From contig JADZCT010000007.1 in NCBI GenBank assembly GCA_020851455.1, forward strand, positions 1-64,000: a DNA stretch of 64,000 nt, written 5' to 3'. Each line of letters opens with the position of its first letter. Positions within the stretch are counted from its first letter, which is position 1. The translations under genes were made by a program, and so were the position numbers. The notes below the pieces were generated by a model, which was not told the DNA's origin, did not search any database, and saw only the letters and a list, made by a program, of their open reading frames with translations. Origin of the DNA: Gemmatimonadaceae bacterium (GTDB lineage: Bacteria; Gemmatimonadota; Gemmatimonadetes; Gemmatimonadales; Gemmatimonadaceae). Below are positions 1-64,000 of the stretch, in pieces.

Positions 1-2
1 AC

Positions 3-215
3 GCCTACATCGAACGCTTCAACCGCACCTATCGGCGCGAAGTGCTCGACGCCTACGTCTTCGGCTCTCTCGCCGACGTGCGGGCCGAGACCGATGCGTT
101 CATCACGAAGTACAACACGCGGCGGCCCCACGACAGCCTCGGCCGGGTGCCGCCGCTCACCTACATTCCAAGGCCGACCATACCCACAGAGTCTACGCTC
201 GAACGGTCCGCTTGA
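3..215 (+). pseudogene. IS3-type transposase, C-terminal fragment (cut by window start)
   Basis: The open frame enters from the left edge and encodes the last 70 residues of an integrase-core transposase of the IS3 family. It shows the usual tail: an [12 protein letters not shown] stretch, then [11 protein letters not shown], then PPLTYIPR before the stop. In IS3 elements this part holds the final acidic residue of the DDE catalytic triad and the conserved RPH..L block. Whether the rest of the gene is intact lies outside the window. Its stop is only 38 bases upstream of the chosen msrP start, so the element sits directly against the msrP operon and may have displaced or replaced its promoter. 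I saw no terminal inverted repeat between the stop and msrP. Confidence 0.8.
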
Positions 216-238
216 CGGGGGAGCTTACCGTGTGTCAC

Positions 239-247
239 AGGAGGAGG
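239..247 (+). promoter_or_regulatory. Shine-Dalgarno sequence deciding the msrP start
   Basis: AGGAGGAGG lies six bases before a TTG codon at 254. This is the strongest ribosome-binding site in the area. It supports a TTG start there rather than the more upstream TTG or GTG codons in the same frame, and the resulting N-terminus has the length expected of MsrP. Confidence 0.6.
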
Positions 248-253
248 CCGAGG

Positions 254-1201
254 TTGCTGATTCGACGCGCGCCGGACCTGAAATCGTCGGAGATCACGCC
301 GGAACATCTCTACTGGAACCGGCGCGAATGGATCGCCGCCGCGACCGCCGCCGCGGGCGCGCTCGTGCTCGCTCCCGGTGTTCGGCCCCTTGCCGCCTTG
401 GCCCAGGGGCAGCAGCGGCTCGGCATGCCATTCGGCCTCCAGCCCGACGACAAGCCGAACTCGTACGAAGACATCACGGAGTACAACAACTTCTACGAGT
501 TCGGCGTTGACAAGGGCGATCCCGCGGCCAGATCGAAGGGCTTCAGGACGGCGCCCTGGACCGTGCGGGTGGAAGGACTCGTCAAGGCGCCAGCCAGCTA
601 CCATCTCGAGGATTTCCTCAAGCCGCACAGGATAGAGGATCGGATCTACCGGCACCGCTGCGTGGAGGCGTGGTCCATGGTGATGCCGTGGCGCGGCATT
701 TCGCTGGCAGACGTGATCAAGCGAGCGGAGCCGACGTCGCAGGCGGGGTTCGTCGAGTTTACGACGCTGTACGATCCGCAACGGATGCCGGGCCAGAAGT
801 CACGCGTGCTCGACTGGCCGTACGTCGAGGGACTTCGGCTGGACGAAGCGCTGCACCCGCTCGCGTTTCTGGTGACGGGCCTCTACGGAAAGGATCTGCC
901 AAACCAGAACGGAGCGCCACTACGGCTGCACGTTCCATGGAAGTACGGGTTCAAGAGCATAAAGTCCGTCGTCCGCATCAGGCTGCTCGACAAGCAGCCC
1001 CGCAACACGTGGAACGTGGCGGCGCCGGGAGAGTACGGGTTCTATGCCAACGTCAATCCAGGCGTGGATCATCCGCGCTGGAGCCAGGCCACGGAGCGCC
1101 GGATCGGCGAGTTTCGCCGCCGCAAGACGCTGATGTTCAACGGGTACGCCGAGCAGGTCGGCTCGATGTACGCCGGCATGGACCTCAACAAGAACTACTG
1201 A
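254..1201 (+). CDS. msrP: Protein-methionine-sulfoxide reductase catalytic subunit MsrP
   Basis: Periplasmic molybdopterin oxidoreductase (old name YedY) that reduces methionine sulfoxide in envelope proteins with electrons from MsrQ. The 315-residue product aligns along its length with E. coli MsrP. It has an N-terminal twin-arginine signal (NRREW followed by an alanine-rich hydrophobic stretch), YNNFYEFG, the molybdenum-ligating cysteine in HRCVEAWS (Cys136), [12 protein letters not shown]-like and NGAPLRL blocks, and [12 protein letters not shown]. The end reads [16 protein letters not shown] and FNGY. The TTG start is chosen because of the SD nine-mer just upstream and because the N-terminus then matches the E. 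coli length. msrQ begins four bases after the stop, so the two are co-transcribed. The family and pairing leave little doubt; only the exact start is uncertain. Confidence 0.95.
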
Positions 1202-1205
1202 GCCT

Positions 1206-1847
1206 GTGGCGAGGCTCGGGGCGTTCCGCGAGCCGCCCGGGTTTGGCCCGGTGCTGTTCGTCGTGCTCAGCTTGCCTGGGGTGCTCGCCATCGCAGGAAC
1301 CCTCTCGGACATTCTCGCTGGCACACGCTGGTTTGGAGCAGACCCGGTCAAAGAGGTCGAGCACTACCTTGGCCGTTGGACGCTTCGCCTGGTTCTCGCA
1401 AGCCTGTGCGTTACCCCGCTTCGCAAGCTCACCGGCTGGAGCTGGCTCGCGAAGTACCGGCGCACCGTGGGGCTCTTCGCCTTTGCGTACGTCACGCTGC
1501 ACTGGATCGCGTACGCGCTGCTCGATGTGCAGCTGGACTGGGCCACGCTCGTCACGGATCTGCTCGACCGCCCGTACATATACCTCGGCATGGCCGCGCT
1601 GCTCATCCTCGGGGCCCTGGCAGCTACGTCAACCAAGGGGATGATGCGACGGATGGGCGGGCGCAACTGGAGCCGGCTGCACTCGCTCATCTACGTTGCA
1701 GCCGTGCTGGGCGTCGTTCACTTCGCAATGGCGCAGAAGAAGGACATCACCGCACCGTTGGAGTACGGCGCGGTACTGGCCGTGCTCCTCGGCTGGCGGC
1801 TCGTACAGTGGGTCCGGCAGCGCAGACCGACCCTGGCTGCTTCATGA
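1206..1847 (+). CDS. msrQ: Haem-binding membrane subunit MsrQ
   Basis: Inner-membrane b-type cytochrome that passes electrons from the quinone pool or a flavin reductase to MsrP in the periplasm. The 213-residue protein matches MsrQ (YedZ): ADPVKEVEHYLGRW near the start, LCVTPLRKLTG, KYRRTVGLFAFAYVTLHW with a haem-ligand-type histidine, DRPYIYLG, TSTKGMMRRMG.RNW..LH with a second histidine, and AAVLGVVHF with a third. Several strongly hydrophobic segments fit the ferric-reductase-like membrane fold. The start is a GTG close behind msrP. Its stop overlaps the ATG of the next gene (TCATGA), so the methyltransferase gene downstream is probably translationally coupled. Confidence 0.95.
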   Translation: MARLGAFREPPGFGPVLFVVLSLPGVLAIAGTLSDILAGTRWFGADPVKEVEHYLGRWTLRLVLASLCVTPLRKLTGWSWLAKYRRTVGLFAFAYVTLHWIAYALLDVQLDWATLVTDLLDRPYIYLGMAALLILGALAATSTKGMMRRMGGRNWSRLHSLIYVAAVLGVVHFAMAQKKDITAPLEYGAVLAVLLGWRLVQWVRQRRPTLAAS

Positions 1848-2974
1848 CCGCCGCGAACAGGAGGGCCTGCTTTGCGGTCGTGACTCCGGGGTTCGAGGGC
1901 GTGACGGAGCACGAACTGCTGGCGCTCGGCTTCAGCGACGCTGCTGCGGAGGCCGGTGGCGTTTCATTCAGCGCAAGCGACGCCGAACTCGTGCGGGCGA
2001 ATCTGTGGCTGCGTGCTGCGAGCCGGGTGCTCGTACGAATGGCAACGTTCACGGCGAAGTCATTCGCGGAACTCGAGCGTCACGCGAAGCGGGTGCGGTG
2101 GGCCGGGTATGCTTCAGGCAATTCCTCGATCGCGTTGCGGGTGACGTGCCGCAAGTCGCGTCTCTACCACTCGGGCGCAGTCGCTGAGCGCCTTGCGAAG
2201 TGGATCGCGGCTGCAATGCCCGGTGTTGAGGTTGTGCGCACCGAAGCCGATGACTGCGTGGCGCAGTTGTTCGTCGTCAGATTCGAGCGTGATGTCTGCA
2301 CGATCAGCGCCGACAGTTCCGGCGAGCTGCTTCACCGCCGCGGCTACCGGCTCGCGACCGCCAAGGCCCCGATGCGCGAGACGCTGGCCGCTGGCGTGCT
2401 CCTCGCGCTGGGGTACGACGGCTCATGCCCGCTGATTGATCCGATGTGTGGTTCCGGCACGTTTGCCATCGAGGCGGCGCTCATCGCGCGCAACATCGCG
2501 CCCGGGATTCGGCGCGCGTTCGCGTGCGAGTCGTGGCCGGGCTTCGACGATCGCGCGGCGGCGCGCGAGCGCGCGGGTGCTCGTGTGGCGGCGCGTGCGG
2601 CGCGTGCGGCGATTATCGCCTCGGATCGTGACGCCGGTGCGGTCGAAGCGGCGCTCGCGAACGCCCGGCGTGCCGGAGTGGCAGCCGACGTGGCAATCTC
2701 GCGGCGGCCGCTCTCCGCCATCGAGACAGTTCCCGGCCCGGGACTTCTCGTTGCCAATCCGCCGTACGGAGAGCGCGTGGGCGACCGCAACGCCCTGCGC
2801 AACCTCTATGCGCAGTTCGGCAACGTGGCGCGCACGAGGTTGCCGGGCTGGCGCGTGGCACTGGTTTCAGCCGACCGCGCGTTGGACGCGCAGGTCCAGC
2901 TGCCGTTCGAGACGGTCGCTGCATTCTCGAACGGCGGGATCAAAGTGCGCCTCGTGGCCACTCCTGCGCCGTAG
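1844..2974 (+). CDS. RlmL/YpsC-like rRNA (guanine-N2)-methyltransferase
   Basis: S-adenosylmethionine-dependent methyltransferase, 376 residues, of the THUMP plus UPF0020 type. The N-terminal half (FAVVTPGFEGVTEHELLALGF, then a THUMP-like part ending in GELLHRRGYR) should bind RNA. The C-terminal half holds the Rossmann methyltransferase with DPMCGSGTFAIEAALIARN and the catalytic NPPYGERVG motif typical of exocyclic amino methylation. Size and layout match stand-alone enzymes such as B. subtilis YpsC and the RlmL half of E. coli RlmKL, which makes m2G2445 in 23S rRNA; the RlmK half is absent. The ATG overlaps the msrQ stop. The exact target nucleotide is inferred from the family, not shown by the sequence. 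Confidence 0.85.
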   Translation: MTAANRRACFAVVTPGFEGVTEHELLALGFSDAAAEAGGVSFSASDAELVRANLWLRAASRVLVRMATFTAKSFAELERHAKRVRWAGYASGNSSIALRVTCRKSRLYHSGAVAERLAKWIAAAMPGVEVVRTEADDCVAQLFVVRFERDVCTISADSSGELLHRRGYRLATAKAPMRETLAAGVLLALGYDGSCPLIDPMCGSGTFAIEAALIARNIAPGIRRAFACESWPGFDDRAAARERAGARVAARAARAAIIASDRDAGAVEAALANARRAGVAADVAISRRPLSAIETVPGPGLLVANPPYGERVGDRNALRNLYAQFGNVARTRLPGWRVALVSADRALDAQVQLPFETVAAFSNGGIKVRLVATPAP

Positions 2975-4459
2975 TCATGCACGTGCCGCGCCGACCTCGA
3001 CCTCGATGTTGCGCCACTTGCCCTGGCGGAACCGCCACACGCTCAGAGCTGCGCGCGAGAAATGACCGGCGAGAATCGCGAGCCACACGTGGAGCGGCTC
3101 GAGTGTGGAGAGCCGTGAGACCGCGAAACAGATGCCCAGTGGAATGATGATTTGCGAAACGACTGAGATATAGAGCGGACTCTTCGTATCGCCGGTTCCC
3201 TGCAGGCCGCCGGTGTACGTGAGGGCCACAGTGACGAACAGCCCCGACAGCGCAAGGACGCGCAGGAGCTGGGTACCGATGGCCACCACCGCCGGCTCGT
3301 GCATGCCGAACAGCCCGAGCAGGTGACCAGGAATAGACAGGAAGAGGACGCCGACGAAACCTGCGCCAATCAGGCCGAACCTCGCGGCTACGCGCACGCC
3401 CTCTTCCACGCGCGCGGGCCGACCCGCGCCCAGGTTCTGCCCGGCGATCGCTGCGGCTGCCCCGAGGAGACCCTGCGACGTCCATGTGATGAACGAGAAC
3501 AGCTCCGTGTATCCAACGGCGTACGTGGCCTGCGCTTCGGCGCCGTGCGCGGTGGAGCCAATGAAGCCGAGTAGAAGCACGCCGCCCACGTTCATCGCGA
3601 TGCCCTGGATGCCGGTGGGGAGCCCGTAGCGGAAGAGCGAGCGGATGACTTTCCAGTCCGGTCCTCGCGCGGCATGCCGCGGGAAACTCAGCGCCCAGCC
3701 GCCAAACCAGAGGCGGTAGGTCGAGTACAAGGCGACGACGCCAAACGCGATCGTCGTGCCAATGGCGGCGCCTTTCGTGCCGAAGGCCGGCACCGGGCCA
3801 AGGCCGCGGATGAAGGCCACGTTCAGCACGACATTCAGCACCGTCGTCGCGATACCGAGCTTCATGGGCGTACGCGCGTCGCCCGCCGAGCGAAGCGCGT
3901 TGCTCAGCATGAAGAAGATCATCATGCCGCCGCTGAACAGGAACATGATGCGGAGGAATGGCAGCGCTTCCGCCTGTACCTCGGCCGTTGCGTTCACGAG
4001 CGTCAGCAGCCACGGCGCAATGAAATACCCAAGTGGCGCCATGATCCCGAACGACATTCCGACCGCCGTGAGGAACGACTGGTAAACCACACGATCCACC
4101 GTCTCATGATCGCCCTGGCCCGCGAACCGCGCGACAAGGACGCTCATCCCCGTGAAGATCGAGGATGTGAAGACGATGACGATGAGCAGTATCTGCCAGC
4201 TCACGCCGATCGCGGCGTTGCCGCTGAATCCCACATAGTTGCCCACGAGCGCGTGATCTACCACGCCCTGCATGCCCCCAATCACGCTGGTCAGCACGGC
4301 TGGCCACGCCAGCTTCCAGACGGCGGGGGCAAGGGGCCCGTCAACGAGCGAGCGATCGTACCGCCGCGGGGCCGCGTCTACGCGGGATGGCAGGGCTCGT
4401 GCGGTTCTTCCGGCTGGCGCAGCCAGCGCCGCGTCCTGGTCACCCGAGGGTATTGTCAC
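2975..4459 (-). CDS. MATE family efflux transporter
   Basis: Inner-membrane drug or metabolite/cation antiporter of the multidrug and toxic compound extrusion family. The 494-residue protein has a polar N-terminal tail of about 40 residues, then LAWPAVLTSVIGGMQGVVD and a series of about twelve hydrophobic segments in two similar halves, as expected for MATE proteins. Typical blocks include LVARFAGQGD, NALRSAGDARTPM and GGLQGTGDTKSP in the corresponding positions of the two halves. The start codon is GTG. The gene runs convergently into the methyltransferase gene with no gap: its stop begins at the next base. Substrate cannot be told from the sequence. Confidence 0.9.
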   Translation of the reverse strand: MTIPSGDQDAALAAPAGRTARALPSRVDAAPRRYDRSLVDGPLAPAVWKLAWPAVLTSVIGGMQGVVDHALVGNYVGFSGNAAIGVSWQILLIVIVFTSSIFTGMSVLVARFAGQGDHETVDRVVYQSFLTAVGMSFGIMAPLGYFIAPWLLTLVNATAEVQAEALPFLRIMFLFSGGMMIFFMLSNALRSAGDARTPMKLGIATTVLNVVLNVAFIRGLGPVPAFGTKGAAIGTTIAFGVVALYSTYRLWFGGWALSFPRHAARGPDWKVIRSLFRYGLPTGIQGIAMNVGGVLLLGFIGSTAHGAEAQATYAVGYTELFSFITWTSQGLLGAAAAIAGQNLGAGRPARVEEGVRVAARFGLIGAGFVGVLFLSIPGHLLGLFGMHEPAVVAIGTQLLRVLALSGLFVTVALTYTGGLQGTGDTKSPLYISVVSQIIIPLGICFAVSRLSTLEPLHVWLAILAGHFSRAALSVWRFRQGKWRNIEVEVGAARA

Positions 4460-4571
4460 AGCCCGAATCTACCAGAGATCGGCGCGGCAGTGGCTTTGCA
4501 ACCCCTTTGTGCGTCAATAGTTGAGGCCCCGCGTCATTCGAGGCCGCAGAGCGGGTAACTTTCAATCTGTC

Positions 4572-7415
4572 ATGACACAACCTGTAACTTCCGTCTTCAA
4601 CGACGCATACATCGCCGAGACGTACGAGCTGTGGCTTCGCGATCCGGCGTCGGTTGAGGAATCCTGGCGCCAGTTCTTCGAGCTTGCCGTGCAGTACGGA
4701 GGCGCCTCCTCCCCGCGCGGCGCGCTGGCCGCAGCCCCGGTATTCCCGTCAACTGCCGTGCGGGCGGCGTCGGCAGCGGCTCAGGCTCCGCAGCCGGCGA
4801 TTCAGCGTGACGACCAGGATTTCGCGCGGCGCATCGTTGGCGTATCCCGGTACCTGAACGGCATCCGCCGTTACGGATACCTGGCCGTACAGCTCGACCC
4901 GCTCGGCTCCGCTCCTCCGGGCGCGGTGGAACTGACGCTGGATTACTACGGGATCACCGAGGCCGACCTGGCCCTCGTGACCGGCGAGGCGCTCGGCTTC
5001 CCGCACCTCGGCACGGGGCGCGACGTCGCGGAGCGGCTGAAATACCGCTATACCCGCAACATCGGGGTCGAGTTCGTCCACTGCGGCACCGACGAGGAGC
5101 GCCAGTGGTTCCGGCAGCTGTTTACCGCCGAGCAGCTCACGCGGCCGCTGAACGCGGACGAGAAACGCGCGATGCTCAAGCGGCTCTCGCAGGTTGAGGG
5201 CATGGAAGTGTTCCTCGGCCGCGCGTTCACGGGCTACAAGCGGTTCTCGATCGAAGGCACCGACATGCTCGTGCCGATGCTCGACGCGGCGATCTCGGAG
5301 TCCGCGTCGTCGGGCGCGCGCCACGTGGTGATCTCGATGGCTCATCGCGGCCGCCTCAACGTCCTCACGAACGTGGCCGGGATGCCCTTCGCGCGGCTCG
5401 TCGGCGAGTTCCAGGGCAGGCGCGACGAGCTTGGCAGCGTGAGCACGGGCGACGTGAAGTACCACCTCGGCTTCGCGAGTACGTACGCGCTGAAGGACGG
5501 GCAGGAGATCGAGGTGACCCTCCTTCCGAACCCCAGCCACCTCGAGGTGGTCAATCCCGTGCTGCAGGGTGCCGCTCGCGCGCTGCAGCGGCACGCTGGC
5601 GATCCGTACGAGCGCGACGAGTTTGCCGTGCTGCCTGTCTGCATTCACGGCGACGCAGCGTTCGCCGGCGAAGGGATCGTCGCGGAGACGTTCAATCTCG
5701 CTCACCTTCGCGGCTATTCCGTGGGCGGCACGCTCCACATAATCACGAACAACCAGATTGGCTTCACCACGGACACGCCCGACGGCCGCTCGACGCGCTT
5801 TGCGAGCGACCTCGCGAAGGGCTTCGAGATGCCCGTCATTCATGTGAATGCGGACGACCCCGAGGTCTGCATTGCGGCCGTGCGCATCGCGATGGCGTAC
5901 CGCACCACCTTTGGGCGCGATGTGCTCATTGATCTCGTTGGCTATCGCCGTCACGGGCACAACGAGGGTGACGAGCCTGCGTACACGCAGCCGGCGATGT
6001 ACGACAGGATTCATGCGCATCCCACCGTGCGGCAGCTCTGGGGGCAGCGCCTCGTCGCGGAAGGTCTCATTGCGGACGGCGCCGCCAAGTCGGTCGAAGA
6101 CGATGCCATTGCGGAATACCAGCGTGTGTTCGATGCCGGCAAGGACGCCACGGCTGGCGCGTCCGATGGTGAAGCAGCCGCGCGGGAAGAACCGTTCAAA
6201 CCGCCCGTCACCTCCGTGCCTGCGAGCCTGCTGCACAGGGTCAACGATGCGATGCTCGAGTGGCCCGCCGGCTTCACGCCGCACCCGCGACTCGCCAAGC
6301 AGCTCGAGCGGCGGCGTGAGGTGATGGACGCAGCCGGAGGAATTGACTGGGGCCATGCCGAAGCGCTCGCGTTTGCCACGATCCTGGCCGATGGCACAAG
6401 CATCCGGATGTCGGGGCAGGACGTAGAGCGCGGCACCTTCTCACACCGTCACGCCGTGCTGCACGACGTGAAGACGGGGCAGACGCATACGCCGCTCCAG
6501 CACATTGCCGGCGCGGCAATCGCGTTCGAGATCTACAACTCGCCCCTTTCGGAGCTGGCGGTGATGGGCTTCGAGTACGGGTTCAGCGTGGCCGCGCCCG
6601 GAACGCTCGTGCTGTGGGAGGCGCAGTTCGGCGACTTCGTCAACATGGCGCAGCCGCTGATTGACCTGTTCGTTGCCGCCGACCGCGCCAAGTGGGGCCA
6701 GGACTCAGGGCTCGTGCTGCTCCTGCCGCATGGCTACGAAGGGCAGGGCCCGGAGCATTCCAGCGCGCGCCTCGAGCGGTTCCTGCAGCTCGCCGCCGAG
6801 AACAACACGCGGATAGCATACCCGAGCACGCCGGCGCAGTATTTCCACATCCTGCGGCGGCAGGCCCTGGTGAAGGAACGGCGGCCCCTGGTGCTGATGC
6901 AGCCCAAGTCGCTGCTTCGGCTCCAGCAGGCAATGTGCAAGCTGACCGACCTGTCGGAGGGCGCGTTCCACTCCGTGCTCGACGACCCTTCGGGGCCCGA
7001 AAAGCGCGAGAAGGTGACTCGCATCGTGCTGTGCAGCGGGAAGGTTTACTACGACATCGTGGCCAAGCCCGTTCCGGCGGAAATCGCGGTAGTGCGCGTG
7101 GAGGAGCTGTTCCCGTGGCCGAACGCGGCCCTTACCTGGCTGTTCGACGGGTATTCATCCATGCGGGAAGTCGTGTGGGTGCAGGAGGAGCCGAAGAACC
7201 AGGGTGCATGGACCTGGATTGCGCCGCGGCTGCGTGCCACGGTTGGCAACTCCGTGATGATCCGCTACGTGGGCCGTCCCGAACGCGCAAGCCCGGCCGA
7301 GGGGTACACGAAGGCGCACAGCGTGGAGCAGGAGCGAATCGTCACGGAGGCGCTCGCGACGGAGCCGCGGAGCACGGCTCCGCAGCGGCCAAGCGGGGTG
7401 CTGCACATCGTCTGA
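4572..7415 (+). CDS. sucA: 2-oxoglutarate dehydrogenase E1 component
   Basis: Thiamine-diphosphate-dependent E1 of the 2-oxoglutarate dehydrogenase complex in the TCA cycle: decarboxylates 2-oxoglutarate and transfers the succinyl group to E2. The 947 residues are the normal length. Visible blocks are NDAYIAETYELWLRDP at the start, MAHRGRLNVL, YHLGFAS, NPSHLEVVNPV, the TPP/Mg region GDAAFAGEGIVAETFNL with NNQIGFTT, YRRHGHNEGDEPA.TQP, and in the C-terminal half EYGFSVA, WEAQFGDF.N and LLPHGYEGQGPEHSS. The ATG at 4572 is preferred over an upstream in-frame start because the protein then begins just before the conserved E1 N-terminus. Unusually, sucB and lpd do not follow; the next gene is a convergent DNA glycosylase. 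Confidence 0.97.
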   Translation: MTQPVTSVFNDAYIAETYELWLRDPASVEESWRQFFELAVQYGGASSPRGALAAAPVFPSTAVRAASAAAQAPQPAIQRDDQDFARRIVGVSRYLNGIRRYGYLAVQLDPLGSAPPGAVELTLDYYGITEADLALVTGEALGFPHLGTGRDVAERLKYRYTRNIGVEFVHCGTDEERQWFRQLFTAEQLTRPLNADEKRAMLKRLSQVEGMEVFLGRAFTGYKRFSIEGTDMLVPMLDAAISESASSGARHVVISMAHRGRLNVLTNVAGMPFARLVGEFQGRRDELGSVSTGDVKYHLGFASTYALKDGQEIEVTLLPNPSHLEVVNPVLQGAARALQRHAGDPYERDEFAVLPVCIHGDAAFAGEGIVAETFNLAHLRGYSVGGTLHIITNNQIGFTTDTPDGRSTRFASDLAKGFEMPVIHVNADDPEVCIAAVRIAMAYRTTFGRDVLIDLVGYRRHGHNEGDEPAYTQPAMYDRIHAHPTVRQLWGQRLVAEGLIADGAAKSVEDDAIAEYQRVFDAGKDATAGASDGEAAAREEPFKPPVTSVPASLLHRVNDAMLEWPAGFTPHPRLAKQLERRREVMDAAGGIDWGHAEALAFATILADGTSIRMSGQDVERGTFSHRHAVLHDVKTGQTHTPLQHIAGAAIAFEIYNSPLSELAVMGFEYGFSVAAPGTLVLWEAQFGDFVNMAQPLIDLFVAADRAKWGQDSGLVLLLPHGYEGQGPEHSSARLERFLQLAAENNTRIAYPSTPAQYFHILRRQALVKERRPLVLMQPKSLLRLQQAMCKLTDLSEGAFHSVLDDPSGPEKREKVTRIVLCSGKVYYDIVAKPVPAEIAVVRVEELFPWPNAALTWLFDGYSSMREVVWVQEEPKNQGAWTWIAPRLRATVGNSVMIRYVGRPERASPAEGYTKAHSVEQERIVTEALATEPRSTAPQRPSGVLHIV

Positions 7416-7422
7416 CCCTCGT

Positions 7423-7454
7423 GCTGCCGGTCGTGCCGCGGGTGCGCCGGCAGC
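7423..7454. terminator. Possible bidirectional hairpin between sucA and the glycosylase gene
   Basis: An eight-base inverted repeat (GCTGCCGG / CCGGCAGC) with a 16-base GC-rich loop lies just after the sucA stop, in the short gap between two convergent genes. There is no T-run on either side, so termination is only suggested by position. Confidence 0.3.
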
Positions 7455-7517
7455 GCCGCTCGCCGTCAGCCCACGGGCGACTGAAGGACGCACGCGCCGC
7501 GCCCCGGCGGCGCATGG

Positions 7518-8210
7518 CTACCCTCCGAACGCTTCCACGTACCGCTCGATGTATTCCGGCACACGCTTGCGACGGTACTGTAGGATGAACCGCGGGTGGT
7601 CGAGCGCTACCAGCTCGTCGAACCAGCGATGCTCGGCGTTCAGGCGCTGCAGGTACGCAAAGTTCTGGCCCCTGCCAAGCACTATCGCGCGGTCACGGCG
7701 CCCGCCGGCCGCGAGGTGCATCTCGACGGACTCGATGATGAACGGCCTGCACGCGCGCGCCAGCGCTGGTACGTCGTAGTAGTTGAGGTTGAGGCCGCGG
7801 CGCGTGAAACCGAGCGGAGCGGCCGCGCCGATGTAGCACCGGGCCGCAAACTCGGCCAGGCCGCCGAACTCCTCGATGAAGTCGTAGATGAACACCGACG
7901 ACAACTCGCGCCGTCGGGGAAGGTCGTTCTCGATTCCACAGTACTCGGCGAGCGCCACGGGGTCGGTGAACGTCACGCCGGTGATGCCGGCGCCGAACCG
8001 CCCCGGGTTGATGCCGAACGCGAGCAGCCGTGTCCTGGTGTCGGCGTAAAAGGCGTCCAGGTATGCCTTTACGTAACGGCGCGTTACGCGGTTGGCGTAC
8101 GGATTCATTGCCTCCACGCCGGCTGGGAGCCGCGGCGCGCTGACCGTCGTGTAGAAACGATATATGCGCGCCCCAAACGATGAACCCGCGGGCGCTTTGA
8201 GTGTCGCCAT
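7518..8210 (-). CDS. SMUG2-type uracil-DNA glycosylase family protein
   Basis: Probable base-excision repair glycosylase of the uracil-DNA glycosylase superfamily, 230 residues. The key signature is GINPGRFGAGITG, which corresponds to the SMUG-type motif 1 (G[IM]NPG.FG), followed by VTFTDP; near the C-terminus LDHPRFI supplies the second, DNA-intercalating motif with the conserved histidine-proline. The overall pattern fits the bacterial SMUG2 (DUF4918) group rather than classic SMUG1 or Ung. The ATG start is chosen because the sequence MATLKAPAG then leads directly into the conserved N-terminal helix; longer upstream frames run into the divergent ppsA leader. Which damaged base it removes is not determined. 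Confidence 0.75.
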   Translation of the reverse strand: MATLKAPAGSSFGARIYRFYTTVSAPRLPAGVEAMNPYANRVTRRYVKAYLDAFYADTRTRLLAFGINPGRFGAGITGVTFTDPVALAEYCGIENDLPRRRELSSVFIYDFIEEFGGLAEFAARCYIGAAAPLGFTRRGLNLNYYDVPALARACRPFIIESVEMHLAAGGRRDRAIVLGRGQNFAYLQRLNAEHRWFDELVALDHPRFILQYRRKRVPEYIERYVEAFGG

Positions 8211-8300
8211 GAACGTAAATTGACGGGCAGCGTGCGTTCGTGCTCGCCCGGGCTCCCGGAGCGATGCATGCCCACGCCTGCCTACCGGGGGGAACGGACC

Positions 8301-10712
8301 ATGGCGACTGCGAAGTCCCGGATGCCGGAAGCTGCGGGCCCGTATGTTGTTGGCCTCGATGAGGTGACGTCCGGCGACCTCGCGTTGGTCGGCGGCAAGA
8401 ACGCATCGCTCGGCGAGATGATCCGCAACTTGTCTGCGGCGGGAATCCGCGTTCCCGACGGGTTTGCCACCACCGTGCGGTCGTACCGCGCGCTGCTCGC
8501 CACCGGCGGCCTGCACGATCGCATCGCGGAGACGCTCGATCGGTTCAAGCGCGGCAAGCTGCCGCTGGAACGGGCCGGCTCGGCGATTCGCAAGGCAATC
8601 CTCGCGACCCCCATGCCGGACGACGTGCGCGCCGCTGTCGCCGACGCGTACGCACGGCTGTGCAAGCGCGTCGGGCGCGTGAACGTGGACGTCGCGGTCC
8701 GCAGCAGCGCCACCGCCGAGGATCTTCCCGACGCGAGCTTCGCGGGGCAGCAGGAGTCGTTCCTGAATGTTCGTGGCGCGGAGGCCGTGCTGCGCGCGTG
8801 CAGGCGATGCATGGCGTCGCTCTTCACCGACCGCGCCATCTCGTACCGTGAGCATCACGGGTTCGACCACATGCGCGTCGGGCTCTCGGTTGGCGTGCAG
8901 CGAATGGTGCGCTCCGACAAAGGCGCCGCCGGCGTGATGTTCTCGATCGGGCCCGAGACAGGCTTCCCAGGCGCCCTTACGATCAGTGCCAACTGGGGCC
9001 TGGGCGAGTCGGTGGTCTCAGGCAGCGTGGATCCGGACGAGTTCATGGTCGCAAAGGCGCAACTCGCCGACCAGCGCGCGATTCCGGTCATCCAGCGGCG
9101 GCGAGGCCGGAAGCTGCGAAAGGTCGTTTACGGCACGGAAGGATCGCGCGTCACGCGCAACGTCCGCACCACAGCACGGGAGCAAGGGTCGTTCGCCCTT
9201 GGCGATGCCGACGCCGTTCAGCTTGCGCGCTGGGGTGTCGCGATCGAGAAGCACTACGGCCGCCCCATGGACATCGAGTGGGCGAAGGACGGGATCACCG
9301 GCGAGTTGTTCATCGTACAGGCGCGGCCGGAAACCGTTCAGTCGCGCGCCGCCGACCACGCCTTCAGATCGTACAAACTCAAGGGCACGGGACGGCGCAT
9401 CGTATCGGGGACGGCGGTCGGCCAGGCGATCGTCACGGGAAGGGTGTGCGCGCGAAACGTCCCGGGCTCGGCGGAAGCCTTCCCGGCGGGCGCCATCCTG
9501 GTTGCCGACAAGACCGACCCGGACTGGGTGCCGGTGATGAGACGCGCCGGCGCGATCGTGACCGACCACGGCGGACGCACGTCGCACGCGGCAATCGTGA
9601 GCCGCGAGCTTGCCCTTCCGGCGATCGTGGGCGCGCGCGGCGCCACGCGCGCGCTGAAGAATGGCGCCGTAGTCACCGTCTCGTGCGCCGAGGGCGACAC
9701 CGGGTATGTGTATGAAGGCCGCGTGCCATTCGAAGTGCGCGACGTCTCGACGAAGGATCTGCCGGCGACGCGCACGAGGGTGATGCTGAACGTCGGCGAC
9801 CCGGCTACGGCGCTTCGCTGGTGGCGGCTCCCTGCGGACGGCGTCGGCCTCGCGCGCATGGAGTTCGTCATCGGCAACCTGATCAAGGCCCATCCACTGG
9901 CGCTGCTGTACCCGAAGCGCGTGCGAGAGAAGCGCGCGCGGGACCAGATCGCTGCGCTCACGTCCGGGTATGCGGACGGCCCTTCGTTCTTCATTGATAC
10001 CCTCGCGCACGGCATTGCGTGTATCGCTGTCGTGCACCACCCGCGGCCCGTGATCGTCCGGCTCAGCGACTTCAAGACCAACGAGTACGCCGACCTCATT
10101 GGCGGGCGCGACTTCGAGCCCGTCGAGGCCAACCCGATGCTTGGCTGGCGCGGCGCGAGCCGCTACTACAGCGACGCATACCGGGATGGCTTCGCGCTCG
10201 AGTGTCGCGCGATCCGCAAAGCGCGCGAAGAGCTGGGATTCACGAATGTGGTCGTAATGGTGCCGTTCTGCCGCACGCTCACGGAGGCCGACCTGGTGCT
10301 GCGCGAGATGGCGATGAACGGGCTCGAGCGCGGAAAGGGTGGGCTGGAGGTGTATGTGATGTGCGAGATCCCCTCGAACGTGATCCTTGCCTCCGAATTC
10401 GCCGACCGGTTCGACGGCTTCTCCATCGGCAGCAACGACCTGACCCAGCTCACGCTTGGCGTGGACCGCGACTCGGCGCTGCTCGCGGGGATCTTCAGCG
10501 AACGCGACCCTGCGGTAACCCGCCTCATCGCTCGCGTGATCGAGGACGCGCACGCAAAGGGGCGGCCGGTGGGGCTCTGCGGGCAAGGGCCGAGCGACAG
10601 CCTCGAGTTCGCGGAGTTCCTCGTGAGCGTGGGCATAGACTCGATGTCCGTCACGCCCGACAGCTTCATACAGGTGAAGCGCCAGGTTGCCGTGGCGGAG
10701 CGTAGTGGTTGA
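8301..10712 (+). CDS. ppsA: Phosphoenolpyruvate synthase
   Basis: Converts pyruvate, ATP and water to phosphoenolpyruvate, AMP and phosphate, the first step of gluconeogenesis from pyruvate. The 803-residue protein has the three expected parts: an N-terminal ATP-grasp domain (VGGKNASLGEM, AVRSSATAEDLP.ASFAGQQ), the swivelling phosphohistidine domain with TDHGGRTSHAAI (His429 is the phospho-carrier), and the PEP-binding barrel with SDFKTNEYADL, GSNDLTQLTLGVDRD and the catalytic-cysteine block CGQGPSD. The ATG at 8301 follows a G-rich stretch; an in-frame ATG at 8268 is a weaker alternative. It diverges from the glycosylase gene, and the PIG-L gene follows within about 35 bases. Confidence 0.96.
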   Translation: MATAKSRMPEAAGPYVVGLDEVTSGDLALVGGKNASLGEMIRNLSAAGIRVPDGFATTVRSYRALLATGGLHDRIAETLDRFKRGKLPLERAGSAIRKAILATPMPDDVRAAVADAYARLCKRVGRVNVDVAVRSSATAEDLPDASFAGQQESFLNVRGAEAVLRACRRCMASLFTDRAISYREHHGFDHMRVGLSVGVQRMVRSDKGAAGVMFSIGPETGFPGALTISANWGLGESVVSGSVDPDEFMVAKAQLADQRAIPVIQRRRGRKLRKVVYGTEGSRVTRNVRTTAREQGSFALGDADAVQLARWGVAIEKHYGRPMDIEWAKDGITGELFIVQARPETVQSRAADHAFRSYKLKGTGRRIVSGTAVGQAIVTGRVCARNVPGSAEAFPAGAILVADKTDPDWVPVMRRAGAIVTDHGGRTSHAAIVSRELALPAIVGARGATRALKNGAVVTVSCAEGDTGYVYEGRVPFEVRDVSTKDLPATRTRVMLNVGDPATALRWWRLPADGVGLARMEFVIGNLIKAHPLALLYPKRVREKRARDQIAALTSGYADGPSFFIDTLAHGIACIAVVHHPRPVIVRLSDFKTNEYADLIGGRDFEPVEANPMLGWRGASRYYSDAYRDGFALECRAIRKAREELGFTNVVVMVPFCRTLTEADLVLREMAMNGLERGKGGLEVYVMCEIPSNVILASEFADRFDGFSIGSNDLTQLTLGVDRDSALLAGIFSERDPAVTRLIARVIEDAHAKGRPVGLCGQGPSDSLEFAEFLVSVGIDSMSVTPDSFIQVKRQVAVAERSG

Positions 10713-10747
10713 CGGGACGCGGTGCGGGTGGCGAAGGTACGTCATCC

Positions 10748-13432
10748 ATGTCACGCGACAATCCTCGGCGTAGTTGCCTGGCCCACCCGGCCGCTCGCGC
10801 AGCGGCAGCCGCCGCTGCGGTCTTTCTGTTCCTTGCTGCGCCGTCCGCCGATGCGCAACAGCGCTACGGAGCCGCAGCCATCGAGCAATCCCTTGCCGGC
10901 TTCACCTCCACGGCGCGCGTGCTCGTCATTGCCGCGCACCCGGACGACGAAGACACGCAGGCAATCGCCTGGCTCGCGCGTGGCCAGCACGTCGAAACAG
11001 CGTACCTCTCGCTGACACGCGGCGACGGCGGCCAGGATCTCATTGGCCCGGAGCTGGGTGAAGCGCTGGGTGCGATTCGTACCGAGGAGCTCCTTGCGGC
11101 GCGGCGAATAGACGGCGGACGCCAGTACTTCACGCGCGCGTTCGATTTCGGGTTCTCGAAGAACGCGGAAGAGACGGCCCGGCACTGGCCGCGCGACTCG
11201 ATCCTTGGCGACGCCGTCACGGTAATTCGCGCATTCCGGCCGCACGTGATCCACTCAGTGTGGACGGGTACCCGCGCCGACGGCCACGGCCACCACGAGT
11301 ACGCCGGCCAGGTGGCGCGGGCAGCGTACGACGCAGCCGGCGATACGATTCGCTTTCCGGTGGCGAAATACGGCCCCGCGTGGGAGCCGCTCAAGTTCTA
11401 TCGTCGTGGCGCGGCGATCCGGTTTCCCGTGAATGAGTACGACCCGATTCTTGGCGAGACGTACGCGGCAATCGCGGCCAACAGCAGGTCGCAGCACCGG
11501 TCGCAGGGGTTCGCGGGGGTAGCGCTCCGCAGCATCGTGCCCGGCGGCGGGGGCGGGCGCGGTGGGTTCGGCGGAGGCGTGGTGCGCGAGGCGTCGCGGG
11601 TCAACGAGAGCACGCCATCGGCCTCAGAGCACTCGATCTTCGATGGCGTTGACACCACGTTTGCGCGACTCGTGTCTGCGGCGCCACCTGCGATTCGCGG
11701 CCAGCTCGCGGCAGCGGGCGCGAGGGCCGACTCCGCGACCGCCGTGCTCGATTACGCCCGTCCGTGGGAAGTCGTGCCGCTAGTGGCAAGGATGGCGGGT
11801 GCGGTGCATGCGGCGCGCCACGCGGTGCAGCCGTGCCGCGCCCGCGCGTGTACTGCCGCAGACGCCGACCTCGACGCAGCGCTCGACCTGCTCGATCGGC
11901 GCGCGCAGCAGGCGCTGGTTGCAGCGGCGGAAGTGGAACTGGACCCGATCGCGCCCCGCGAACTGCTCGCGGTCGGGGACTCGCTGCCGGTCACGGTCGC
12001 GATCGTGAACCACGGACGCACGGCTGTTACCGTGCGCGATGTGCGCGCGACCGGCGCTCCGTCCGGGTCGTTCGGCGCTGTCACGCTCGCGCCCGACAGC
12101 GGCGTTGCGGTGCGCAAGGTCGTTCGCGGATACCCGGCCGTTGGCGCATGGTGGCTGGGCGCTCACCCGGAGGGGATGCTGACGGGCAGGATGTCGCCGG
12201 CCGACGGCGTGGAGCGCGCTGCTGGCGGCGCAACGGACCTGGTGCCGGGCGTTGCCGTATCGGAAGAATCGCGGCGCACGAGCGAGGTCTGGGTGACGCT
12301 CGAGATTGCGGGCCAGGCCGTGCCTGTGAACGCTGGGCCGCTCGTGTTCCGTTCGGCCGACCCGCTCATGGGCGTGCAGGACCGGCCGCTCGTGGGCGTG
12401 CCGCCGGTGACGCTCGCCTTCGACGCGTCCGCCGAGTTCGTTCCTGCATCGAAGCCAATTGACCGGCAGGTGCTGCTCACGATCCAGTCTTACGCTGACT
12501 CACCGCGCACGTTCACGCTGGGCATTTCAGCGCCGCGGGGTCTCAAGGTTGACTCAGCCCCGGCGTCCGTGACGCTTCAGGCGGGCGAGCGGCGCGAGCT
12601 TTCTCTCAGGTTGCGCGGGACGCTCGGCGCCGGTCGCCACGAGTTGCGCGCCACCGGCACTTATGCGGACGGCTCCACGTTCGGCACCGGCTTTGCGACG
12701 ATCAACTATCCGCACATCCGTCCGATCCACATATACGGCACGTCGGTGCTGGGTCTGCAGGCCGTTGACGTCGCGGTCGCGCAGGGACTCAACGTCGCGT
12801 ACGTGCAGGGCGCCGGCGATGCCAGCCCCGGCTACCTGGCCGAGCTGGGGATACCAGTGACGGTGATCCAGCCCGAGGAGATCGGAAAGGCGAATCTCGC
12901 ACGGTTCAGTACCGTGGTGCTGGGCACGCGCGCATTCGACGCCAGTCCTTCCCTCGTTGCCTTCGTGCCGCGTCTCCTCGATTACGCGCGGGGCGGCGGC
13001 ACCCTGGTGGTGCAGTACGGGCAGAATATGGCGCAGGCGAAGGCGGTGTTTCCGTATCCGCTCGGCTGGGCGCAGCCCGCCGAGCGCGTGACGGTGGAGG
13101 ACGTTCCGGTGACCGTGCTCGATCCCGCCGCCAAGGTTCTGACATCGCCCAACCGACTCGGGCCTGGTGACTGGAACGGCTGGGTGCAGGAACGCGCGCT
13201 CTACATGCCGAGCACGATTGACCCCAGGTACCAGGCGCCGATCGAGATGCACGACCCCGGCGAAAAGGAGAACCGTGGCGCCATTCTCGTGACGCCCCTT
13301 GGCAAGGGCACCTTCGTGTTCACCACGCTCGCGCTCTTTCGGCAGTTGCCGGCCGGGGTTCCGGGGGGCGCGCGCCTCTGGGCGAACCTGTTGAGCGCGG
13401 GCAAGGCGACCGCGGCGGGGCCCACTCCCTGA
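10748..13432 (+). CDS. Secreted PIG-L family deacetylase, multidomain
   Basis: An 894-residue exported protein with an N-terminal signal sequence (alanine-rich core ending in SADAQQ). Residues from about 55 to 230 are a PIG-L/LmbE zinc-dependent N-acetyl hydrolase: VIAAHPDDED provides the AHPDD metal site and GHGHHEYAG the third ligand. After a Gly-rich linker (GGGGGRGGFGGG) comes a region with beta-sandwich character resembling NEW3-type domains, then a Rossmann-like segment (VLGLQAVDVAVAQGLNVAYVQG ... DYARGGGTLVVQYGQN) resembling ThuA or class I amidotransferase-like folds. Family members remove acetyl groups from amino sugars or their conjugates; the substrate here is unknown. The start is ATG, though a TTG overlapping the ppsA stop is possible. 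Confidence 0.85.
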   Translation: MSRDNPRRSCLAHPAARAAAAAAAVFLFLAAPSADAQQRYGAAAIEQSLAGFTSTARVLVIAAHPDDEDTQAIAWLARGQHVETAYLSLTRGDGGQDLIGPELGEALGAIRTEELLAARRIDGGRQYFTRAFDFGFSKNAEETARHWPRDSILGDAVTVIRAFRPHVIHSVWTGTRADGHGHHEYAGQVARAAYDAAGDTIRFPVAKYGPAWEPLKFYRRGAAIRFPVNEYDPILGETYAAIAANSRSQHRSQGFAGVALRSIVPGGGGGRGGFGGGVVREASRVNESTPSASEHSIFDGVDTTFARLVSAAPPAIRGQLAAAGARADSATAVLDYARPWEVVPLVARMAGAVHAARHAVQPCRARACTAADADLDAALDLLDRRAQQALVAAAEVELDPIAPRELLAVGDSLPVTVAIVNHGRTAVTVRDVRATGAPSGSFGAVTLAPDSGVAVRKVVRGYPAVGAWWLGAHPEGMLTGRMSPADGVERAAGGATDLVPGVAVSEESRRTSEVWVTLEIAGQAVPVNAGPLVFRSADPLMGVQDRPLVGVPPVTLAFDASAEFVPASKPIDRQVLLTIQSYADSPRTFTLGISAPRGLKVDSAPASVTLQAGERRELSLRLRGTLGAGRHELRATGTYADGSTFGTGFATINYPHIRPIHIYGTSVLGLQAVDVAVAQGLNVAYVQGAGDASPGYLAELGIPVTVIQPEEIGKANLARFSTVVLGTRAFDASPSLVAFVPRLLDYARGGGTLVVQYGQNMAQAKAVFPYPLGWAQPAERVTVEDVPVTVLDPAAKVLTSPNRLGPGDWNGWVQERALYMPSTIDPRYQAPIEMHDPGEKENRGAILVTPLGKGTFVFTTLALFRQLPAGVPGGARLWANLLSAGKATAAGPTP

Positions 13433-13464
13433 TGACAGGTACCTTTACCCGCCACTGACCCCGC

Positions 13465-13563
13465 ATGCCTAGTTCATTCAAGCGCATCCTGCTCAAGGTC
13501 CTCGCCGCGGAGCTCGCGGCGTGGGCGCTGCTTGCGCTGCTCCAGCTCCGCTACAACGGATAG
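13465..13563 (+). CDS. Small single-pass membrane peptide upstream of a symporter
   Basis: A short frame of 32 residues, starting MPSSFKRILLKVLAAEL, with a basic N-terminus, an uninterrupted hydrophobic stretch of leucine and alanine, and a short polar end (QLRYNG). It ends three bases before the symporter ATG, so the two are almost certainly in one transcript. The composition fits a single membrane helix with the N-terminus in the cytoplasm. I do not recognise a family. It may be an accessory subunit of the symporter, by analogy with small partner proteins known for other transporters; that is inference only. Confidence 0.5.
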   Translation: MPSSFKRILLKVLAAELAAWALLALLQLRYNG

Positions 13564-13566
13564 CCG

Positions 13567-15243
13567 ATGCATTGGGTCAACTGGGCGGTCGTCGCCGTTT
13601 ATCTGGCGTACGTAGTCAGCGACAGTATCCGGCGCGCGCGGGGACTGAAGACGATCGAGGGGTACTTCCTCGCCAACCGGAACCTCCCGTGGTGGGCCGT
13701 CGGGCTCACCGTGATGGCCACGCAGCTCTCTGCCATCACCATGATCGGCACAACGGGGCAGGGCGCAGTGGACGGGATGCGCTTCGTCCAGTTCTACTTC
13801 GGGCTCCCGGTGGCAATGGTGATCCTTGGGGTCACCATAGTGCCGTTTCTGCACAAGGCGAATGTATATACGGCCTACGAGTTCCTCGAGCGCAGGTTCG
13901 GGCCGCGTACGCGCTCGCTCACAGCGTTCCTCTTTCTGTGCTCCCGCGGGCTCTCGTGCGGCACCATCATCGCCGCGCCGGCGGTGGTATTCAGCGCGAT
14001 CTTTGGCTGGCCGATGCTGCTCTCGGTCGCGGTGATAGGGCTGCCCACGGTGATCTACGTGGTGATCGGGGGAGTGCAGGCGGTGACGTGGGCCGACGTG
14101 AAGCAGATGTTCGTGATAGTCACGGCGCTGGTTGCGGTAGTCATCACACTGCTGGTGAAGATCCCGGTGAACCCGGACGCGGCCCTGTCCATCGCGGGCG
14201 CCGCGGGGCGCCTGCGCGTCTTCGACTTCTCCTTTACCCTCAACGAGCAGTACACTTTCTGGAGCGGGATCATCGGCGGCACGTTCCTGATGCTCTCGTA
14301 CTTTGGCACCGACCAGAGCCAGGTGCAGCGGTACCTCACGGCGCGCTCGGTTGACGAGGCGCGCAGCTCGCACTTGATGAGTGCGTTCTGGAAGATTCCG
14401 CTCCAGGGGCTCATCCTCCTCGTTGGCGTGCTGGTGTTCGTGTACTACCTGTTCGTCACGCCGCCGCTGTACTGGAACCCCGCGGCCGACCATGCAGTCG
14501 CGGCCGCGGACCAGGGCTCCTACGTGCAGTTCGAACGCGAGGCGCAGGCAGCATGGACGCTCCGCAGCCAGCTCGCGGCGGAGATCGCCCGCACCCCGCG
14601 GGCGCAGGCGGCGGTGCCGCGCGCCCCGTTCCGCGCGGCAGACTCGGCGTACGCGGCGATCCGGGCGCAGGCGCTCGCCAAGGCAGAGGAGGTGACTGGC
14701 GGGCCCGCGCGTGACGTGAACTACATCATCCCGCAGTTTGTGCTCACGCAGCTTCCGCTCGGGCTCGGCGGCCTCTTCATCGCGGCCGTGATAGCGGCGG
14801 CAATGAGCGCGGTCGCGGGCGAGCTGTCGGCGCTCTCTACCTGCACGGTCATAGACTTCTACCGGCGCTGGGTGCGGCCGGAGGCGAGTGACGCGCACTT
14901 CCTGAAGGTGTCGCGCATCGCAACCGCCTTCTGGGGGCTTGCTGCATGCGGGGTCGCGGTCTTTGCGGCGTCGCTCGGTTCCCTCATCGAGGTCGTGAAC
15001 CGGTTCGGCTCGTTCTTCTACGGCTCGATCCTCGGGGTGTTCCTCCTCGCGATGCTGCCGCGCGCGCGCGCGAAGGGCGCATTCATCGGACTCATCGCGG
15101 GGATGCTGGCCGTTGGCGCGGTGAGTTTCGGCGCGCCGAACGTAGCGTTCCTCTGGTACAACGTGATCGGGGCCGTGGCCGTCGTGGCCGTGGGGCTCGC
15201 GGTCAGCGCCGCCGATGGCACCGCCGGCGCGAAGAAGGCCTGA
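13567..15243 (+). CDS. Sodium:solute symporter (SSS family)
   Basis: Integral membrane sodium-coupled transporter of 558 residues. Family features are GYFLANRNLPWWAVGL near the start, TQLSAITMIGTTGQ, the F..Y.F.E.RFG block (YTAYEFLERRFGPRTR), and about thirteen hydrophobic segments. A hydrophilic insertion between roughly residues 305 and 375, rich in alanine and arginine, separates transmembrane segments and is longer than in many members. The late segment SAVAGELSALSTCTVIDFYRRW matches the SSS signature region. The substrate (sugar, amino acid, pantothenate or other) cannot be read from the sequence. It is preceded by a 32-residue membrane peptide gene and followed by a convergent gene. Confidence 0.9.
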   Translation: MHWVNWAVVAVYLAYVVSDSIRRARGLKTIEGYFLANRNLPWWAVGLTVMATQLSAITMIGTTGQGAVDGMRFVQFYFGLPVAMVILGVTIVPFLHKANVYTAYEFLERRFGPRTRSLTAFLFLCSRGLSCGTIIAAPAVVFSAIFGWPMLLSVAVIGLPTVIYVVIGGVQAVTWADVKQMFVIVTALVAVVITLLVKIPVNPDAALSIAGAAGRLRVFDFSFTLNEQYTFWSGIIGGTFLMLSYFGTDQSQVQRYLTARSVDEARSSHLMSAFWKIPLQGLILLVGVLVFVYYLFVTPPLYWNPAADHAVAAADQGSYVQFEREAQAAWTLRSQLAAEIARTPRAQAAVPRAPFRAADSAYAAIRAQALAKAEEVTGGPARDVNYIIPQFVLTQLPLGLGGLFIAAVIAAAMSAVAGELSALSTCTVIDFYRRWVRPEASDAHFLKVSRIATAFWGLAACGVAVFAASLGSLIEVVNRFGSFFYGSILGVFLLAMLPRARAKGAFIGLIAGMLAVGAVSFGAPNVAFLWYNVIGAVAVVAVGLAVSAADGTAGAKKA

Positions 15244-15261
15244 CGCGCCCTCCCGCGCCCC

Positions 15262-16134
15262 CTACCTCGCGGCCACCTTCGCCAGGCCCTCGATCAGTTT
15301 GCTCGTGTGCTCGTAGTTGCGGTAGCTGAGCATCGCGAACGACCCCTTCGCGTGGATCACCACGAAAGGCGGCGAGTCCATTTCCACGAAGAGCGAACCT
15401 TCGCCCAGGCCGCTCACCCGAAAGCGTCCGCGCCGGGTCTTCCCGAGCGCGAAGCCGTTCAGGCGCGCCTCGATTGCAGGCGCCGAGTCCGTCACGACGA
15501 CCTCCGTGATCTCGCTGGTGGGGATCACCGTGCGGTAGAACATGCTCGTGATGGAAACCCGCTCGCGCGAAAGGTCAACGCGCGACGGCTGCGTCTGCAT
15601 GTACACCAGCACGCCCAGGCACGCCACCAGCAGCGCGATCACGATGGCCGGCCACGCGAACGACCTGGCGTCGACCTCACCGGTGTGCACGGGCTCGATC
15701 CCGGCTGCCTCGGCGATCGCCGTGGCCAGCGCCGACGGCTCATCGGTGCCGATCGCGACTCGCACGCCACCGTCGAGGCGCAGGTCCACGGCGCGCCGTC
15801 CGGCGACGTTGTAGAGCCAGCCGCCCTCGATCCGCCGCACCCCCGTCCCCACCCACCACGGGACGCGCGTCACGGCCGCCGAGCCGATCGTGGAAAGCTC
15901 GATGGACCGCCTGATCAGCCCGATGCCGAACCGGATGCGAACGTGGGAATCGTCAACCGCCACGGTGAGCGTGCCCATCAGGAGCGCCATGATCGCCGCA
16001 ACTGGCACCAGCACGTACACTGCCGGCGAGCGCCCGCCGACGAGAGAAGCGAATACCCCGGCCGTTGCGAGCCCCGCTGACGCCGCGATGATGGTCCAGC
16101 CCCGCTGGGTGTGGCGATACCGTTCGTCTGGCAC
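15262..16134 (-). CDS. Membrane protein with PH-like domains
   Basis: A 290-residue protein. Two hydrophobic segments near the N-terminus (about residues 13-56) are followed by a beta-rich stretch (VAVDDSHVRIRFG ... RIEGGWLYNV ... VDLRLDGGVRVAIGT) that resembles bacterial PH-type domains found in small membrane proteins. A third hydrophobic segment near residues 157-178 precedes a second beta-rich region with the DLSRERVSITSMFYRTVIP and FVVIHAKGSFAMLSYRN blocks. The function is unknown. It is the last gene of a probable minus-strand operon behind the AAA+ ATPase and the CopD-like gene, with only 22 bases between it and the latter. Confidence 0.6.
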   Translation of the reverse strand: MPDERYRHTQRGWTIIAASAGLATAGVFASLVGGRSPAVYVLVPVAAIMALLMGTLTVAVDDSHVRIRFGIGLIRRSIELSTIGSAAVTRVPWWVGTGVRRIEGGWLYNVAGRRAVDLRLDGGVRVAIGTDEPSALATAIAEAAGIEPVHTGEVDARSFAWPAIVIALLVACLGVLVYMQTQPSRVDLSRERVSITSMFYRTVIPTSEITEVVVTDSAPAIEARLNGFALGKTRRGRFRVSGLGEGSLFVEMDSPPFVVIHAKGSFAMLSYRNYEHTSKLIEGLAKVAAR

Positions 16135-16156
16135 GTGGCGCCTTGCTTTGGCCAGG

Positions 16157-16654
16157 TCAGCCGCGCGTGAGCACTACCGCCGCGCAGACCAGCACGAGCC
16201 CGCTGATGCCGGCAAATCGCGCGAGGAGCGCCGCTTTCCTGCGGTGTGCCAGCGCTTCGGGCGACCCCGGCGCAAAGCTACCTGCCTGCGGGCCGATCAC
16301 GAAGTCGTGGTACGCCTCCACGGCGAGCATCAGCGTCGTGAAGATGAGCTTCAGCGCAAGCGCGATTCCGACGCGGCTCGACCAGAACTGAGGTGAGTCG
16401 AACACTCCATGCCAGTGCAGCCAGCCGCGCCAGCGAAGGTTCTCGATTCCGGTGATGACGGCAACCGTCACTGTAATCCATCCAAGCGTGCGGAACCGCC
16501 TGCCGAACTGGTCGAAGAGCTGCTGCCGGAGGGCCGGCGGCTCGATGCCGCGGAGGACCGGAGCGCCTACCAAGCCGAGGAAGAACATGCCGCCGAGCCA
16601 GAGCATCGCGGCAAGGACGTGAATCGTAACGTTGACGTAGTATGCAAGAGGCAT
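16157..16654 (-). CDS. CopD-like integral membrane protein
   Basis: A 165-residue protein with four or five hydrophobic segments. The N-terminal block VNVTIHVLAAMLWLGGMFFLGLV, with a histidine followed by a tryptophan-glycine-glycine, resembles the CopD/DUF4149 family of copper-resistance or putative haem-linked membrane proteins. Another histidine occurs in EAYHDFVIGP. The ATG at 16654 is chosen because it directly precedes the first membrane helix; the open frame continues upstream without a convincing start. Its role (metal transport or an unrelated membrane function) is not settled. It lies between the ATPase gene and the PH-like gene on the same strand. Confidence 0.6.
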   Translation of the reverse strand: MPLAYYVNVTIHVLAAMLWLGGMFFLGLVGAPVLRGIEPPALRQQLFDQFGRRFRTLGWITVTVAVITGIENLRWRGWLHWHGVFDSPQFWSSRVGIALALKLIFTTLMLAVEAYHDFVIGPQAGSFAPGSPEALAHRRKAALLARFAGISGLVLVCAAVVLTRG

Positions 16655-16768
16655 TGCTGAACCGCTGCTGTCGGACGTGTCAAGCCGAGAACCGAAGTAT
16701 ACCAGTGGTGTGCGGGCGGTGCGGACTCCCCGGCATGCGAGCGCCAACCGGCAGGGCGGCGCTGGTGA

Positions 16769-18265
16769 CTACTCCGCGGGCACCGTCCGGCCGCTCGCCC
16801 ACGCGCGCAGGTCCGCCAGGCGGCGCGCGGCAAGCTGCGACAGCGGTCGCGTCCCCTGCGCTGCGGCAAGGAGGTCTTCCGTGACGAGCGGCCGGTTGTC
16901 GGCAAACGCCGAGTAAAGCCCCGTGTTGATGCTCTCCTCGATCTCCGCGCCACTGAACCCGTCGGTGGCCGCGACGAGCCGGGCGAGGTCGAAGACCGCG
17001 GGATCCTGCTTCCGCTTCGCGAGGTGAATACGAAACACGCTTTCCCTCGAACTGGCGCCGGGCAGGTCAATGAAGAATATCTCGTCGAAGCGGCCCTTGC
17101 GCACGAACTCCGGCGGAAGCTTCGTGATGTCGTTCGATGTCGCAACGACGAACACGTCGGCTTTCCGCTCCTGTAGCCACGAGAGGAAGCTGCCGAAGAT
17201 GCGGTTCGACACGCCGCCGTCAGAGTCGCCGCTCACGGCTGCAAACACCTTCTCCATCTCGTCAATCCACAGTACGATGGGCGCCATCCGCTCGGCGGTC
17301 TGCATAGCGCGCTTGAAGTTTTTCTCCGAGTCGCCGATGTACTTGTCGTAGAGGTTGCTGGGGTCGAGGCGCAGCAGCGGCAGTTCCCACTCGCGTGCCA
17401 CGGCCCGTGCCGACAGACTCTTCCCGCAACCCGGGACGCCAAGGAGCAGCACCCCCTTCGGGAACGAGAGCCCGAACTGCTCGGCCCGGCGCGGGTCCAT
17501 CACCACCGGGCGCCGCTTCGCCAGCCAGGCCTTGAGTCCCGACAGGCCTGCCACCTGATTCAGCCCTTCCTCCGCCGGGCGGTACTCGAGGAGTGCATCC
17601 TGCTCCACGACCTGCCGCTTTGCCTCCATCACGGCGCGTACGTCCGATTCCCCGAGCACGCCGTCATCAACGATGAGTCTGGTGATGACCTTCTCCGCCT
17701 CGAGCAGGGAGAGGCCAATGAGGTTATTCACGAAGCGCACGCGGTCGGCTTGAGTCAGGTCAACGCGCACCGGCATCTTCGCCGAGTATTCGCGGATCAG
17801 GCGCTCGAGAAGTCGGCGATAGTCGTCGAAGGAAGGCGGCGCGAGGTCGAGCACCGTGGCGTGCGGGCGAAGAGCGTCCGGCAGTCGCACGTCCTGCCCG
17901 ATAACGATGACGCCGCCCTTCCGCATCCCGAAGTACTCGACGCCCTCGAGGAGCGAACTGATGACGCCGGGGTCGTCGAAGTGGGCCGCGAGGTCACGGA
18001 ACACGAAGAGGCCCGCTCCCTGGTCCCTGACGAACGCAAGCGCCTTCGCCGGCTCGGCGGTGTTGTCAACCAGCGGGTCCGTGAAGTGCGAGCCGCGCAA
18101 CGTGCCGCGCGACCGGCTCCAGCAGAACAGGTTCAAGCCGAGTTCCGCCGAGATCCGCTCGATGCCCGCGATGGCGCGGTCGTACTCGCGCGTGTCGAGC
18201 ACCACCAGCGCGTAACGCGCGCGGATGAGCAGCGACAGTTCGCCGAACGTATCGTTGGCTGCCAT
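16769..18265 (-). CDS. Ycf46-like AAA+ ATPase
   Basis: A 498-residue ATPase. The first half (LLIRARYALVVLDTREYDRA ... LDLAPPSFDDYRRLLERL) is the N-terminal domain typical of Ycf46-type proteins of cyanobacteria and plastids; the second half is a classic AAA module with GVPGCGKS (Walker A), VLWIDEMEK (Walker B), a sensor asparagine in VVATSND, and RKGRFDEIFF..LP, which contains the arginine fingers. There is no peptidase domain, so it is not FtsH. Ycf46 homologues are linked to photosynthetic carbon use in cyanobacteria, but the role in heterotrophs is unknown. The two membrane-protein genes following on the same strand suggest a membrane-associated task; this is inference from position. Confidence 0.85.
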   Translation of the reverse strand: MAANDTFGELSLLIRARYALVVLDTREYDRAIAGIERISAELGLNLFCWSRSRGTLRGSHFTDPLVDNTAEPAKALAFVRDQGAGLFVFRDLAAHFDDPGVISSLLEGVEYFGMRKGGVIVIGQDVRLPDALRPHATVLDLAPPSFDDYRRLLERLIREYSAKMPVRVDLTQADRVRFVNNLIGLSLLEAEKVITRLIVDDGVLGESDVRAVMEAKRQVVEQDALLEYRPAEEGLNQVAGLSGLKAWLAKRRPVVMDPRRAEQFGLSFPKGVLLLGVPGCGKSLSARAVAREWELPLLRLDPSNLYDKYIGDSEKNFKRAMQTAERMAPIVLWIDEMEKVFAAVSGDSDGGVSNRIFGSFLSWLQERKADVFVVATSNDITKLPPEFVRKGRFDEIFFIDLPGASSRESVFRIHLAKRKQDPAVFDLARLVAATDGFSGAEIEESINTGLYSAFADNRPLVTEDLLAAAQGTRPLSQLAARRLADLRAWASGRTVPAE

Positions 18266-18301
18266 TGTGCCTGGTCTCCGCGGTGGTGGCTACTGATCAA
18301 A

Positions 18302-18342
18302 GATGGGCCAGGCACCTGACGCCGCGTGCCTGGCCCATCCTT
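18302..18342 (-). terminator. Rho-independent terminator of the BNR gene
   Basis: A perfect 14-base inverted repeat (GATGGGCCAGGCAC and its complement) with a ten-base loop. Read on the minus strand it comes about 20 bases after the BNR stop codon and is followed by TTT. It separates that gene from the AAA+ ATPase gene downstream on the same strand. Confidence 0.75.
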
Positions 18343-18361
18343 GTGGTGCAGTCGCTACTGC

Positions 18362-21310
18362 TTACTTCTGGCGAAATCCGACGCTCGTTTCCCAGCCCTC
18401 GAGCTTTACTACGCGGAGCACTGCCGTCTGCTTTACGCCGCCTGCGTCCAGAACCACGCGGTAGTCTCCCGTTGGCGCGATCTGTGGCTGGGCGAACCCT
18501 CGCCCGCCGCCTCCGGCTCCGCCGCGGCCACCACGCCCGCCGCGTCCGCCGCCCTGTTCAGCCGCTTCGAGGGCGCGCTTGACTGCGGTTGGGCTTCCCG
18601 TCGTGTCCGGTGCGCCCATCGCTTCCGCGGGGCGCGGATTGAACCCGCGTGGGAAGCCCGCCACCTGCGTCGTATCGCTGAATCCGCCGCGCCCGCCGCG
18701 GCCGCCGAACCCTCCGCCAAAACCGCCGCGTCCCCCGCCGAACTGCGCGGCCTGGGCCATCTGCTCAGGCGTCGAGACCTGGTAGTTCCACGTCGCGTAG
18801 CGCAGCCCGGGCGTCGAGTCGCCGTTGATGCGCGCGATCGTATCGCCCCTGGCGTCCACGATCATGATCTTCACGCCGCCGGGCACCTTGCCGCCCAGCT
18901 TGTACGCGATCTCGGCGCCCTGCGGTCCGCCGCTCGTGCGCCACTGCCGCTGGCTACGTGGCTCGCTCGGCGGCAGCGTGATTGGTGCGATGTAGCTGGT
19001 GGTCGGCGCGAAGAGGTAGACACCCTGCGCAACCACCGCAGGCGTCATCTGCTGCAGTGGAGCCACATCGAGGATCCAGATAGCACGGCCGTGCGTACCG
19101 GCGATCAGCTCGTGGTCGCGCGGATGCACCTGCAGGTCGTACACCGGCACTGCCGGCATGTTGTTCGAGATCCGGAACCAGCTTCCGCCCTTGTTGAGCG
19201 AGGCGTAAACACCCGTCTCCGTGCCCACGTAGAGGAGGTTCGGGTTCACTGGATCCTCGCGAACCACGTACACCGTGCCTGGGCGATCCGTGGGGAGGTT
19301 CGACGAAATCGAGCGGAATGTCTTGCCGAAGTCGTTCGATACGAACACGTATGGTTTGAAGTCGTTCTCGCGATGGTTGTCGCGCGCCACGTACACGGTG
19401 GCTGAGTCGTGGTGCGATGCGTCAATCTTCGAGACGTAGGCCATCGGCGGTACGCCGGAGAAGTGGTCGCTGAGGTCTTCCCACGCAGCGCCGTCGTTCC
19501 GGGTGAGCCAGACCTTTCCGTCGTCCGTGCCCACGTAGAGCAGTCCCGCGCGGATCGTGCTCTCGTTGATGTTCACGATCGTCGAGTTCTCCTCGGCGCC
19601 CGTGGCGTCTCGCGTGATGCCGCCGCTGGCGTCGGCCGCGGGGTTGCCCTGTGCGTCGAACCCGCTCGACACGCGCAGCCACGTCGGGTCGGCGCGCGTG
19701 AGGTCGCCGGAGATGGCGCGCGGGTTGTCGCCGTGCTCGACCGACTTGAAGAGCTTGTCGGCGCCGGAGTAGAACACGTTATGGTCGTGTACCGAGACGA
19801 TGAACGGCGTGTTCCAGTTCCACCGCGCTGCTGCGTTCGGGTCGGTGCCGATTCCGCCCGGGGTGGCCGCGGTGCGGGCCTTCACGTTCGCCGTCAGACC
19901 CGTCGCGAGGTCGCGGCGCTGCATATTGCCGCCCTGCGACTCGTAGTACACGATGTTCGGCTCGACCGGGTCCTGCGCGGTCTGCAGGCCGTCGGCCGCC
20001 ATCAGCGCAAACCAGTCGGTCATCTGGAGCTGACCATTGCGCCTGCGCGAGATTCCGCAGCTCGACCCGTTGTCCTGCAGCCCGCCGCACACGCGGTACG
20101 GCACCTGATAGTCGTAGCTGATGCCGTAGAACTGGCCCATCGGCATGTTGTTCATCGAGTCGTACGTGCCGCCCCGGTCCCACGTCTGGAACACGCCGGC
20201 ATCTCCGCCGATGATGAAGTGGCTGGGATCCGTCGGGTCAATCCAGATGCCGTGGTAGTCCTCGTGGTTCCCGACCATTGAGAGCGTCCACGAGTAGCCA
20301 CCGTCGTCGCTGAACGCGAAGTCCACCGCGCCGCGGTAGATGCGGTTCGGGTTCTTCGGGTCAACGCGTATCTGCGAGAAGTAGAACGGCCGGTTGTTGA
20401 TCGTGCTCATCCACTTCCATGTCCGGCCGCCGTCGGCGGAGCGATAGAGCCCGGAGAGCAGTTGCTGCGGCTTGGCGCCGCGCACCGAGTCGGCCTCCAC
20501 CATTACGTACACGATGTTCGGGTTGCTCGGCGCGAACTGGATGTTCATCCGGCCCTTCGTGGTAGCGGGGAATCCGCCGCCCTTCACTTCCGTCCACGTC
20601 TTGCCGGCGTCGGTCGTCTTCCAGAGCGCCGAGCCCGGGCCGCCCGAGGCGAGGAACGCGGGCTTGCGCTGCACTTCGTAGCTCGCTGCGAAGAGGACGT
20701 CGGGGTTGGCCGGGCTCATCGCCACGTCCGTGAATCCGGCGCGGTTCGATACGAACTTCGACATCTGCCACGTCTTGCCACCGTTGACGGACTTGTAGAG
20801 CCCGCGGTCGGGGCTGTCGGCCCACACCGCGCCCAGCGCCGCCACGTAAACGGTGTTCGGGTCCTTCGGGTGAACTACGATGCGGCCGATGTGCTGCGTC
20901 TTCTCGAGGCCGAGCGATGTCCAGGAGACGCCGCCGTCGCCAGAGCGGTACACGCCCCAGCCCGGCGCCACGGAGTTGCGCGAGTTGCCCTCGCCGGTGC
21001 CCACGTAAACCACGTTGGGATTGCTCGGCGCGATGGCGATATCGCCGATCGAGGCGATGGGCTGCGTGTCCCACACCGAGAAGAACGTCGTTCCGGCGTT
21101 CACGGTCTTCCAGACACCGCCGCCGGCGCCGGCCACGTAGAACGTGCGCGTGCCCGGCACGCCCTCGACGTCGGTGATGCGGCCAGCCATGTTCACCGGG
21201 CCGATTGACCGCCATTGCAGGCCGGACAGGGTGATGGAATCGGGTGCCTGCGCGCCGATACCCAGGAGCGGAAGCGCGGCAGCAAGGGCGAAGAGGTATG
21301 ATGTTCGCAT
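18362..21310 (-). CDS. Secreted BNR/sortilin-like beta-propeller protein
   Basis: A 982-residue exported protein with a short signal peptide (MRTSYLFALAAALPLLG). The body consists of repeated BNR/Asp-box units of the form S.DGG.TW (for example RSGDGGVSW, KSVNGGKTW, RSADGGRTW) joined by I.V.P.NPN.VYVGT stretches, as in the VPS10/sortilin-type ten-bladed propellers. Towards the C-terminus are two Gly/Arg/Phe-rich low-complexity stretches and a last beta domain (DYRVVLDAGGVKQTAVLRVVKLEG). There are no sialidase catalytic residues that I can identify, so glycosidase activity should not be assumed. It is a paralogue of the plus-strand BNR protein at 29.5-32.8 kb, and follows the S9 peptidase gene. 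Confidence 0.85.
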   Translation of the reverse strand: MRTSYLFALAAALPLLGIGAQAPDSITLSGLQWRSIGPVNMAGRITDVEGVPGTRTFYVAGAGGGVWKTVNAGTTFFSVWDTQPIASIGDIAIAPSNPNVVYVGTGEGNSRNSVAPGWGVYRSGDGGVSWTSLGLEKTQHIGRIVVHPKDPNTVYVAALGAVWADSPDRGLYKSVNGGKTWQMSKFVSNRAGFTDVAMSPANPDVLFAASYEVQRKPAFLASGGPGSALWKTTDAGKTWTEVKGGGFPATTKGRMNIQFAPSNPNIVYVMVEADSVRGAKPQQLLSGLYRSADGGRTWKWMSTINNRPFYFSQIRVDPKNPNRIYRGAVDFAFSDDGGYSWTLSMVGNHEDYHGIWIDPTDPSHFIIGGDAGVFQTWDRGGTYDSMNNMPMGQFYGISYDYQVPYRVCGGLQDNGSSCGISRRRNGQLQMTDWFALMAADGLQTAQDPVEPNIVYYESQGGNMQRRDLATGLTANVKARTAATPGGIGTDPNAAARWNWNTPFIVSVHDHNVFYSGADKLFKSVEHGDNPRAISGDLTRADPTWLRVSSGFDAQGNPAADASGGITRDATGAEENSTIVNINESTIRAGLLYVGTDDGKVWLTRNDGAAWEDLSDHFSGVPPMAYVSKIDASHHDSATVYVARDNHRENDFKPYVFVSNDFGKTFRSISSNLPTDRPGTVYVVREDPVNPNLLYVGTETGVYASLNKGGSWFRISNNMPAVPVYDLQVHPRDHELIAGTHGRAIWILDVAPLQQMTPAVVAQGVYLFAPTTSYIAPITLPPSEPRSQRQWRTSGGPQGAEIAYKLGGKVPGGVKIMIVDARGDTIARINGDSTPGLRYATWNYQVSTPEQMAQAAQFGGGRGGFGGGFGGRGGRGGFSDTTQVAGFPRGFNPRPAEAMGAPDTTGSPTAVKRALEAAEQGGGRGGRGGRGGAGGGGRGFAQPQIAPTGDYRVVLDAGGVKQTAVLRVVKLEGWETSVGFRQK

Positions 21311-21386
21311 CGTACGTCTGGTGAAGGTTTGTCCTGACGTTAGCACACGGTGTACCGTCGCGCGACCGGCGTCATAGAGTGTCCCG

Positions 21387-21418
21387 CGCGAGGGCCGCCG
21401 CCGGAAGCGGCCCTCGCG
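21387..21418 (-). terminator. Strong hairpin after the S9 peptidase gene
   Basis: A perfect twelve-base inverted repeat (CGCGAGGGCCGC / GCGGCCCTCGCG) with an eight-base loop begins seven bases after the stop of the peptidase gene. No T-run follows, so it may act as a terminator or only as a 3'-end stabiliser. Confidence 0.45.
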
Positions 21419-21424
21419 GCGCGA

Positions 21425-24418
21425 TCACGGCCTGATTGTCGGAGCCAATTGGTCTCTCCCCTTGTCTATCGCCTTGATTCCGTCTTTCATCCACTCCGGC
21501 ATCGGCTGGCCTTTCAGTTTCACGTCGAAGAACGTCTGCATCCGCATGGCCCAGTCCTTCTGGTTCGCGCGGCCCTGGATGCCGTGGAGCTCGTCGTTGT
21601 AGTTGAAGAAGTACGCTTCCTTGCCAAGCCGCCGCATGCCGATGTAGAGCTCGATACCCTGGTACCACGGTACGGCGTCGTCGTGGTCGTTGTGCAGGAT
21701 GAGGAGCGGCGTGTGCACGCGGTCGAGCGCGAAGAGGGGCGAGTTCTCGAGATAGAGCGGCAGTCCGTCCCAGATGGTCTTGCCGATGCGGCTCTGCGTG
21801 GCTTCGTACTGGAACGCGCGGTTCATCCCGGAGCCCCACCTGATGCCGCCGTACGCGCTGATCATATCGGCCACCGGCGCGCCGGCCTCCGCCGCCGAGA
21901 ACATGTTGGTCTGCGTAATCAGGTACGCCGTCTGGTAGCCGCCCCATGAGTGCCCCTGGAGCCCAAGGCGCGCCGGATCCACGAAGCCGCCCTCGAGCAC
22001 CTTCTGCACGCCGGGAACGATGGACTTGAGCGCGCTCTGCCCTGGGTGCCCCATCTCGTAGTAGATGTCCGGCTCGAACATCACGTACCCATTGGAGACG
22101 TAGTGCGTGATGTTCACGCTCGTCCCGCCGTTCGGCGCAATGTAGTTGTACAACCCGTCCGAAAGGTCCTCGTAGAAGTACGTGATCATCGGGTACTTCT
22201 TCGACGGATCGAAGCCCTCCGGCTTGAACAGGATCCCCTGCCGCGGGATTCCGTCGAGGCTCGTCCACTCGACAAGTTCCGCAGTGCCCCAGGTGTACTC
22301 CTTCTGGAACGCGTTGATGTCGGTGATCCTGGTGGCGGCCTTCTCGACGGACGGACCTACCCAGAGGTTCGGCGGTTCCTGGAAGGTCGTTCGCGTGACC
22401 ATGTACACGTCGGCCTTGTCGGCTTTCGACGGGTTGCCATAGCGCACCTTGTCCATCGCTACCTTCTCGGGTGCGCGCCGCGAGTCGAGCTGCGTGCGGT
22501 AGAATCCGCTTTCCTTGGTGTCTTCGTTGAACGCCGAGAGCCAGGTGAGCCTGGACGTGTTGAGGAAGCGCTCATCGGCGCTGCGGTCGAGGCTCAGCGC
22601 GCGCAGCGTGACATGCTCGCGCTGCCCGAGCGAGTCGGTGAGGATCACCGGCGCTTTCACGCCCGACGGGTCGAACGCCCAGATGTCGTAGCGGCCGTTC
22701 ACCAGCACCGACTGGTCGTCCTTCGTCCAGCCGGCGATTCCCCAGCCCGGGGGCTCGTCGGGCGTGCTCCACGTTTCCTGCTCGAAGTGCACGCTGGGCA
22801 GCGTCGCGTTCAGGTCAACGATCTTGCCGGTCGCAATGCTGTACGTGTACCAGTGTGCCTTGTCGAACCATGCGATGTACCTGCCGCCTGTCGAGAGCTG
22901 CGCGGGGCCCTTCACCTTGGATGCGAGCAACTTCCGCGCGCCGGACGCAGGATCCACGTAGTACACGTCGGTGCCGCCTGCTCCCCACGTTCCTTCCTTC
23001 TCGTAGGGCACGCCCGTCGAGAACAGCCCGGCCCTGGCGTCGTCCGAGAGCGCGACCGTGGGGAACGAGTCGCTGGTGAGCCGGACGAACTTGCGCGTCG
23101 CGATGTTGACGAGCCCCTGGTAGGTGGGGTTCGCATCCTGGTTCACGCTCAGCAGTTGCTGCGGCTGTATGAGCGGATCCTCCCAGTGCCAGAGGTCGAA
23201 CTTTGCCTTGCCGACGAGCGAGTCGTCGGGTACCAGTGTCACCTTGGGCGGCGCGATACCCACCAGCACCGCATTGCCGGCGCGAGTGAAGCTCGCGCTC
23301 GGCGAGTCGGGAAAGCGGTACGTTGGCGGCAGCGCCGTGGTTGCGAGCAGCGGCTGAGCGTTCGCTGCCTTCACCGTACCGTAGTAGAACACCGAAGGCG
23401 CATCTGGCTTGCCGAAGGCGTCGCGGTCGGACGCGAACACGTACTGCTGCTGCGCCTGGTCGAATGTGAACGCGCGGTAGTTGCCCGGCCCGCTCATCAC
23501 GCTGCGTGTTGCGCCGGTTGCAAGGTCGCGGAGATAGACGCCGTCCTTCGTGGAGTCGCGCGAGGTGACCGCGTACGCGAGTATCTTCGCGCTGTCGTCG
23601 AAGGTGTAGAAGGAGACATCGCCGAGCGTCACTTCCGCGCCGCTGGACAGGTCGCGCAGGACGACATCGGTGCCGTAAGTGCGGCGCGTGACGTTCTGAG
23701 CCGTGCCGCCGCGCCCGCTGGTCGCCGCGGCGGCGCCGGCGCTGCCCCGGCCACCGCGCCCTCCGTTGGCGGAATCGGCCGAAGCCGTGTCCGCTTTCTG
23801 GTACGCGAGCCACCGTCCGTTGGCGTCCGGTACGCGGAACCCGCGCGCGCCCTTCACCGTCTCGATGTTGCCGTCCGCGAGCCGTATGACGTGCAGCGAC
23901 TGCGCCACGCGATTGAGTTGCGTGGATACACTTGCCGTTCCCCGCCCGCCTGTGCCGCTGCGGCCCGCACCACGCTGGGCGGCTTCGGCGCTGTCAACCT
24001 GCGCTCGCGGCGCGCTGGATACCGTCACGAACGCGAACTTGCCGTCGGCGCTGAATGGGCCCGTGCCCGATGGCCCGCCGCGCCCGCCGCGCCCCCCAGC
24101 GCCGGGCGGCGGGCCTCCGGCGGATCCGCCACGCCCGCGCAGCGCACCGGGTGTGTTGTTATCGCGGTTGGTGTACCCGAGGTTCACCCGGAATTCGGTC
24201 TGCGCGCCGGTCGCGCGAACCACGAAGGTGCCGTCGCCAACGCGCGGATTAAGCGTGTAGGCTGCCCACTTGCCGTCGGGCGAGAGCGTCGGGCTGGCGA
24301 TGCCTTCCCAACGATCCCAGTCTGCCTGGGCGAGCGGCCGCTTGGCCTGCGCCGACGCGGTCGAGGCGGCGCCTGCAACGCAGGCGGCTGCGAGCAATGC
24401 AGTGCGAATACTGGACAT
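21425..24418 (-). CDS. Secreted S9 family (prolyl oligopeptidase-like) serine peptidase
   Basis: A 997-residue exported peptidase. A signal peptide (ending ASTASAQ) is followed by a WD40/TolB-like propeller of about 600 residues, interrupted near residues 95-120 and 225-245 by Gly/Arg-rich low-complexity stretches. The C-terminal alpha/beta-hydrolase domain has the nucleophile in GHSWGGY (Ser824), the acid in HNDHDDAVPW and the histidine in DELHGI, so the triad is complete. The family cleaves peptides in the periplasm or outside the cell, usually dipeptidyl- or acyl-aminoacyl-peptidase type; specificity is unknown. It lies just upstream of the BNR gene on the same strand, with a hairpin between them. 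Confidence 0.9.
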   Translation of the reverse strand: MSSIRTALLAAACVAGAASTASAQAKRPLAQADWDRWEGIASPTLSPDGKWAAYTLNPRVGDGTFVVRATGAQTEFRVNLGYTNRDNNTPGALRGRGGSAGGPPPGAGGRGGRGGPSGTGPFSADGKFAFVTVSSAPRAQVDSAEAAQRGAGRSGTGGRGTASVSTQLNRVAQSLHVIRLADGNIETVKGARGFRVPDANGRWLAYQKADTASADSANGGRGGRGSAGAAAATSGRGGTAQNVTRRTYGTDVVLRDLSSGAEVTLGDVSFYTFDDSAKILAYAVTSRDSTKDGVYLRDLATGATRSVMSGPGNYRAFTFDQAQQQYVFASDRDAFGKPDAPSVFYYGTVKAANAQPLLATTALPPTYRFPDSPSASFTRAGNAVLVGIAPPKVTLVPDDSLVGKAKFDLWHWEDPLIQPQQLLSVNQDANPTYQGLVNIATRKFVRLTSDSFPTVALSDDARAGLFSTGVPYEKEGTWGAGGTDVYYVDPASGARKLLASKVKGPAQLSTGGRYIAWFDKAHWYTYSIATGKIVDLNATLPSVHFEQETWSTPDEPPGWGIAGWTKDDQSVLVNGRYDIWAFDPSGVKAPVILTDSLGQREHVTLRALSLDRSADERFLNTSRLTWLSAFNEDTKESGFYRTQLDSRRAPEKVAMDKVRYGNPSKADKADVYMVTRTTFQEPPNLWVGPSVEKAATRITDINAFQKEYTWGTAELVEWTSLDGIPRQGILFKPEGFDPSKKYPMITYFYEDLSDGLYNYIAPNGGTSVNITHYVSNGYVMFEPDIYYEMGHPGQSALKSIVPGVQKVLEGGFVDPARLGLQGHSWGGYQTAYLITQTNMFSAAEAGAPVADMISAYGGIRWGSGMNRAFQYEATQSRIGKTIWDGLPLYLENSPLFALDRVHTPLLILHNDHDDAVPWYQGIELYIGMRRLGKEAYFFNYNDELHGIQGRANQKDWAMRMQTFFDVKLKGQPMPEWMKDGIKAIDKGRDQLAPTIRP

Positions 24419-24575
24419 GGAGTGGTGATGGACGGATGGGGGGGTCGCTTGCTCCTCATATAGTACGATGCGGCACGGCTACCCGCTGCAGCAGGCGGCA
24501 GGGGCGCGCTCCGTGCGGCAGCGCGGCGCGTGTCCTAGTTTTTGCACAGCCCATACGCGGTGTTTCGCTGGCCGC

Positions 24576-26834
24576 ATGGGCGGACTCCTTGCACCGCTTC
24601 CTCAGTCCATTGTGACCACGCCAGTCATCGAGCGAATCTCTCCGGCCAACGTTGCGTGGCTGAAGGAATTCTCGGTCGCGATGCACCGCCGGTTCGCGTA
24701 TCCGCCGGGGCATCCGTCGTCGGTCGCCGCAGGGAAGGTCGCGGTTCGCGCGCTGGAGCAGGCGCTTGTCGTCGCGCCCGAAATCGTGATGACGATCGGG
24801 CGGCGGCACCTCTCCATCGGAGGCGCGGTGAGCGACCCCAGGAACCCTGCGCTGGGAGAGCTCGCCGAGCGGCTGCATCGCCAGGGCATCGCGGCAATCA
24901 CGCTGCGCGAGGGGCTGGGCGAAGCCGATTTCGACGCACTGCTCGGCTTCATCGTCACTTCGCACGCCCCGGAATCTGAAGACGACGACTTGACGACACC
25001 ACGCCTGGGCGAACACGTGTCGGTCGAACTCCTCAGCTACGACGGGCTCGTGCTGGACGAGGAAGAGGAAGATGGCCCCGGGCACGACGAGAAGGCGGAA
25101 CACCTCTGGCAGCAACTGGCCGAGGCGGCGTTGATCGGATGGGACGACGGCGGGGGCACCGGGAAGGGTGGCGGTGGTGGTGCAGCGAGTGACACGCGCG
25201 AAGAGAACGGTGGCCCCGCGTCCGAACCGGCCCCGGAGCCGTCCGGCGCAGCCGGGAAGCAGCCCGCGGCCGGTGACGCCGCTCCGGCCGACGCGCCGCC
25301 TGCGACCCGCCGCTCGGGTTCGCTCAGACGGTCGGCCCAGTTGTCCGCCGTGTTCAGCGCCGAGCAGATTGCGGCCGCGATCAGCGCGCGCGCGCGGGCC
25401 GATGGCGACCGGCCCGCGATCCTCAAGTCGCTGCTGCGTATCGGCCGGCACGTCCGCCGCCGCGGCCGCGGGGGCAGCGGCGCCGTGGCGGCGCGGCTGC
25501 GTGAAGTGCTCGAGAAGCTCGAGCCCGGCACGCTCGCGAAGCTTCTCGAAGGGGAGCCGGATCCGGCGCGCCAGCGACTGCTCCTGATCCAGGGAGTTGA
25601 TTCGCTGCCGGTGTCGGCCGTGACGGACTGGATCGAGGCGGCGGCAACGAGCGGTGGCAAGACGGTCTCGAGCCACCTCCTGCTCCTCTTCAAGAAGCTC
25701 GCGGCGCAGACGCATCGGCGCGCCGACTCCGGGGCCGACGAAGGAGGCGAGCCGATCCGCGAGGCCGCCCGCAAGCTCATTGACGACTGGACGTTCGAGG
25801 CCGGGGGCTCCGATGCGCACGGCGCCCTCCTCGCGAAGATTGGCGCATACGATTCTCCCGACACGCAGAAGGACGGCGGCGGGGGCGCCGGCGCCGACGT
25901 GATCGTGCAGATCGCACTCGAGACGAACGTCTCCGGTCCGGACGTAGGTGTTGCGGTGAGCCAGCTCATTGACGAGAAGCGCCTGGGCCTGCTGTTCCGG
26001 TTCCTCGACGAAGCCGAGCGCGCATCCGTTGCCGCGCCGATGATTGCGGAACAGTTGCTCGAGCCCGAGATGGTGCGCCTCGTGATGCTCGCCGAGCCGA
26101 TAGAGACGGAAGGTGCGCGCCTGCTGCTCGAGCGCTGCGAGCTTCCCCAGGCCGATGCCCTCCTCGACGCGCTCGCAATCTCCGAGTCGGAGGCGACCCG
26201 CCGTCTCCTGCTGGCGCGGCTGGGAGAGCTCGGCGACTCGGTGCGCGACAAGCTGATCGCGCGGCTGGACGGGGCGACGTGGTATGTGCAGCGCAACCTT
26301 CTCATGCTCCTTGCCGCGCTTCCGGACCCGCCACAGGACCTTCCATTCGACAGCTTCACCGCGAGCGAGGAGCCCATGCTGCGCCTCGAGGCCTATCGCC
26401 TGCTCGCGAAGATACCCGCCCGTCGCGAAAAGGCGGTACACGACGCGCTCTCCGACCCGGATCAGCGCGTCGTTCGCGGCGGCATCGAGCTTGCCGCCGA
26501 TGGCGTCGGCCGCCGTTCCCACGCGCGGCTCCTGCAGCTCGTCGAGGAGGCCGCCGAGGGATCCGACATCCGGATCAGGGGCATCGCGCTCCTCGTTCAC
26601 GTGTCCCTGCCGGCTTCGCGCGACTGGCTGCTCGCGCACGTGCGCCGCAGGCGCGGCTTCCTGGTGTTCCGCCGCTGGGCCCTGGTTCCCAGGTCGCCCG
26701 AAATGCTGGCCGCGCTTCGTGTGCTTGCCCAGCGCTGGCCCGCCGACCCGGATGCAAGAGCAACGCTGGCGCTCGCGGCGGGCTCGGGCGACCAGCACCT
26801 GGCTGCGGCAGCGGCCGGGCGGGAGGCGAAGTGA
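24576..26834 (+). CDS. HEAT-repeat protein with an N-terminal domain shared with the next gene
   Basis: About 752 residues, no signal peptide. The N-terminal region contains FAYPPGHPSS followed by MTIGRRHLSIGGAV and HRQGIAAITL, a pattern that recurs at the start of the HD-GYP protein encoded next. Then come an acidic linker (DEEEEDG), a Gly/Pro/Ala-rich disordered part, and a C-terminal half of alpha-helical HEAT-like repeats (for example EPMLRLEAYRLLAKIPARREK, then DPDQRVVRGGIELAADGVG). HEAT arrays usually serve as protein-binding scaffolds. The stop overlaps the GTG of the HD-GYP gene, which implies joint translation and perhaps a complex. The start is uncertain: GTG at 24612 is an alternative and neither has a good SD sequence. 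Confidence 0.6.
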   Translation: MGGLLAPLPQSIVTTPVIERISPANVAWLKEFSVAMHRRFAYPPGHPSSVAAGKVAVRALEQALVVAPEIVMTIGRRHLSIGGAVSDPRNPALGELAERLHRQGIAAITLREGLGEADFDALLGFIVTSHAPESEDDDLTTPRLGEHVSVELLSYDGLVLDEEEEDGPGHDEKAEHLWQQLAEAALIGWDDGGGTGKGGGGGAASDTREENGGPASEPAPEPSGAAGKQPAAGDAAPADAPPATRRSGSLRRSAQLSAVFSAEQIAAAISARARADGDRPAILKSLLRIGRHVRRRGRGGSGAVAARLREVLEKLEPGTLAKLLEGEPDPARQRLLLIQGVDSLPVSAVTDWIEAAATSGGKTVSSHLLLLFKKLAAQTHRRADSGADEGGEPIREAARKLIDDWTFEAGGSDAHGALLAKIGAYDSPDTQKDGGGGAGADVIVQIALETNVSGPDVGVAVSQLIDEKRLGLLFRFLDEAERASVAAPMIAEQLLEPEMVRLVMLAEPIETEGARLLLERCELPQADALLDALAISESEATRRLLLARLGELGDSVRDKLIARLDGATWYVQRNLLMLLAALPDPPQDLPFDSFTASEEPMLRLEAYRLLAKIPARREKAVHDALSDPDQRVVRGGIELAADGVGRRSHARLLQLVEEAAEGSDIRIRGIALLVHVSLPASRDWLLAHVRRRRGFLVFRRWALVPRSPEMLAALRVLAQRWPADPDARATLALAAGSGDQHLAAAAAGREAK

Positions 26835-28021
26835 ACGCGCCCGCTGCCGTGATGGTGTCGCTTGGGCAGTGCCTTTCCACGATGTCGCTCTATTCGTCCG
26901 GACACCCAGCGCGTGAGCGCGTGTTGGACTCTTCATTCGCGAAACTGGCCGATCTGCTCAACGACATCCAATACGCCGACTTTTCCATCATTGGCGACGG
27001 CGTCGTGTTCCATGACCGCGTTGTCGAGGAACTGCGCAACTGGGACTGGGCACCGCGCCTGAGCGCGGCGGGGATCGGCCGCATCGAGATTGACGCCGAC
27101 GTAACGCGCGAGGATTGGTCGCTCGCGCTGGATGAGATGTACGCGCGTCTCGATGGCAAACCAATGGACAGCAGCGCACAGCGGCAGACCGTCGCCACGT
27201 CGGTTCGCTTCGGCCCGCTGCGGGTGCTTGCTGGCGCTGAAGGCGCCGAGCAGGCCGTCGAGGAGAAGCCCGCGCCCGCGATCGAGTACGAGGCGGCGGC
27301 ACGCCTCGCCCTCTCGCTCGCCGAGGAGGTCGTCACGGTCAATTGGATCCACGAGGAAGTGCTCTCCACCGAGCGTATCCCCATGGCGGAGGTGGAGGCC
27401 GTGGTGGGCTCGCTTGCGATCGCGATGCACCGCGACAAGGGCCTGCTGCTGCCGCTCGTGATGCTCAAGGAGTTCGACCAGTACACGACCACCCATGCGT
27501 GCAACGTGGCGGTGCTGGCAATGGGCCTGGCGGAAGCCGTCGGGTGTTCGAGAGCGGAGGTTCGCGCCTTCGGGGTGGCGGGCCTGCTTCACGACATTGG
27601 CAAGGTGCGCGTCCCGCGCGATATCCTCAACAAGCCGGGCCGCCTCACCCCGGAGGAGATGTCGGTGATGGCGACACACCCCGCCGAGGGCGCGCGTATC
27701 CTGCTCGAGAAGCACAAGCAGATGCAGATGGCGGCGGTGGTGGCGTACGAGCATCACGTGCACCTCGACGGCGCCGGGTACCCGCGCTTCCAGTGGAACC
27801 GTGGCTGCCACTTTGCGAGTCGGCTCGTGCACGTCTGCGACATCTACGACGCCCTCTCCACCAACCGGCCATATCGCAAGCCGTGGACTACCGAGCAGGT
27901 GCTCAACTACATAGAAGAGCGCGCCAGGTCGGAGCTCGATCCTTCGCTCGCGCATACCTTTGCAAGCATGGTGCGCGGCGCGACGATCGCCCCGATGCCG
28001 CCCCCGGGGCTGGCCGGCTGA
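26831..28021 (+). CDS. HD-GYP domain phosphodiesterase
   Basis: A 396-residue cytoplasmic protein. The C-terminal half (from about residue 215) is an HD-GYP domain with the full set of metal and substrate motifs: HDIGK (His254-Asp255), THPAEGA, and HHVHLDGAGYP. Such domains hydrolyse cyclic di-GMP or related cyclic dinucleotides. The N-terminal 150 residues (LYSSGHPARE ... DFSIIGDGVVFHD ... AAGIGRIEID) resemble the N-terminal domain of the preceding HEAT-repeat protein and probably act as a sensing or partner-binding module. The GTG start overlaps the stop of that gene. Enzymatic activity is likely since all motifs are present; the exact nucleotide is inferred. Confidence 0.85.
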   Translation: MNAPAAVMVSLGQCLSTMSLYSSGHPARERVLDSSFAKLADLLNDIQYADFSIIGDGVVFHDRVVEELRNWDWAPRLSAAGIGRIEIDADVTREDWSLALDEMYARLDGKPMDSSAQRQTVATSVRFGPLRVLAGAEGAEQAVEEKPAPAIEYEAAARLALSLAEEVVTVNWIHEEVLSTERIPMAEVEAVVGSLAIAMHRDKGLLLPLVMLKEFDQYTTTHACNVAVLAMGLAEAVGCSRAEVRAFGVAGLLHDIGKVRVPRDILNKPGRLTPEEMSVMATHPAEGARILLEKHKQMQMAAVVAYEHHVHLDGAGYPRFQWNRGCHFASRLVHVCDIYDALSTNRPYRKPWTTEQVLNYIEERARSELDPSLAHTFASMVRGATIAPMPPPGLAG

Positions 28022-28365
28022 ACCGGGCGCGCGTCTCATTAACAGAACCTTTCACGTGCTTCACTGGCACGTAAGGCGTCGCTTCGCAGACTACGCGCGT
28101 CCGCAGCAGTTGCGGTGTTGGACGATGCGGCCGTCGCGAGCGGAGAAAGCACTAACGTAGGTGGGGTTCCGCGATCGGCTGGCGCAGTGGTTTAGTCATG
28201 CGCCGGTACACTGGGGGGTGAACCGTGTGCGTGGCGAGGCCCGTGGCCGGAAACGGTCACGGGCCGTGCGCTTTATGCGCGCTTGCGCACTCGAACCTCC
28301 TCGACCGGGTTCGTATTATTGTGGACGGTGCGCGCGGATGTGCCTCCGTCTCTGACCGCCAGGCG
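28022..28365 (+). other. Intergenic stretch with hairpins, no gene recognised
   Basis: Between the HD-GYP gene and the zinc-ribbon gene I find no convincing coding region. Three inverted repeats are visible: ACGTGC/GCACGT near 28053-28072, GGCGCA/TGCGCC around 28180-28205, and an eleven-base pair GGCCCGTGGCC/GGTCACGGGCC (one G-U pair, six-base loop) at 28238-28265. None has a T-run. The last could be a terminator of the upstream operon or part of a 5' leader of the next gene; I could not match it to a known RNA family. Confidence 0.4.
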
Positions 28366-29415
28366 ATGTTCTCCACCTGCATCTTCTGCAACGAACCGCT
28401 GGGCTCGAACGAGGTGTTCGAGACGTTTCCGGTAGGGCGGCGCCTCGCATTCGACGCCGCGCGCGGACGGCTCTGGGTGGTGTGCCCCTCATGCGAGCGG
28501 TGGAACCTCTCGCCGCTCGACGAGCGCTGGGAGGCGATCGAGCAGGCCGAAAAGCTCTACTGCGACACCCGCCGCCGCGTTAGCACCGACAACATCGGCC
28601 TTGCGCGGCTTCGTGAAGGAACCACGCTGGTGAGGATTGGCGAACCACAGCGCCCCGAGTTCGCAGCGTGGCGCTACGGAGACCAGTTCGGCCGCCGCCG
28701 GACGAGGGCGCTGCTCCTGGCTGGCGGCGGCATCGCGGCGGTGAGCGGAGTCGTCGTTGGCGGAACGATCGCAGGCGTGAGCGTGGGCGCGTTCGCCTAC
28801 TCCTTCACGCAGGTGGGCGACCGGATCGTTCGCGGAAACCCGAAGGCCGTGGTCGCAACGATCAAGACGGAATCGAACGGGGTGGTGCACGTGCAGCGCC
28901 GCCACCTGGGCGAGTCGTTCGTGAACCGTGCACCCGATGGATCCCTCGGCCTCTCGCTCCGGTTCAAGGAGGGCCAGGCCGACTTCACGGGTGAGGAGGC
29001 AGCGCGCATTGCGTCCATAATCGTTCCCAAGGTCAATCGCTTTGGCGGCAGCAGGCGCGAAGTCGCGCAGGCGGTCGAGGCGATCGAGCGGGTCGGCAGT
29101 TCCGAGCGATTCCTCTCCGCCGTGGGCAGATACGCACGGGGATCTGACCCTGGCAGCCATGGCTCCCCGACGTGGACCCGTAAGCGTGGCGCCACGCCGT
29201 ACCACAAGCTCGGACTCTTCGCAATCCCGAAGACGGACCGCCTCGCCCTCGAAATGGCGCTTCACGAGGAGGCCGAGCGACGCGCCATGGAAGGCGAGCT
29301 CGATGCGCTCGAGGAGGCGTGGCGCGACGCCGAGGAGATCGCGGCCATTGCCGACTCCCTCTTCGTCCCGGAGTCGGTGGAGGAGAAGCTCAGGAAACTG
29401 AAGGCCCGCGGCTGA
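28366..29415 (+). CDS. Zinc-ribbon membrane protein of unknown function
   Basis: A 349-residue protein. It starts with a four-cysteine zinc-ribbon pattern: Cys5 and Cys8 in CIFC, Cys40 and Cys43 in CPSC. A hydrophobic stretch near residues 114-148 (LLLAGGGIAAVSGVVVGG and on) looks like one or two membrane helices. The remainder is polar, with a region around GVVHVQRRHLGESF and an acidic, helical C-terminus (HEEAERRAMEGELDALEEAW) that may form a coiled coil. The ATG is chosen because it places the first cysteine pair at the N-terminus; the frame stays open upstream. I do not recognise the family. It stands alone between two clusters on the plus strand. Confidence 0.6.
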   Translation: MFSTCIFCNEPLGSNEVFETFPVGRRLAFDAARGRLWVVCPSCERWNLSPLDERWEAIEQAEKLYCDTRRRVSTDNIGLARLREGTTLVRIGEPQRPEFAAWRYGDQFGRRRTRALLLAGGGIAAVSGVVVGGTIAGVSVGAFAYSFTQVGDRIVRGNPKAVVATIKTESNGVVHVQRRHLGESFVNRAPDGSLGLSLRFKEGQADFTGEEAARIASIIVPKVNRFGGSRREVAQAVEAIERVGSSERFLSAVGRYARGSDPGSHGSPTWTRKRGATPYHKLGLFAIPKTDRLALEMALHEEAERRAMEGELDALEEAWRDAEEIAAIADSLFVPESVEEKLRKLKARG

Positions 29416-29485
29416 ACCAGGCGCGCCGCGGCGCGCAGCGTCGTATGATATGTGTTGCTGGAGAAGTCCCGGGCGAAAAACCCTC

Positions 29486-29491
29486 AGGAGG
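29486..29491 (+). promoter_or_regulatory. Shine-Dalgarno sequence deciding the BNR gene start
   Basis: AGGAGG, eight bases before a GTG codon at 29500. It supports that GTG over a more upstream start in the same frame and gives a typical signal peptide. Confidence 0.6.
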
Positions 29492-29499
29492 ACGTCGTC

Positions 29500-32400
29500 G
29501 TGCGTTCAAGCGTCGTGAGAGCCGTCATTGCCACCGCCCTTGCGGCGGCCGCCAGCGCGCCAGCCGTCGCGCAGGATCCCAACATTGCCGCCGCGCTCCA
29601 CTGGCGGAACATCGGCCCGGTACGCGCGGGGCGCACCCGCGCGGCGGTGGGCGTGCCGCAGCAGCCGGGAACATTCTACGCCGGGTTCGACAACGGCGGC
29701 GTCTGGCGCACCACCGACTACGGCTCGAACTGGAGCCCCATCTTCGACAGCGAGGGCACGGGATCAATCGGCGCGATCGCCGTGGCACCCTCGAACCCCT
29801 CGATCATCTATGTCGGCACAGGCGCGGGAATAATCCGCCCCGACCTCGCCACGGGCGACGGCATGTACAAGTCCACGGACGGCGGCAAGACGTGGACCCA
29901 CCTGGGCCTGCGCGAGACGCAGATGATCGCGTGGATTGACGTTGACCCGAAGGATCCCAGCCGGCTCTTCGTAGCGGCACTCGGCCACCCGTACGGACCC
30001 AACGCCGAGCGCGGAATCTTCCGCAGCACCGACGGTGGCCAGTCGTTCCAGAAGGTGCTGTACACAGACGAGTACACCAGCGGCAACGACGTCCGCATCG
30101 ACCCCCAGAACCCGAACGTCGTGTACGCGGCGATGTGGCAGCAGCAGCAGACGTTCTACGAGGCCTCGGACTTCCCGACGACCGTCGGCATAACCACCGG
30201 TGGCGTTTACAAGAGCATTGACGGCGGGACGACGTGGCGCCGTCTCACGGACGGGCTCCCCGCGACGGTGATTCAGGCGAACCTTGCGATCGCGCCAAGC
30301 AACACGCGGGTGCTTTACGCGACCGTGGCAGGGCAGGCCGGCGCTCCGGGCGCGGGCGGTGGGGGCGGCCGCGGGGGCGCTGGCGGCGGGATCAACATGT
30401 ACAAGAGCACCGATGCGGGCGAGCACTGGGCGCTCGCGCGATCGGACGAGGCCGCGAGCCGGGGACTGCCGCCGGATTCGCGCCCCCTCGGGCGCATCGG
30501 CGGCGGCGACCTCCCGACGGTGACCGTTGACCCGAAGAATCCGCAGGTCGTGTACACCGCGTCAACCGTGATGTGGCGCTCCGACGACGGCGGCTCAACG
30601 TGGACAGCGGTGCGCGGCGCCCCCGGCGGGGACGACTACCAGCGCATCTGGATCAACCCCGACAATACCGACATCCTCTTCGTCGTCGCCGACCAGGGGG
30701 CGGTAGTGTCGGCCAACCGCGGCCTGAGCTGGAGTAACTGGTACACGCAGTCCACGGCGGCGATGTACCACGTGACCGCCGACAACGACTTCCCCTATCG
30801 CCTCTGCGGCGGACAGCAGGATTCCGGCTCGGCGTGCGTCGCGAGCCGGTCCGATGATGGGATCATCACGTTCAACGACTGGCACCCGGTGAACATCCAG
30901 GAGTACGGCATCGCCGCGCCCGATCCCAGGAACCCCGACATGGTATACGGCAGCGCGCGCAACGGCGTCTCGCTGTGGGACCGGAAGACGCGTCAGACCC
31001 GGCAGGTTGGCCCCGACATGAGCGAGCGCGGTCCCAATGGCGAGGTGTACAACCGCAACGTCCGTACGATGCCGCTCGTCTGGTCACCCGTGAACCCGGA
31101 CGTCCTCTACTACGCATCGAACGCGGTGTGGAAGACCACCGACCGTGCGCAGAGCTGGAAGCGCGTCAGCCCCGACCTCACACGGCAAACGTGGGAAGTA
31201 CCCGCGAATGCCGGCAAGTACGCCAGCAGCGTTACCCCCGGGCCGCGCGGCACGATCACGGCGCTCGGCCCCTCGCCACGCAGCGAGGCCGTACTCTGGG
31301 CCGGCACCGACGATGGCAACGTGCAGGTCACGACCGACGGCGGCCTCACCTGGAAGAACGTGACTCCACCGGCCATCAAGCCGTGGACGCGCATCTTCAA
31401 CGTTGACGCGGGCCACTTCGACACGCAGACGGCGTACGTGGCAGCGAACACGATGCGGCTCGACGACATGAACCCACACTTCTGGCGCACACACGACGGC
31501 GGCAAGACATGGACCGAGATCAACAACGGCATCGCGCCGGGCGCGGTTGCCAACTCGATCCGCGAGGATCCGCGCACGCCGGGCCTCCTTTTTGGCGCGA
31601 CCGACACTCAGGTGTGGGTCTCGTTCGACGACGGCGCCAACTGGAGCTCGCTGCGCATTGACATGCCCGCGATCTCGGTGCGCGACCTCAAGGTCAAGGA
31701 CGACAGCACCTGCCATTGCTCCGACCTCGTGGCCGGCACGCACGGGCGCGGCTTCTACATCCTCGACGACATCACCCCGCTCCGCCAGATGGCCGCCCTC
31801 CGCAAGGCAGCGGCGGCGAACGAGGCATACCTCTTCAAGCCCGCGCCCGGCCTGCGGATTCGCTTCGGAGGCAACGACCCGACTCCGTGGCCGCCGGAAA
31901 TGCCCGCGGGCGAGAGCGCGCCGCCGGGCGCGCTGATTGACTACTATCTGCCGTCGAATACTTCAGGAGCAACGAAGCTCGAGATTCTCGACGCGGCCGG
32001 CAAGCTGGTGCGCACCTACTCGAGTACCGATCCGGTGCTCAACCCCGATCCGCACCGCGACCCGGCAGCGTACAACCAGGTCTGCCAACGGAATCCGAAC
32101 GCCCCGCGCTGCCAGTTCCCGCTCTACTGGGCGCCGCCGTCCTCGGCTCTCTCCAGCCAGCCGGGCGTGCATCGCTGGAGCTGGGAGCTACGCTACGACC
32201 CGATCGCGCCCGGCGCCGGCATGTCAACGACGGGCGCTGTGCCGGGGCGCACGTACGACATCGTCAACACGCCGTGGGTCCCGCCCGGCAGCTACACCGT
32301 CCGGCTCACCGCCAATGGCAAGTCGTACACGCAGCCAATCACCGTCCGGCTCGACCCGCGCGTGAAGCTTTCCCCCGTGACGCTCGCCCAGCTCAACTCG

Positions 32401-32832
32401 CTCACGAAGGAAATGCGTGACGGAGCCGTGGCAACGCGCGCGGCCTACGCGAAGGCGCGCGCGCTGCGCGGCGCGCTCGCGAGCGCGGGCGGCGCCGACG
32501 CCGAGGCGCTCAAAGCGAAGGTTGACTCGATCGCTCCCGCGCCCGCGGCCGGCGGCGGCGGACGCGGCGGGTTCGGCGGGTTCGGCGGGCGCGGCGGTGC
32601 GCCGCAGGGCCCGCCCAACCTCGAGTCCGCGGCCAACCAGATGATTTCTGCCGCCGTGGCGATAGGCGCCGCGGAAGCGGCTCCAACGGCCGGCAACCTC
32701 GCGGCCATCGGTCGCGCCCGCGAAGCGTCACGCGTTGCAATGGCCAGGTGGACGCAACTCTCCACCACGGGACTCATGCAGCTCAACGCCAAGCGGAAAG
32801 CGGCCGGACTCGGCGCGGTCAAGGCGCCCTGA
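29500..32832 (+). CDS. Secreted BNR/sortilin-like beta-propeller protein (second copy)
   Basis: A 1110-residue exported protein: signal peptide ending in ASAPAVAQD, then two propellers made of BNR repeats (KSTDGGKTW, RSTDGGQSF, KSIDGGTTW, RSDDGGSTW) separated by I.V.P.NP..VY stretches. A Gly-rich loop interrupts the first propeller (GAGGGGGRGGAGGG). The C-terminal part has a beta domain (LEILDAAGKLVRTY, YTVRLTANGKSYTQPITVR) similar to extracellular sorting or FlgD-like modules, followed by a helical tail with another Gly/Arg/Phe stretch. It is a paralogue of the minus-strand BNR protein at 18.4-21.3 kb. The propellers are expected to bind proteins or glycans outside the cytoplasm; no catalytic motif is visible. 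Confidence 0.85.
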   Translation: MRSSVVRAVIATALAAAASAPAVAQDPNIAAALHWRNIGPVRAGRTRAAVGVPQQPGTFYAGFDNGGVWRTTDYGSNWSPIFDSEGTGSIGAIAVAPSNPSIIYVGTGAGIIRPDLATGDGMYKSTDGGKTWTHLGLRETQMIAWIDVDPKDPSRLFVAALGHPYGPNAERGIFRSTDGGQSFQKVLYTDEYTSGNDVRIDPQNPNVVYAAMWQQQQTFYEASDFPTTVGITTGGVYKSIDGGTTWRRLTDGLPATVIQANLAIAPSNTRVLYATVAGQAGAPGAGGGGGRGGAGGGINMYKSTDAGEHWALARSDEAASRGLPPDSRPLGRIGGGDLPTVTVDPKNPQVVYTASTVMWRSDDGGSTWTAVRGAPGGDDYQRIWINPDNTDILFVVADQGAVVSANRGLSWSNWYTQSTAAMYHVTADNDFPYRLCGGQQDSGSACVASRSDDGIITFNDWHPVNIQEYGIAAPDPRNPDMVYGSARNGVSLWDRKTRQTRQVGPDMSERGPNGEVYNRNVRTMPLVWSPVNPDVLYYASNAVWKTTDRAQSWKRVSPDLTRQTWEVPANAGKYASSVTPGPRGTITALGPSPRSEAVLWAGTDDGNVQVTTDGGLTWKNVTPPAIKPWTRIFNVDAGHFDTQTAYVAANTMRLDDMNPHFWRTHDGGKTWTEINNGIAPGAVANSIREDPRTPGLLFGATDTQVWVSFDDGANWSSLRIDMPAISVRDLKVKDDSTCHCSDLVAGTHGRGFYILDDITPLRQMAALRKAAAANEAYLFKPAPGLRIRFGGNDPTPWPPEMPAGESAPPGALIDYYLPSNTSGATKLEILDAAGKLVRTYSSTDPVLNPDPHRDPAAYNQVCQRNPNAPRCQFPLYWAPPSSALSSQPGVHRWSWELRYDPIAPGAGMSTTGAVPGRTYDIVNTPWVPPGSYTVRLTANGKSYTQPITVRLDPRVKLSPVTLAQLNSLTKEMRDGAVATRAAYAKARALRGALASAGGADAEALKAKVDSIAPAPAAGGGGRGGFGGFGGRGGAPQGPPNLESAANQMISAAVAIGAAEAAPTAGNLAAIGRAREASRVAMARWTQLSTTGLMQLNAKRKAAGLGAVKAP

Positions 32833-32919
32833 CAAGCACCGCGCGATTCATCACATGACTAGAATTCGAGCAGCTTCACGAACCATGAACGAAGTGCAGC
32901 CAACCCGCAGCTGATTACG

Positions 32920-33672
32920 ATGGCAACCGCATCCGCAGCCGCGCACGCCGCCTCAGGCCCCCCGCGTGCGCACCGGCTCGTTCGCCTGTTCGCCGATACC
33001 ATCGGGCGCAAGTCCGTAGTAGCGGTCACCGGCGGCCTGATCATCCTCTTCCTGCTCGGTCACCTCGCTGGTAATCTCCTCATCTTCCGCGGTCAGGACG
33101 CGATCAACGAATACGCCCACCGCCTGAAGTCGAACCCGATCTACCCGCTCCTCTGGGTGGAGCGCGTGGGGATGCTCGGCGTGTTCCTGCTCCACGTGAT
33201 CGGCACCATCACGCTCACGCGCCGTAACCGCGCGGTGAGGCCCGTGCGCTACGAGATGTGGGTGCCGAGCCGTTCCACCGTGGCGGGCAGATACATGGCG
33301 CTCTCCGGCCTCGTCATCCTGGCGTTCGTCGTCTTCCACCTGCTGCACTTCACGCTCGGCGTGGTTGACCACTCCAACACGAGCCTCGATCTGCTCGACT
33401 CCGCCGGTCGGCGCGACGTGTACTCCGCGCTGGTCGGCAGCTTCCACAACCCGTGGATCGTGCTCAGCTACATCGTCGCGATCGGGCTCCTCGGGATGCA
33501 CCTCAGGCACGGAATATCGAGCGCGTTCCAGACCATCGGCGTGCATACCGCAAACGACAGCAGGATCGTGAAGACGGTGATGCTGGCGATCGTCGGCTTC
33601 CTCGTGATAGGCAACTGGGCGATCCCGCTCATGGTGCTCTTCGGCAAGATCCCGTACGCGGGAGGGATGTAA
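32920..33672 (+). CDS. sdhC: Succinate dehydrogenase cytochrome b subunit
   Basis: Membrane anchor of complex II, 250 residues, with five hydrophobic segments. It is of the single-subunit, dihaem type (type B), which explains why no sdhD gene is present. Histidines likely to bind haem lie in [34 protein letters not shown] and GMHLRHGI. The N-terminus holds [17 protein letters not shown], typical of this family. The ATG lies about 90 bases after the preceding gene. sdhA follows after one base, giving the order C-A-B seen in Bacteroidetes, Gemmatimonadetes and epsilonproteobacterial fumarate reductases. The protein passes electrons between SdhB and menaquinone or ubiquinone. Confidence 0.93.
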
Positions 33673-33673
33673 G

Positions 33674-35583
<1,910 letters not shown>

Positions 35584-35587
<4 letters not shown>

Positions 35588-36366
35588 ACTTCACGCTTCG
35601 CATCTGGCGACAGAAGAACCGCAAGGCCGCCGGCGGGATGGAGACCTTCAAGGTCACCGACGTCGAGGCGCACATGTCGTTCCTCGAGATGCTCGACCTG
35701 CTCAACCATCAGCTGGTGGAGAAGGGAAGCGAGCCGGTCGCGTTCGACAGCGACTGCCGCGAGGGCATCTGCGGCGCCTGCTCGCTCATGATCAACGGCG
35801 AGGCGCACGGCCCGCTCAAGGAAACCACCGCGTGCCAGCTTTCGATGCGCCACTTCCGCGACGGCGAGACGATCACCGTCGAGCCGTGGCGCGCCGAACC
35901 GTTCCCCGTGGTGCGCGACCTCGTCGTGGATCGCGGCGCGCTCGACCGCATCATCGAGGCCGGAGGGTTCATCTCGGTGGGCACCGGCTCCGCGCCCGAG
36001 GCGAACGTGATCCCGGTGCCCAAGTACGACGCCGACATCGCGTTCCAGACGGCAACGTGCATTGGCTGCGGCGCATGCGTCGCAGCGTGCCCCAATGGAT
36101 CGGCGATGCTTTTCACCGCCGCGAAGATCTCGCACCTCGCACACTTGCCGCAAGGCGATCCCGAGCGGGAGCGCAGAGCGATCCGCATGGTCGAGCAGAT
36201 GGACGCCGAGGGATTCGGCGGCTGCACCAACCACTACGAATGCGGCGAGGCGTGCCCCAAGGGCATCTCGGTGAGCTTCATTGCCGACATGAACCGCGAG
36301 TTCCTGAGGGCTGCCGCCGCGAGCCCTGAGTTCAAGGCCGTCGAGCCGCCAATAGCGAAGGCCTGA
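35584..36366 (+). CDS. sdhB: Succinate dehydrogenase iron-sulfur subunit
   Basis: Electron-transfer subunit of complex II, 260 residues, linking the flavin of SdhA to the membrane haems. The N-terminal [2Fe-2S] ferredoxin domain has [15 protein letters not shown] with a further cysteine in TACQLS; the C-terminal domain holds [15 protein letters not shown] for [4Fe-4S] and [16 protein letters not shown] for the [3Fe-4S] cluster and the last ligands. The start is GTG, overlapping the sdhA stop by four bases. It ends the sdhCAB operon and faces a convergent ferritin-like gene 43 bases away. Confidence 0.96.
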
Positions 36367-36391
36367 GCCGCCCGGGGCCCATGCCTTCGCG

Positions 36392-36428
36392 CCGCGACTG
36401 GCTGCGCTGCTAGAGCGGCCAGTCGCGG
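36392..36428. terminator. Convergent hairpin after sdhB and the ferritin-like gene
   Basis: An eleven-base inverted repeat (CCGCGACTGGC / GCCAGTCGCGG) with a 15-base loop lies between two convergent genes; its right arm is inside the last codons of the ferritin-like gene. No T-run is present, so terminator function is a guess from position and strength. Confidence 0.4.
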
Positions 36429-36835
36429 AGGATCCGCTCAGTCTCCTCGGAGTGGCCGCTCTCGTCGCGGACCATGTCCTCGAGCTGCACCGCAAGTCCC
36501 TTGTCGCCGTACCCCTCGGCGTCTTTCGCGCGCTGGCTGTAGTCGGCGACCGCGCGCTTCTCCGCGGCGAGCACCGCCTCCAGCATCTCGCGGTTGGTCG
36601 AGGCCTGCTGGACCGCGCGCGGCACCGTTGCCGGCTCGCCACCCAGCGCCACGATCTTGTTAGCCAGAAACTGCGCGTGAAGCTGTTCGTCGGCGACTTC
36701 CGCGAGGAAGAACTGCGAGAGCTGCGGCCTGTACGGGCCCGTAACCTTTGCCGCGTACGTGAGATACTGGATGATTGCGCTCAGCTCGCCGGCGAGGTCG
36801 TCGTTGAGCCGGGCGATGAGTGTCTTCTTGTCCAT
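36410..36835 (-). CDS. Ferritin-like domain protein (bacterioferritin-type)
   Basis: A 141-residue four-helix-bundle protein. The iron ligands of the ferritin-like family can be placed: Glu in LAGELSAIIQYL, the ExxH pair in VADEQLHAQFL, Glu in AAEKRAVADY, and the last ExxH in VRDESGHSEETE. Such proteins store iron or bind a diiron site used in oxidative-stress defence. The ATG at 36835 is preferred over an upstream frame extension because MDKKTLIARLN begins right before helix A and has GAGG about eight bases upstream. The DUF2007 gene lies 61 bases upstream on the same strand. Confidence 0.85.
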   Translation of the reverse strand: MDKKTLIARLNDDLAGELSAIIQYLTYAAKVTGPYRPQLSQFFLAEVADEQLHAQFLANKIVALGGEPATVPRAVQQASTNREMLEAVLAAEKRAVADYSQRAKDAEGYGDKGLAVQLEDMVRDESGHSEETERILRDWPL

Positions 36836-36896
36836 TCTGCGTGCCTCGTTCCGTGTTGATTTGAGCGTTGCGATCGCCTCAGGGAATGATCGGTTA

Positions 36897-37136
36897 TCAG
36901 CCGCCAATCGGGAAGCTGTCGCCGCCAATCAACTCACGCGCGCGCTCCAGCTCCGGCGACGGCACGCACACGTCAACGCCGCCCGGCACCGGCCCCTGGT
37001 AACCGGGTCCGAAGATACCCGTCTTCTGGTTTCTGAAGATCGAGGGGATCCCCGCGGCCTCGAGCGATTGCCGTGCGATCTCGGCTTCGAGCGTCGAGGA
37101 GAACGTGGCCACGAGAACCCAGCTTGCGTGGGGCAT
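36897..37136 (-). CDS. DUF2007-type small protein
   Basis: A 79-residue protein with the pattern of DUF2007 (putative signal-transducing) proteins: VLVATFSSTLEAEIARQSLEAAGI near the N-terminus, a central GPVPGGVDVCVP stretch with the typical loss of a small loop, and LERARELIGG at the end. The fold is ferredoxin-like with similarity to PII-type domains. The molecular role is unknown. It precedes the ferritin-like gene on the minus strand and may be co-transcribed with it. Confidence 0.75.
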   Translation of the reverse strand: MPHASWVLVATFSSTLEAEIARQSLEAAGIPSIFRNQKTGIFGPGYQGPVPGGVDVCVPSPELERARELIGGDSFPIGG

Positions 37137-37182
37137 GACTCAATGTACGACGCGGCGGCGCATGCGCACCTGCGCGCACGCG

Positions 37183-39192
37183 CTACCTCTGCGGCACCGG
37201 GAACGGGCGCGGCGGGGGGAGTTCGTCGGCGAACCGCCACGGCGCCGGCCCATCGCGCGTGAGCCTTGCCTTGGTGAGCCGCGCGCGCACCATCGCGATC
37301 GGCATCGGCCCGCCCTGATAGATCGTGTCGTGAAACTCGAGGTCGGTTACCTTGCCGCTGGCAACGAGTTGCTGATGTAGCGCGCGCAGTTGGAGGCCGC
37401 CGAGCATGTATGCCGACTGGTAGAGTGGCGAGTACTGCCCGCCGAAGCTGCGCCGCACCTCGCCTTCCGCGTTCGCGCGCTCGAAGTTCACCGTGTCAAC
37501 CAGGAACTGGATTGCCTGCTCGGGAGTCATCTTGCCCAGGTGGAAGTTGAGCGAGAAGATGATTCGCGCGCTCCGGTGCATACGCCAGAAGAGCGCGCCA
37601 ATGCGGTCTTCCGGACTCACATGGAAGTCGCGGTCCCAGAGGAACATCTCCCAGTAGAGCGAGAGGCCCTCGTTCCAGAACGGCGTGGCGAACATCCGGC
37701 GTTGCGTGTTGTAGCGCGCGTTCATGAACCCCTGCAGGTGGTGCCCCGGGTTGAGCTCGTGGAACACGGTTGCATGCGAGAAGTGGGGGTTGTTGCCGCG
37801 CAGGCTCATGAGCTTTTCTTCGTCGCTCATGTCGTTGGTGGGATACGCCACGAGGATGTCGCTGCCGCCCAGAAAGAATGGCGCCACGCGCTGCCGCTCG
37901 GGCGTCATCATCTCCATGCGCCAGTCCTCCCGCGCCAGCGGCGGGATCGTGATCCACTTGTGCTTGTCGAAGAACTCCTCGGCTTGCGTGGCGAGGTTGC
38001 GGATCAGCTCCGGTTGCTTTCCAGGCTCGACGTAGGTGTTCTTCACCTTGTCCATCGCCGCCTTCCAGTTGTCGCCGAAGCCCATCTGGCGCGCGGCCTT
38101 CCTGGCTTCGGCAAGACTGAACGCGTACTCCTTCTCTGCGATCGCGATCAGTTCTTCCGGCGTGTACGGGATCATCGCGTTGCGCAGGTCCGCGGCGAGC
38201 CCTTCCGCGCCGATCGGATCGCCGATGATTGGCCCAGTGTTGTCGTCAGCGGCGCCTGCGCTGCCCCCGCCCCCGCCAGCTCCGCCGCGCCCGCCGCCGG
38301 CGCCAGTTCCTCCCCTGCCACCGCCCGCGGCGAGCGTTGCCGCGGCAGGAATGCCCACGAGGCGCTGGCGGATTGACTGGCCGTAGCGCGTAAGCGACTC
38401 GTTGAGCTTCTCATACGGGCTTGCGACCCACCAGGTGAAGAGCGGGTCGTAGCCGTTGTAGAAGCGGTACCAGGAGCCGATCGTGTTGCGAACCTGGTCC
38501 AGGGTGCCGGCAGCGCGGTTGGCGACGGTGCGGGAGACGCGTGGCGCTGCCGCGCGCAGCCGAGCGATCGAGTCGCTCGCGGCGCCCCCGCCCGCGCCCT
38601 GGCCCATGCCCGCTGCGCCAGCCGGTCCCATGCCGCTGCCGCCGCGGCCGCCAGCGGCCTCAACCAGCGTACGGAGACTGTCAACCTCGCGCACCACCGA
38701 AGCGATCAGGTACGCCGCTGCCTGTGGGTTCACCGGCATCATGTCGCGGCGCTGGTCGTGCAGCATGAGCAGCCGGTCGGCAAACGGGAGCAGCGCCGCC
38801 GATTCCGCGCGCTGCTTGTCCTGCCTGTCGGCAAGGTCGAGCTGATACTTCAGGTTGTTGTCGAGGAGTACGTAGTCAATCTTCGCCTCTTCCGAGAGCT
38901 TGTCGAAGTTCATCTCGGCCAGGCGCTTGCGCCACGACGCGTAGAAGTCGCGCATGCGCTTTCGTTGCGCGGGCGAGTCCACTGCGTCGTAGCGCCTGTT
39001 AAGCGAGCCGAGATCCGCCGAGTATCGCTCGATCACCGGCGCGAATTCGCTCGTGCGTCCGCCCGCGATCGCGCCCAGCCCTGGCACCGACGCCATGGGG
39101 TCGGCGGGGAAGATCTGACGATCTGGCTGCTGTGCGAGTGCGGCGGCCGGGAGGGCGCCGAAAAAAAGGGCGGAGAACAGGGTTCGTCGCAT
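37183..39192 (-). CDS. Secreted DUF885 family metallopeptidase-like protein
   Basis: A 669-residue exported protein with a signal peptide (MRRTLFSALFFGALPAAALAQ). The DUF885 hallmark HELNPGHHLQ (His478-Glu479 and the following histidines) is present, together with TPFWNEGLSLYWEMFL and SFGGQYSPLYQSAYMLGG, as in members thought to be zinc carboxypeptidase-like. Two Gly-rich stretches interrupt the middle (GGRGGSGMGPAGAAGMGQ near residue 200, GGGRGGTGAGGGRGG near 310), both probably surface loops. The true substrate is not known. It diverges from the M16 peptidase pair. Confidence 0.85.
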   Translation of the reverse strand: MRRTLFSALFFGALPAAALAQQPDRQIFPADPMASVPGLGAIAGGRTSEFAPVIERYSADLGSLNRRYDAVDSPAQRKRMRDFYASWRKRLAEMNFDKLSEEAKIDYVLLDNNLKYQLDLADRQDKQRAESAALLPFADRLLMLHDQRRDMMPVNPQAAAYLIASVVREVDSLRTLVEAAGGRGGSGMGPAGAAGMGQGAGGGAASDSIARLRAAAPRVSRTVANRAAGTLDQVRNTIGSWYRFYNGYDPLFTWWVASPYEKLNESLTRYGQSIRQRLVGIPAAATLAAGGGRGGTGAGGGRGGAGGGGGSAGAADDNTGPIIGDPIGAEGLAADLRNAMIPYTPEELIAIAEKEYAFSLAEARKAARQMGFGDNWKAAMDKVKNTYVEPGKQPELIRNLATQAEEFFDKHKWITIPPLAREDWRMEMMTPERQRVAPFFLGGSDILVAYPTNDMSDEEKLMSLRGNNPHFSHATVFHELNPGHHLQGFMNARYNTQRRMFATPFWNEGLSLYWEMFLWDRDFHVSPEDRIGALFWRMHRSARIIFSLNFHLGKMTPEQAIQFLVDTVNFERANAEGEVRRSFGGQYSPLYQSAYMLGGLQLRALHQQLVASGKVTDLEFHDTIYQGGPMPIAMVRARLTKARLTRDGPAPWRFADELPPPRPFPVPQR

Positions 39193-39381
39193 GGCGTGGG
39201 CCGTGGGGATCGAGCGAGAAATGGGAAAGTGGCAGGAGTGCAGGCCGGGGGGCAATGGAGGGGCGGGCGAGGGCGTGGAGGCGGGCCATGGCCTGCAGGC
39301 GCCCGAGCGGCCCGCCGGAAACCCCTCGGCTACGTTTGGCGTACATAATTAGATCGCCCTACCCATCTCAACCATTCCATC

Positions 39382-40812
39382 ATGATGTTCCGAACCCTGC
39401 TCGCCGCCGCTTCCGCAGCCGTCGCGGCCACCGGCGCGGCTGCGCAGAAGGTACCCGCAAAGCCGGACGCCTCCATCAACATCCCGTTCGAGACCTACCA
39501 GCTCCCCAACGGGCTCACCGTCATCATGTCCGTGGACAAGTCGGTGCCGCGCGTGGCGGTTGATGTCTGGTACCATGTTGGCTCCAAGAACGAGAAGCCG
39601 GGGCGCACGGGCTTCGCCCACATGTTCGAGCACGTGATGTTCACTGGCTCTGGGCACGTGCCCTATGGGCTCCACGATCGGTATACGGAAGGCGTGGGCG
39701 GATACAACAACGGCTCGACGACGAACGACCGTACGAACTACTACGAAGAAGTCCCGTCGAATTACCTCGAAACGAACCTCTGGCTCGAGGCCGATCGCAT
39801 GGGCTGGCTGCTGGACAAGCTCGACGAAGCCAAGTTCGCGGCGCAGCGCGACATCGTGCAGAACGAACGCCGCCAGGGAATAGACAACCAACCATACGGC
39901 CGCTCGTTCGAGATCCTCACGAGCCAGATACTCCCGGAGAACAACCCCTACTCGTGGCCGGTGGTGGGCTACATGGCCGACCTCAAGAACGCCACGGTGG
40001 ACGACGTGAAGGAGTTCTTCCGGCTCTACTACGCGCCCAACAATGCGACTCTCGCAATCGTCGGCAACTTCGACCCGGCGCAGGCGAAGAAGTGGGTCAC
40101 CACATACTTCGGCGAGATCCCGCGCGGCAAGCCGATCGAGCGGCCAAAGGTCGAGCCGGTGCACCTGCAGGACGTGCGACGCGTCACCTTCGAGGATCGC
40201 GTGCAGGTGCCGCGCCTTTACATCGCCTGGCCGTCGGTGGGCGAAGATTCCAATGACGACATGATCCTCGACGTCGCCTCGACGATCCTCACCGGCCCGC
40301 GCACGGCGCGGCTCACGAAGGAGCTGGTGTACGACCGCCAGTCGGCTGCGCAGGTGAGCGCGATGCAGGCCACGAGCGAGAACTCGGGCATGTACCTCAT
40401 CCAGGTGACGCCGCGTCCGGGCCACACGCTCACCGAGCTCGAAGCGCAGGTTGACTCGGTCCTCGACCGTTTCCGGAACGAAGGCCCGACCGCCGAGGAG
40501 ATGACGAAGGCGACCGCTGGTACGGAGTTCGGCTTCGTGTCGGGCCTCGAGTCGAACCTTGGCAAGGCCGACCTGCTTCTCCGCGGCTCGGTGTTCCACG
40601 GCGACCCGGGCTACTACCGCAAGCTGTACGCGGGAATCACCTCGGTCACCGCGGCCGACGTCAAGCGCGTGCTGAACAAGTACCTCACGCCGGGACGCGT
40701 GGTTCTTTCCGTAGTGCCGATCGGCAAGCCGGATGAAGCGTCGAACGCGGCGTCGAGCAGAAAGGTCACCGTGGCCGCCGACGGCGGCCACTATGTGGTG
40801 GAGGGCAAGTAG
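39382..40812 (+). CDS. Secreted M16 family zinc metallopeptidase, catalytic partner
   Basis: A 476-residue exported peptidase of the pitrilysin/processing-peptidase family. After a signal peptide (ending ATGAAAQ) the inverted zinc motif HxxEH is intact in FAHMFEHVMF (His80, Glu83, His84) and a downstream glutamate is available in QRDIVQNERR. Two M16 domains are present as usual. It likely works as a heterodimer with the protein of the next gene, which lacks the zinc motif, in the manner of mitochondrial processing peptidase beta and alpha. The start has two adjacent ATG codons. The stop abuts the next ATG (TAGATG). Confidence 0.9.
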   Translation: MMFRTLLAAASAAVAATGAAAQKVPAKPDASINIPFETYQLPNGLTVIMSVDKSVPRVAVDVWYHVGSKNEKPGRTGFAHMFEHVMFTGSGHVPYGLHDRYTEGVGGYNNGSTTNDRTNYYEEVPSNYLETNLWLEADRMGWLLDKLDEAKFAAQRDIVQNERRQGIDNQPYGRSFEILTSQILPENNPYSWPVVGYMADLKNATVDDVKEFFRLYYAPNNATLAIVGNFDPAQAKKWVTTYFGEIPRGKPIERPKVEPVHLQDVRRVTFEDRVQVPRLYIAWPSVGEDSNDDMILDVASTILTGPRTARLTKELVYDRQSAAQVSAMQATSENSGMYLIQVTPRPGHTLTELEAQVDSVLDRFRNEGPTAEEMTKATAGTEFGFVSGLESNLGKADLLLRGSVFHGDPGYYRKLYAGITSVTAADVKRVLNKYLTPGRVVLSVVPIGKPDEASNAASSRKVTVAADGGHYVVEGK

Positions 40813-42276
40813 ATGCGCACCGAACGCCTCGCAACGGCACTGCTCGCCATCGCGGTCACTATTCCCGCGGCCGCACCCCGCGCACAGCGGTCCGCACCGC
40901 TCGACCGCAACGCGGTGCCAAAGGCGGGCCCAGCGCCCGCAATCCGCATCCCCGCCTGGACCAGGACCAGGCTCTCCAACGGCGCCGAGCTCGTGGTGAG
41001 CGTCAAGAAGGACCTGCCTCTCGTCTCGTTCAACGTCGGGTTCATTGGCGGCTCCACGAGCTACGATCCGCCCGGCAAGATGGGGATCGCGCCGTTCGTC
41101 GCGCAGATGCTGAGCGAAGGCACCAGCACCCGCAGCGCCGACGAGCTCTCGAATGCCCAGCAACTGCTCGGCATCTCCATCAGCGCCAACATCGCGCAGG
41201 AAACCGGCACGCTCGGCTTCACCGCTCTCAAGGACCGCCTTCCCGCTGCCGTTGACCTCCTCGCCGACATGATGTTGCACCCGAAACTTCCGCAGGAAGC
41301 GCTCGACCGCATTCGCGGACGCACGCTCGTGTCGCTGCAGCAGGCGCGCGACAACCCGAACGCGGTCGCAAGCAACGTCTTCGCGAAGGTGACCTACGGC
41401 GACCAGCATCCATACGGCGCGGTCTCCACGCCTGCGACGGTCAACTCGATCACCCGCGACGATATCGTTGCGTTCCACAAGGCGTACTTCACGCCGGGCC
41501 ACGCGGTGATCAGCGTGGCAGGCGACGTGGACCCGGCCGCGGTGAAGGCGCTCGTGGAGCACGCGTTCGCGGACTGGCATCGGGGCGGCTCGAAGCCGAC
41601 GTTCGCCTACCCGGCGCTCCCGGCGCCAAAGCCGCGCACGATCTACCTCGTTGACAAGCCCGGCGCCGCGCAGTCGGTGTTCGCGCTCGGCGAGCCAGGC
41701 CCCAACCAGTACACGCCCGATTACTACGCGATCCAGGTGATGAATACGATCCTCGGCGGCCTCTTCCAGTCGCGGCTCAACCGCGACATCCGCGAGGAGA
41801 AGGGGTACAGCTACGGCGTTTCGTCGAGCTTTGCCTTCGGACGCGGGCCGGGCGCGTTCCGCGCGGGCGGCGGTATCGTCACGGCAAAGAGCGACAGCGC
41901 GCTGATCCTCTTCATGCAGCACCTGCGCGGCGTGCAGGGCAGCGAACCCTTCAAGGACGACGAGGTGAGGCAGGGCAAGGACGCGCTCGTGCAGTCGCTG
42001 CCGCTACAGTTCTCTTCAGTGAACGGCGTGCGTTCAGCGGTGTCGGGCATCTACCTGCGCGACCTGCCGGAGAACTACTACCAGACGTACGCTTCACGCA
42101 TAGATGGCGTCACGAAGGACGACCTCATGCGCGTCGCGAAGAAGTACATTGACCTCGACGTCATGAACCTCGTGATCGTCGGCGATCGCGTGGCAATCGA
42201 GGAAGCGCTGCGCAGGACGGGTATCGCGCCCATCGTACGCCTCGACGCGGACGGAAAGCCGGTGGTTACGCCCTAA
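40813..42276 (+). CDS. Secreted M16 family protein, non-catalytic partner
   Basis: A 487-residue M16-type protein with a signal peptide (ATALLAIAVTIPAAAPRA). The zinc motif is degraded: where HxxEH would be, the sequence reads IAPFVAQMLSEG. The second conserved element, the RxxxY type, is kept in IREEKGYSYGVSS, as in the alpha-type partner of M16B heterodimers. It starts directly at the stop of the catalytic partner gene and must be co-expressed. Substrates of such periplasmic pairs are mostly unknown. Confidence 0.88.
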   Translation: MRTERLATALLAIAVTIPAAAPRAQRSAPLDRNAVPKAGPAPAIRIPAWTRTRLSNGAELVVSVKKDLPLVSFNVGFIGGSTSYDPPGKMGIAPFVAQMLSEGTSTRSADELSNAQQLLGISISANIAQETGTLGFTALKDRLPAAVDLLADMMLHPKLPQEALDRIRGRTLVSLQQARDNPNAVASNVFAKVTYGDQHPYGAVSTPATVNSITRDDIVAFHKAYFTPGHAVISVAGDVDPAAVKALVEHAFADWHRGGSKPTFAYPALPAPKPRTIYLVDKPGAAQSVFALGEPGPNQYTPDYYAIQVMNTILGGLFQSRLNRDIREEKGYSYGVSSSFAFGRGPGAFRAGGGIVTAKSDSALILFMQHLRGVQGSEPFKDDEVRQGKDALVQSLPLQFSSVNGVRSAVSGIYLRDLPENYYQTYASRIDGVTKDDLMRVAKKYIDLDVMNLVIVGDRVAIEEALRRTGIAPIVRLDADGKPVVTP

Positions 42277-42291
42277 CCGCCGGACGCCGGG

Positions 42292-43572
42292 CTACCGCGG
42301 GAAACCGTCCCGCGGCAGCTTCGGCGTGATCTTCAGCGCGTTGCCGTAGTACACCTTTCGCAGCACCTCGTCCGGAAGCCCGATTCCGTACAGCTTCCAG
42401 AAGGCGTGGTACGGGCGGTAGTAGTCGAAGTAATCGTCGTTCGTCTCGAATACGCGCCAGTAGTACGGGTACTCCTCCGGCTGGAACGAATCCTTGCCAA
42501 AGAGGATCCTGTCCTGGTACTTCGTGAAGAAGTCGTGCGCCGCGCGCGGCTGTCGGCCCACGTCGTAGAGCACGGCGCCCATCTCGGTGTAGAGGTTGGG
42601 CATTTCATCGAACATCTTGCCGAGCCGGGCGAGGTCGTTTGCGTGCCAACCCATGTGCGCCGCGACGAACGTCACGTTCGGGTGGCGGCGGAAGAGGTTG
42701 TCGCGCGCGGTCATCAGCTCCTCGAACGTGGGCCGCCCGGTGCCAGGCCCGTTCCTGCGGTCGTTGAAGAGCGAGAGCTCGAGCCAGCGCTCGTTGTGGT
42801 AGTCAATTGGCTGGAAGAATTCCTCGGGCTCGGCGGTGTGGATGAACACCGGGATGCCAAGCCTTGCGCATTCTTCCCAGACGGGGTCCAGTTCGGGGTC
42901 GTCTATGCGGAGGAGCGAGCCGTCGGCCTTGCGGGTCGAAAGGCCGAATCCCTTGCCGATTTCGCCCACGCCAACGGCGCCCGCGGCGATGTCATCATCG
43001 AGCTGCTTTACTGCCTGTGCGGCCCATCCAGGAGTGCCGACACCGCGGAAGTTGACGCCCGTGAGGATGCGCACCCGATCCTTGAGGGGCGAGGCGGCAA
43101 CGTTGGCGAGGAACGTCCTGAGTCGGTCGCCCGAGACATTGTCGGCCACTACCATCATCCCGAGGTTGAGCGAATCCATATGCGCCTTCAGGTCGGCGAT
43201 CCCCTGCTGGGTGCCGAGGAACTGGCTCACGTGCGCGTGGAAATCAATCGCGGGGAACTTCGCCCTCGTCATCTTGTGCTCGACTGACCTGAGGGTGGAG
43301 ACGGGGCGGTAGTCAACGATGGATGGCGGCGGGAATTCCGGCGCCATGCAGCTTCGCGGACGGATCTCCGTCATCCCCGATGGGCATTCCTCGCCGTCGT
43401 TGATGGCAGTCGTTGCGCGCCCGCCGCCAGCGCCGCGTCCTCCGGCTTGCCCCGGCACGCCGCCGCGTCCGCCCTGCTGCGACGTTCCAGTGGCTGGCGG
43501 ACTCTGGGATCCGAGCGACGCGGAGATGAACGCAACCGCGAGCGCGGCGCTGAGAATGTTCGGGTAACGCAT
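42292..43572 (-). CDS. Secreted amidohydrolase family protein
   Basis: A 426-residue exported TIM-barrel hydrolase of the amidohydrolase-2 type. A signal peptide and a Gly/Arg-rich stretch (QQGGRGGVPGQAGGRGAGGG) are followed by FPAIDFHAHVSQF, whose HxH gives the first metal ligands, then FIHTAEPEEF and FVAAHMGWHAND with further histidines, and the catalytic aspartate in LFGKDSFQ. This matches metal-dependent hydrolases or decarboxylases of the family; the substrate is not predictable. The amidase gene just upstream on the same strand is separated by only eight bases, suggesting one transcript. Confidence 0.85.
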   Translation of the reverse strand: MRYPNILSAALAVAFISASLGSQSPPATGTSQQGGRGGVPGQAGGRGAGGGRATTAINDGEECPSGMTEIRPRSCMAPEFPPPSIVDYRPVSTLRSVEHKMTRAKFPAIDFHAHVSQFLGTQQGIADLKAHMDSLNLGMMVVADNVSGDRLRTFLANVAASPLKDRVRILTGVNFRGVGTPGWAAQAVKQLDDDIAAGAVGVGEIGKGFGLSTRKADGSLLRIDDPELDPVWEECARLGIPVFIHTAEPEEFFQPIDYHNERWLELSLFNDRRNGPGTGRPTFEELMTARDNLFRRHPNVTFVAAHMGWHANDLARLGKMFDEMPNLYTEMGAVLYDVGRQPRAAHDFFTKYQDRILFGKDSFQPEEYPYYWRVFETNDDYFDYYRPYHAFWKLYGIGLPDEVLRKVYYGNALKITPKLPRDGFPR

Positions 43573-43580
43573 TGCCGGTC

Positions 43581-45323
43581 TCAGGGCAGGGGTGGAGGCA
43601 CACGGCGCTTTGTTGCCTGCTCGAACGCGTAGGCAAGGGCGATGAGCCGCGGTTCGCTGCACGCCATTCCCGTGAAGCTCACGCCGAACGGCTGGGGCTT
43701 CGCGTTGAACCCGAGCGGGAACGCGGGCGTGGGCGCGTTTGGGATGGTCGCGAAAGGCACGATGACAGTCGGATAGCCGGGCGGAGCAGCGAGCGCCGCG
43801 CCGTTTGCGCCGGGGAAGAGCAGGGCGTCGAGCCGCTGTTCCTTCATGGCCTGGTCAATGCCGTGCGTCCCATTGAGATCAACGTCTTTCGCGCGATCTG
43901 CCTCATAGCGCGCCTTGTCGGCCACGAGGTCAATCTCATCGGAAATATCGAGCCGCGACTGGCCATACTTGATTGCGCCATTGGCCGCGTTGTTGATGTT
44001 GAACCAGCGGAGGTCGGTGAGAGTGGCGACCGGCGTAGCGGCGCCGAGCGACGCGAGCCAGGCGTTGAAGTCACGCTTCATCCCGTAAACGAAGTCAATC
44101 GAGCAGTTGGCGTTGTGGCCCTTGCGCCCATCGCTCCCGGCGCATGCGCCCCATAGGAGCGCGTTCCTGCTGGTGTCGGCCGTGACGACGCTTGGAATGT
44201 CGGCTGGATCCACGATTACTGCTCCTGCCTTCTCGAGCACACCTATTGCCTCTTTCATTGCTTCGGCCTGCGCCGCGTTGAGCCCGCCCCGTGGGCGGTC
44301 GGTGCCTGGCAGTGTGAACCGGTCGTAGTAGAACGCGCGCGGGATACCGATGCGCGCGCCCTTGAGCGCACCGGCCTTCAGGAACGGCCGATAGTCATTG
44401 CCCGGCGGAGGGGTGCAGAGGAGTGTTGCAGGGTCGTGCTCGTCGGGCGTTTTTCCCTCGAGCGCGCCGAACACGATTGCAGCGTCCTCGACCGTGCGCG
44501 CCATTGGGCCGGGGGTGTCCTGGTCGGCAGTGATCGGGATGACGCCCCAGCGGCTTACGCGGCCAACCGTCGGCTTGATTCCCGCGAGCATGTTCTGGTT
44601 CGAGGGGCTGAGGATCGAGCCAGAGGTTTCGGTGCCGATGTTGGCGGCCCAGAAGCTTGCTGCGGTGCCTATCCCCGAGCTGGACCCGCCCGTCTGCATT
44701 GCCGCGCGTCCGTCGTTGAACCCGGGGCGCGGGTCGGGGCGTGGATCGTACGGGTTCATCCCCTGGCCGCCCACGGCGCTGTAGTTCCCCGGCATTGGCG
44801 TCGGCGCGCCCGCGACCCAGTTGGCGAGTTCGGTGAGGACCGTCTTCGCGATGATGATTGCGCCTGCGTCCTTGAGGTTCCTGGTGAGGGTGGCTTCGTA
44901 CGGAGGCACCAGGTGCCTGAACGCAAGCGCTCCGCCCGACGTGGGCATGTTCGTGGTGTGGATGTTGTCCTTGAGCGCGATCGGGATTCCGTGGAGCGGC
45001 CCGCGCACGCGTCCCGCTGCGCGTTCGCGGTCGAGCGCGTCGGCCTCGGCGAGCGCCGTGGGACTCACGCTGATCGTCGCGTTCAACCTGTCTTCGTACA
45101 TCGCGATCCGGGCGAGGTGCGCGAGCACGAGTTCGCGCGATGTCACCTGGCCTGATTCGAGCGCGCGTTGCATTTCAGGGATCGTCGCTTCCCGCACGTC
45201 GAAGAGAGGGCGCTGCGGCTGCGGCGGAACGAGTGCCGGACGGTTGGCCGGGCGGCGTTGCGCGCCGAGCGGGCTGGCAGCGGCTGCGAGCGCCGCAATG
45301 GTGAGGAGACGGAAGCGGGTCAT
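43581..45323 (-). CDS. Secreted amidase (amidase signature family)
   Basis: A 580-residue exported amidase. After a signal peptide (ending ASPLGAQ) the amidase signature core is complete: catalytic lysine in GIPIALKDNI, the cis-serine block QTGGSSSGIGTA, and the nucleophilic serine in GTETSGSILSP. The closing part ends in NAKPQPFGVSFTGMACSEP. The family hydrolyses amides of small organic molecules or peptides; because of the export signal, this one would act outside the cytoplasm. The ATG at 45323 gives the proper signal peptide; a longer upstream frame was rejected. It precedes the amidohydrolase gene and lies 83 bases from a tRNA gene on the other strand. Confidence 0.9.
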   Translation of the reverse strand: MTRFRLLTIAALAAAASPLGAQRRPANRPALVPPQPQRPLFDVREATIPEMQRALESGQVTSRELVLAHLARIAMYEDRLNATISVSPTALAEADALDRERAAGRVRGPLHGIPIALKDNIHTTNMPTSGGALAFRHLVPPYEATLTRNLKDAGAIIIAKTVLTELANWVAGAPTPMPGNYSAVGGQGMNPYDPRPDPRPGFNDGRAAMQTGGSSSGIGTAASFWAANIGTETSGSILSPSNQNMLAGIKPTVGRVSRWGVIPITADQDTPGPMARTVEDAAIVFGALEGKTPDEHDPATLLCTPPPGNDYRPFLKAGALKGARIGIPRAFYYDRFTLPGTDRPRGGLNAAQAEAMKEAIGVLEKAGAVIVDPADIPSVVTADTSRNALLWGACAGSDGRKGHNANCSIDFVYGMKRDFNAWLASLGAATPVATLTDLRWFNINNAANGAIKYGQSRLDISDEIDLVADKARYEADRAKDVDLNGTHGIDQAMKEQRLDALLFPGANGAALAAPPGYPTVIVPFATIPNAPTPAFPLGFNAKPQPFGVSFTGMACSEPRLIALAYAFEQATKRRVPPPLP

Positions 45324-45406
45324 GATCTGGGTTGCGGGGATGTGCCTGAATGGGAACATGGCATCCAGTTGCGGCTCGCGGGAGAGGAGTCAATCTTCCA
45401 CAGCGC

Positions 45407-45480
45407 GCGCCCATAGCTCAATTGGATAGAGCTTTTGACTTCGGATCAAAAGGTTGGGGGTTCGAGTCCCTCTGGGCGCA
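45407..45480 (+). tRNA. tRNA-Arg (anticodon TCG)
   Basis: A 74-base cloverleaf: acceptor GCGCCCA pairing with TGGGCGC plus discriminator A, D-arm GCTC/GAGC, anticodon arm TTTGA-CTTCGGA-TCAAA with TCG in the loop, five-base variable loop, and T-arm GGGGG-TTCGAGT-CCCTC. The TCG anticodon reads CGA (arginine). The CCA end is not encoded. No other tRNA is adjacent. Confidence 0.93.
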
Positions 45481-45533
45481 CTGACGGCGGGGTGCGCCCT
45501 TTCGTGTAGCCATGCCGCCGGTGCGGCCGGGCG

Positions 45534-47612
45534 TCAGCCGCGCCGCCGCACCAGAGTGAGGATCGTGTACGTGGCGCAGGTCTCCTCCTTCTGGTTCTTT
45601 ACGTCCACGTCCCAGGCAACCACTCCCTGCGGCGCGCCGCCTTCGGGCGTGTCCTTCACCGTCTTCTGCTTCACGGTGAGCCGTACGTGGATGGCGTCGC
45701 CGGGGTACACGGGCTTCGTGAACCGGAGGCCTTCGAGCCCGTAGTTGGCTATCACCGGCCCGACGGCGGGCTGCACGAAGAGGCCGGCCGCGGCGCTCAC
45801 GAGAAAATATCCGTGCGCCACGCGCCGCTCGAACACTCCGTGTGTGCGCGCCTGTGCGTCGTCCATGTGCGCGTAGAACGTGTCGCCCGTGAGCGCTGCG
45901 AACTTCCCGATGTCGTCGGGCGTGATCGTTCGCGCGCCGGTGACCAGCGTGTCTCCAACCTCCAGCTCCTCGAAATACCGCGTGAACGGGTGCGCTGTCC
46001 GCTGCGCCGTTGCGGCTCCGGGCATGTACTCGTGCACCACGCGCGTGAGAGTGCTTGGGTGGCCCTGGAGCGCGGTGCGCTGCATGTAGTGAAGCACGCC
46101 GCGTGCCCCGCCCAATTCTTCACCCCCGCCTGCGCGTCCAGGGCCACCATGTACGAGGTGCGGCAGCGCTGAGCCGTGGCCGGTGCTCTCTTGCGCCGAG
46201 TCGCGGTTCACGAGCATCAGCCGACCGTGGTACGCGGCGGTGCCGAGCACCACCTGCCGCGCGACCGAGTCGTCGGCGGTGAAGAGCGAGCCGCAGAGCG
46301 AGCCACGGCCTCTGCGCGCCAGTTCGATTGCGTCGTCCACCGACTTGTACGGCATCACCGTGTTTACGGGCCCGAACGCTTCCACATCGTGCGGCTCCGA
46401 GGTGCCGAGCGGGTCGCTCGAGTAGAAGAGGAGCGGGGGGAAGAACGCACCCTTCTCTGCGTCCGCACCCATGACCTCGAAGCCGTCGTCGGCGCCGTAC
46501 ACACGCTCGGTGGCGCGCCCGATCAGCGCTGCATTCTTTCGTACTTCCGCGACCTGTGCCTTTCCGGCGAGCGGACCCATCCGGACTCCCTCGACAGCCG
46601 GGTCGCCCACCTTTACGCCGTCCAGTCGCTGCGCGAGTGCGCGCATCACGTCGGCAACCATTGACTCGTGGACGAACGTGCGGCGGATTGCGGTGCACTT
46701 CTGACCCGCCTTGGCCGTCATCTCGTTCGCTACTTCCTTCACGAAGAGGTCGAACTCGTCGGTGCCCGGCGCGGCGTCGGGACCGAGCATGCTGAAGTTC
46801 AGCGAGTCGGCCTCCTGGTTGAACCTCACGTTGTTTGCGAGGATCGCCGGCGTTGCCTTGAGCATGCGCCCCGTTGCGGCTGATCCGGTGAACGCAACCG
46901 CGCACTGTTCGTCGAGGTGGTCGAGCAGGTCACCGGCACTGCCGCAAAGCAGTTGCACCGAACCCTCGGGGAGCAGGCCGCTGGCGATCATCTCCGCGAA
47001 GACGCTCTCGGTGAGGAAGCTCGTGAGCGTGGCCGGTTTCACGATTGCGGGAACACCGGCGAGCAGCGTCGGGCCGAGCTTCTCGAGCATTCCCCAGACG
47101 GGGAAGTTGAAGGCGTTGATGTGTACTGCCACGCCTTCGAGCGGCACGCAGATGTGACGGCCCACGAACGTGCCGCCCCTGGAGAGCATCTCGGTGGCGC
47201 CGTCCACGTAGAACGTCTCGTTGGGGAACTCGCGGCGCCCGCGCGACGCGTACGCGAACAGCGTGCCGATCCCGCCTTCGATATCCACCAAGCCGTCGCG
47301 CCTCGTGGCGCCGGTAGCCGCGCTCACCCGGTAGAACTCTTCCTTCCGTTCCATCAGGTGCTTCGCGAGCGCCTTGAGCATCGCGGCCCGCTGGTGGAAC
47401 GTCATCGCGCGCAGCCTGGGTCCGCCAACCGTGCGCCCGTGCTCCGCCACACGGTTGAAGTCCACGCCGCCGGTGGACGCCTCGGCGAACGGCACGCCTG
47501 TGACTGCGTGTACGAGCGCAGTGGCATTGCCGGCGCCGGCAACCCATTCGCCGCACACGTAGCTGTGCAGGCGACGCGGGTGCGCGCCCGTGAGGTCGAG
47601 CGGGGTGATCAT
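45534..47612 (-). CDS. paaZ: Bifunctional PaaZ: oxepin-CoA hydrolase / 3-oxo-5,6-dehydrosuberyl-CoA semialdehyde dehydrogenase
   Basis: Ring-opening enzyme of the phenylacetate pathway, 692 residues. The N-terminal aldehyde dehydrogenase domain has [19 protein letters not shown], the general-base glutamate in FNQEADSLN and the catalytic cysteine in [10 protein letters not shown] (Cys306). The C-terminal MaoC/hotdog hydratase domain (from about residue 545) has [33 protein letters not shown] and [11 protein letters not shown]. Length and domain order are those of E. coli PaaZ. The ATG overlaps the paaJ stop by four bases. It is the last gene of the paaGHIJZ run. Confidence 0.95.
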
Positions 47613-48820
47613 GCGCGCTCGATGATCGTCGCCATGCCCTGGCCAACGCCAATGCACATGGTGCAGAGCGCGTACCGCTTGCCGGCAGCTTCCAGTTCGC
47701 GCATTGCCGTAAGGATGAGCCGGGCGCCGCTCATGCCAAGTGGGTGGCCGAGCGCGATCGCGCCTCCGTTGGGGTTCACGCGCGGGTCGTTGTCGGCAAT
47801 GCCAAGCTCCCGCAGGCAGGCCAGCGATTGAGCTGCGAACGCCTCGTTGAGTTCGATCACATCCACCGCGTCGAGCGTGAGTCCTGCGCGGTCAAGCGCC
47901 TTGCGCGTTGCCGGAACCGGCCCCATTCCCATTATGCGCGGCTCCACGCCTGCCACCGCGCTCGAGACCACGCGTGCGCGTGGCGTGAGGCCGAGGCGGC
48001 GGACGGATTCCCCGGACGCAACGAGCAGCGCGGCAGCGCCGTCGTTCAGCCCGCTCGAGTTGCCGGCGGTGACGGATCCGACGCCGTCTGTGCGGAACGC
48101 CGGCTTCAGCTCCACCAGTACATCCGCCGTGGTGTCGGGCCGGATGAACTCGTCATGGGCAACCTCCACCGGCGCCCTGCCCTTTTGCGGCACGAGTACG
48201 CGTACTATCTCGCGCGCAAGCCGCCCATCGGTGCGGGCTCTTGCGGCATTCCTCTGCGACCGCACGGCAAAAGCGTCCTGGTCGGCGCGCGACACCTTGT
48301 ACTGCTCGGCGACATTCTCCGCCGTTTCGCCCATCGAGTGCGTGCCGTATTGCGCCTGCATCGCGGGGTTGGCGAACCGCCAGCCAAGCGCGGTGTCGAA
48401 GAGCTTCAAGTCGCGCGCGAATGCCTTCGACCCTTTGCTGAGCACGTATGGCGCGCGCGTCATGGATTCGACGCCGCCCGCCACGAAGAGCGCTCCGTCA
48501 CCGAGCCGGATGGCGCGCGCGGCGTTCACCACGGCCGCCATCCCCGACGCGCAGAGCCGGTTCACCGTTTCGCCCGCGACGGCCACGGGCAGGCCGGCGA
48601 GCAGGCCCGCCATACGCGCAACGTTCCGGTTGTCCTCGCCGGCCTGGTTGGCGCATCCCATGATCACGTCTTCGATCTCCGCCGGCTCCACGGCCGGATT
48701 CCTGGCCAGTAGATCGCGGATCACGTGTGCCGCGAGGTCGTCGGGACGTACCTCGCTCAGCGACCCGCCGAGGTTTCCGATCGGCGTCCGGACGCCATCA
48801 ACGATGAACGCTTCGCTCAA
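47609..48820 (-). CDS. paaJ: 3-oxoadipyl-CoA/3-oxo-5,6-dehydrosuberyl-CoA thiolase
   Basis: Thiolase of 403 residues that cleaves the beta-ketoacyl-CoA products of phenylacetate breakdown. The active-site cysteine is in [10 protein letters not shown], the histidine in [16 protein letters not shown] and the second cysteine in [20 protein letters not shown] is also present. The N-terminus ([13 protein letters not shown]) and [14 protein letters not shown] fit PaaJ/PcaF more than acetoacetyl-CoA thiolases. The start is an unusual TTG overlapping the paaI stop (TTGA), chosen because it precedes the conserved first strand and gives the normal length. paaZ begins within its stop codon. Confidence 0.9.
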
Positions 48821-49284
48821 CGCTCTTGTCCGTGCGTGTTCTTCGTCTTGTACGCGGTTCCGCGAAAGAGCGCCACGATCTCCCCGCGCTGGTTGCGCAC
48901 CTCGACGCGATAATACCCCAGCCGCCGCGACTCGGCTTCGGACACCGCCGTCGCGGTGAGCGTGTCGCCCGGCACGATCGGTGCAGGATAGGTTATCGAG
49001 TTCTCGATGCTCATCGTCACCTTGCCATGTGTATTGCACGCGAACGCGAATGCCGTGTCGGCGAGCGCAAACGCCACCGCTCCGTGCGCCACTCCGAATC
49101 CGTTCACCATCTCGGGCGTGACGGTGAGCCGCGTGGCTGCGGTGCGCGGCCCCACGTTCACGACCTGCATTCCCATCCGCTGGCTGAACAGATCCTTCGC
49201 CATCATGCCCGCCACGACGCGCTCGGCGAGCAGTTGCGCGGTCTTGATTCCGGCCCGTGCCCCTGGTGCCGTTCGCGGCGTCAT
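48817..49284 (-). CDS. paaI: Hydroxyphenylacetyl-CoA thioesterase PaaI
   Basis: Hotdog-fold thioesterase of 155 residues that releases CoA from dead-end phenylacetyl-CoA intermediates. The signature is FGVAHGAVAFALADTAFAFACN, with the substrate-binding helix and the acidic catalytic residue; VVNVGPRTAATRLTVTPEMVN precedes it. The ATG overlaps the paaH stop by four bases and is preferred to a longer open frame upstream that runs into paaH. Its own stop overlaps the paaJ start. Its place between paaH and paaJ supports the PaaI assignment over a generic thioesterase. Confidence 0.9.
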   Translation of the reverse strand: MTPRTAPGARAGIKTAQLLAERVVAGMMAKDLFSQRMGMQVVNVGPRTAATRLTVTPEMVNGFGVAHGAVAFALADTAFAFACNTHGKVTMSIENSITYPAPIVPGDTLTATAVSEAESRRLGYYRVEVRNQRGEIVALFRGTAYKTKNTHGQER

Positions 49285-50510
49285 TCGTGGAACCTCCTGC
49301 CGGCCATCGCGTTCCGCCGGAGCAGGGGGCTTGGCCGGTAGCGATCCTCTCCGTACTCCGCCTGAAGCGCCGTGAGGCGATCGAGCGCCCACGATGGCCC
49401 GAGCTCATCCGACCACGCCAGGAGCCCTTTCGGGTAGTTCACCCCGCGCTGCATTGCGAGGTCAACACCAGCCGCGTCGACCACCCGGTAGAAGACTGCG
49501 TCAGCGGCTTCGTTGATGAGCATCGCGAGGATGCGCTCGAACACCTGCGTGGCCAGGGTGCGATCCCTGCCCGGCTCGGGCCGGGCGGTGCCGTCGTAAC
49601 GGTAGTAGCCGCGCCCCGACTTTCGTCCAAGAAGCCCCGCGTCCACAAGGCGCCGCTGAGTGAGCGACGGCCGGTAGCGCGGTTCGTAGTACATGCTCTC
49701 GAAGATCGAGCGCGTCGCGGCGTAGTTCACGTCGTTGCCGATGAAGTCCATGAGCTCGAACGGACCCATGCGAAAGCCGCCCAGTTCGCGCATTGCCCAG
49801 TCAATCGTGGCGCAGTCGGCTATGCCTTCGTCATGGATGCGCAGCGCCTCGCCGTAGAACGGTCGCGCAACACGGTTGACGATGAACCCCGGCGTGTCGG
49901 CCGCGACCACCGGCGACTTGCGCCACGACTCCATCAGCCCCACAACGGTGTCGGTCACCTTGGGGTCGGTGTCAATCCACGGCACGACCTCCACCAGCGG
50001 CAGCACCGGCGCCGGATTGAAGAAGTGCATGCCGATCACCCTCTCCGGCCGCACGCAGGCCCCGGCGATGGACGCAATCGAGAGCGACGACGTATTCGAG
50101 GCGAGGATTGCGTCTGGCCCCGCAGCCGCGGCGAGCGCGGCGAACAGCGCCTGCTTCACCGGAAGGTCCTCGACGATCGCTTCGATGACCAGCGAGCAGC
50201 CCCTGTATGGCGCGAGATCAACGCCGAGCGGCTCCTCGTAAAAGTCAATGCGCGAAAGGATGAGGCCGCGCCTCACTGCATCGAGCTTGCCCTTCTCAAC
50301 GAGCCGGTCGAGCGACGCGCGAATGGAGGCCTGCGCGTTGCGCACTGCGCCTGCCATCGCGTCGCCCAGCAGCACGTAGTAGCCGGCAGCAGCCGCCACC
50401 TGCGCGATGCCGGTACCCATCGCTCCCGCGCCAACGATGCCCACCGTGACGTTCTGCGGCGTGGCGTCCACCCGCGCCCACCCGCCGGAATCGCGCGTTG
50501 AGTCGCTCAT
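49281..50510 (-). CDS. paaH: 3-hydroxyacyl-CoA dehydrogenase PaaH
   Basis: NAD-dependent oxidation of 3-hydroxyadipyl-CoA in phenylacetate catabolism; 409 residues. The Rossmann domain starts with VGIVGAGAMGTGIAQVAAAAG; SNTSSLSI, the catalytic region MHFFNPAPVLPLVEV with its histidine, and TPGFIVNRVARPF complete the dehydrogenase part. A C-terminal region with GVNYPKGLLAW is typical of the paa-type enzymes (PaaC in some nomenclatures). The ATG overlaps the paaG stop by four bases; an upstream in-frame extension into paaG was rejected. Confidence 0.93.
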   Translation of the reverse strand: MSDSTRDSGGWARVDATPQNVTVGIVGAGAMGTGIAQVAAAAGYYVLLGDAMAGAVRNAQASIRASLDRLVEKGKLDAVRRGLILSRIDFYEEPLGVDLAPYRGCSLVIEAIVEDLPVKQALFAALAAAAGPDAILASNTSSLSIASIAGACVRPERVIGMHFFNPAPVLPLVEVVPWIDTDPKVTDTVVGLMESWRKSPVVAADTPGFIVNRVARPFYGEALRIHDEGIADCATIDWAMRELGGFRMGPFELMDFIGNDVNYAATRSIFESMYYEPRYRPSLTQRRLVDAGLLGRKSGRGYYRYDGTARPEPGRDRTLATQVFERILAMLINEAADAVFYRVVDAAGVDLAMQRGVNYPKGLLAWSDELGPSWALDRLTALQAEYGEDRYRPSPLLRRNAMAGRRFHE

Positions 50511-51289
50511 TGCCCCGTGAACCTCGGCGCGCGCTTTTCGATGAATGCCCTCACTCCCTCGGCGTAGTCCGCCGTCTGGCCGGCTTCGCGTTGCAGTACT
50601 TCCTCGTAGTCGAGTTGCGTGTCGAGCATCACGCCAAGGGAGGCGTTGAATCCCCGCTTGATCAGCCCGAGCGCGCGCGTTGGCTGCGTCGCCAGCCGCC
50701 GGGCGCACGCCAGCGCTTCACTCACGAGGGCGTCGGGCGCCGTGACCCTGTACACCATGCCGTACTCGAGGGCGCGATCGGCGGAAAGTTCTTCGGCGAG
50801 CATCGTGAGCGCAGACGCGCGCTGCAGCCCCACGAGGCGCGGGAGGATGAACGTGCCGCCGGAATCCGGAATCACGCCGATCTTCGCGAACGACTGGACG
50901 AACCGCGCCGCGGATGACGCAAACACGATGTCGCATGCCAGCGCCAGATTCGCGCCCGCCCCCGCCGCGATTCCATTCACCGCGCAAACCACCGGCTTCT
51001 CGATGCCGCGGATCGCGCGGATGATCGGATTCCACGAGGTCCTCACGAAATCGCCCGGATCCGGCATATAGCCATCCTTCGGCAGCGCGTCGGCCAGGTC
51101 CTGCCCTGCGCAGAAGCCCCGCCCCGCGCCGGTGATCACGATGGCGCGCGCTGCGCCGTCGGTCGCCGCCGCCGCGAACGCTTCCTGCAGCTCGTGCGCG
51201 AACGCGGCGTTCACACTGTTCAGCACGTCGGGCCGGTTCAGTGTGAGGGTGAGCACCCCTTCGCTGGTTTCGGTCAAGAGGAATGGCAC
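50507..51289 (-). CDS. paaG: Enoyl-CoA hydratase/isomerase PaaG
   Basis: A 260-residue crotonase-fold enzyme, assigned as 1,2-epoxyphenylacetyl-CoA isomerase, which turns the ring epoxide into oxepin-CoA. The oxyanion-hole blocks are GRGFCAGQDLAD and NGIAAGAGANLALACD; the aspartate in IGVIPDSGGTF matches the catalytic Asp of PaaG, where ordinary hydratases have glutamate. The end (EKRAPRFTGQ) is also typical. The start is GTG. It is the first gene of the paaGHIJZ run and diverges from the E1 dehydrogenase gene across about 120 bases. PaaF is the alternative, but the aspartate favours PaaG. Confidence 0.9.
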   Translation of the reverse strand: MPFLLTETSEGVLTLTLNRPDVLNSVNAAFAHELQEAFAAAATDGAARAIVITGAGRGFCAGQDLADALPKDGYMPDPGDFVRTSWNPIIRAIRGIEKPVVCAVNGIAAGAGANLALACDIVFASSAARFVQSFAKIGVIPDSGGTFILPRLVGLQRASALTMLAEELSADRALEYGMVYRVTAPDALVSEALACARRLATQPTRALGLIKRGFNASLGVMLDTQLDYEEVLQREAGQTADYAEGVRAFIEKRAPRFTGQ

Positions 51290-51411
51290 GCCGGTAAAGA
51301 TACCGCTTCCCCGCGCCGGTCACCTGCACGGTCGCGTGGAATCGCGTGGCCGCGCCAGCCTCCACCGCTCGGACCCTCGCTTCCACGGGGGACGGAGGCC
51401 AATTTTCACGG

Positions 51412-53538
51412 ATGGCAACACGCACGCGACCGAAAAAGCGGGCCCGGCCGAAGTCCGACGCCGAACCGCTGCTCAGGTGGCGCGAGATCGCGCGCAACGC
51501 GCTGGTTTCCCGCGCCATTGACGACACCGAAGAAGCAACCAACCGCGGCCGCGCCAGCGTCCCGCGCGAACACCTGGTTCTCTACCAGTTCTCCGCCCGA
51601 GGTCACGAGGTGGCGCAGGCAATTCTCGCCTCGCTCCTGACGCACGAGCACGACGGCGTGGGCGCATACTACCGGAACCGACCCCTGCTGCTTGGGCTAG
51701 GTGTCACGATCGAGGACGGCTTTGCGACGTCATTGGGCCGCTCGGGCGGTTACAGCGGAGGCCGTGACATTGGGGTGGTCGGGAACTTCCCGAACCCGAG
51801 CGGCGCGAGCGTGCTCCCAATGGGTGGTGACGTAGGTTCGCAGTACACGCCCGCCGCGGGCTGGGCGCAGTCCATCCTCTACCACCGCAACGTCCTGAAG
51901 GATCGCGCGTGGGAAGGCGCCATCGCGGTCGCGCTCGGCGGCGACGGTTCCGTCGCCACCAACGGGTTCTGGTCGGCGCTCACCATGGCAACGACTCTGC
52001 GCCTCCCGATGCTTTTCTACATCGAGGACAACGGTCTCGGGATCTCCGTGCCTGGCCATCTGCAGACTCCCGGCGGCGACATCAGCCGCAACCTTGCGTC
52101 GTTCGGCAACCTGTTCGTGCGCGATGGCGATGGAACCGACCCGGCCCGGAGCGCGGCGATCCTGCACGAGTGCGTCGCGCACGTTCGCGCCGGCAACGGG
52201 CCTGCGATCGCGCGCCTCACGGTACCGCGTCTCTCGAATCACTCGGGGCCCGACAACCAGAAGGGGTATCGCAGCGACGCGGAGATTGCCGCCGATTACA
52301 AGCGGGATCCGCTGCCGAAACTGAGGGCGTTCCTCGTTCCGGGCCGCATCTCGCCTGGCGAGTGGAAGAAGCTCGAGGCGGAGGTCGGGCGCGACGTTGC
52401 GGCCGGCCTCGTCGCCGCGCGCGCGCGTCCCACTCCTGACCCGGCGACCGCGGGGCGGTACGTGTACGCCGACGCATCGCCGGATTCAGTCGAGGCGGTG
52501 GGCGGGATGTCGCGCGCCGAGCGCAACGCGCTTGGCGGCAGCAGCGAGGTGAACGAGCAGGGTTCGCCGCTGCGCTTCGCGGAGGCAGTGCGCAGGACCC
52601 TCGCCCGCGAGCTCGAAGTGAATCCGAAGGTGCTCGTCTTTGGGGAGGATGTCGGGCACAAGGGCGGCGTGCACCTCGTGACAGAGGGACTGCAGCGCAA
52701 GTTCGGGGCTGACCGCGTGTTCGACACGTCGCTCTCTGAGGAAGGTATCATCGGGCGCTCGGTGGGGATGGCGCTCACGGGCCTCGTACCGGTCGCGGAG
52801 ATCCAGTTCCGCAAGTATGCCGACCCCGCCACCGAGCAGCTCAACAACTGCGGGACGATGCGCTGGCGCACCAACAACCGCTTTGCCGCGCCAATCGTGG
52901 TGCGGATGCCCGGCGGGTTTGGCAAGGATGTCGGCGATCCGTGGCACTCGCTTTCGGATGAGGTGCGGTTCGTGCATGCGTACGGCTGGCAGGTCGCGAT
53001 GCCATCGAACTCGTCCGACGCCGTTGGCCTGTTGCGTGCAGCGATGCGCAGTGCGAACCCTACGATCTTCTTCGAGCATCGCTCGCTGCTGATGACCGGC
53101 GAAGGGAGCGCGCGCTATCCCGGCGATGATTATGTGCTGCCATTCGGACGCGCGAACGTGATCATGAGCGGCACGGACATGACGGTGGTGACGTGGGGTG
53201 CGATGGTGCATCGCTGCCGCGCAGCCGCCGCGGGCTTCGATGGTCGCGTGGAGTTGATTGACCTGCGCACCGTCGCGCCGTGGGATCGCGACTGTGTGCT
53301 GGAGTCGGTCGCAAGGACCGGGCGCTGCCTCATCGTGCACGAAGACTCGATGACCGCGGGGTTTGGCGCAGAGATCGCCGCGACGCTGGCAAAGGAGGCA
53401 TTCTGGCGCCTCGACGCACCCGTGGAGCGGCTCGCGCCGAAGGACATTCCCATCGCGTATCACGAAGACCTCCTCGCGGCGATAATGCCCGATGTTGCGG
53501 AGATCGCCGCACGGATCGAGGCCGTGCTCGCGGCATAG
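51412..53538 (+). CDS. Fused E1 alpha/beta 2-oxoacid dehydrogenase (branched-chain/pyruvate type)
   Basis: A 708-residue cytoplasmic protein that joins the alpha and beta subunits of a 2-oxoisovalerate-type E1 in one chain. The alpha half holds the thiamine-diphosphate motif GGDGSVATNGFWSAL ending in IEDNGLGIS; a spacer of about 60 residues precedes the beta half, which begins FAEAVRRTLARELE and has VFGEDVGHKGGV, DTSLSEEGIIGRSVGMAL, RMPGGFGKD and the late EDSMTAGFGAEIAATL. Such fusions are known in Bacteroidetes and Gemmatimonadetes. No E2 or E3 gene is nearby, so it must share them with a complex encoded elsewhere. It diverges from paaG. The substrate could be branched-chain 2-oxoacids or pyruvate. 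Confidence 0.9.
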   Translation: MATRTRPKKRARPKSDAEPLLRWREIARNALVSRAIDDTEEATNRGRASVPREHLVLYQFSARGHEVAQAILASLLTHEHDGVGAYYRNRPLLLGLGVTIEDGFATSLGRSGGYSGGRDIGVVGNFPNPSGASVLPMGGDVGSQYTPAAGWAQSILYHRNVLKDRAWEGAIAVALGGDGSVATNGFWSALTMATTLRLPMLFYIEDNGLGISVPGHLQTPGGDISRNLASFGNLFVRDGDGTDPARSAAILHECVAHVRAGNGPAIARLTVPRLSNHSGPDNQKGYRSDAEIAADYKRDPLPKLRAFLVPGRISPGEWKKLEAEVGRDVAAGLVAARARPTPDPATAGRYVYADASPDSVEAVGGMSRAERNALGGSSEVNEQGSPLRFAEAVRRTLARELEVNPKVLVFGEDVGHKGGVHLVTEGLQRKFGADRVFDTSLSEEGIIGRSVGMALTGLVPVAEIQFRKYADPATEQLNNCGTMRWRTNNRFAAPIVVRMPGGFGKDVGDPWHSLSDEVRFVHAYGWQVAMPSNSSDAVGLLRAAMRSANPTIFFEHRSLLMTGEGSARYPGDDYVLPFGRANVIMSGTDMTVVTWGAMVHRCRAAAAGFDGRVELIDLRTVAPWDRDCVLESVARTGRCLIVHEDSMTAGFGAEIAATLAKEAFWRLDAPVERLAPKDIPIAYHEDLLAAIMPDVAEIAARIEAVLAA

Positions 53539-53751
53539 CGTGTAGGGAATTCCCGTATTGCGTGTGCCGCCGTTCACATGCATGATGAGAATGCAACGAC
53601 GCGGGCACTGACGCGACGACGAAGCGGATCGGGCAGCATGGTCCCGGTTCTCCCTGCCCACCGGGGGGCGTAGCGCGAATCGGTCGCGAATGCTTGCAAC
53701 GCTGCACAATCCCGCCACCGAGCGGGGTGCGCTGCAGAAGTAGCGCCAACA

Positions 53752-53780
53752 GGGCGCCGGGGCTCGATGCCTCGGCGCCC
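53752..53780. terminator. Strong hairpin between convergent genes
   Basis: A twelve-base stem (GGGCGCCGGGGC / GCCTCGGCGCCC, one G-U pair) with the five-base loop TCGAT lies between the E1 gene and the convergent secreted-protein gene. T-rich but imperfect tracts follow on both strands, so it may terminate both transcripts. The rest of the gap (53539-53751) shows nothing recognisable. Confidence 0.55.
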
Positions 53781-53811
53781 GCTTCATTGGCTGCTCAGGG
53801 CGCGCTGCTGG

Positions 53812-54315
53812 TCACGGCACGACGCCGAGGTACGTCGCGTGGACGAAGCCCTCCGTGCCCATATCGTAAATCAGATACCAGCCGGGATGGTCTTCGTCTA
53901 TGTACACGACGTACTCCGAGCCGCACGTCCAGCACCAATCATCAACGAACGGCCAGTCCCAGGCCGCTACCTCGAAGCCGTACCCGCCCGGAAGCCAGAT
54001 CCGGTGCAGTGCAGCGTCAACCCGGGCTACCGCATAGACGTTGGCGCGCCCGACGCCATCGAAGCGCCCGTGCTCGAACGGCTTGGCTAGGGCGAAGCGG
54101 CGATCATCAGGAGAAGCGTGACCAAACCACGTGCCTCTTGATACGTGCGGGAACTCATTTACCCTCCCGTCCGGCGTCCGCTGCGTGCTGGGCTTCGTAC
54201 CGGCCGGGCGGCGCTGCGGCGCAGCTGGCGCCGGCTTCTGCTGCTGTGCGGGCACGGCCGCTGCCAGCGCTATCGTGGCAACCGTGGCGGCAACCAACAG
54301 TCTCGACATGCGCAT
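53812..54315 (-). CDS. Secreted protein of unknown function, aromatic-rich
   Basis: A 167-residue exported protein: signal peptide MRMSRLLVAATVATIALAAA, then a proline/glutamine-rich linker (QQQKPAPAAPQRRPAG), then a compact domain with many tryptophans and aspartates (GTWFGHASPDDRRFAL, AAWDWPFVDDWCWTCG, DEDHPGWYLIYD). The two cysteines in WCWTCG could form a disulfide. I do not recognise the family. GGAGA lies a few bases upstream of the ATG. It diverges from the MacA-like gene. Confidence 0.6.
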   Translation of the reverse strand: MRMSRLLVAATVATIALAAAVPAQQQKPAPAAPQRRPAGTKPSTQRTPDGRVNEFPHVSRGTWFGHASPDDRRFALAKPFEHGRFDGVGRANVYAVARVDAALHRIWLPGGYGFEVAAWDWPFVDDWCWTCGSEYVVYIDEDHPGWYLIYDMGTEGFVHATYLGVVP

Positions 54316-54541
54316 GGTGATCTCCTCTCGTCGCTGGATGTGTGACGTGCGCGAAGGAGGCGCCGTTAGCGCTGACGTACGATCGCTCGCCCGCATACAT
54401 CGTGCCGCGATCGCATGCGCGTGCGCGGGTTAATGCGCGCGCTAGTAATCTGCGCGTAATGAAGCGCGGCGCATCCGCGCGCCGCGCGAACAAGCGACAG
54501 TTCCGGGCGTATGACACTATGAGAGCCCACCGGAGAGCCGC

Positions 54542-55819
54542 ATGCGTTCGCGAACCGTCGTAGCCATCGTTGCCCTGCTCGTACTGGCCACAGCGGGATG
54601 GGCAGTGGCGCGCACGCGCTTCGAAGCGCCAGCGACCGCATTCCGCTACGTGACCGTCTCCCGCGGGGATGTGCATGCGACCGTTGCCGCTACCGGCACG
54701 CTGAGCGCCGTCACTACGGTGCAGGTCGGTACGCAGGTATCCGGACAGATCGCTGCGCTCTACGCCGACTACAACCAGCGCGTGAAGAAGGGGCAACTGC
54801 TCGCGCGCCTGGATTCCACTCTGCTGGGCAACGCGGTGCTCTCGGCGGATGCGGACCTGAAGAAAGCCGTGATCGCGCAGGAGGAGGCGCAGTACGCGTA
54901 CGACCACTCCAAGCCGCAATACGAGCAACACGTGATGACGGAGAACGACTTCAAGGCCACTCAGTTCGCGCTCGACCTGGCGAAGGCCGCCACGCAGTCG
55001 GCGCATGCGGCGCTCGACCGAGCCAGGCTGAACCTCTCGTACTGCAATATCTACTCGCCAATTGACGGCGTCGTGATCTCGCGCTCCGTTGACGTCGGCC
55101 AGACAGTCGCCGCGAGCTTGTCGGCACCGCAGCTCTTCCTGATCGCGGAAGATCTGACCCGGATGCAGATCCTTGCGTCGGTGGATGAAGGCGACATCGG
55201 CCTGATCCACAACGGCGAAGCAGTGCGGTTCACGGTGCAGGCGTACCCGGACGCGACATTCTCCGGGACGGTGTCCCAGGTGCGCTACGACTCCAGGACG
55301 GACAACAACGTCGTGGAGTACACGGTGGTCGTTGACGTTCCCAACGGTGACCGGCGCCTCTTTCCGGGCATGACGGCTACGATGAACTTCTCCGTGGCGA
55401 ACGCCACGAATGTTCTCACGGTGCCCAACGCAGCGCTCCGTTTCCGCGGCACGGACGAGATGCGGGCCGCCCTCGCTGCGCACCATGACTCCGCTGCCCC
55501 GGCGCAAGGCGGCAGTCCGGAAGCGCAGCGGGGGCGTGGAGGGCGCGGAGGGCAGGAAGGGGGCGATGGCCAGCCGCGACGAACGCGCGCCGCAGATATC
55601 GCCCAGCTCTGGTACCTCGCGCCGAACGGCACGCCTGCGGCGATGTTGGTGCACACCGGCCTTGCCGACGAACGCGCGACCGAAGTCTCTGGCCCGGATC
55701 TCCACGACGGGATGCAGGTGATCGCGGGCATTGTTTCGAGCACGACTGCCGCGGCTCAGGCGCCGGGCCTCATGATGGGCGGACCCCAGGGCGGCGGTGG
55801 CCGCGGAAGGGGGTTCTGA
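54542..55819 (+). CDS. MacA-like periplasmic adaptor (membrane fusion protein)
   Basis: A 425-residue adaptor anchored by one N-terminal membrane helix (VVAIVALLVLATAGWAVA). It joins an inner-membrane ABC exporter to an outer-membrane channel. Features are VAATGTLSAVTTVQVGTQVSGQI, the helical hairpin with ALDLAKAATQSAHAALDRARLNL, the lipoyl closing strand NIYSPIDGVVISRSVDVGQTVAAS and the beta-barrel domain ending at LFPGMTATMNF. An unusual Gly/Arg-rich insertion (QRGRGGRGGQEGG) sits before the last domain, and the C-terminus ends in a Gly-rich tail. The ABC ATPase and permease genes follow immediately. Confidence 0.9.
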   Translation: MRSRTVVAIVALLVLATAGWAVARTRFEAPATAFRYVTVSRGDVHATVAATGTLSAVTTVQVGTQVSGQIAALYADYNQRVKKGQLLARLDSTLLGNAVLSADADLKKAVIAQEEAQYAYDHSKPQYEQHVMTENDFKATQFALDLAKAATQSAHAALDRARLNLSYCNIYSPIDGVVISRSVDVGQTVAASLSAPQLFLIAEDLTRMQILASVDEGDIGLIHNGEAVRFTVQAYPDATFSGTVSQVRYDSRTDNNVVEYTVVVDVPNGDRRLFPGMTATMNFSVANATNVLTVPNAALRFRGTDEMRAALAAHHDSAAPAQGGSPEAQRGRGGRGGQEGGDGQPRRTRAADIAQLWYLAPNGTPAAMLVHTGLADERATEVSGPDLHDGMQVIAGIVSSTTAAAQAPGLMMGGPQGGGGRGRGF

Positions 55820-55821
55820 CC

Positions 55822-56571
55822 ATGCCCGGCGACGATGAAGTCATCCGCGTGGAAGACCTTCACCGCACCTATCGCGTCGGCAGCAACGAGATCCACGCAC
55901 TGCGCGGCGTGAACATGGTCGTGCGACGCGGCGAAATGATCGCGATCATGGGGGCGTCTGGCAGCGGCAAGTCGTCGTTCATGAACACACTTGGCTGCCT
56001 CGACCGTCCGACGAGCGGCCGGTACTGGCTCGACGGCATCCGCGTGGAAGGACTCGACCGCGACGCCCTCGCCGATATCCGCAACGCGAAGATCGGGTTC
56101 GTGTTCCAGGGGTTCAACCTTCTCGCCCGCACCACGGCGCTCGCCAATGTGGAGCTGCCGCTGCTCTACGACCGCAGCGGGCACAAGCTCGACAGCCGTC
56201 GGCTCGCGCGGGAGGCCTTGGAGCGAGTCGGGCTCGGTGATCGGCTCGACCACGAGCCAAGCGAACTCTCGGGCGGGCAGCAGCAACGCGTTGCCATTGC
56301 GCGCGCCCTCGTGACGAAGCCGGCGATCCTCATGGCGGATGAGCCCACGGGCAACCTGGATTCGCGCACGTCCGAGGAGGTCATGGCGCTCTTCCAGGAA
56401 CTGAACGATCAGGGCATTACTGTCGTGATGGTGACCCATGAGCCCGATATCGCCGAGCATACCAGGCGTATCGTGGAGCTCCACGACGGCCGCATCGTGC
56501 GCGATGCGCCCGTGGCGCGCAGGCGCATCGCGACCGCCGCGCTACGCACCATGCCGGCGGAGGCGGCCTGA
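55822..56571 (+). CDS. MacB/LolD-type ABC transporter ATP-binding protein
   Basis: A 249-residue ATPase of the MacB/FtsE/LolD group. Motifs are GASGSGKSS (Walker A), the Q-loop in FVFQGFNLL, the signature [15 protein letters not shown], Walker [14 protein letters not shown] and the switch histidine in [12 protein letters not shown]. The start is ATG, two bases after the adaptor stop. In E. coli MacB this domain is fused to the permease; here it is a separate gene followed three bases later by the permease. Confidence 0.95.
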
Positions 56572-56574
56572 GCC

Positions 56575-57792
56575 ATGACTAGCAGCCGCCTCGTTGCAGT
56601 TGCGTGGGCGAGCATCCTGAAGAACAAGATGCGCACCGCGCTCACCGTGCTTGGAATCATCATTGGCGTTGGCGCCGTGATCGTCATGGTGGCGATCGGG
56701 CAGGGCGCGAAGTCGGAGATACAGCGACGCATTGACGCGCTGGGCAGCAACATGATCGTCATCACGCCGGGCGCGACGAGCGCAGGGGGCGTCAGCCAGG
56801 GCGCGGGAACGTCGAGCCGCCTCACCCTCGACGACGCCGCGGCCCTTGCGCGCGAAACCACGCTGCTCACGGCCACGTCGCCAGTGGTGGTGACGATGTC
56901 GCAGATCGTGGGCGGCGCGGGCAACTGGCGCGCCCCGATCAACGGCGTCTCGCCCGACTATCTCGACATCCGGGCATGGTCGCTCGCATCGGGTCGCTTT
57001 TTCGATGACGCCGACGTCCGCTCGACCCGCAAGGTTGCCGTCATTGGCAGTACCGTCGCCAACAACCTGTTCCCGGGCCAGGATCCGGTTGGTGCCACGA
57101 TTCGCGTTCGCAATGAACCATTCTCCGTGATCGGCGTGCTCTCATCCAAGGGCCAGACCGCGCAGGGTTACGACCAGGACGACATCGTCCTCGCGCCATA
57201 CACGACCGTGCAGTACCGGCTCGCGGGGCACACGTTCATCACGCAGATACTGGGCAGCACGACGGCCAAGGCGGACATCGCGCCAGCCGAGGCCGAGGCG
57301 ACTGGAATCCTGCGCCAGACTCACAAGCTCACACCGTTCGACAGCAGCGACTTCACCGTGCGCAACCAGGCCGACCTTGCCGATGCCGCCGAAGGAACCG
57401 CGCGGGTGATGACTTTCCTGCTTGCAGCGATCGCCAGTGTTTCGCTGGTGGTCGGCGGGATCGGCATCATGAACATCATGCTCGTGTCCGTGACCGAGCG
57501 CACGCACGAGATCGGCATTCGCATGGCGATCGGCGCGCGCGGCTCCGACGTTCTCCGCCAGTTCCTCGTCGAGAGCATGGTGATGAGCGTTGTTGGCGGC
57601 GTCATCGGGGTGGCACTCGGCTACGCAGGTGCTTCCATCGTGGCGCACGCGACGGGGTGGACCACGGCCATCGCGCCCGAGATGGTGGCGGTCGCCATCG
57701 GCTTCTCTGCGGCCGTGGGCATCTTCTTTGGGTATTACCCGGCCCGGCGTGCGGCCGCGCTCGACCCGATCCAGGCACTGCGCTACGAGTGA
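56575..57792 (+). CDS. MacB-type ABC transporter permease
   Basis: A 405-residue permease with four membrane helices: one near the N-terminus (MRTALTVLGIIIGVGAVIVMVAIGQGAKSE region), a large periplasmic domain of the MacB_PCD type (about residues 50-270), and three helices in the C-terminal FtsX domain (GIGIMNIMLVSVTERTHEIGIRMAIGA). Together with the adaptor and ATPase it forms a tripartite exporter that works by mechanotransmission. Substrates in this group are peptides, lipoproteins, macrolides or siderophores; this one is unknown. No TolC-type gene follows. The next gene, paaD, is convergent, 21 bases away. Confidence 0.93.
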   Translation: MTSSRLVAVAWASILKNKMRTALTVLGIIIGVGAVIVMVAIGQGAKSEIQRRIDALGSNMIVITPGATSAGGVSQGAGTSSRLTLDDAAALARETTLLTATSPVVVTMSQIVGGAGNWRAPINGVSPDYLDIRAWSLASGRFFDDADVRSTRKVAVIGSTVANNLFPGQDPVGATIRVRNEPFSVIGVLSSKGQTAQGYDQDDIVLAPYTTVQYRLAGHTFITQILGSTTAKADIAPAEAEATGILRQTHKLTPFDSSDFTVRNQADLADAAEGTARVMTFLLAAIASVSLVVGGIGIMNIMLVSVTERTHEIGIRMAIGARGSDVLRQFLVESMVMSVVGGVIGVALGYAGASIVAHATGWTTAIAPEMVAVAIGFSAAVGIFFGYYPARRAAALDPIQALRYE

Positions 57793-57793
57793 G

Positions 57794-57811
57794 CGCCGCG
57801 CCGGCGCGGCG
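57794..57811. terminator. Short GC palindrome between convergent genes
   Basis: CGCCGCG CCGG CGCGGCG: a seven-base stem with a four-base loop fills the 21-base gap between the permease gene and paaD. It has no T-run but is the only structure available for ending both convergent transcripts. Confidence 0.35.
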
Positions 57812-57813
57812 AG

Positions 57814-58311
57814 TCAGATCGCCTTGAACTCCTCGAACGGCTGCGCGCAGGAGTTGCAGTAGTGCGTCGCCTTGCACGCCGTGGAGCCAAACTCGCTCCG
57901 CAGCGTGGTGTCGCCGGCCCCGCAGAACGGACAGCGGACGCGCCCGGCGCGCCGCAGTTGGACGGGGGGGTCGTCATGCGCCGCCCCGGGCGGGGCGATA
58001 CCCCAGGCGCGGAGCTTCTCGCGCGCCCCGTCGGGAATCCAGTCGGTGGTCCACGCCGGGGCGAACACGGTGCGTACCCGCGCACCGCCGATTCCTTCCG
58101 CATCGAGGGCGGCAATGATATCGTCTTCCATTGCCTTCATCGCCGGGCAGCCGGAGTACGTTGGCGTGATGACCACGGTGACTCCGTCGGGGCCGCACTC
58201 GACGTCGCGCACGACGCCCAGCTCGACCACGCTGATCACCGGGATCTCCGGATCCTTTACCGTGTCGAGGATCGCCAGCACGCGCTCGCGCGTGGGCGTG
58301 GCGCTCACCAT
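57814..58311 (-). CDS. paaD: Phenylacetyl-CoA epoxidase subunit PaaD
   Basis: A 165-residue protein needed for assembly of the phenylacetyl-CoA epoxidase, probably in iron-sulfur or metal-centre maturation. The N-terminal DUF59/MIP18 domain has VKDPEIPVISVVELGVVRDV and TYSGCPAM with the conserved cysteine. The C-terminal zinc ribbon has CPFCGAGD and CNSCAQPF. It is the last gene of the paaABCD set; its ATG overlaps the paaC stop by seven bases. It is named PaaJ in some older schemes, but order and domains are clear. Confidence 0.94.
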   Translation of the reverse strand: MVSATPTRERVLAILDTVKDPEIPVISVVELGVVRDVECGPDGVTVVITPTYSGCPAMKAMEDDIIAALDAEGIGGARVRTVFAPAWTTDWIPDGAREKLRAWGIAPPGAAHDDPPVQLRRAGRVRCPFCGAGDTTLRSEFGSTACKATHYCNSCAQPFEEFKAI

Positions 58312-59057
58312 CTCGCGCCAGGGTACGTGCGCGGCAGCACCTGCATCTCGGCGAGCATGCGTCCGAGGTGCTCCGTGTGGAGTCCGGTGCGACCGCCCTG
58401 CTGCCAGTGTTCGACGGCCGGAAGCCGCAGCGTGGCGCGGGCGACGACGTCGTCAACGTCCTTCTGCCACGCGCTTCTGAACGCGGACGGGTCGGCCGCG
58501 AGCCCTTCGTGCGCGAGTTCCCGCTCGATGGCGTCCGTGAGAAACAGTTCACCCGTGTACCGCCATAGCTCATCGAGCGCGTCCTGCGCGCGCGCATGGC
58601 TTTCCTCGGTGCCGTCGCCGAGCCTGACCAGCCACTCGGCGCTGTGGCGAACGTGGTAGCGCGACTCCTTCACGGCCCTGGCGGCTATCCCGGCCAGGTC
58701 GGCGTCCCTGCACGACGCCAGCGCTTCCCATTGCCGCAGCGCCCATGCGGAGAAAAGGAACTGACGCGCGATCGTGAACGCGAAGTCGCCCCTGGGGAGT
58801 TCCGCGATGAGCGCGTTGCGGTATTCGCGGGCGTCGCGCAGGTAGGCAAGCGCGTCCGCATCGCGCCCCGCATTCTCGACCGACGCTGCCTTCAGCAGCA
58901 GCAGATTGGCCTGGCCGATGAGGTCGAGCGCGATGTTGGCCATCGCGATGTCCTCCTCGAGGATCGGGCCATGGCCGCACCACTCGCTCAGCCGGTGCCC
59001 GAGCACGAGCCGGTCGTCGCCCAGCCGCAGGAGGTACTCGAAGAACCGGTTGCTCAT
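58305..59057 (-). CDS. paaC: Phenylacetyl-CoA epoxidase structural subunit PaaC
   Basis: A 250-residue ferritin-like protein that pairs with PaaA in the epoxidase complex but does not carry a working diiron site. Typical sequence: LLRLGDDRLVLGHRLSEWCGHGP, EDIAMANIALDLIGQA, DFAFTIARQFLFSAW, AVKESRYHVRHSAEWLVRLGDGTEESH and, near the end, GRMLAEMQVLPRTYPG. The length matches E. coli PaaC. It follows paaB after 30 bases and overlaps paaD by seven bases. Confidence 0.95.
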   Translation of the reverse strand: MSNRFFEYLLRLGDDRLVLGHRLSEWCGHGPILEEDIAMANIALDLIGQANLLLLKAASVENAGRDADALAYLRDAREYRNALIAELPRGDFAFTIARQFLFSAWALRQWEALASCRDADLAGIAARAVKESRYHVRHSAEWLVRLGDGTEESHARAQDALDELWRYTGELFLTDAIERELAHEGLAADPSAFRSAWQKDVDDVVARATLRLPAVEHWQQGGRTGLHTEHLGRMLAEMQVLPRTYPGARW

Positions 59058-59087
59058 TCGCTTGCTCGCATCGCGTCGGGAGCCGGC

Positions 59088-59390
59088 CTACATCCTGAAG
59101 CCCTGTGGCACCCTGTAGAACTGCGGGTGCCGGTAGGGCTTGTCGTTTGCGGGGTCGAAGAACGGACCCACGTCCTCGGGCGTGGACGACACGATTGCCT
59201 TCGACGGCACCACCCAGATCGCCACGGCCTCGCTGCGCCTCGCGTACACGTCGCGCGCGTTCTGCAGCGCGAGTTCGCCGTCGGCGGCGTGGAGACTGCC
59301 GGCGTGCTCGAAGGGCTTTCCGTCACCCGGCTGCGTGAATACTTCCCACAACTGATGGGCGGTGTCGCCGCCCTTGCGGTTCCCAGTCAT
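59088..59390 (-). CDS. paaB: Phenylacetyl-CoA epoxidase subunit PaaB
   Basis: A 100-residue small subunit of the phenylacetyl-CoA epoxidase that links the two PaaAC heterotetramers. The family pattern is visible: LWEVFTQPGDGKPFEHAGSLHA, ALQNARDVYARRSEAVAIWVV, and the C-terminal stretch ending in RHPQFYRVPQGFRM. The chosen ATG begins MTGNRKGGDT just before the conserved part; the longer open frame upstream overlaps the end of paaA and was rejected. paaA ends 59 bases upstream and paaC starts 30 bases downstream. Confidence 0.93.
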   Translation of the reverse strand: MTGNRKGGDTAHQLWEVFTQPGDGKPFEHAGSLHAADGELALQNARDVYARRSEAVAIWVVPSKAIVSSTPEDVGPFFDPANDKPYRHPQFYRVPQGFRM

Positions 59391-59449
59391 GCGCCGTGCC
59401 TTCGTCGAGGAGTTGTCCCTGCTTGCCGCCGCCGCACCCGGCGTCCGTC

Positions 59450-60409
59450 CTACGCCACCGATGCGGCCGGTTCGTGCTTCGCCGCGTACGCCTCCGCGGC
59501 CGCACGAACCCACGCGCCGTCGTCGTGCGCCCTCCGGCGCGCGGCCAGCCGCTCACGATTGCATGGCCCGTTGCCCCGCACCACGCGCCAGAACTCTTCC
59601 CAGTCTATCTCGCCATACTCCCAGTCCTTCGTCCGCTCGTTGTACTTGAGGGCAGGGTCGGGAATCGTGAGGTCAATCGCCATCGCCTGCGCGACCGTGA
59701 TATTCACGAAGCGCTGGCGGAGCTCGTCGTTCGTCTTCTGCTTCACCTTCCACCTGAGCAGGTCGTCCGAGTTCGGCGAATCCTTGTCGCGCGGGCCGAA
59801 CATCATGAGCGACGGCCACCACCAGCGGTCGAGGGCGTCCTGCGCCATCGCGTGCTGCTCGCGTGTGCCGCCGGCGAGGGTCGTCATGATCTCGAATCCC
59901 TGCCGCTTGTGGAAGTTCTCCTCCTTGCAGATGCGCACCATCGCGCGCGCGTACGGACCGTAGCTCGCCTTGGCGAGCATCGTCTGATTCACGATCGCAG
60001 CGCCGTCCACCAGCCAGCCGATTGCGCCGATGTCGGCCCAGGTGAGCGTGGGGTAGTTGAAGATGCTCGAGTACTTGGCCGTGCCGGCGAGCAATTGCTG
60101 GATGAGGTCGTTGCGGTCAACGCCGAGCGTCTCGGTGCTGCAGTAGATGTAGAGCCCGTGCCCGGCTTCATCCTGCACCTTGGCCAAGAGACCCATCTTG
60201 CGCCTGAGCGAGGGCGCGCGGGTAATCCAGTTGCCTTCGGGCAGCATTCCAACCACTTCCGAGTGCGCGTGCTGCGACATCATCCGGATCAACTGTTTCC
60301 GGTAGCGCTCGGGCATCCAGTCCTTGGGCTCGATCGTCTTGCAGCGCGCGATCCTCGCCTCGAACTCGGCGAGCCTCCGCGGGTCGTCGGTGGTCGCATT
60401 CTGTGGCAT
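59450..60409 (-). CDS. paaA: Phenylacetyl-CoA epoxidase catalytic subunit PaaA
   Basis: Diiron oxygenase subunit that, with PaaBCE, converts phenylacetyl-CoA to its ring-1,2-epoxide; 319 residues. The diiron-site helices are recognisable by [12 protein letters not shown] and [14 protein letters not shown] (Glu and His ligands), and substrate-binding parts by [16 protein letters not shown] and [12 protein letters not shown]. The ending ([15 protein letters not shown]) is typical. The first gene of paaABCD, it has only a few AT-rich bases between a putative -10 box and its ATG and no SD sequence. The gene for the reductase PaaE is not next to it. Confidence 0.96.
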
Positions 60410-60417
60410 TGCAGTGA

Positions 60418-60434
60418 TAGTCTATTATACAGTA
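60418..60434 (-). promoter_or_regulatory. Putative paaA promoter with overlapping palindrome
   Basis: On the minus strand TATAAT (60429-60424) lies 14 bases before the paaA ATG, in an AT-rich island unlike its surroundings. It is the centre of the imperfect 17-base palindrome TAGTCTATTATACAGTA (six of eight pairs match), which could be an operator. No good -35 box is seen. If real, the mRNA would be leaderless or nearly so. Confidence 0.4.
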
Positions 60435-60455
60435 AACACTGATCTACTATTTCGC

Positions 60456-60762
60456 TGTATGACAGGGTAGCGCGGCGGCAGACGGCCGGCGGTTGGAGAC
60501 CCAGCGTGGTGTGGGGCCGGTGATCGTTGTAGTCCTGCCGCCAGGCATTCAGCACCAGCTGGGCCTCGGCGAGCGTGGCAAACCAATATTGCGAGAGACA
60601 CTCTCGTCTCAAGCTGCCGTTGAAGGCTTCGCACACGCGGTTATCCACGGGCTTCCCGGCGCGGCTGTGTCAAGTTGCACCTGGTTCCAGTACGCCCAGT
60701 GATCGAGTGCGGTGGAGGTTGACTCCGTACTGTTGTCGCACTGCACGACCGGGGGCAAGCCG
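60456..60762 (-). pseudogene. IS3-type transposase remnant, frameshifted
   Basis: The minus strand codes for pieces of an IS3-family transposase C-terminus in two frames. The upstream piece reads VVQCDNSTESTST then ALDHWAYWNQVQLD; around 60650-60660 the frame shifts and continues as KPVDNRVCEAFNGSLRREC, then QYWFATLAEAQLVLNAW, YNDHRPHTTLG and LQPPA. The original stop is lost, and the 5' part of the gene is missing. It is a dead fragment lying directly upstream of the paaA promoter. It differs clearly from the fragment at the left end of the window. Confidence 0.8.
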
Positions 60763-60890
60763 CCGCTTCACAGAAGCGGTCACCGCCTTCGCCGATCCGC
60801 TCTCCGTGACCGTCTCGGGTCTGGATCTGTCACTCCAAGCGACCAGCGGTCTGGACGCTTTGACTGGAAGGTTCGCTCCTGGCACCCAAA
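60763..60890. other. Unassigned spacer between two transposase remnants
   Basis: No gene, promoter or repeat is recognised here. Translations in all frames give nothing family-like. It probably is more decayed mobile-element DNA. Confidence 0.4.
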
Positions 60891-61217
60891 GTGCCGCACT
60901 GGCAGGTGGTGCTCACGATCCCGACACGGCTCCGCGCGTGGAGTCTCTACCGCCGCGTTCTCCGCGGCGATCTCGCCCGGGTGTCCGAGCGCACGGTGAC
61001 GGCGGCTTCCGGCCCGATGGCACGTTCGTGCCATGGCCCGCGCACGACTCGATGGCGCTCACGGAAGCGTCTCGCGGCGCCGTGCTTCGGCGTCCTCGCG
61101 CCCCGGCTCGCGCGCAACTGCGCGCGGAATCCCGTCGCGCTCGAGCGGCTCGAGTTCCTGGCGCGCCTGATGGCGCACAGAAGAGCCTTGCTTGTGAGCG
61201 CGCTTGTGGTAACATGA
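60891..61217 (+). pseudogene. IS91-type transposase remnant with deletions and frameshifts
   Basis: Pieces of an IS91-like transposase appear in order but in changing frames on the plus strand. First PHWQVVLTIPTRLRAWSLYRR and RGDLARVSERTVTAA; then, in another frame from about 61001, GGFRPDGTFVPWPAHD and ALTEASRGAVLR; then back in the first frame RLARNCARNPVALERL joined directly to EFLARLMAH. The middle parts between these blocks are deleted, so the element is dead. The identification rests on recalled family sequence and should be confirmed by a database search. Confidence 0.6.
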
Positions 61218-61242
61218 CGGGTAGCGACAATCGGAGGGCAAG

Positions 61243-61968
61243 ATGCAATTGAGGACATGGCGAACAGTTGTGTTCGTGTATACGCTTGCGCCGTTGAGCG
61301 TTCTACAGGGACAGAAAGCGGTGGATCTCCTCTCGGCGATCCCGAACCCGCCGGATGATCCGGAAGTGGCGTACACGGTGTGTGGGCAACCCGACTCACC
61401 CGCAATCGACCCTGCTTTCGAAGGGGCGTATCAGTCGGCGAAGGACGCCAATGACAAGGCGCAGAGGTCGCTAATGGAAGAGATGCAGAAGAATCCTTCC
61501 GCCTCGATGAAAGGGCTGGCGCAGGTGATGGGCAAGTGGCAGCAGTTCGCGATGGCACCCGGCGCACCCGCCGAGGTGCACACGCGGGCGGACATGTTCA
61601 AGCCGCTGATCGAGAAGGCAAACAGCGACAAAGAGCCATTCGAAGCGCAACAGCAGCGGTGCGATCCGAGCGACGGGAAGGCCGGGGCCGCCTGCTACGA
61701 AGCGGCAATCCGCGCTCAGCGGAACGTGGACAGGAAACTCGCCGCCGACGTGGTCGCGATGTGGCCGGAATACATCACTGCGGTGAAGAAGAACGTCCTC
61801 TGGGACTCACGGCAACCGCCGAAGGAGATTGACTTGAAGCTCCCGTTCATCCGGCAGCAACTGCTGGCGATGGAGGCGAACGCCATCCGGGATGCTAGGA
61901 TCGCCGCCGAGGAGCAACGGGCAGTCTGCGGTATCGTCGCTGGCGCCAGCGGTCAAGTTCCTCCCTGA
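61243..61968 (+). CDS. Probable secreted protein of unknown function
   Basis: A 241-residue protein with CGGAGGG just before the ATG. The N-terminus (MQLRTWRTVVFVYTLAPLSVLQG) looks like a signal peptide. The rest is helical and polar, with cysteines at VCGQPD, QQRCDPSD, GAACYEA and RAVCGIV, suggesting disulfides. A helical segment (YQSAKDANDKAQRSLMEEMQ) may form a coiled coil. I do not recognise the family. It lies right after the transposon debris and runs convergently towards the OmpA-type gene. Confidence 0.6.
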   Translation: MQLRTWRTVVFVYTLAPLSVLQGQKAVDLLSAIPNPPDDPEVAYTVCGQPDSPAIDPAFEGAYQSAKDANDKAQRSLMEEMQKNPSASMKGLAQVMGKWQQFAMAPGAPAEVHTRADMFKPLIEKANSDKEPFEAQQQRCDPSDGKAGAACYEAAIRAQRNVDRKLAADVVAMWPEYITAVKKNVLWDSRQPPKEIDLKLPFIRQQLLAMEANAIRDARIAAEEQRAVCGIVAGASGQVPP

Positions 61969-62018
61969 TATTTCGAAGCGACCGTGCGGAGTCGGCCGCG
62001 GCACTTCCACCGCTGCGG

Positions 62019-63272
62019 CTAGGCGGCGCAGTGCGCTTTGCGTAGCTCGACGCGCCGGTTGCGCGCGCGATTCCCGTCGCTGTTGTTCGGCACCACCGGC
62101 ATCGTGTCCCCGTAACCTTTGGTCTCCAGCCTACCGGCGGCGATGCCGTGCGCCGTGAGCCAGGTCTTCACGGCCGCGGCGCGCTCCTCGGAGAGTCGTT
62201 GGTTGTAGGCGCGTTCCCCCACGTTGTCGGTATGTCCCGCCAGCTCGAAATTCACGGAGCTGTCGGTCTTCAGCACGGCCAGCACCTGCTGCAGCACGCT
62301 ATTTGACTCGGGTCGTAGTACTGCTTTGTTGAAGTCGAACACTAAGCCGTAGAGCGGTACGCGACAGTTCTTCTCAAGAGCCGCCCGCAGGCTGCTCCCG
62401 GCGTCGACCACTATGTAGTCCATCCGGCCGCCGCCCTCGCGGTAGATCTTCGCCCACACATCGCGGCCGTTCTTCGTAAAGTGCGCCAGCAGGGCCTGGC
62501 CGCTACGATCGCTGACCATCGTCCAACCGGCTGCCTTGAACGCTGCCGAAAAGACCGTGGCGAAATCGAGATCCGACATTCCTGGCGGCTCTTCGTAGAT
62601 CTTGTCGATGCTGGCAGTACCGATCAGGCGGGGTTCCCGATCGTTCGGTCCGGCGACGTCGAGCGGGCCTTCGTCGTGGCGCGTACCAAGCAGCTTTGAA
62701 CCGGCGAGCGGCGTCAGGTAGGGAAAATCCTTCTGATCGGCAAGCGGCTCCGGCGTGGGGCCCGGCGGAACCAGCGTGTGTGTCCTCGTCATCGGCGCCG
62801 CTTCTACGATGTGCAGCCAGTTGCCATGGGCATCGTCGGCGGAAAGGAACATCTCCACCCACGTTGCGCGATCGCCGCTACCCTTGCGGAAGGTGGCGTT
62901 GATCGAGCCGTCATCCCGCAGGAAGACGACGGCGAACCCTTGGCCTTCAAGGGCCGGCCGCAACTGGGCCCACACAGTCTTGCCTTTCCAGTCATCTTCG
63001 TTTGCCGGATACAGCGGCGTGCTCCAGTGATGACCTCTGACGGTCACGCTGGTCGGCTGGCCGCCCTTCGCGCTGGCGACGTCGAAATCGTCGGTGCCGA
63101 AGTCTTCCGCTTCGAGCTGATCGGGATTGATCTTGATGCCTTGCATGGGAAACCACCCCGGCAGCGTCGGGGTCACAACCGACACACCGCTCACGCCCAT
63201 TCCTGCGACACAGAGCACCAGCAGCAGGACTGGAATCATTCCGCGGCTAAGAATTCGCCGGACGGGCGGCAT
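62019..63272 (-). CDS. OmpA family protein with a duplicated N-terminal domain
   Basis: A 417-residue envelope protein with an N-terminal hydrophobic segment (ILSRGMIPVLLLVLCVAGMGVSG). The C-terminal OmpA domain has VLFDF-like FDFNKAVLRPES, FELAGHTDNVGERAYNQRLSEERA and GYGDTMPVVPNNSDGNRARNRRVEL, which binds peptidoglycan. The middle holds two similar modules: one with ALEGQGFAVVFLRDDGSINA and RATWVEMFLSADD, a second with AFKAAGWTMVSDRSGQALLA and RDVWAKIYREGGG. The modules look like an internal duplication; their function is unknown. The start is ATG at the beginning of the hydrophobic segment. Confidence 0.85.
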   Translation of the reverse strand: MPPVRRILSRGMIPVLLLVLCVAGMGVSGVSVVTPTLPGWFPMQGIKINPDQLEAEDFGTDDFDVASAKGGQPTSVTVRGHHWSTPLYPANEDDWKGKTVWAQLRPALEGQGFAVVFLRDDGSINATFRKGSGDRATWVEMFLSADDAHGNWLHIVEAAPMTRTHTLVPPGPTPEPLADQKDFPYLTPLAGSKLLGTRHDEGPLDVAGPNDREPRLIGTASIDKIYEEPPGMSDLDFATVFSAAFKAAGWTMVSDRSGQALLAHFTKNGRDVWAKIYREGGGRMDYIVVDAGSSLRAALEKNCRVPLYGLVFDFNKAVLRPESNSVLQQVLAVLKTDSSVNFELAGHTDNVGERAYNQRLSEERAAAVKTWLTAHGIAAGRLETKGYGDTMPVVPNNSDGNRARNRRVELRKAHCAA

Positions 63273-63378
63273 GTCGTTATAGTATATGAGGCAAGCGCCG
63301 GTCGCGTCAACGCTGCGAACCTGCTGCCGGCAAGCCTTGTCGCCGGATCGCCCACTCCGGTAGTCTCTGCGTGTCAGC

Positions 63379-63385
63379 GGAGGAG
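63379..63385 (+). promoter_or_regulatory. Shine-Dalgarno sequence of the last gene
   Basis: GGAGGAG, seven bases before the ATG at 63393, supports this start for a gene that is cut by the right edge. Confidence 0.6.
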
Positions 63386-63392
63386 CCACACC

Positions 63393-64000
63393 ATGCGACG
63401 TCTATCGGCAATTCTTTCCGTCTCCCTGCTTCTTGCTGCTGCGGCATCGGCGCAAAGCGATCGCGCGGGTGCCCAGACGACGCACTGGTACGCGAAGCTC
63501 GCGGGCACCGACCTCGGAATTCGGGCGCTCGACATCTCCTACGATCGCGCTGATGCCGCAAGCGCGGGCATCGCGACCGCGGTGCTGATCTTACCGGTAG
63601 ACCGCGTCTTCGATCCGGCGGTGAGTGCCTGGCTCAATGCCGCCGAAGTGGGCGACGACACGCCGGGCGCGGTCACGCTCACCAGGGTGGACCCCGTCGG
63701 CATGCCGATCGAGCTGGTCGCGCTTGCTTCCGCGCGCGTCCGTTCGATCGAGTGGCCGCACTGGAGCGACAGTTCCTCCAACGATGAAGCAATCGTGCGG
63801 ATCACAATCGCTTCGCCGTATGTGCGGACCCACCTGAGCGGCCAGTCGGATATCCCCACAAGCACGCACGATATAAGCCGTTCGATGGCTTCGGATTTCC
63901 GGGTCACGCTGGGAGGTCTTCCGACGTCGCGCATCTCCGACGTGACACTCGCGCCGGCGCTCGATGCGATCGGGAGCCTGACTCCAGACGGAGTCGAGGT
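63393..64000 (+). CDS. Secreted protein, possibly tail-tube-like fold (cut by window end)
   Basis: The first 202 residues of an exported protein. A clear signal peptide (MRRLSAILSVSLLLAAAASAQ) is followed by a beta-rich domain with FDPAVSAWLNAAEVG, AVTLTRVDPVGMPIELV and VRSIEWPHWSDSSSNDEAIV. This order resembles phage tail-tube (gp19-type) and Hcp-like proteins, in which a WLN block, a strand with D.xG and a closing strand alternate. A second unit seems to begin at FRVTLGGLPTSRISDVTL. The resemblance is weak and based on pattern only; an unrelated beta-sandwich is possible. The rest of the gene is not visible. It diverges from the OmpA-type gene. Confidence 0.5.
   Translation, partial: MRRLSAILSVSLLLAAAASAQSDRAGAQTTHWYAKLAGTDLGIRALDISYDRADAASAGIATAVLILPVDRVFDPAVSAWLNAAEVGDDTPGAVTLTRVDPVGMPIELVALASARVRSIEWPHWSDSSSNDEAIVRITIASPYVRTHLSGQSDIPTSTHDISRSMASDFRVTLGGLPTSRISDVTLAPALDAIGSLTPDGVE

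Follow-up and report, generated by a model that had tools for sequence, protein, structure and literature searches.

Overlapping genes for a HEAT-family protein and an HD-GYP protein

The window, a 64,000-nt stretch of a Gemmatimonadaceae contig, carries two adjacent genes that, as the first-pass annotation had noted, overlap. The first (24576–26834, +) encodes P0001, a HEAT-family protein of 752 amino acids, and its reading frame ends at 26834; the second (26831–28021, +) encodes P0002, an HD-GYP protein of 396 amino acids, and can begin with the GTG at 26831. Both frames are open, the resulting overlap is the 4-base GTGA (26831–26834, +), GGGAGG lies just 5′ of the GTG start codon, and a 4-base overlap is also the commonest junction between the two genes in relatives. 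The start of the HEAT gene is uncertain, with ATG 24576, ATG 24468 and GTG 24612 all possible. An open reading frame downstream of the pair (28225–29415, +, 396 amino acids) contains CIFC and CPSC motifs, a possible zinc ribbon; its best Pfam match, at E 0.16, is not credible.

Both proteins begin with a common domain, which spans approximately residues 19–128 of P0001 (24630–24959, +) and residues 3–108 of P0002 (26837–27154, +). In P0002, an HD-GYP catalytic domain follows (27476–27949, +); in P0001, the C-terminal part, approximately residues 261–745 (25356–26810, +), is a putative HEAT-like alpha-solenoid, assigned from a conserved block and from HEAT_2 matches in relatives. The annotation had described an enzyme next to a HEAT scaffold. 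The HD-GYP assignment was borne out, P0002 matching Pfam HD_5 with 95.5 bits against a curated cut-off of 27.2 (E 3.9e-27), whereas the HEAT assignment comes from the relatives of P0001, 17 of 29 of which match HEAT_2 in Pfam; P0001 itself had no HEAT match in the curated-model scan. The HEAT partner carries no catalytic domain.

The search for the pair in other genomes that the annotation had proposed found it in much of the order, where the HEAT protein has homologues in 57 of 81 genomes. The HEAT match was followed by an HD gene on the same strand in 62 of 64 cases; of the two exceptions, the one in G034 is close to the end of its contig, with the HD-side domain right after it by profile search, and the other (G021) had no HD gene paired with it in the neighbour count. 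Among 80 named loci, from a profile scan in which nearly all records were labelled Gemmatimonadota, the HD gene lay directly downstream in 72, the contig end intervened in 5, and the remaining 3 had an HD reading frame that the distance filter left unpaired. The pair is thus close to obligate. Evolutionary distances of the HEAT and HD proteins correlate at 0.94 over 96 pairs, a value that shared ancestry alone would also give. Two records with the pair (L112 and L152) are labelled Actinobacteria and Acidobacteria; these may be labelling errors, or the range of the pair may go beyond Gemmatimonadota. Plasmid records contained HD-GYP matches, none spanning 80% of the query.

The source genome contains three such pairs in the same HEAT-then-HD order, on contig 16 (the window), contig 49 and contig 120. 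The contig-120 pair sits between trpB and trpA (G000:C120:114000-124000), and its type has relatives in 76 of the 81 genomes of the order. In the loci examined, its own HD gene came next in 30 of 30 and trpB lay directly upstream in 28 of 30, with trpA downstream in both loci that extend far enough to include it. The HEAT protein of this trp pair has a strong HEAT_2 match, and the N termini of this pair type are homologous to those of the window pair, some cross-comparisons being weaker.

A common N-terminal domain

BLASTP of P0001 against P0002 did not find the N-terminal similarity, and the profile comparison called for by the annotation was therefore the right approach. The motifs it had quoted, YPPGHP, YSSGHP and the rest, are present in the two proteins. 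When profiles built from 30 HEAT and 38 HD N-terminal regions from genomes of the order were compared, hhalign aligned them over 98 columns with a probability of 97.9% (E 5e-13, score 78), pairing QGIAAITLREGLGEADFDALLGFI on the HEAT side with AGIGRIEIDADVTREDWSLALDEM on the HD side, as the annotation had done. Controls scored far lower: the best of 300 column shuffles reached a score of 20.5 (3.8%), the reversed profile 19.2, and other segments of the same proteins at most 16. With YPPGHP and YSSGHP masked, 94.7% (E 6e-8) remained, and with a second set of alignments, built on the named genomes, the value was 96.4% (E 1e-9). The two pair types comprise four N-terminal families, and each of the six possible comparisons between these lay well over the shuffle level (97.9, 97.3, 89.9, 86.4, 74.8 and 69.4%).

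The domain was also retrieved across the two families in six-frame searches that covered 150 genomes from the phylum. The HD-side profile also recovered N termini of HEAT partners (for example, 5e-8 in genome G030 and 6e-8 in G034), and the HEAT-side profile those of HD partners (1.7e-7 in G039, 1.4e-6 in G036). In the Y-x-x-GHP loop, Y21 and H25 are invariant on the HD side, and Y26 and H30 nearly so on the HEAT side. The first ~110 residues of the HEAT and HD-GYP proteins are homologous and form one common domain. Separately, a weak match to the HEAT-side profile (1.5e-4; G026:C5:15357-15644) lies beside another HEAT-like region and may mark a further HEAT protein with the domain.

Differing predicted folds had been named in the annotation as evidence against a common domain; what AlphaFold2 predicted, compared as order of elements, was α-α-β-β-α-β-α for both. 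The elements are H3-20, H26-43, E48-54, E57-60, H73-79, E84-88 and H93-107 on the HD side (mean pLDDT 88.9), and H7-25, H31-50, E53-58, E63-65, H75-86, E89-95 and H100-112 on the HEAT side (core pLDDT mostly >90). The annotation knew of no name for the domain, and we likewise found no relevant model in Pfam or NCBIfam. For both domains, a Foldseek search of the PDB returned no match at E 0.001 or better, and the best VIA-align Z values against the PDB (4.0 for the HD side and 5.8 for the HEAT side) fall in the range that the tool calls common.

The HD-GYP domain, and GGDEF neighbours in relatives

P0002 carries the PmGH metal ligands H189, H221, D222, H250, H276, H277 and D305 together with the GYP motif; in its own numbering, the catalytic domain contains H222, HD 254–255, K258, H283, HH 308–309, GYP 316–318 and D337. 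These seven ligands are kept in 105–106 of 106 sequences of the window family, and GYP in all 106. PmGH has eight listed metal ligands (PMC4159591), and at the position of its E185 the window family has Tyr in 106 of 106 sequences (Tyr218 in P0002). One of two large HD-GYP groups carries Tyr or Phe where PmGH has E185 (PMC4159591), and the window family therefore belongs to the Y/F subfamily rather than to the eight-ligand, trinuclear E/D-T-G subfamily. The HD family of the trp pair has the same seven ligands, GYP and Tyr at the E185 position in 31 of 31 sequences. The window family does not conserve the Glu of the HHE motif, and the DG of HHxxxDGxGYP is frequently NG, with NG and GG variants both present. 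Because the seven ligands and GYP are retained with Tyr at the E185 position, P0002 is, judged by its residues, probably active as a Y/F-type HD-GYP. PF11871 (DUF3391) had no match in P0002; in the HD protein of the trp pair it matched below threshold only, at residues 182–225, C-terminal of the shared domain.

In 17 of the 72 named loci with an adjacent HD gene, a PAS-GGDEF gene directly follows it, often with a 4-base overlap; examples that overlap the HD-GYP end are L074:9383-10267, L078:4210-5118 and L118:9389-10279. The encoded proteins have intact GGDEF and ND...GD residues and a D at the nucleotide-selectivity position, which we take to separate c-di-GMP cyclases from Hypr cyclases. The position of these genes after the pair points to c-di-GMP as the messenger. 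No GGDEF gene adjoins the window pair or the contig-49 pair of the source genome; GGDEF proteins were found in all 21 genomes searched, the source genome included.

A candidate two-protein switch

The overlapping genes and the common domain across Gemmatimonadota suggest that two proteins together form a switch acting on a bacterial messenger. The annotation had likewise proposed a two-part signalling device, with the domain as a putative dimerization or sensing module. In the model that we favour, and hold to be moderately probable as a whole, a c-di-GMP phosphodiesterase and a HEAT regulator, coupled in translation, are joined through the shared domain. Each gene would supply one half of a single c-di-GMP signalling module, in which translational coupling would yield matched amounts of both proteins and the shared domains would pair as homodimers, heterodimers or both. 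The HEAT partner would thereby dock its solenoid on the phosphodiesterase and, on binding a target, could control the activity or location of the enzyme. In part of the phylum, this node would receive its c-di-GMP from the PAS-GGDEF cyclase whose gene comes directly after the pair, and copying of the pair as a unit would have given rise to the three paralogous pairs of the source genome. A bolder version is possible but tentative: an undescribed alpha/beta domain, possibly of a new fold, would build a heteromeric phosphodiesterase whose neighbouring HEAT scaffold gates c-di-GMP breakdown, one copy of the system being part of the tryptophan operon in most of the order.

The shared domain could instead be a ligand- or target-binding sensor that each protein uses separately for the same signal. 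The HD-GYP protein would then alter how much messenger is present, the HEAT protein would be a separate effector, and no heterodimer would form. Conservation of the Y-x-x-GHP loop in both families fits such a sensor, as does the missing coevolution signal between the two domains: in mutual information from 96 paired sequences (effective number ~60), pairs of N-terminal columns were not favoured, with enrichment of 1.6-fold in the top 50 and 1.0-fold in the top 200, a result that at this sample size weighs neither for nor against contact between the two proteins. However, the near-obligate adjacency, the gene overlap and the existence of two paralogous pair types fit a complex better, and the fold search gave no clear ligand-binding relative; we consider separate sensors rather unlikely. 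Less likely still is that the HD-GYP protein has a different cyclic dinucleotide as its substrate, for example 3′3′-cGAMP, or is no enzyme but a receptor, in which case the module would be no c-di-GMP phosphodiesterase. The Tyr that it shares with V-cGAP3 at the E185 position and the NG and GG variants of its motif would agree with this, but the canonical cyclases directly downstream in relatives have the c-di-GMP type of selectivity residue, seven of the eight PmGH ligands are retained, and the Y/F form is itself a large HD-GYP group (PMC4159591).

Chance likeness of the motif as the source of the N-terminal similarity was ruled out by the shuffle, reversal, segment and masking controls. Chance or convergence on a short YPxGHP motif in general, with which the empty BLASTP comparison and the weaker scores of some trp-pair domains would agree, is extremely improbable given the margin over shuffles, the survival of the signal under masking, the cross-retrieval from whole genomes and the matching predicted topology.

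HD-GYP enzymes are widespread, yet to our knowledge the control of their activity is known for few. If the favoured model of a coupled phosphodiesterase and HEAT regulator is right, a near-obligate partner that has the enzyme's own N-terminal domain and lacks a catalytic domain would offer a good point of entry to that control. The position of the second pair between trpB and trpA opens the testable possibility that c-di-GMP is connected with tryptophan synthesis. Searches of a paper library found nothing on Gemmatimonadota with HD-GYP and, by title and abstract, nothing relevant on HEAT repeats, HD-GYP and operons.

Among known systems, the c-di-GMP phosphodiesterase PmGH (PDB 4mcw; PMC4159591) is a relative of the catalytic part: its HD-GYP domain aligns at positions 204–375 of the family profile (E 3.7e-38) and seven of its eight metal ligands recur, whereas its E185 is replaced by Tyr in the window family and the match stops short of the N-terminal domain. 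V-cGAP3, a 3′3′-cGAMP phosphodiesterase (PDB 5z7c), likewise has an HD-GYP domain with Tyr at the E185 position, but its main match is confined to the HD-GYP region, and this likeness does not fix the substrate of the window family. The proposed way of working, rather than any other likeness, recalls SiaC–SiaD (PMC8457831), in which a diguanylate cyclase is activated by the partner that binds it; the window pair would instead place a phosphodiesterase under a partner's control.
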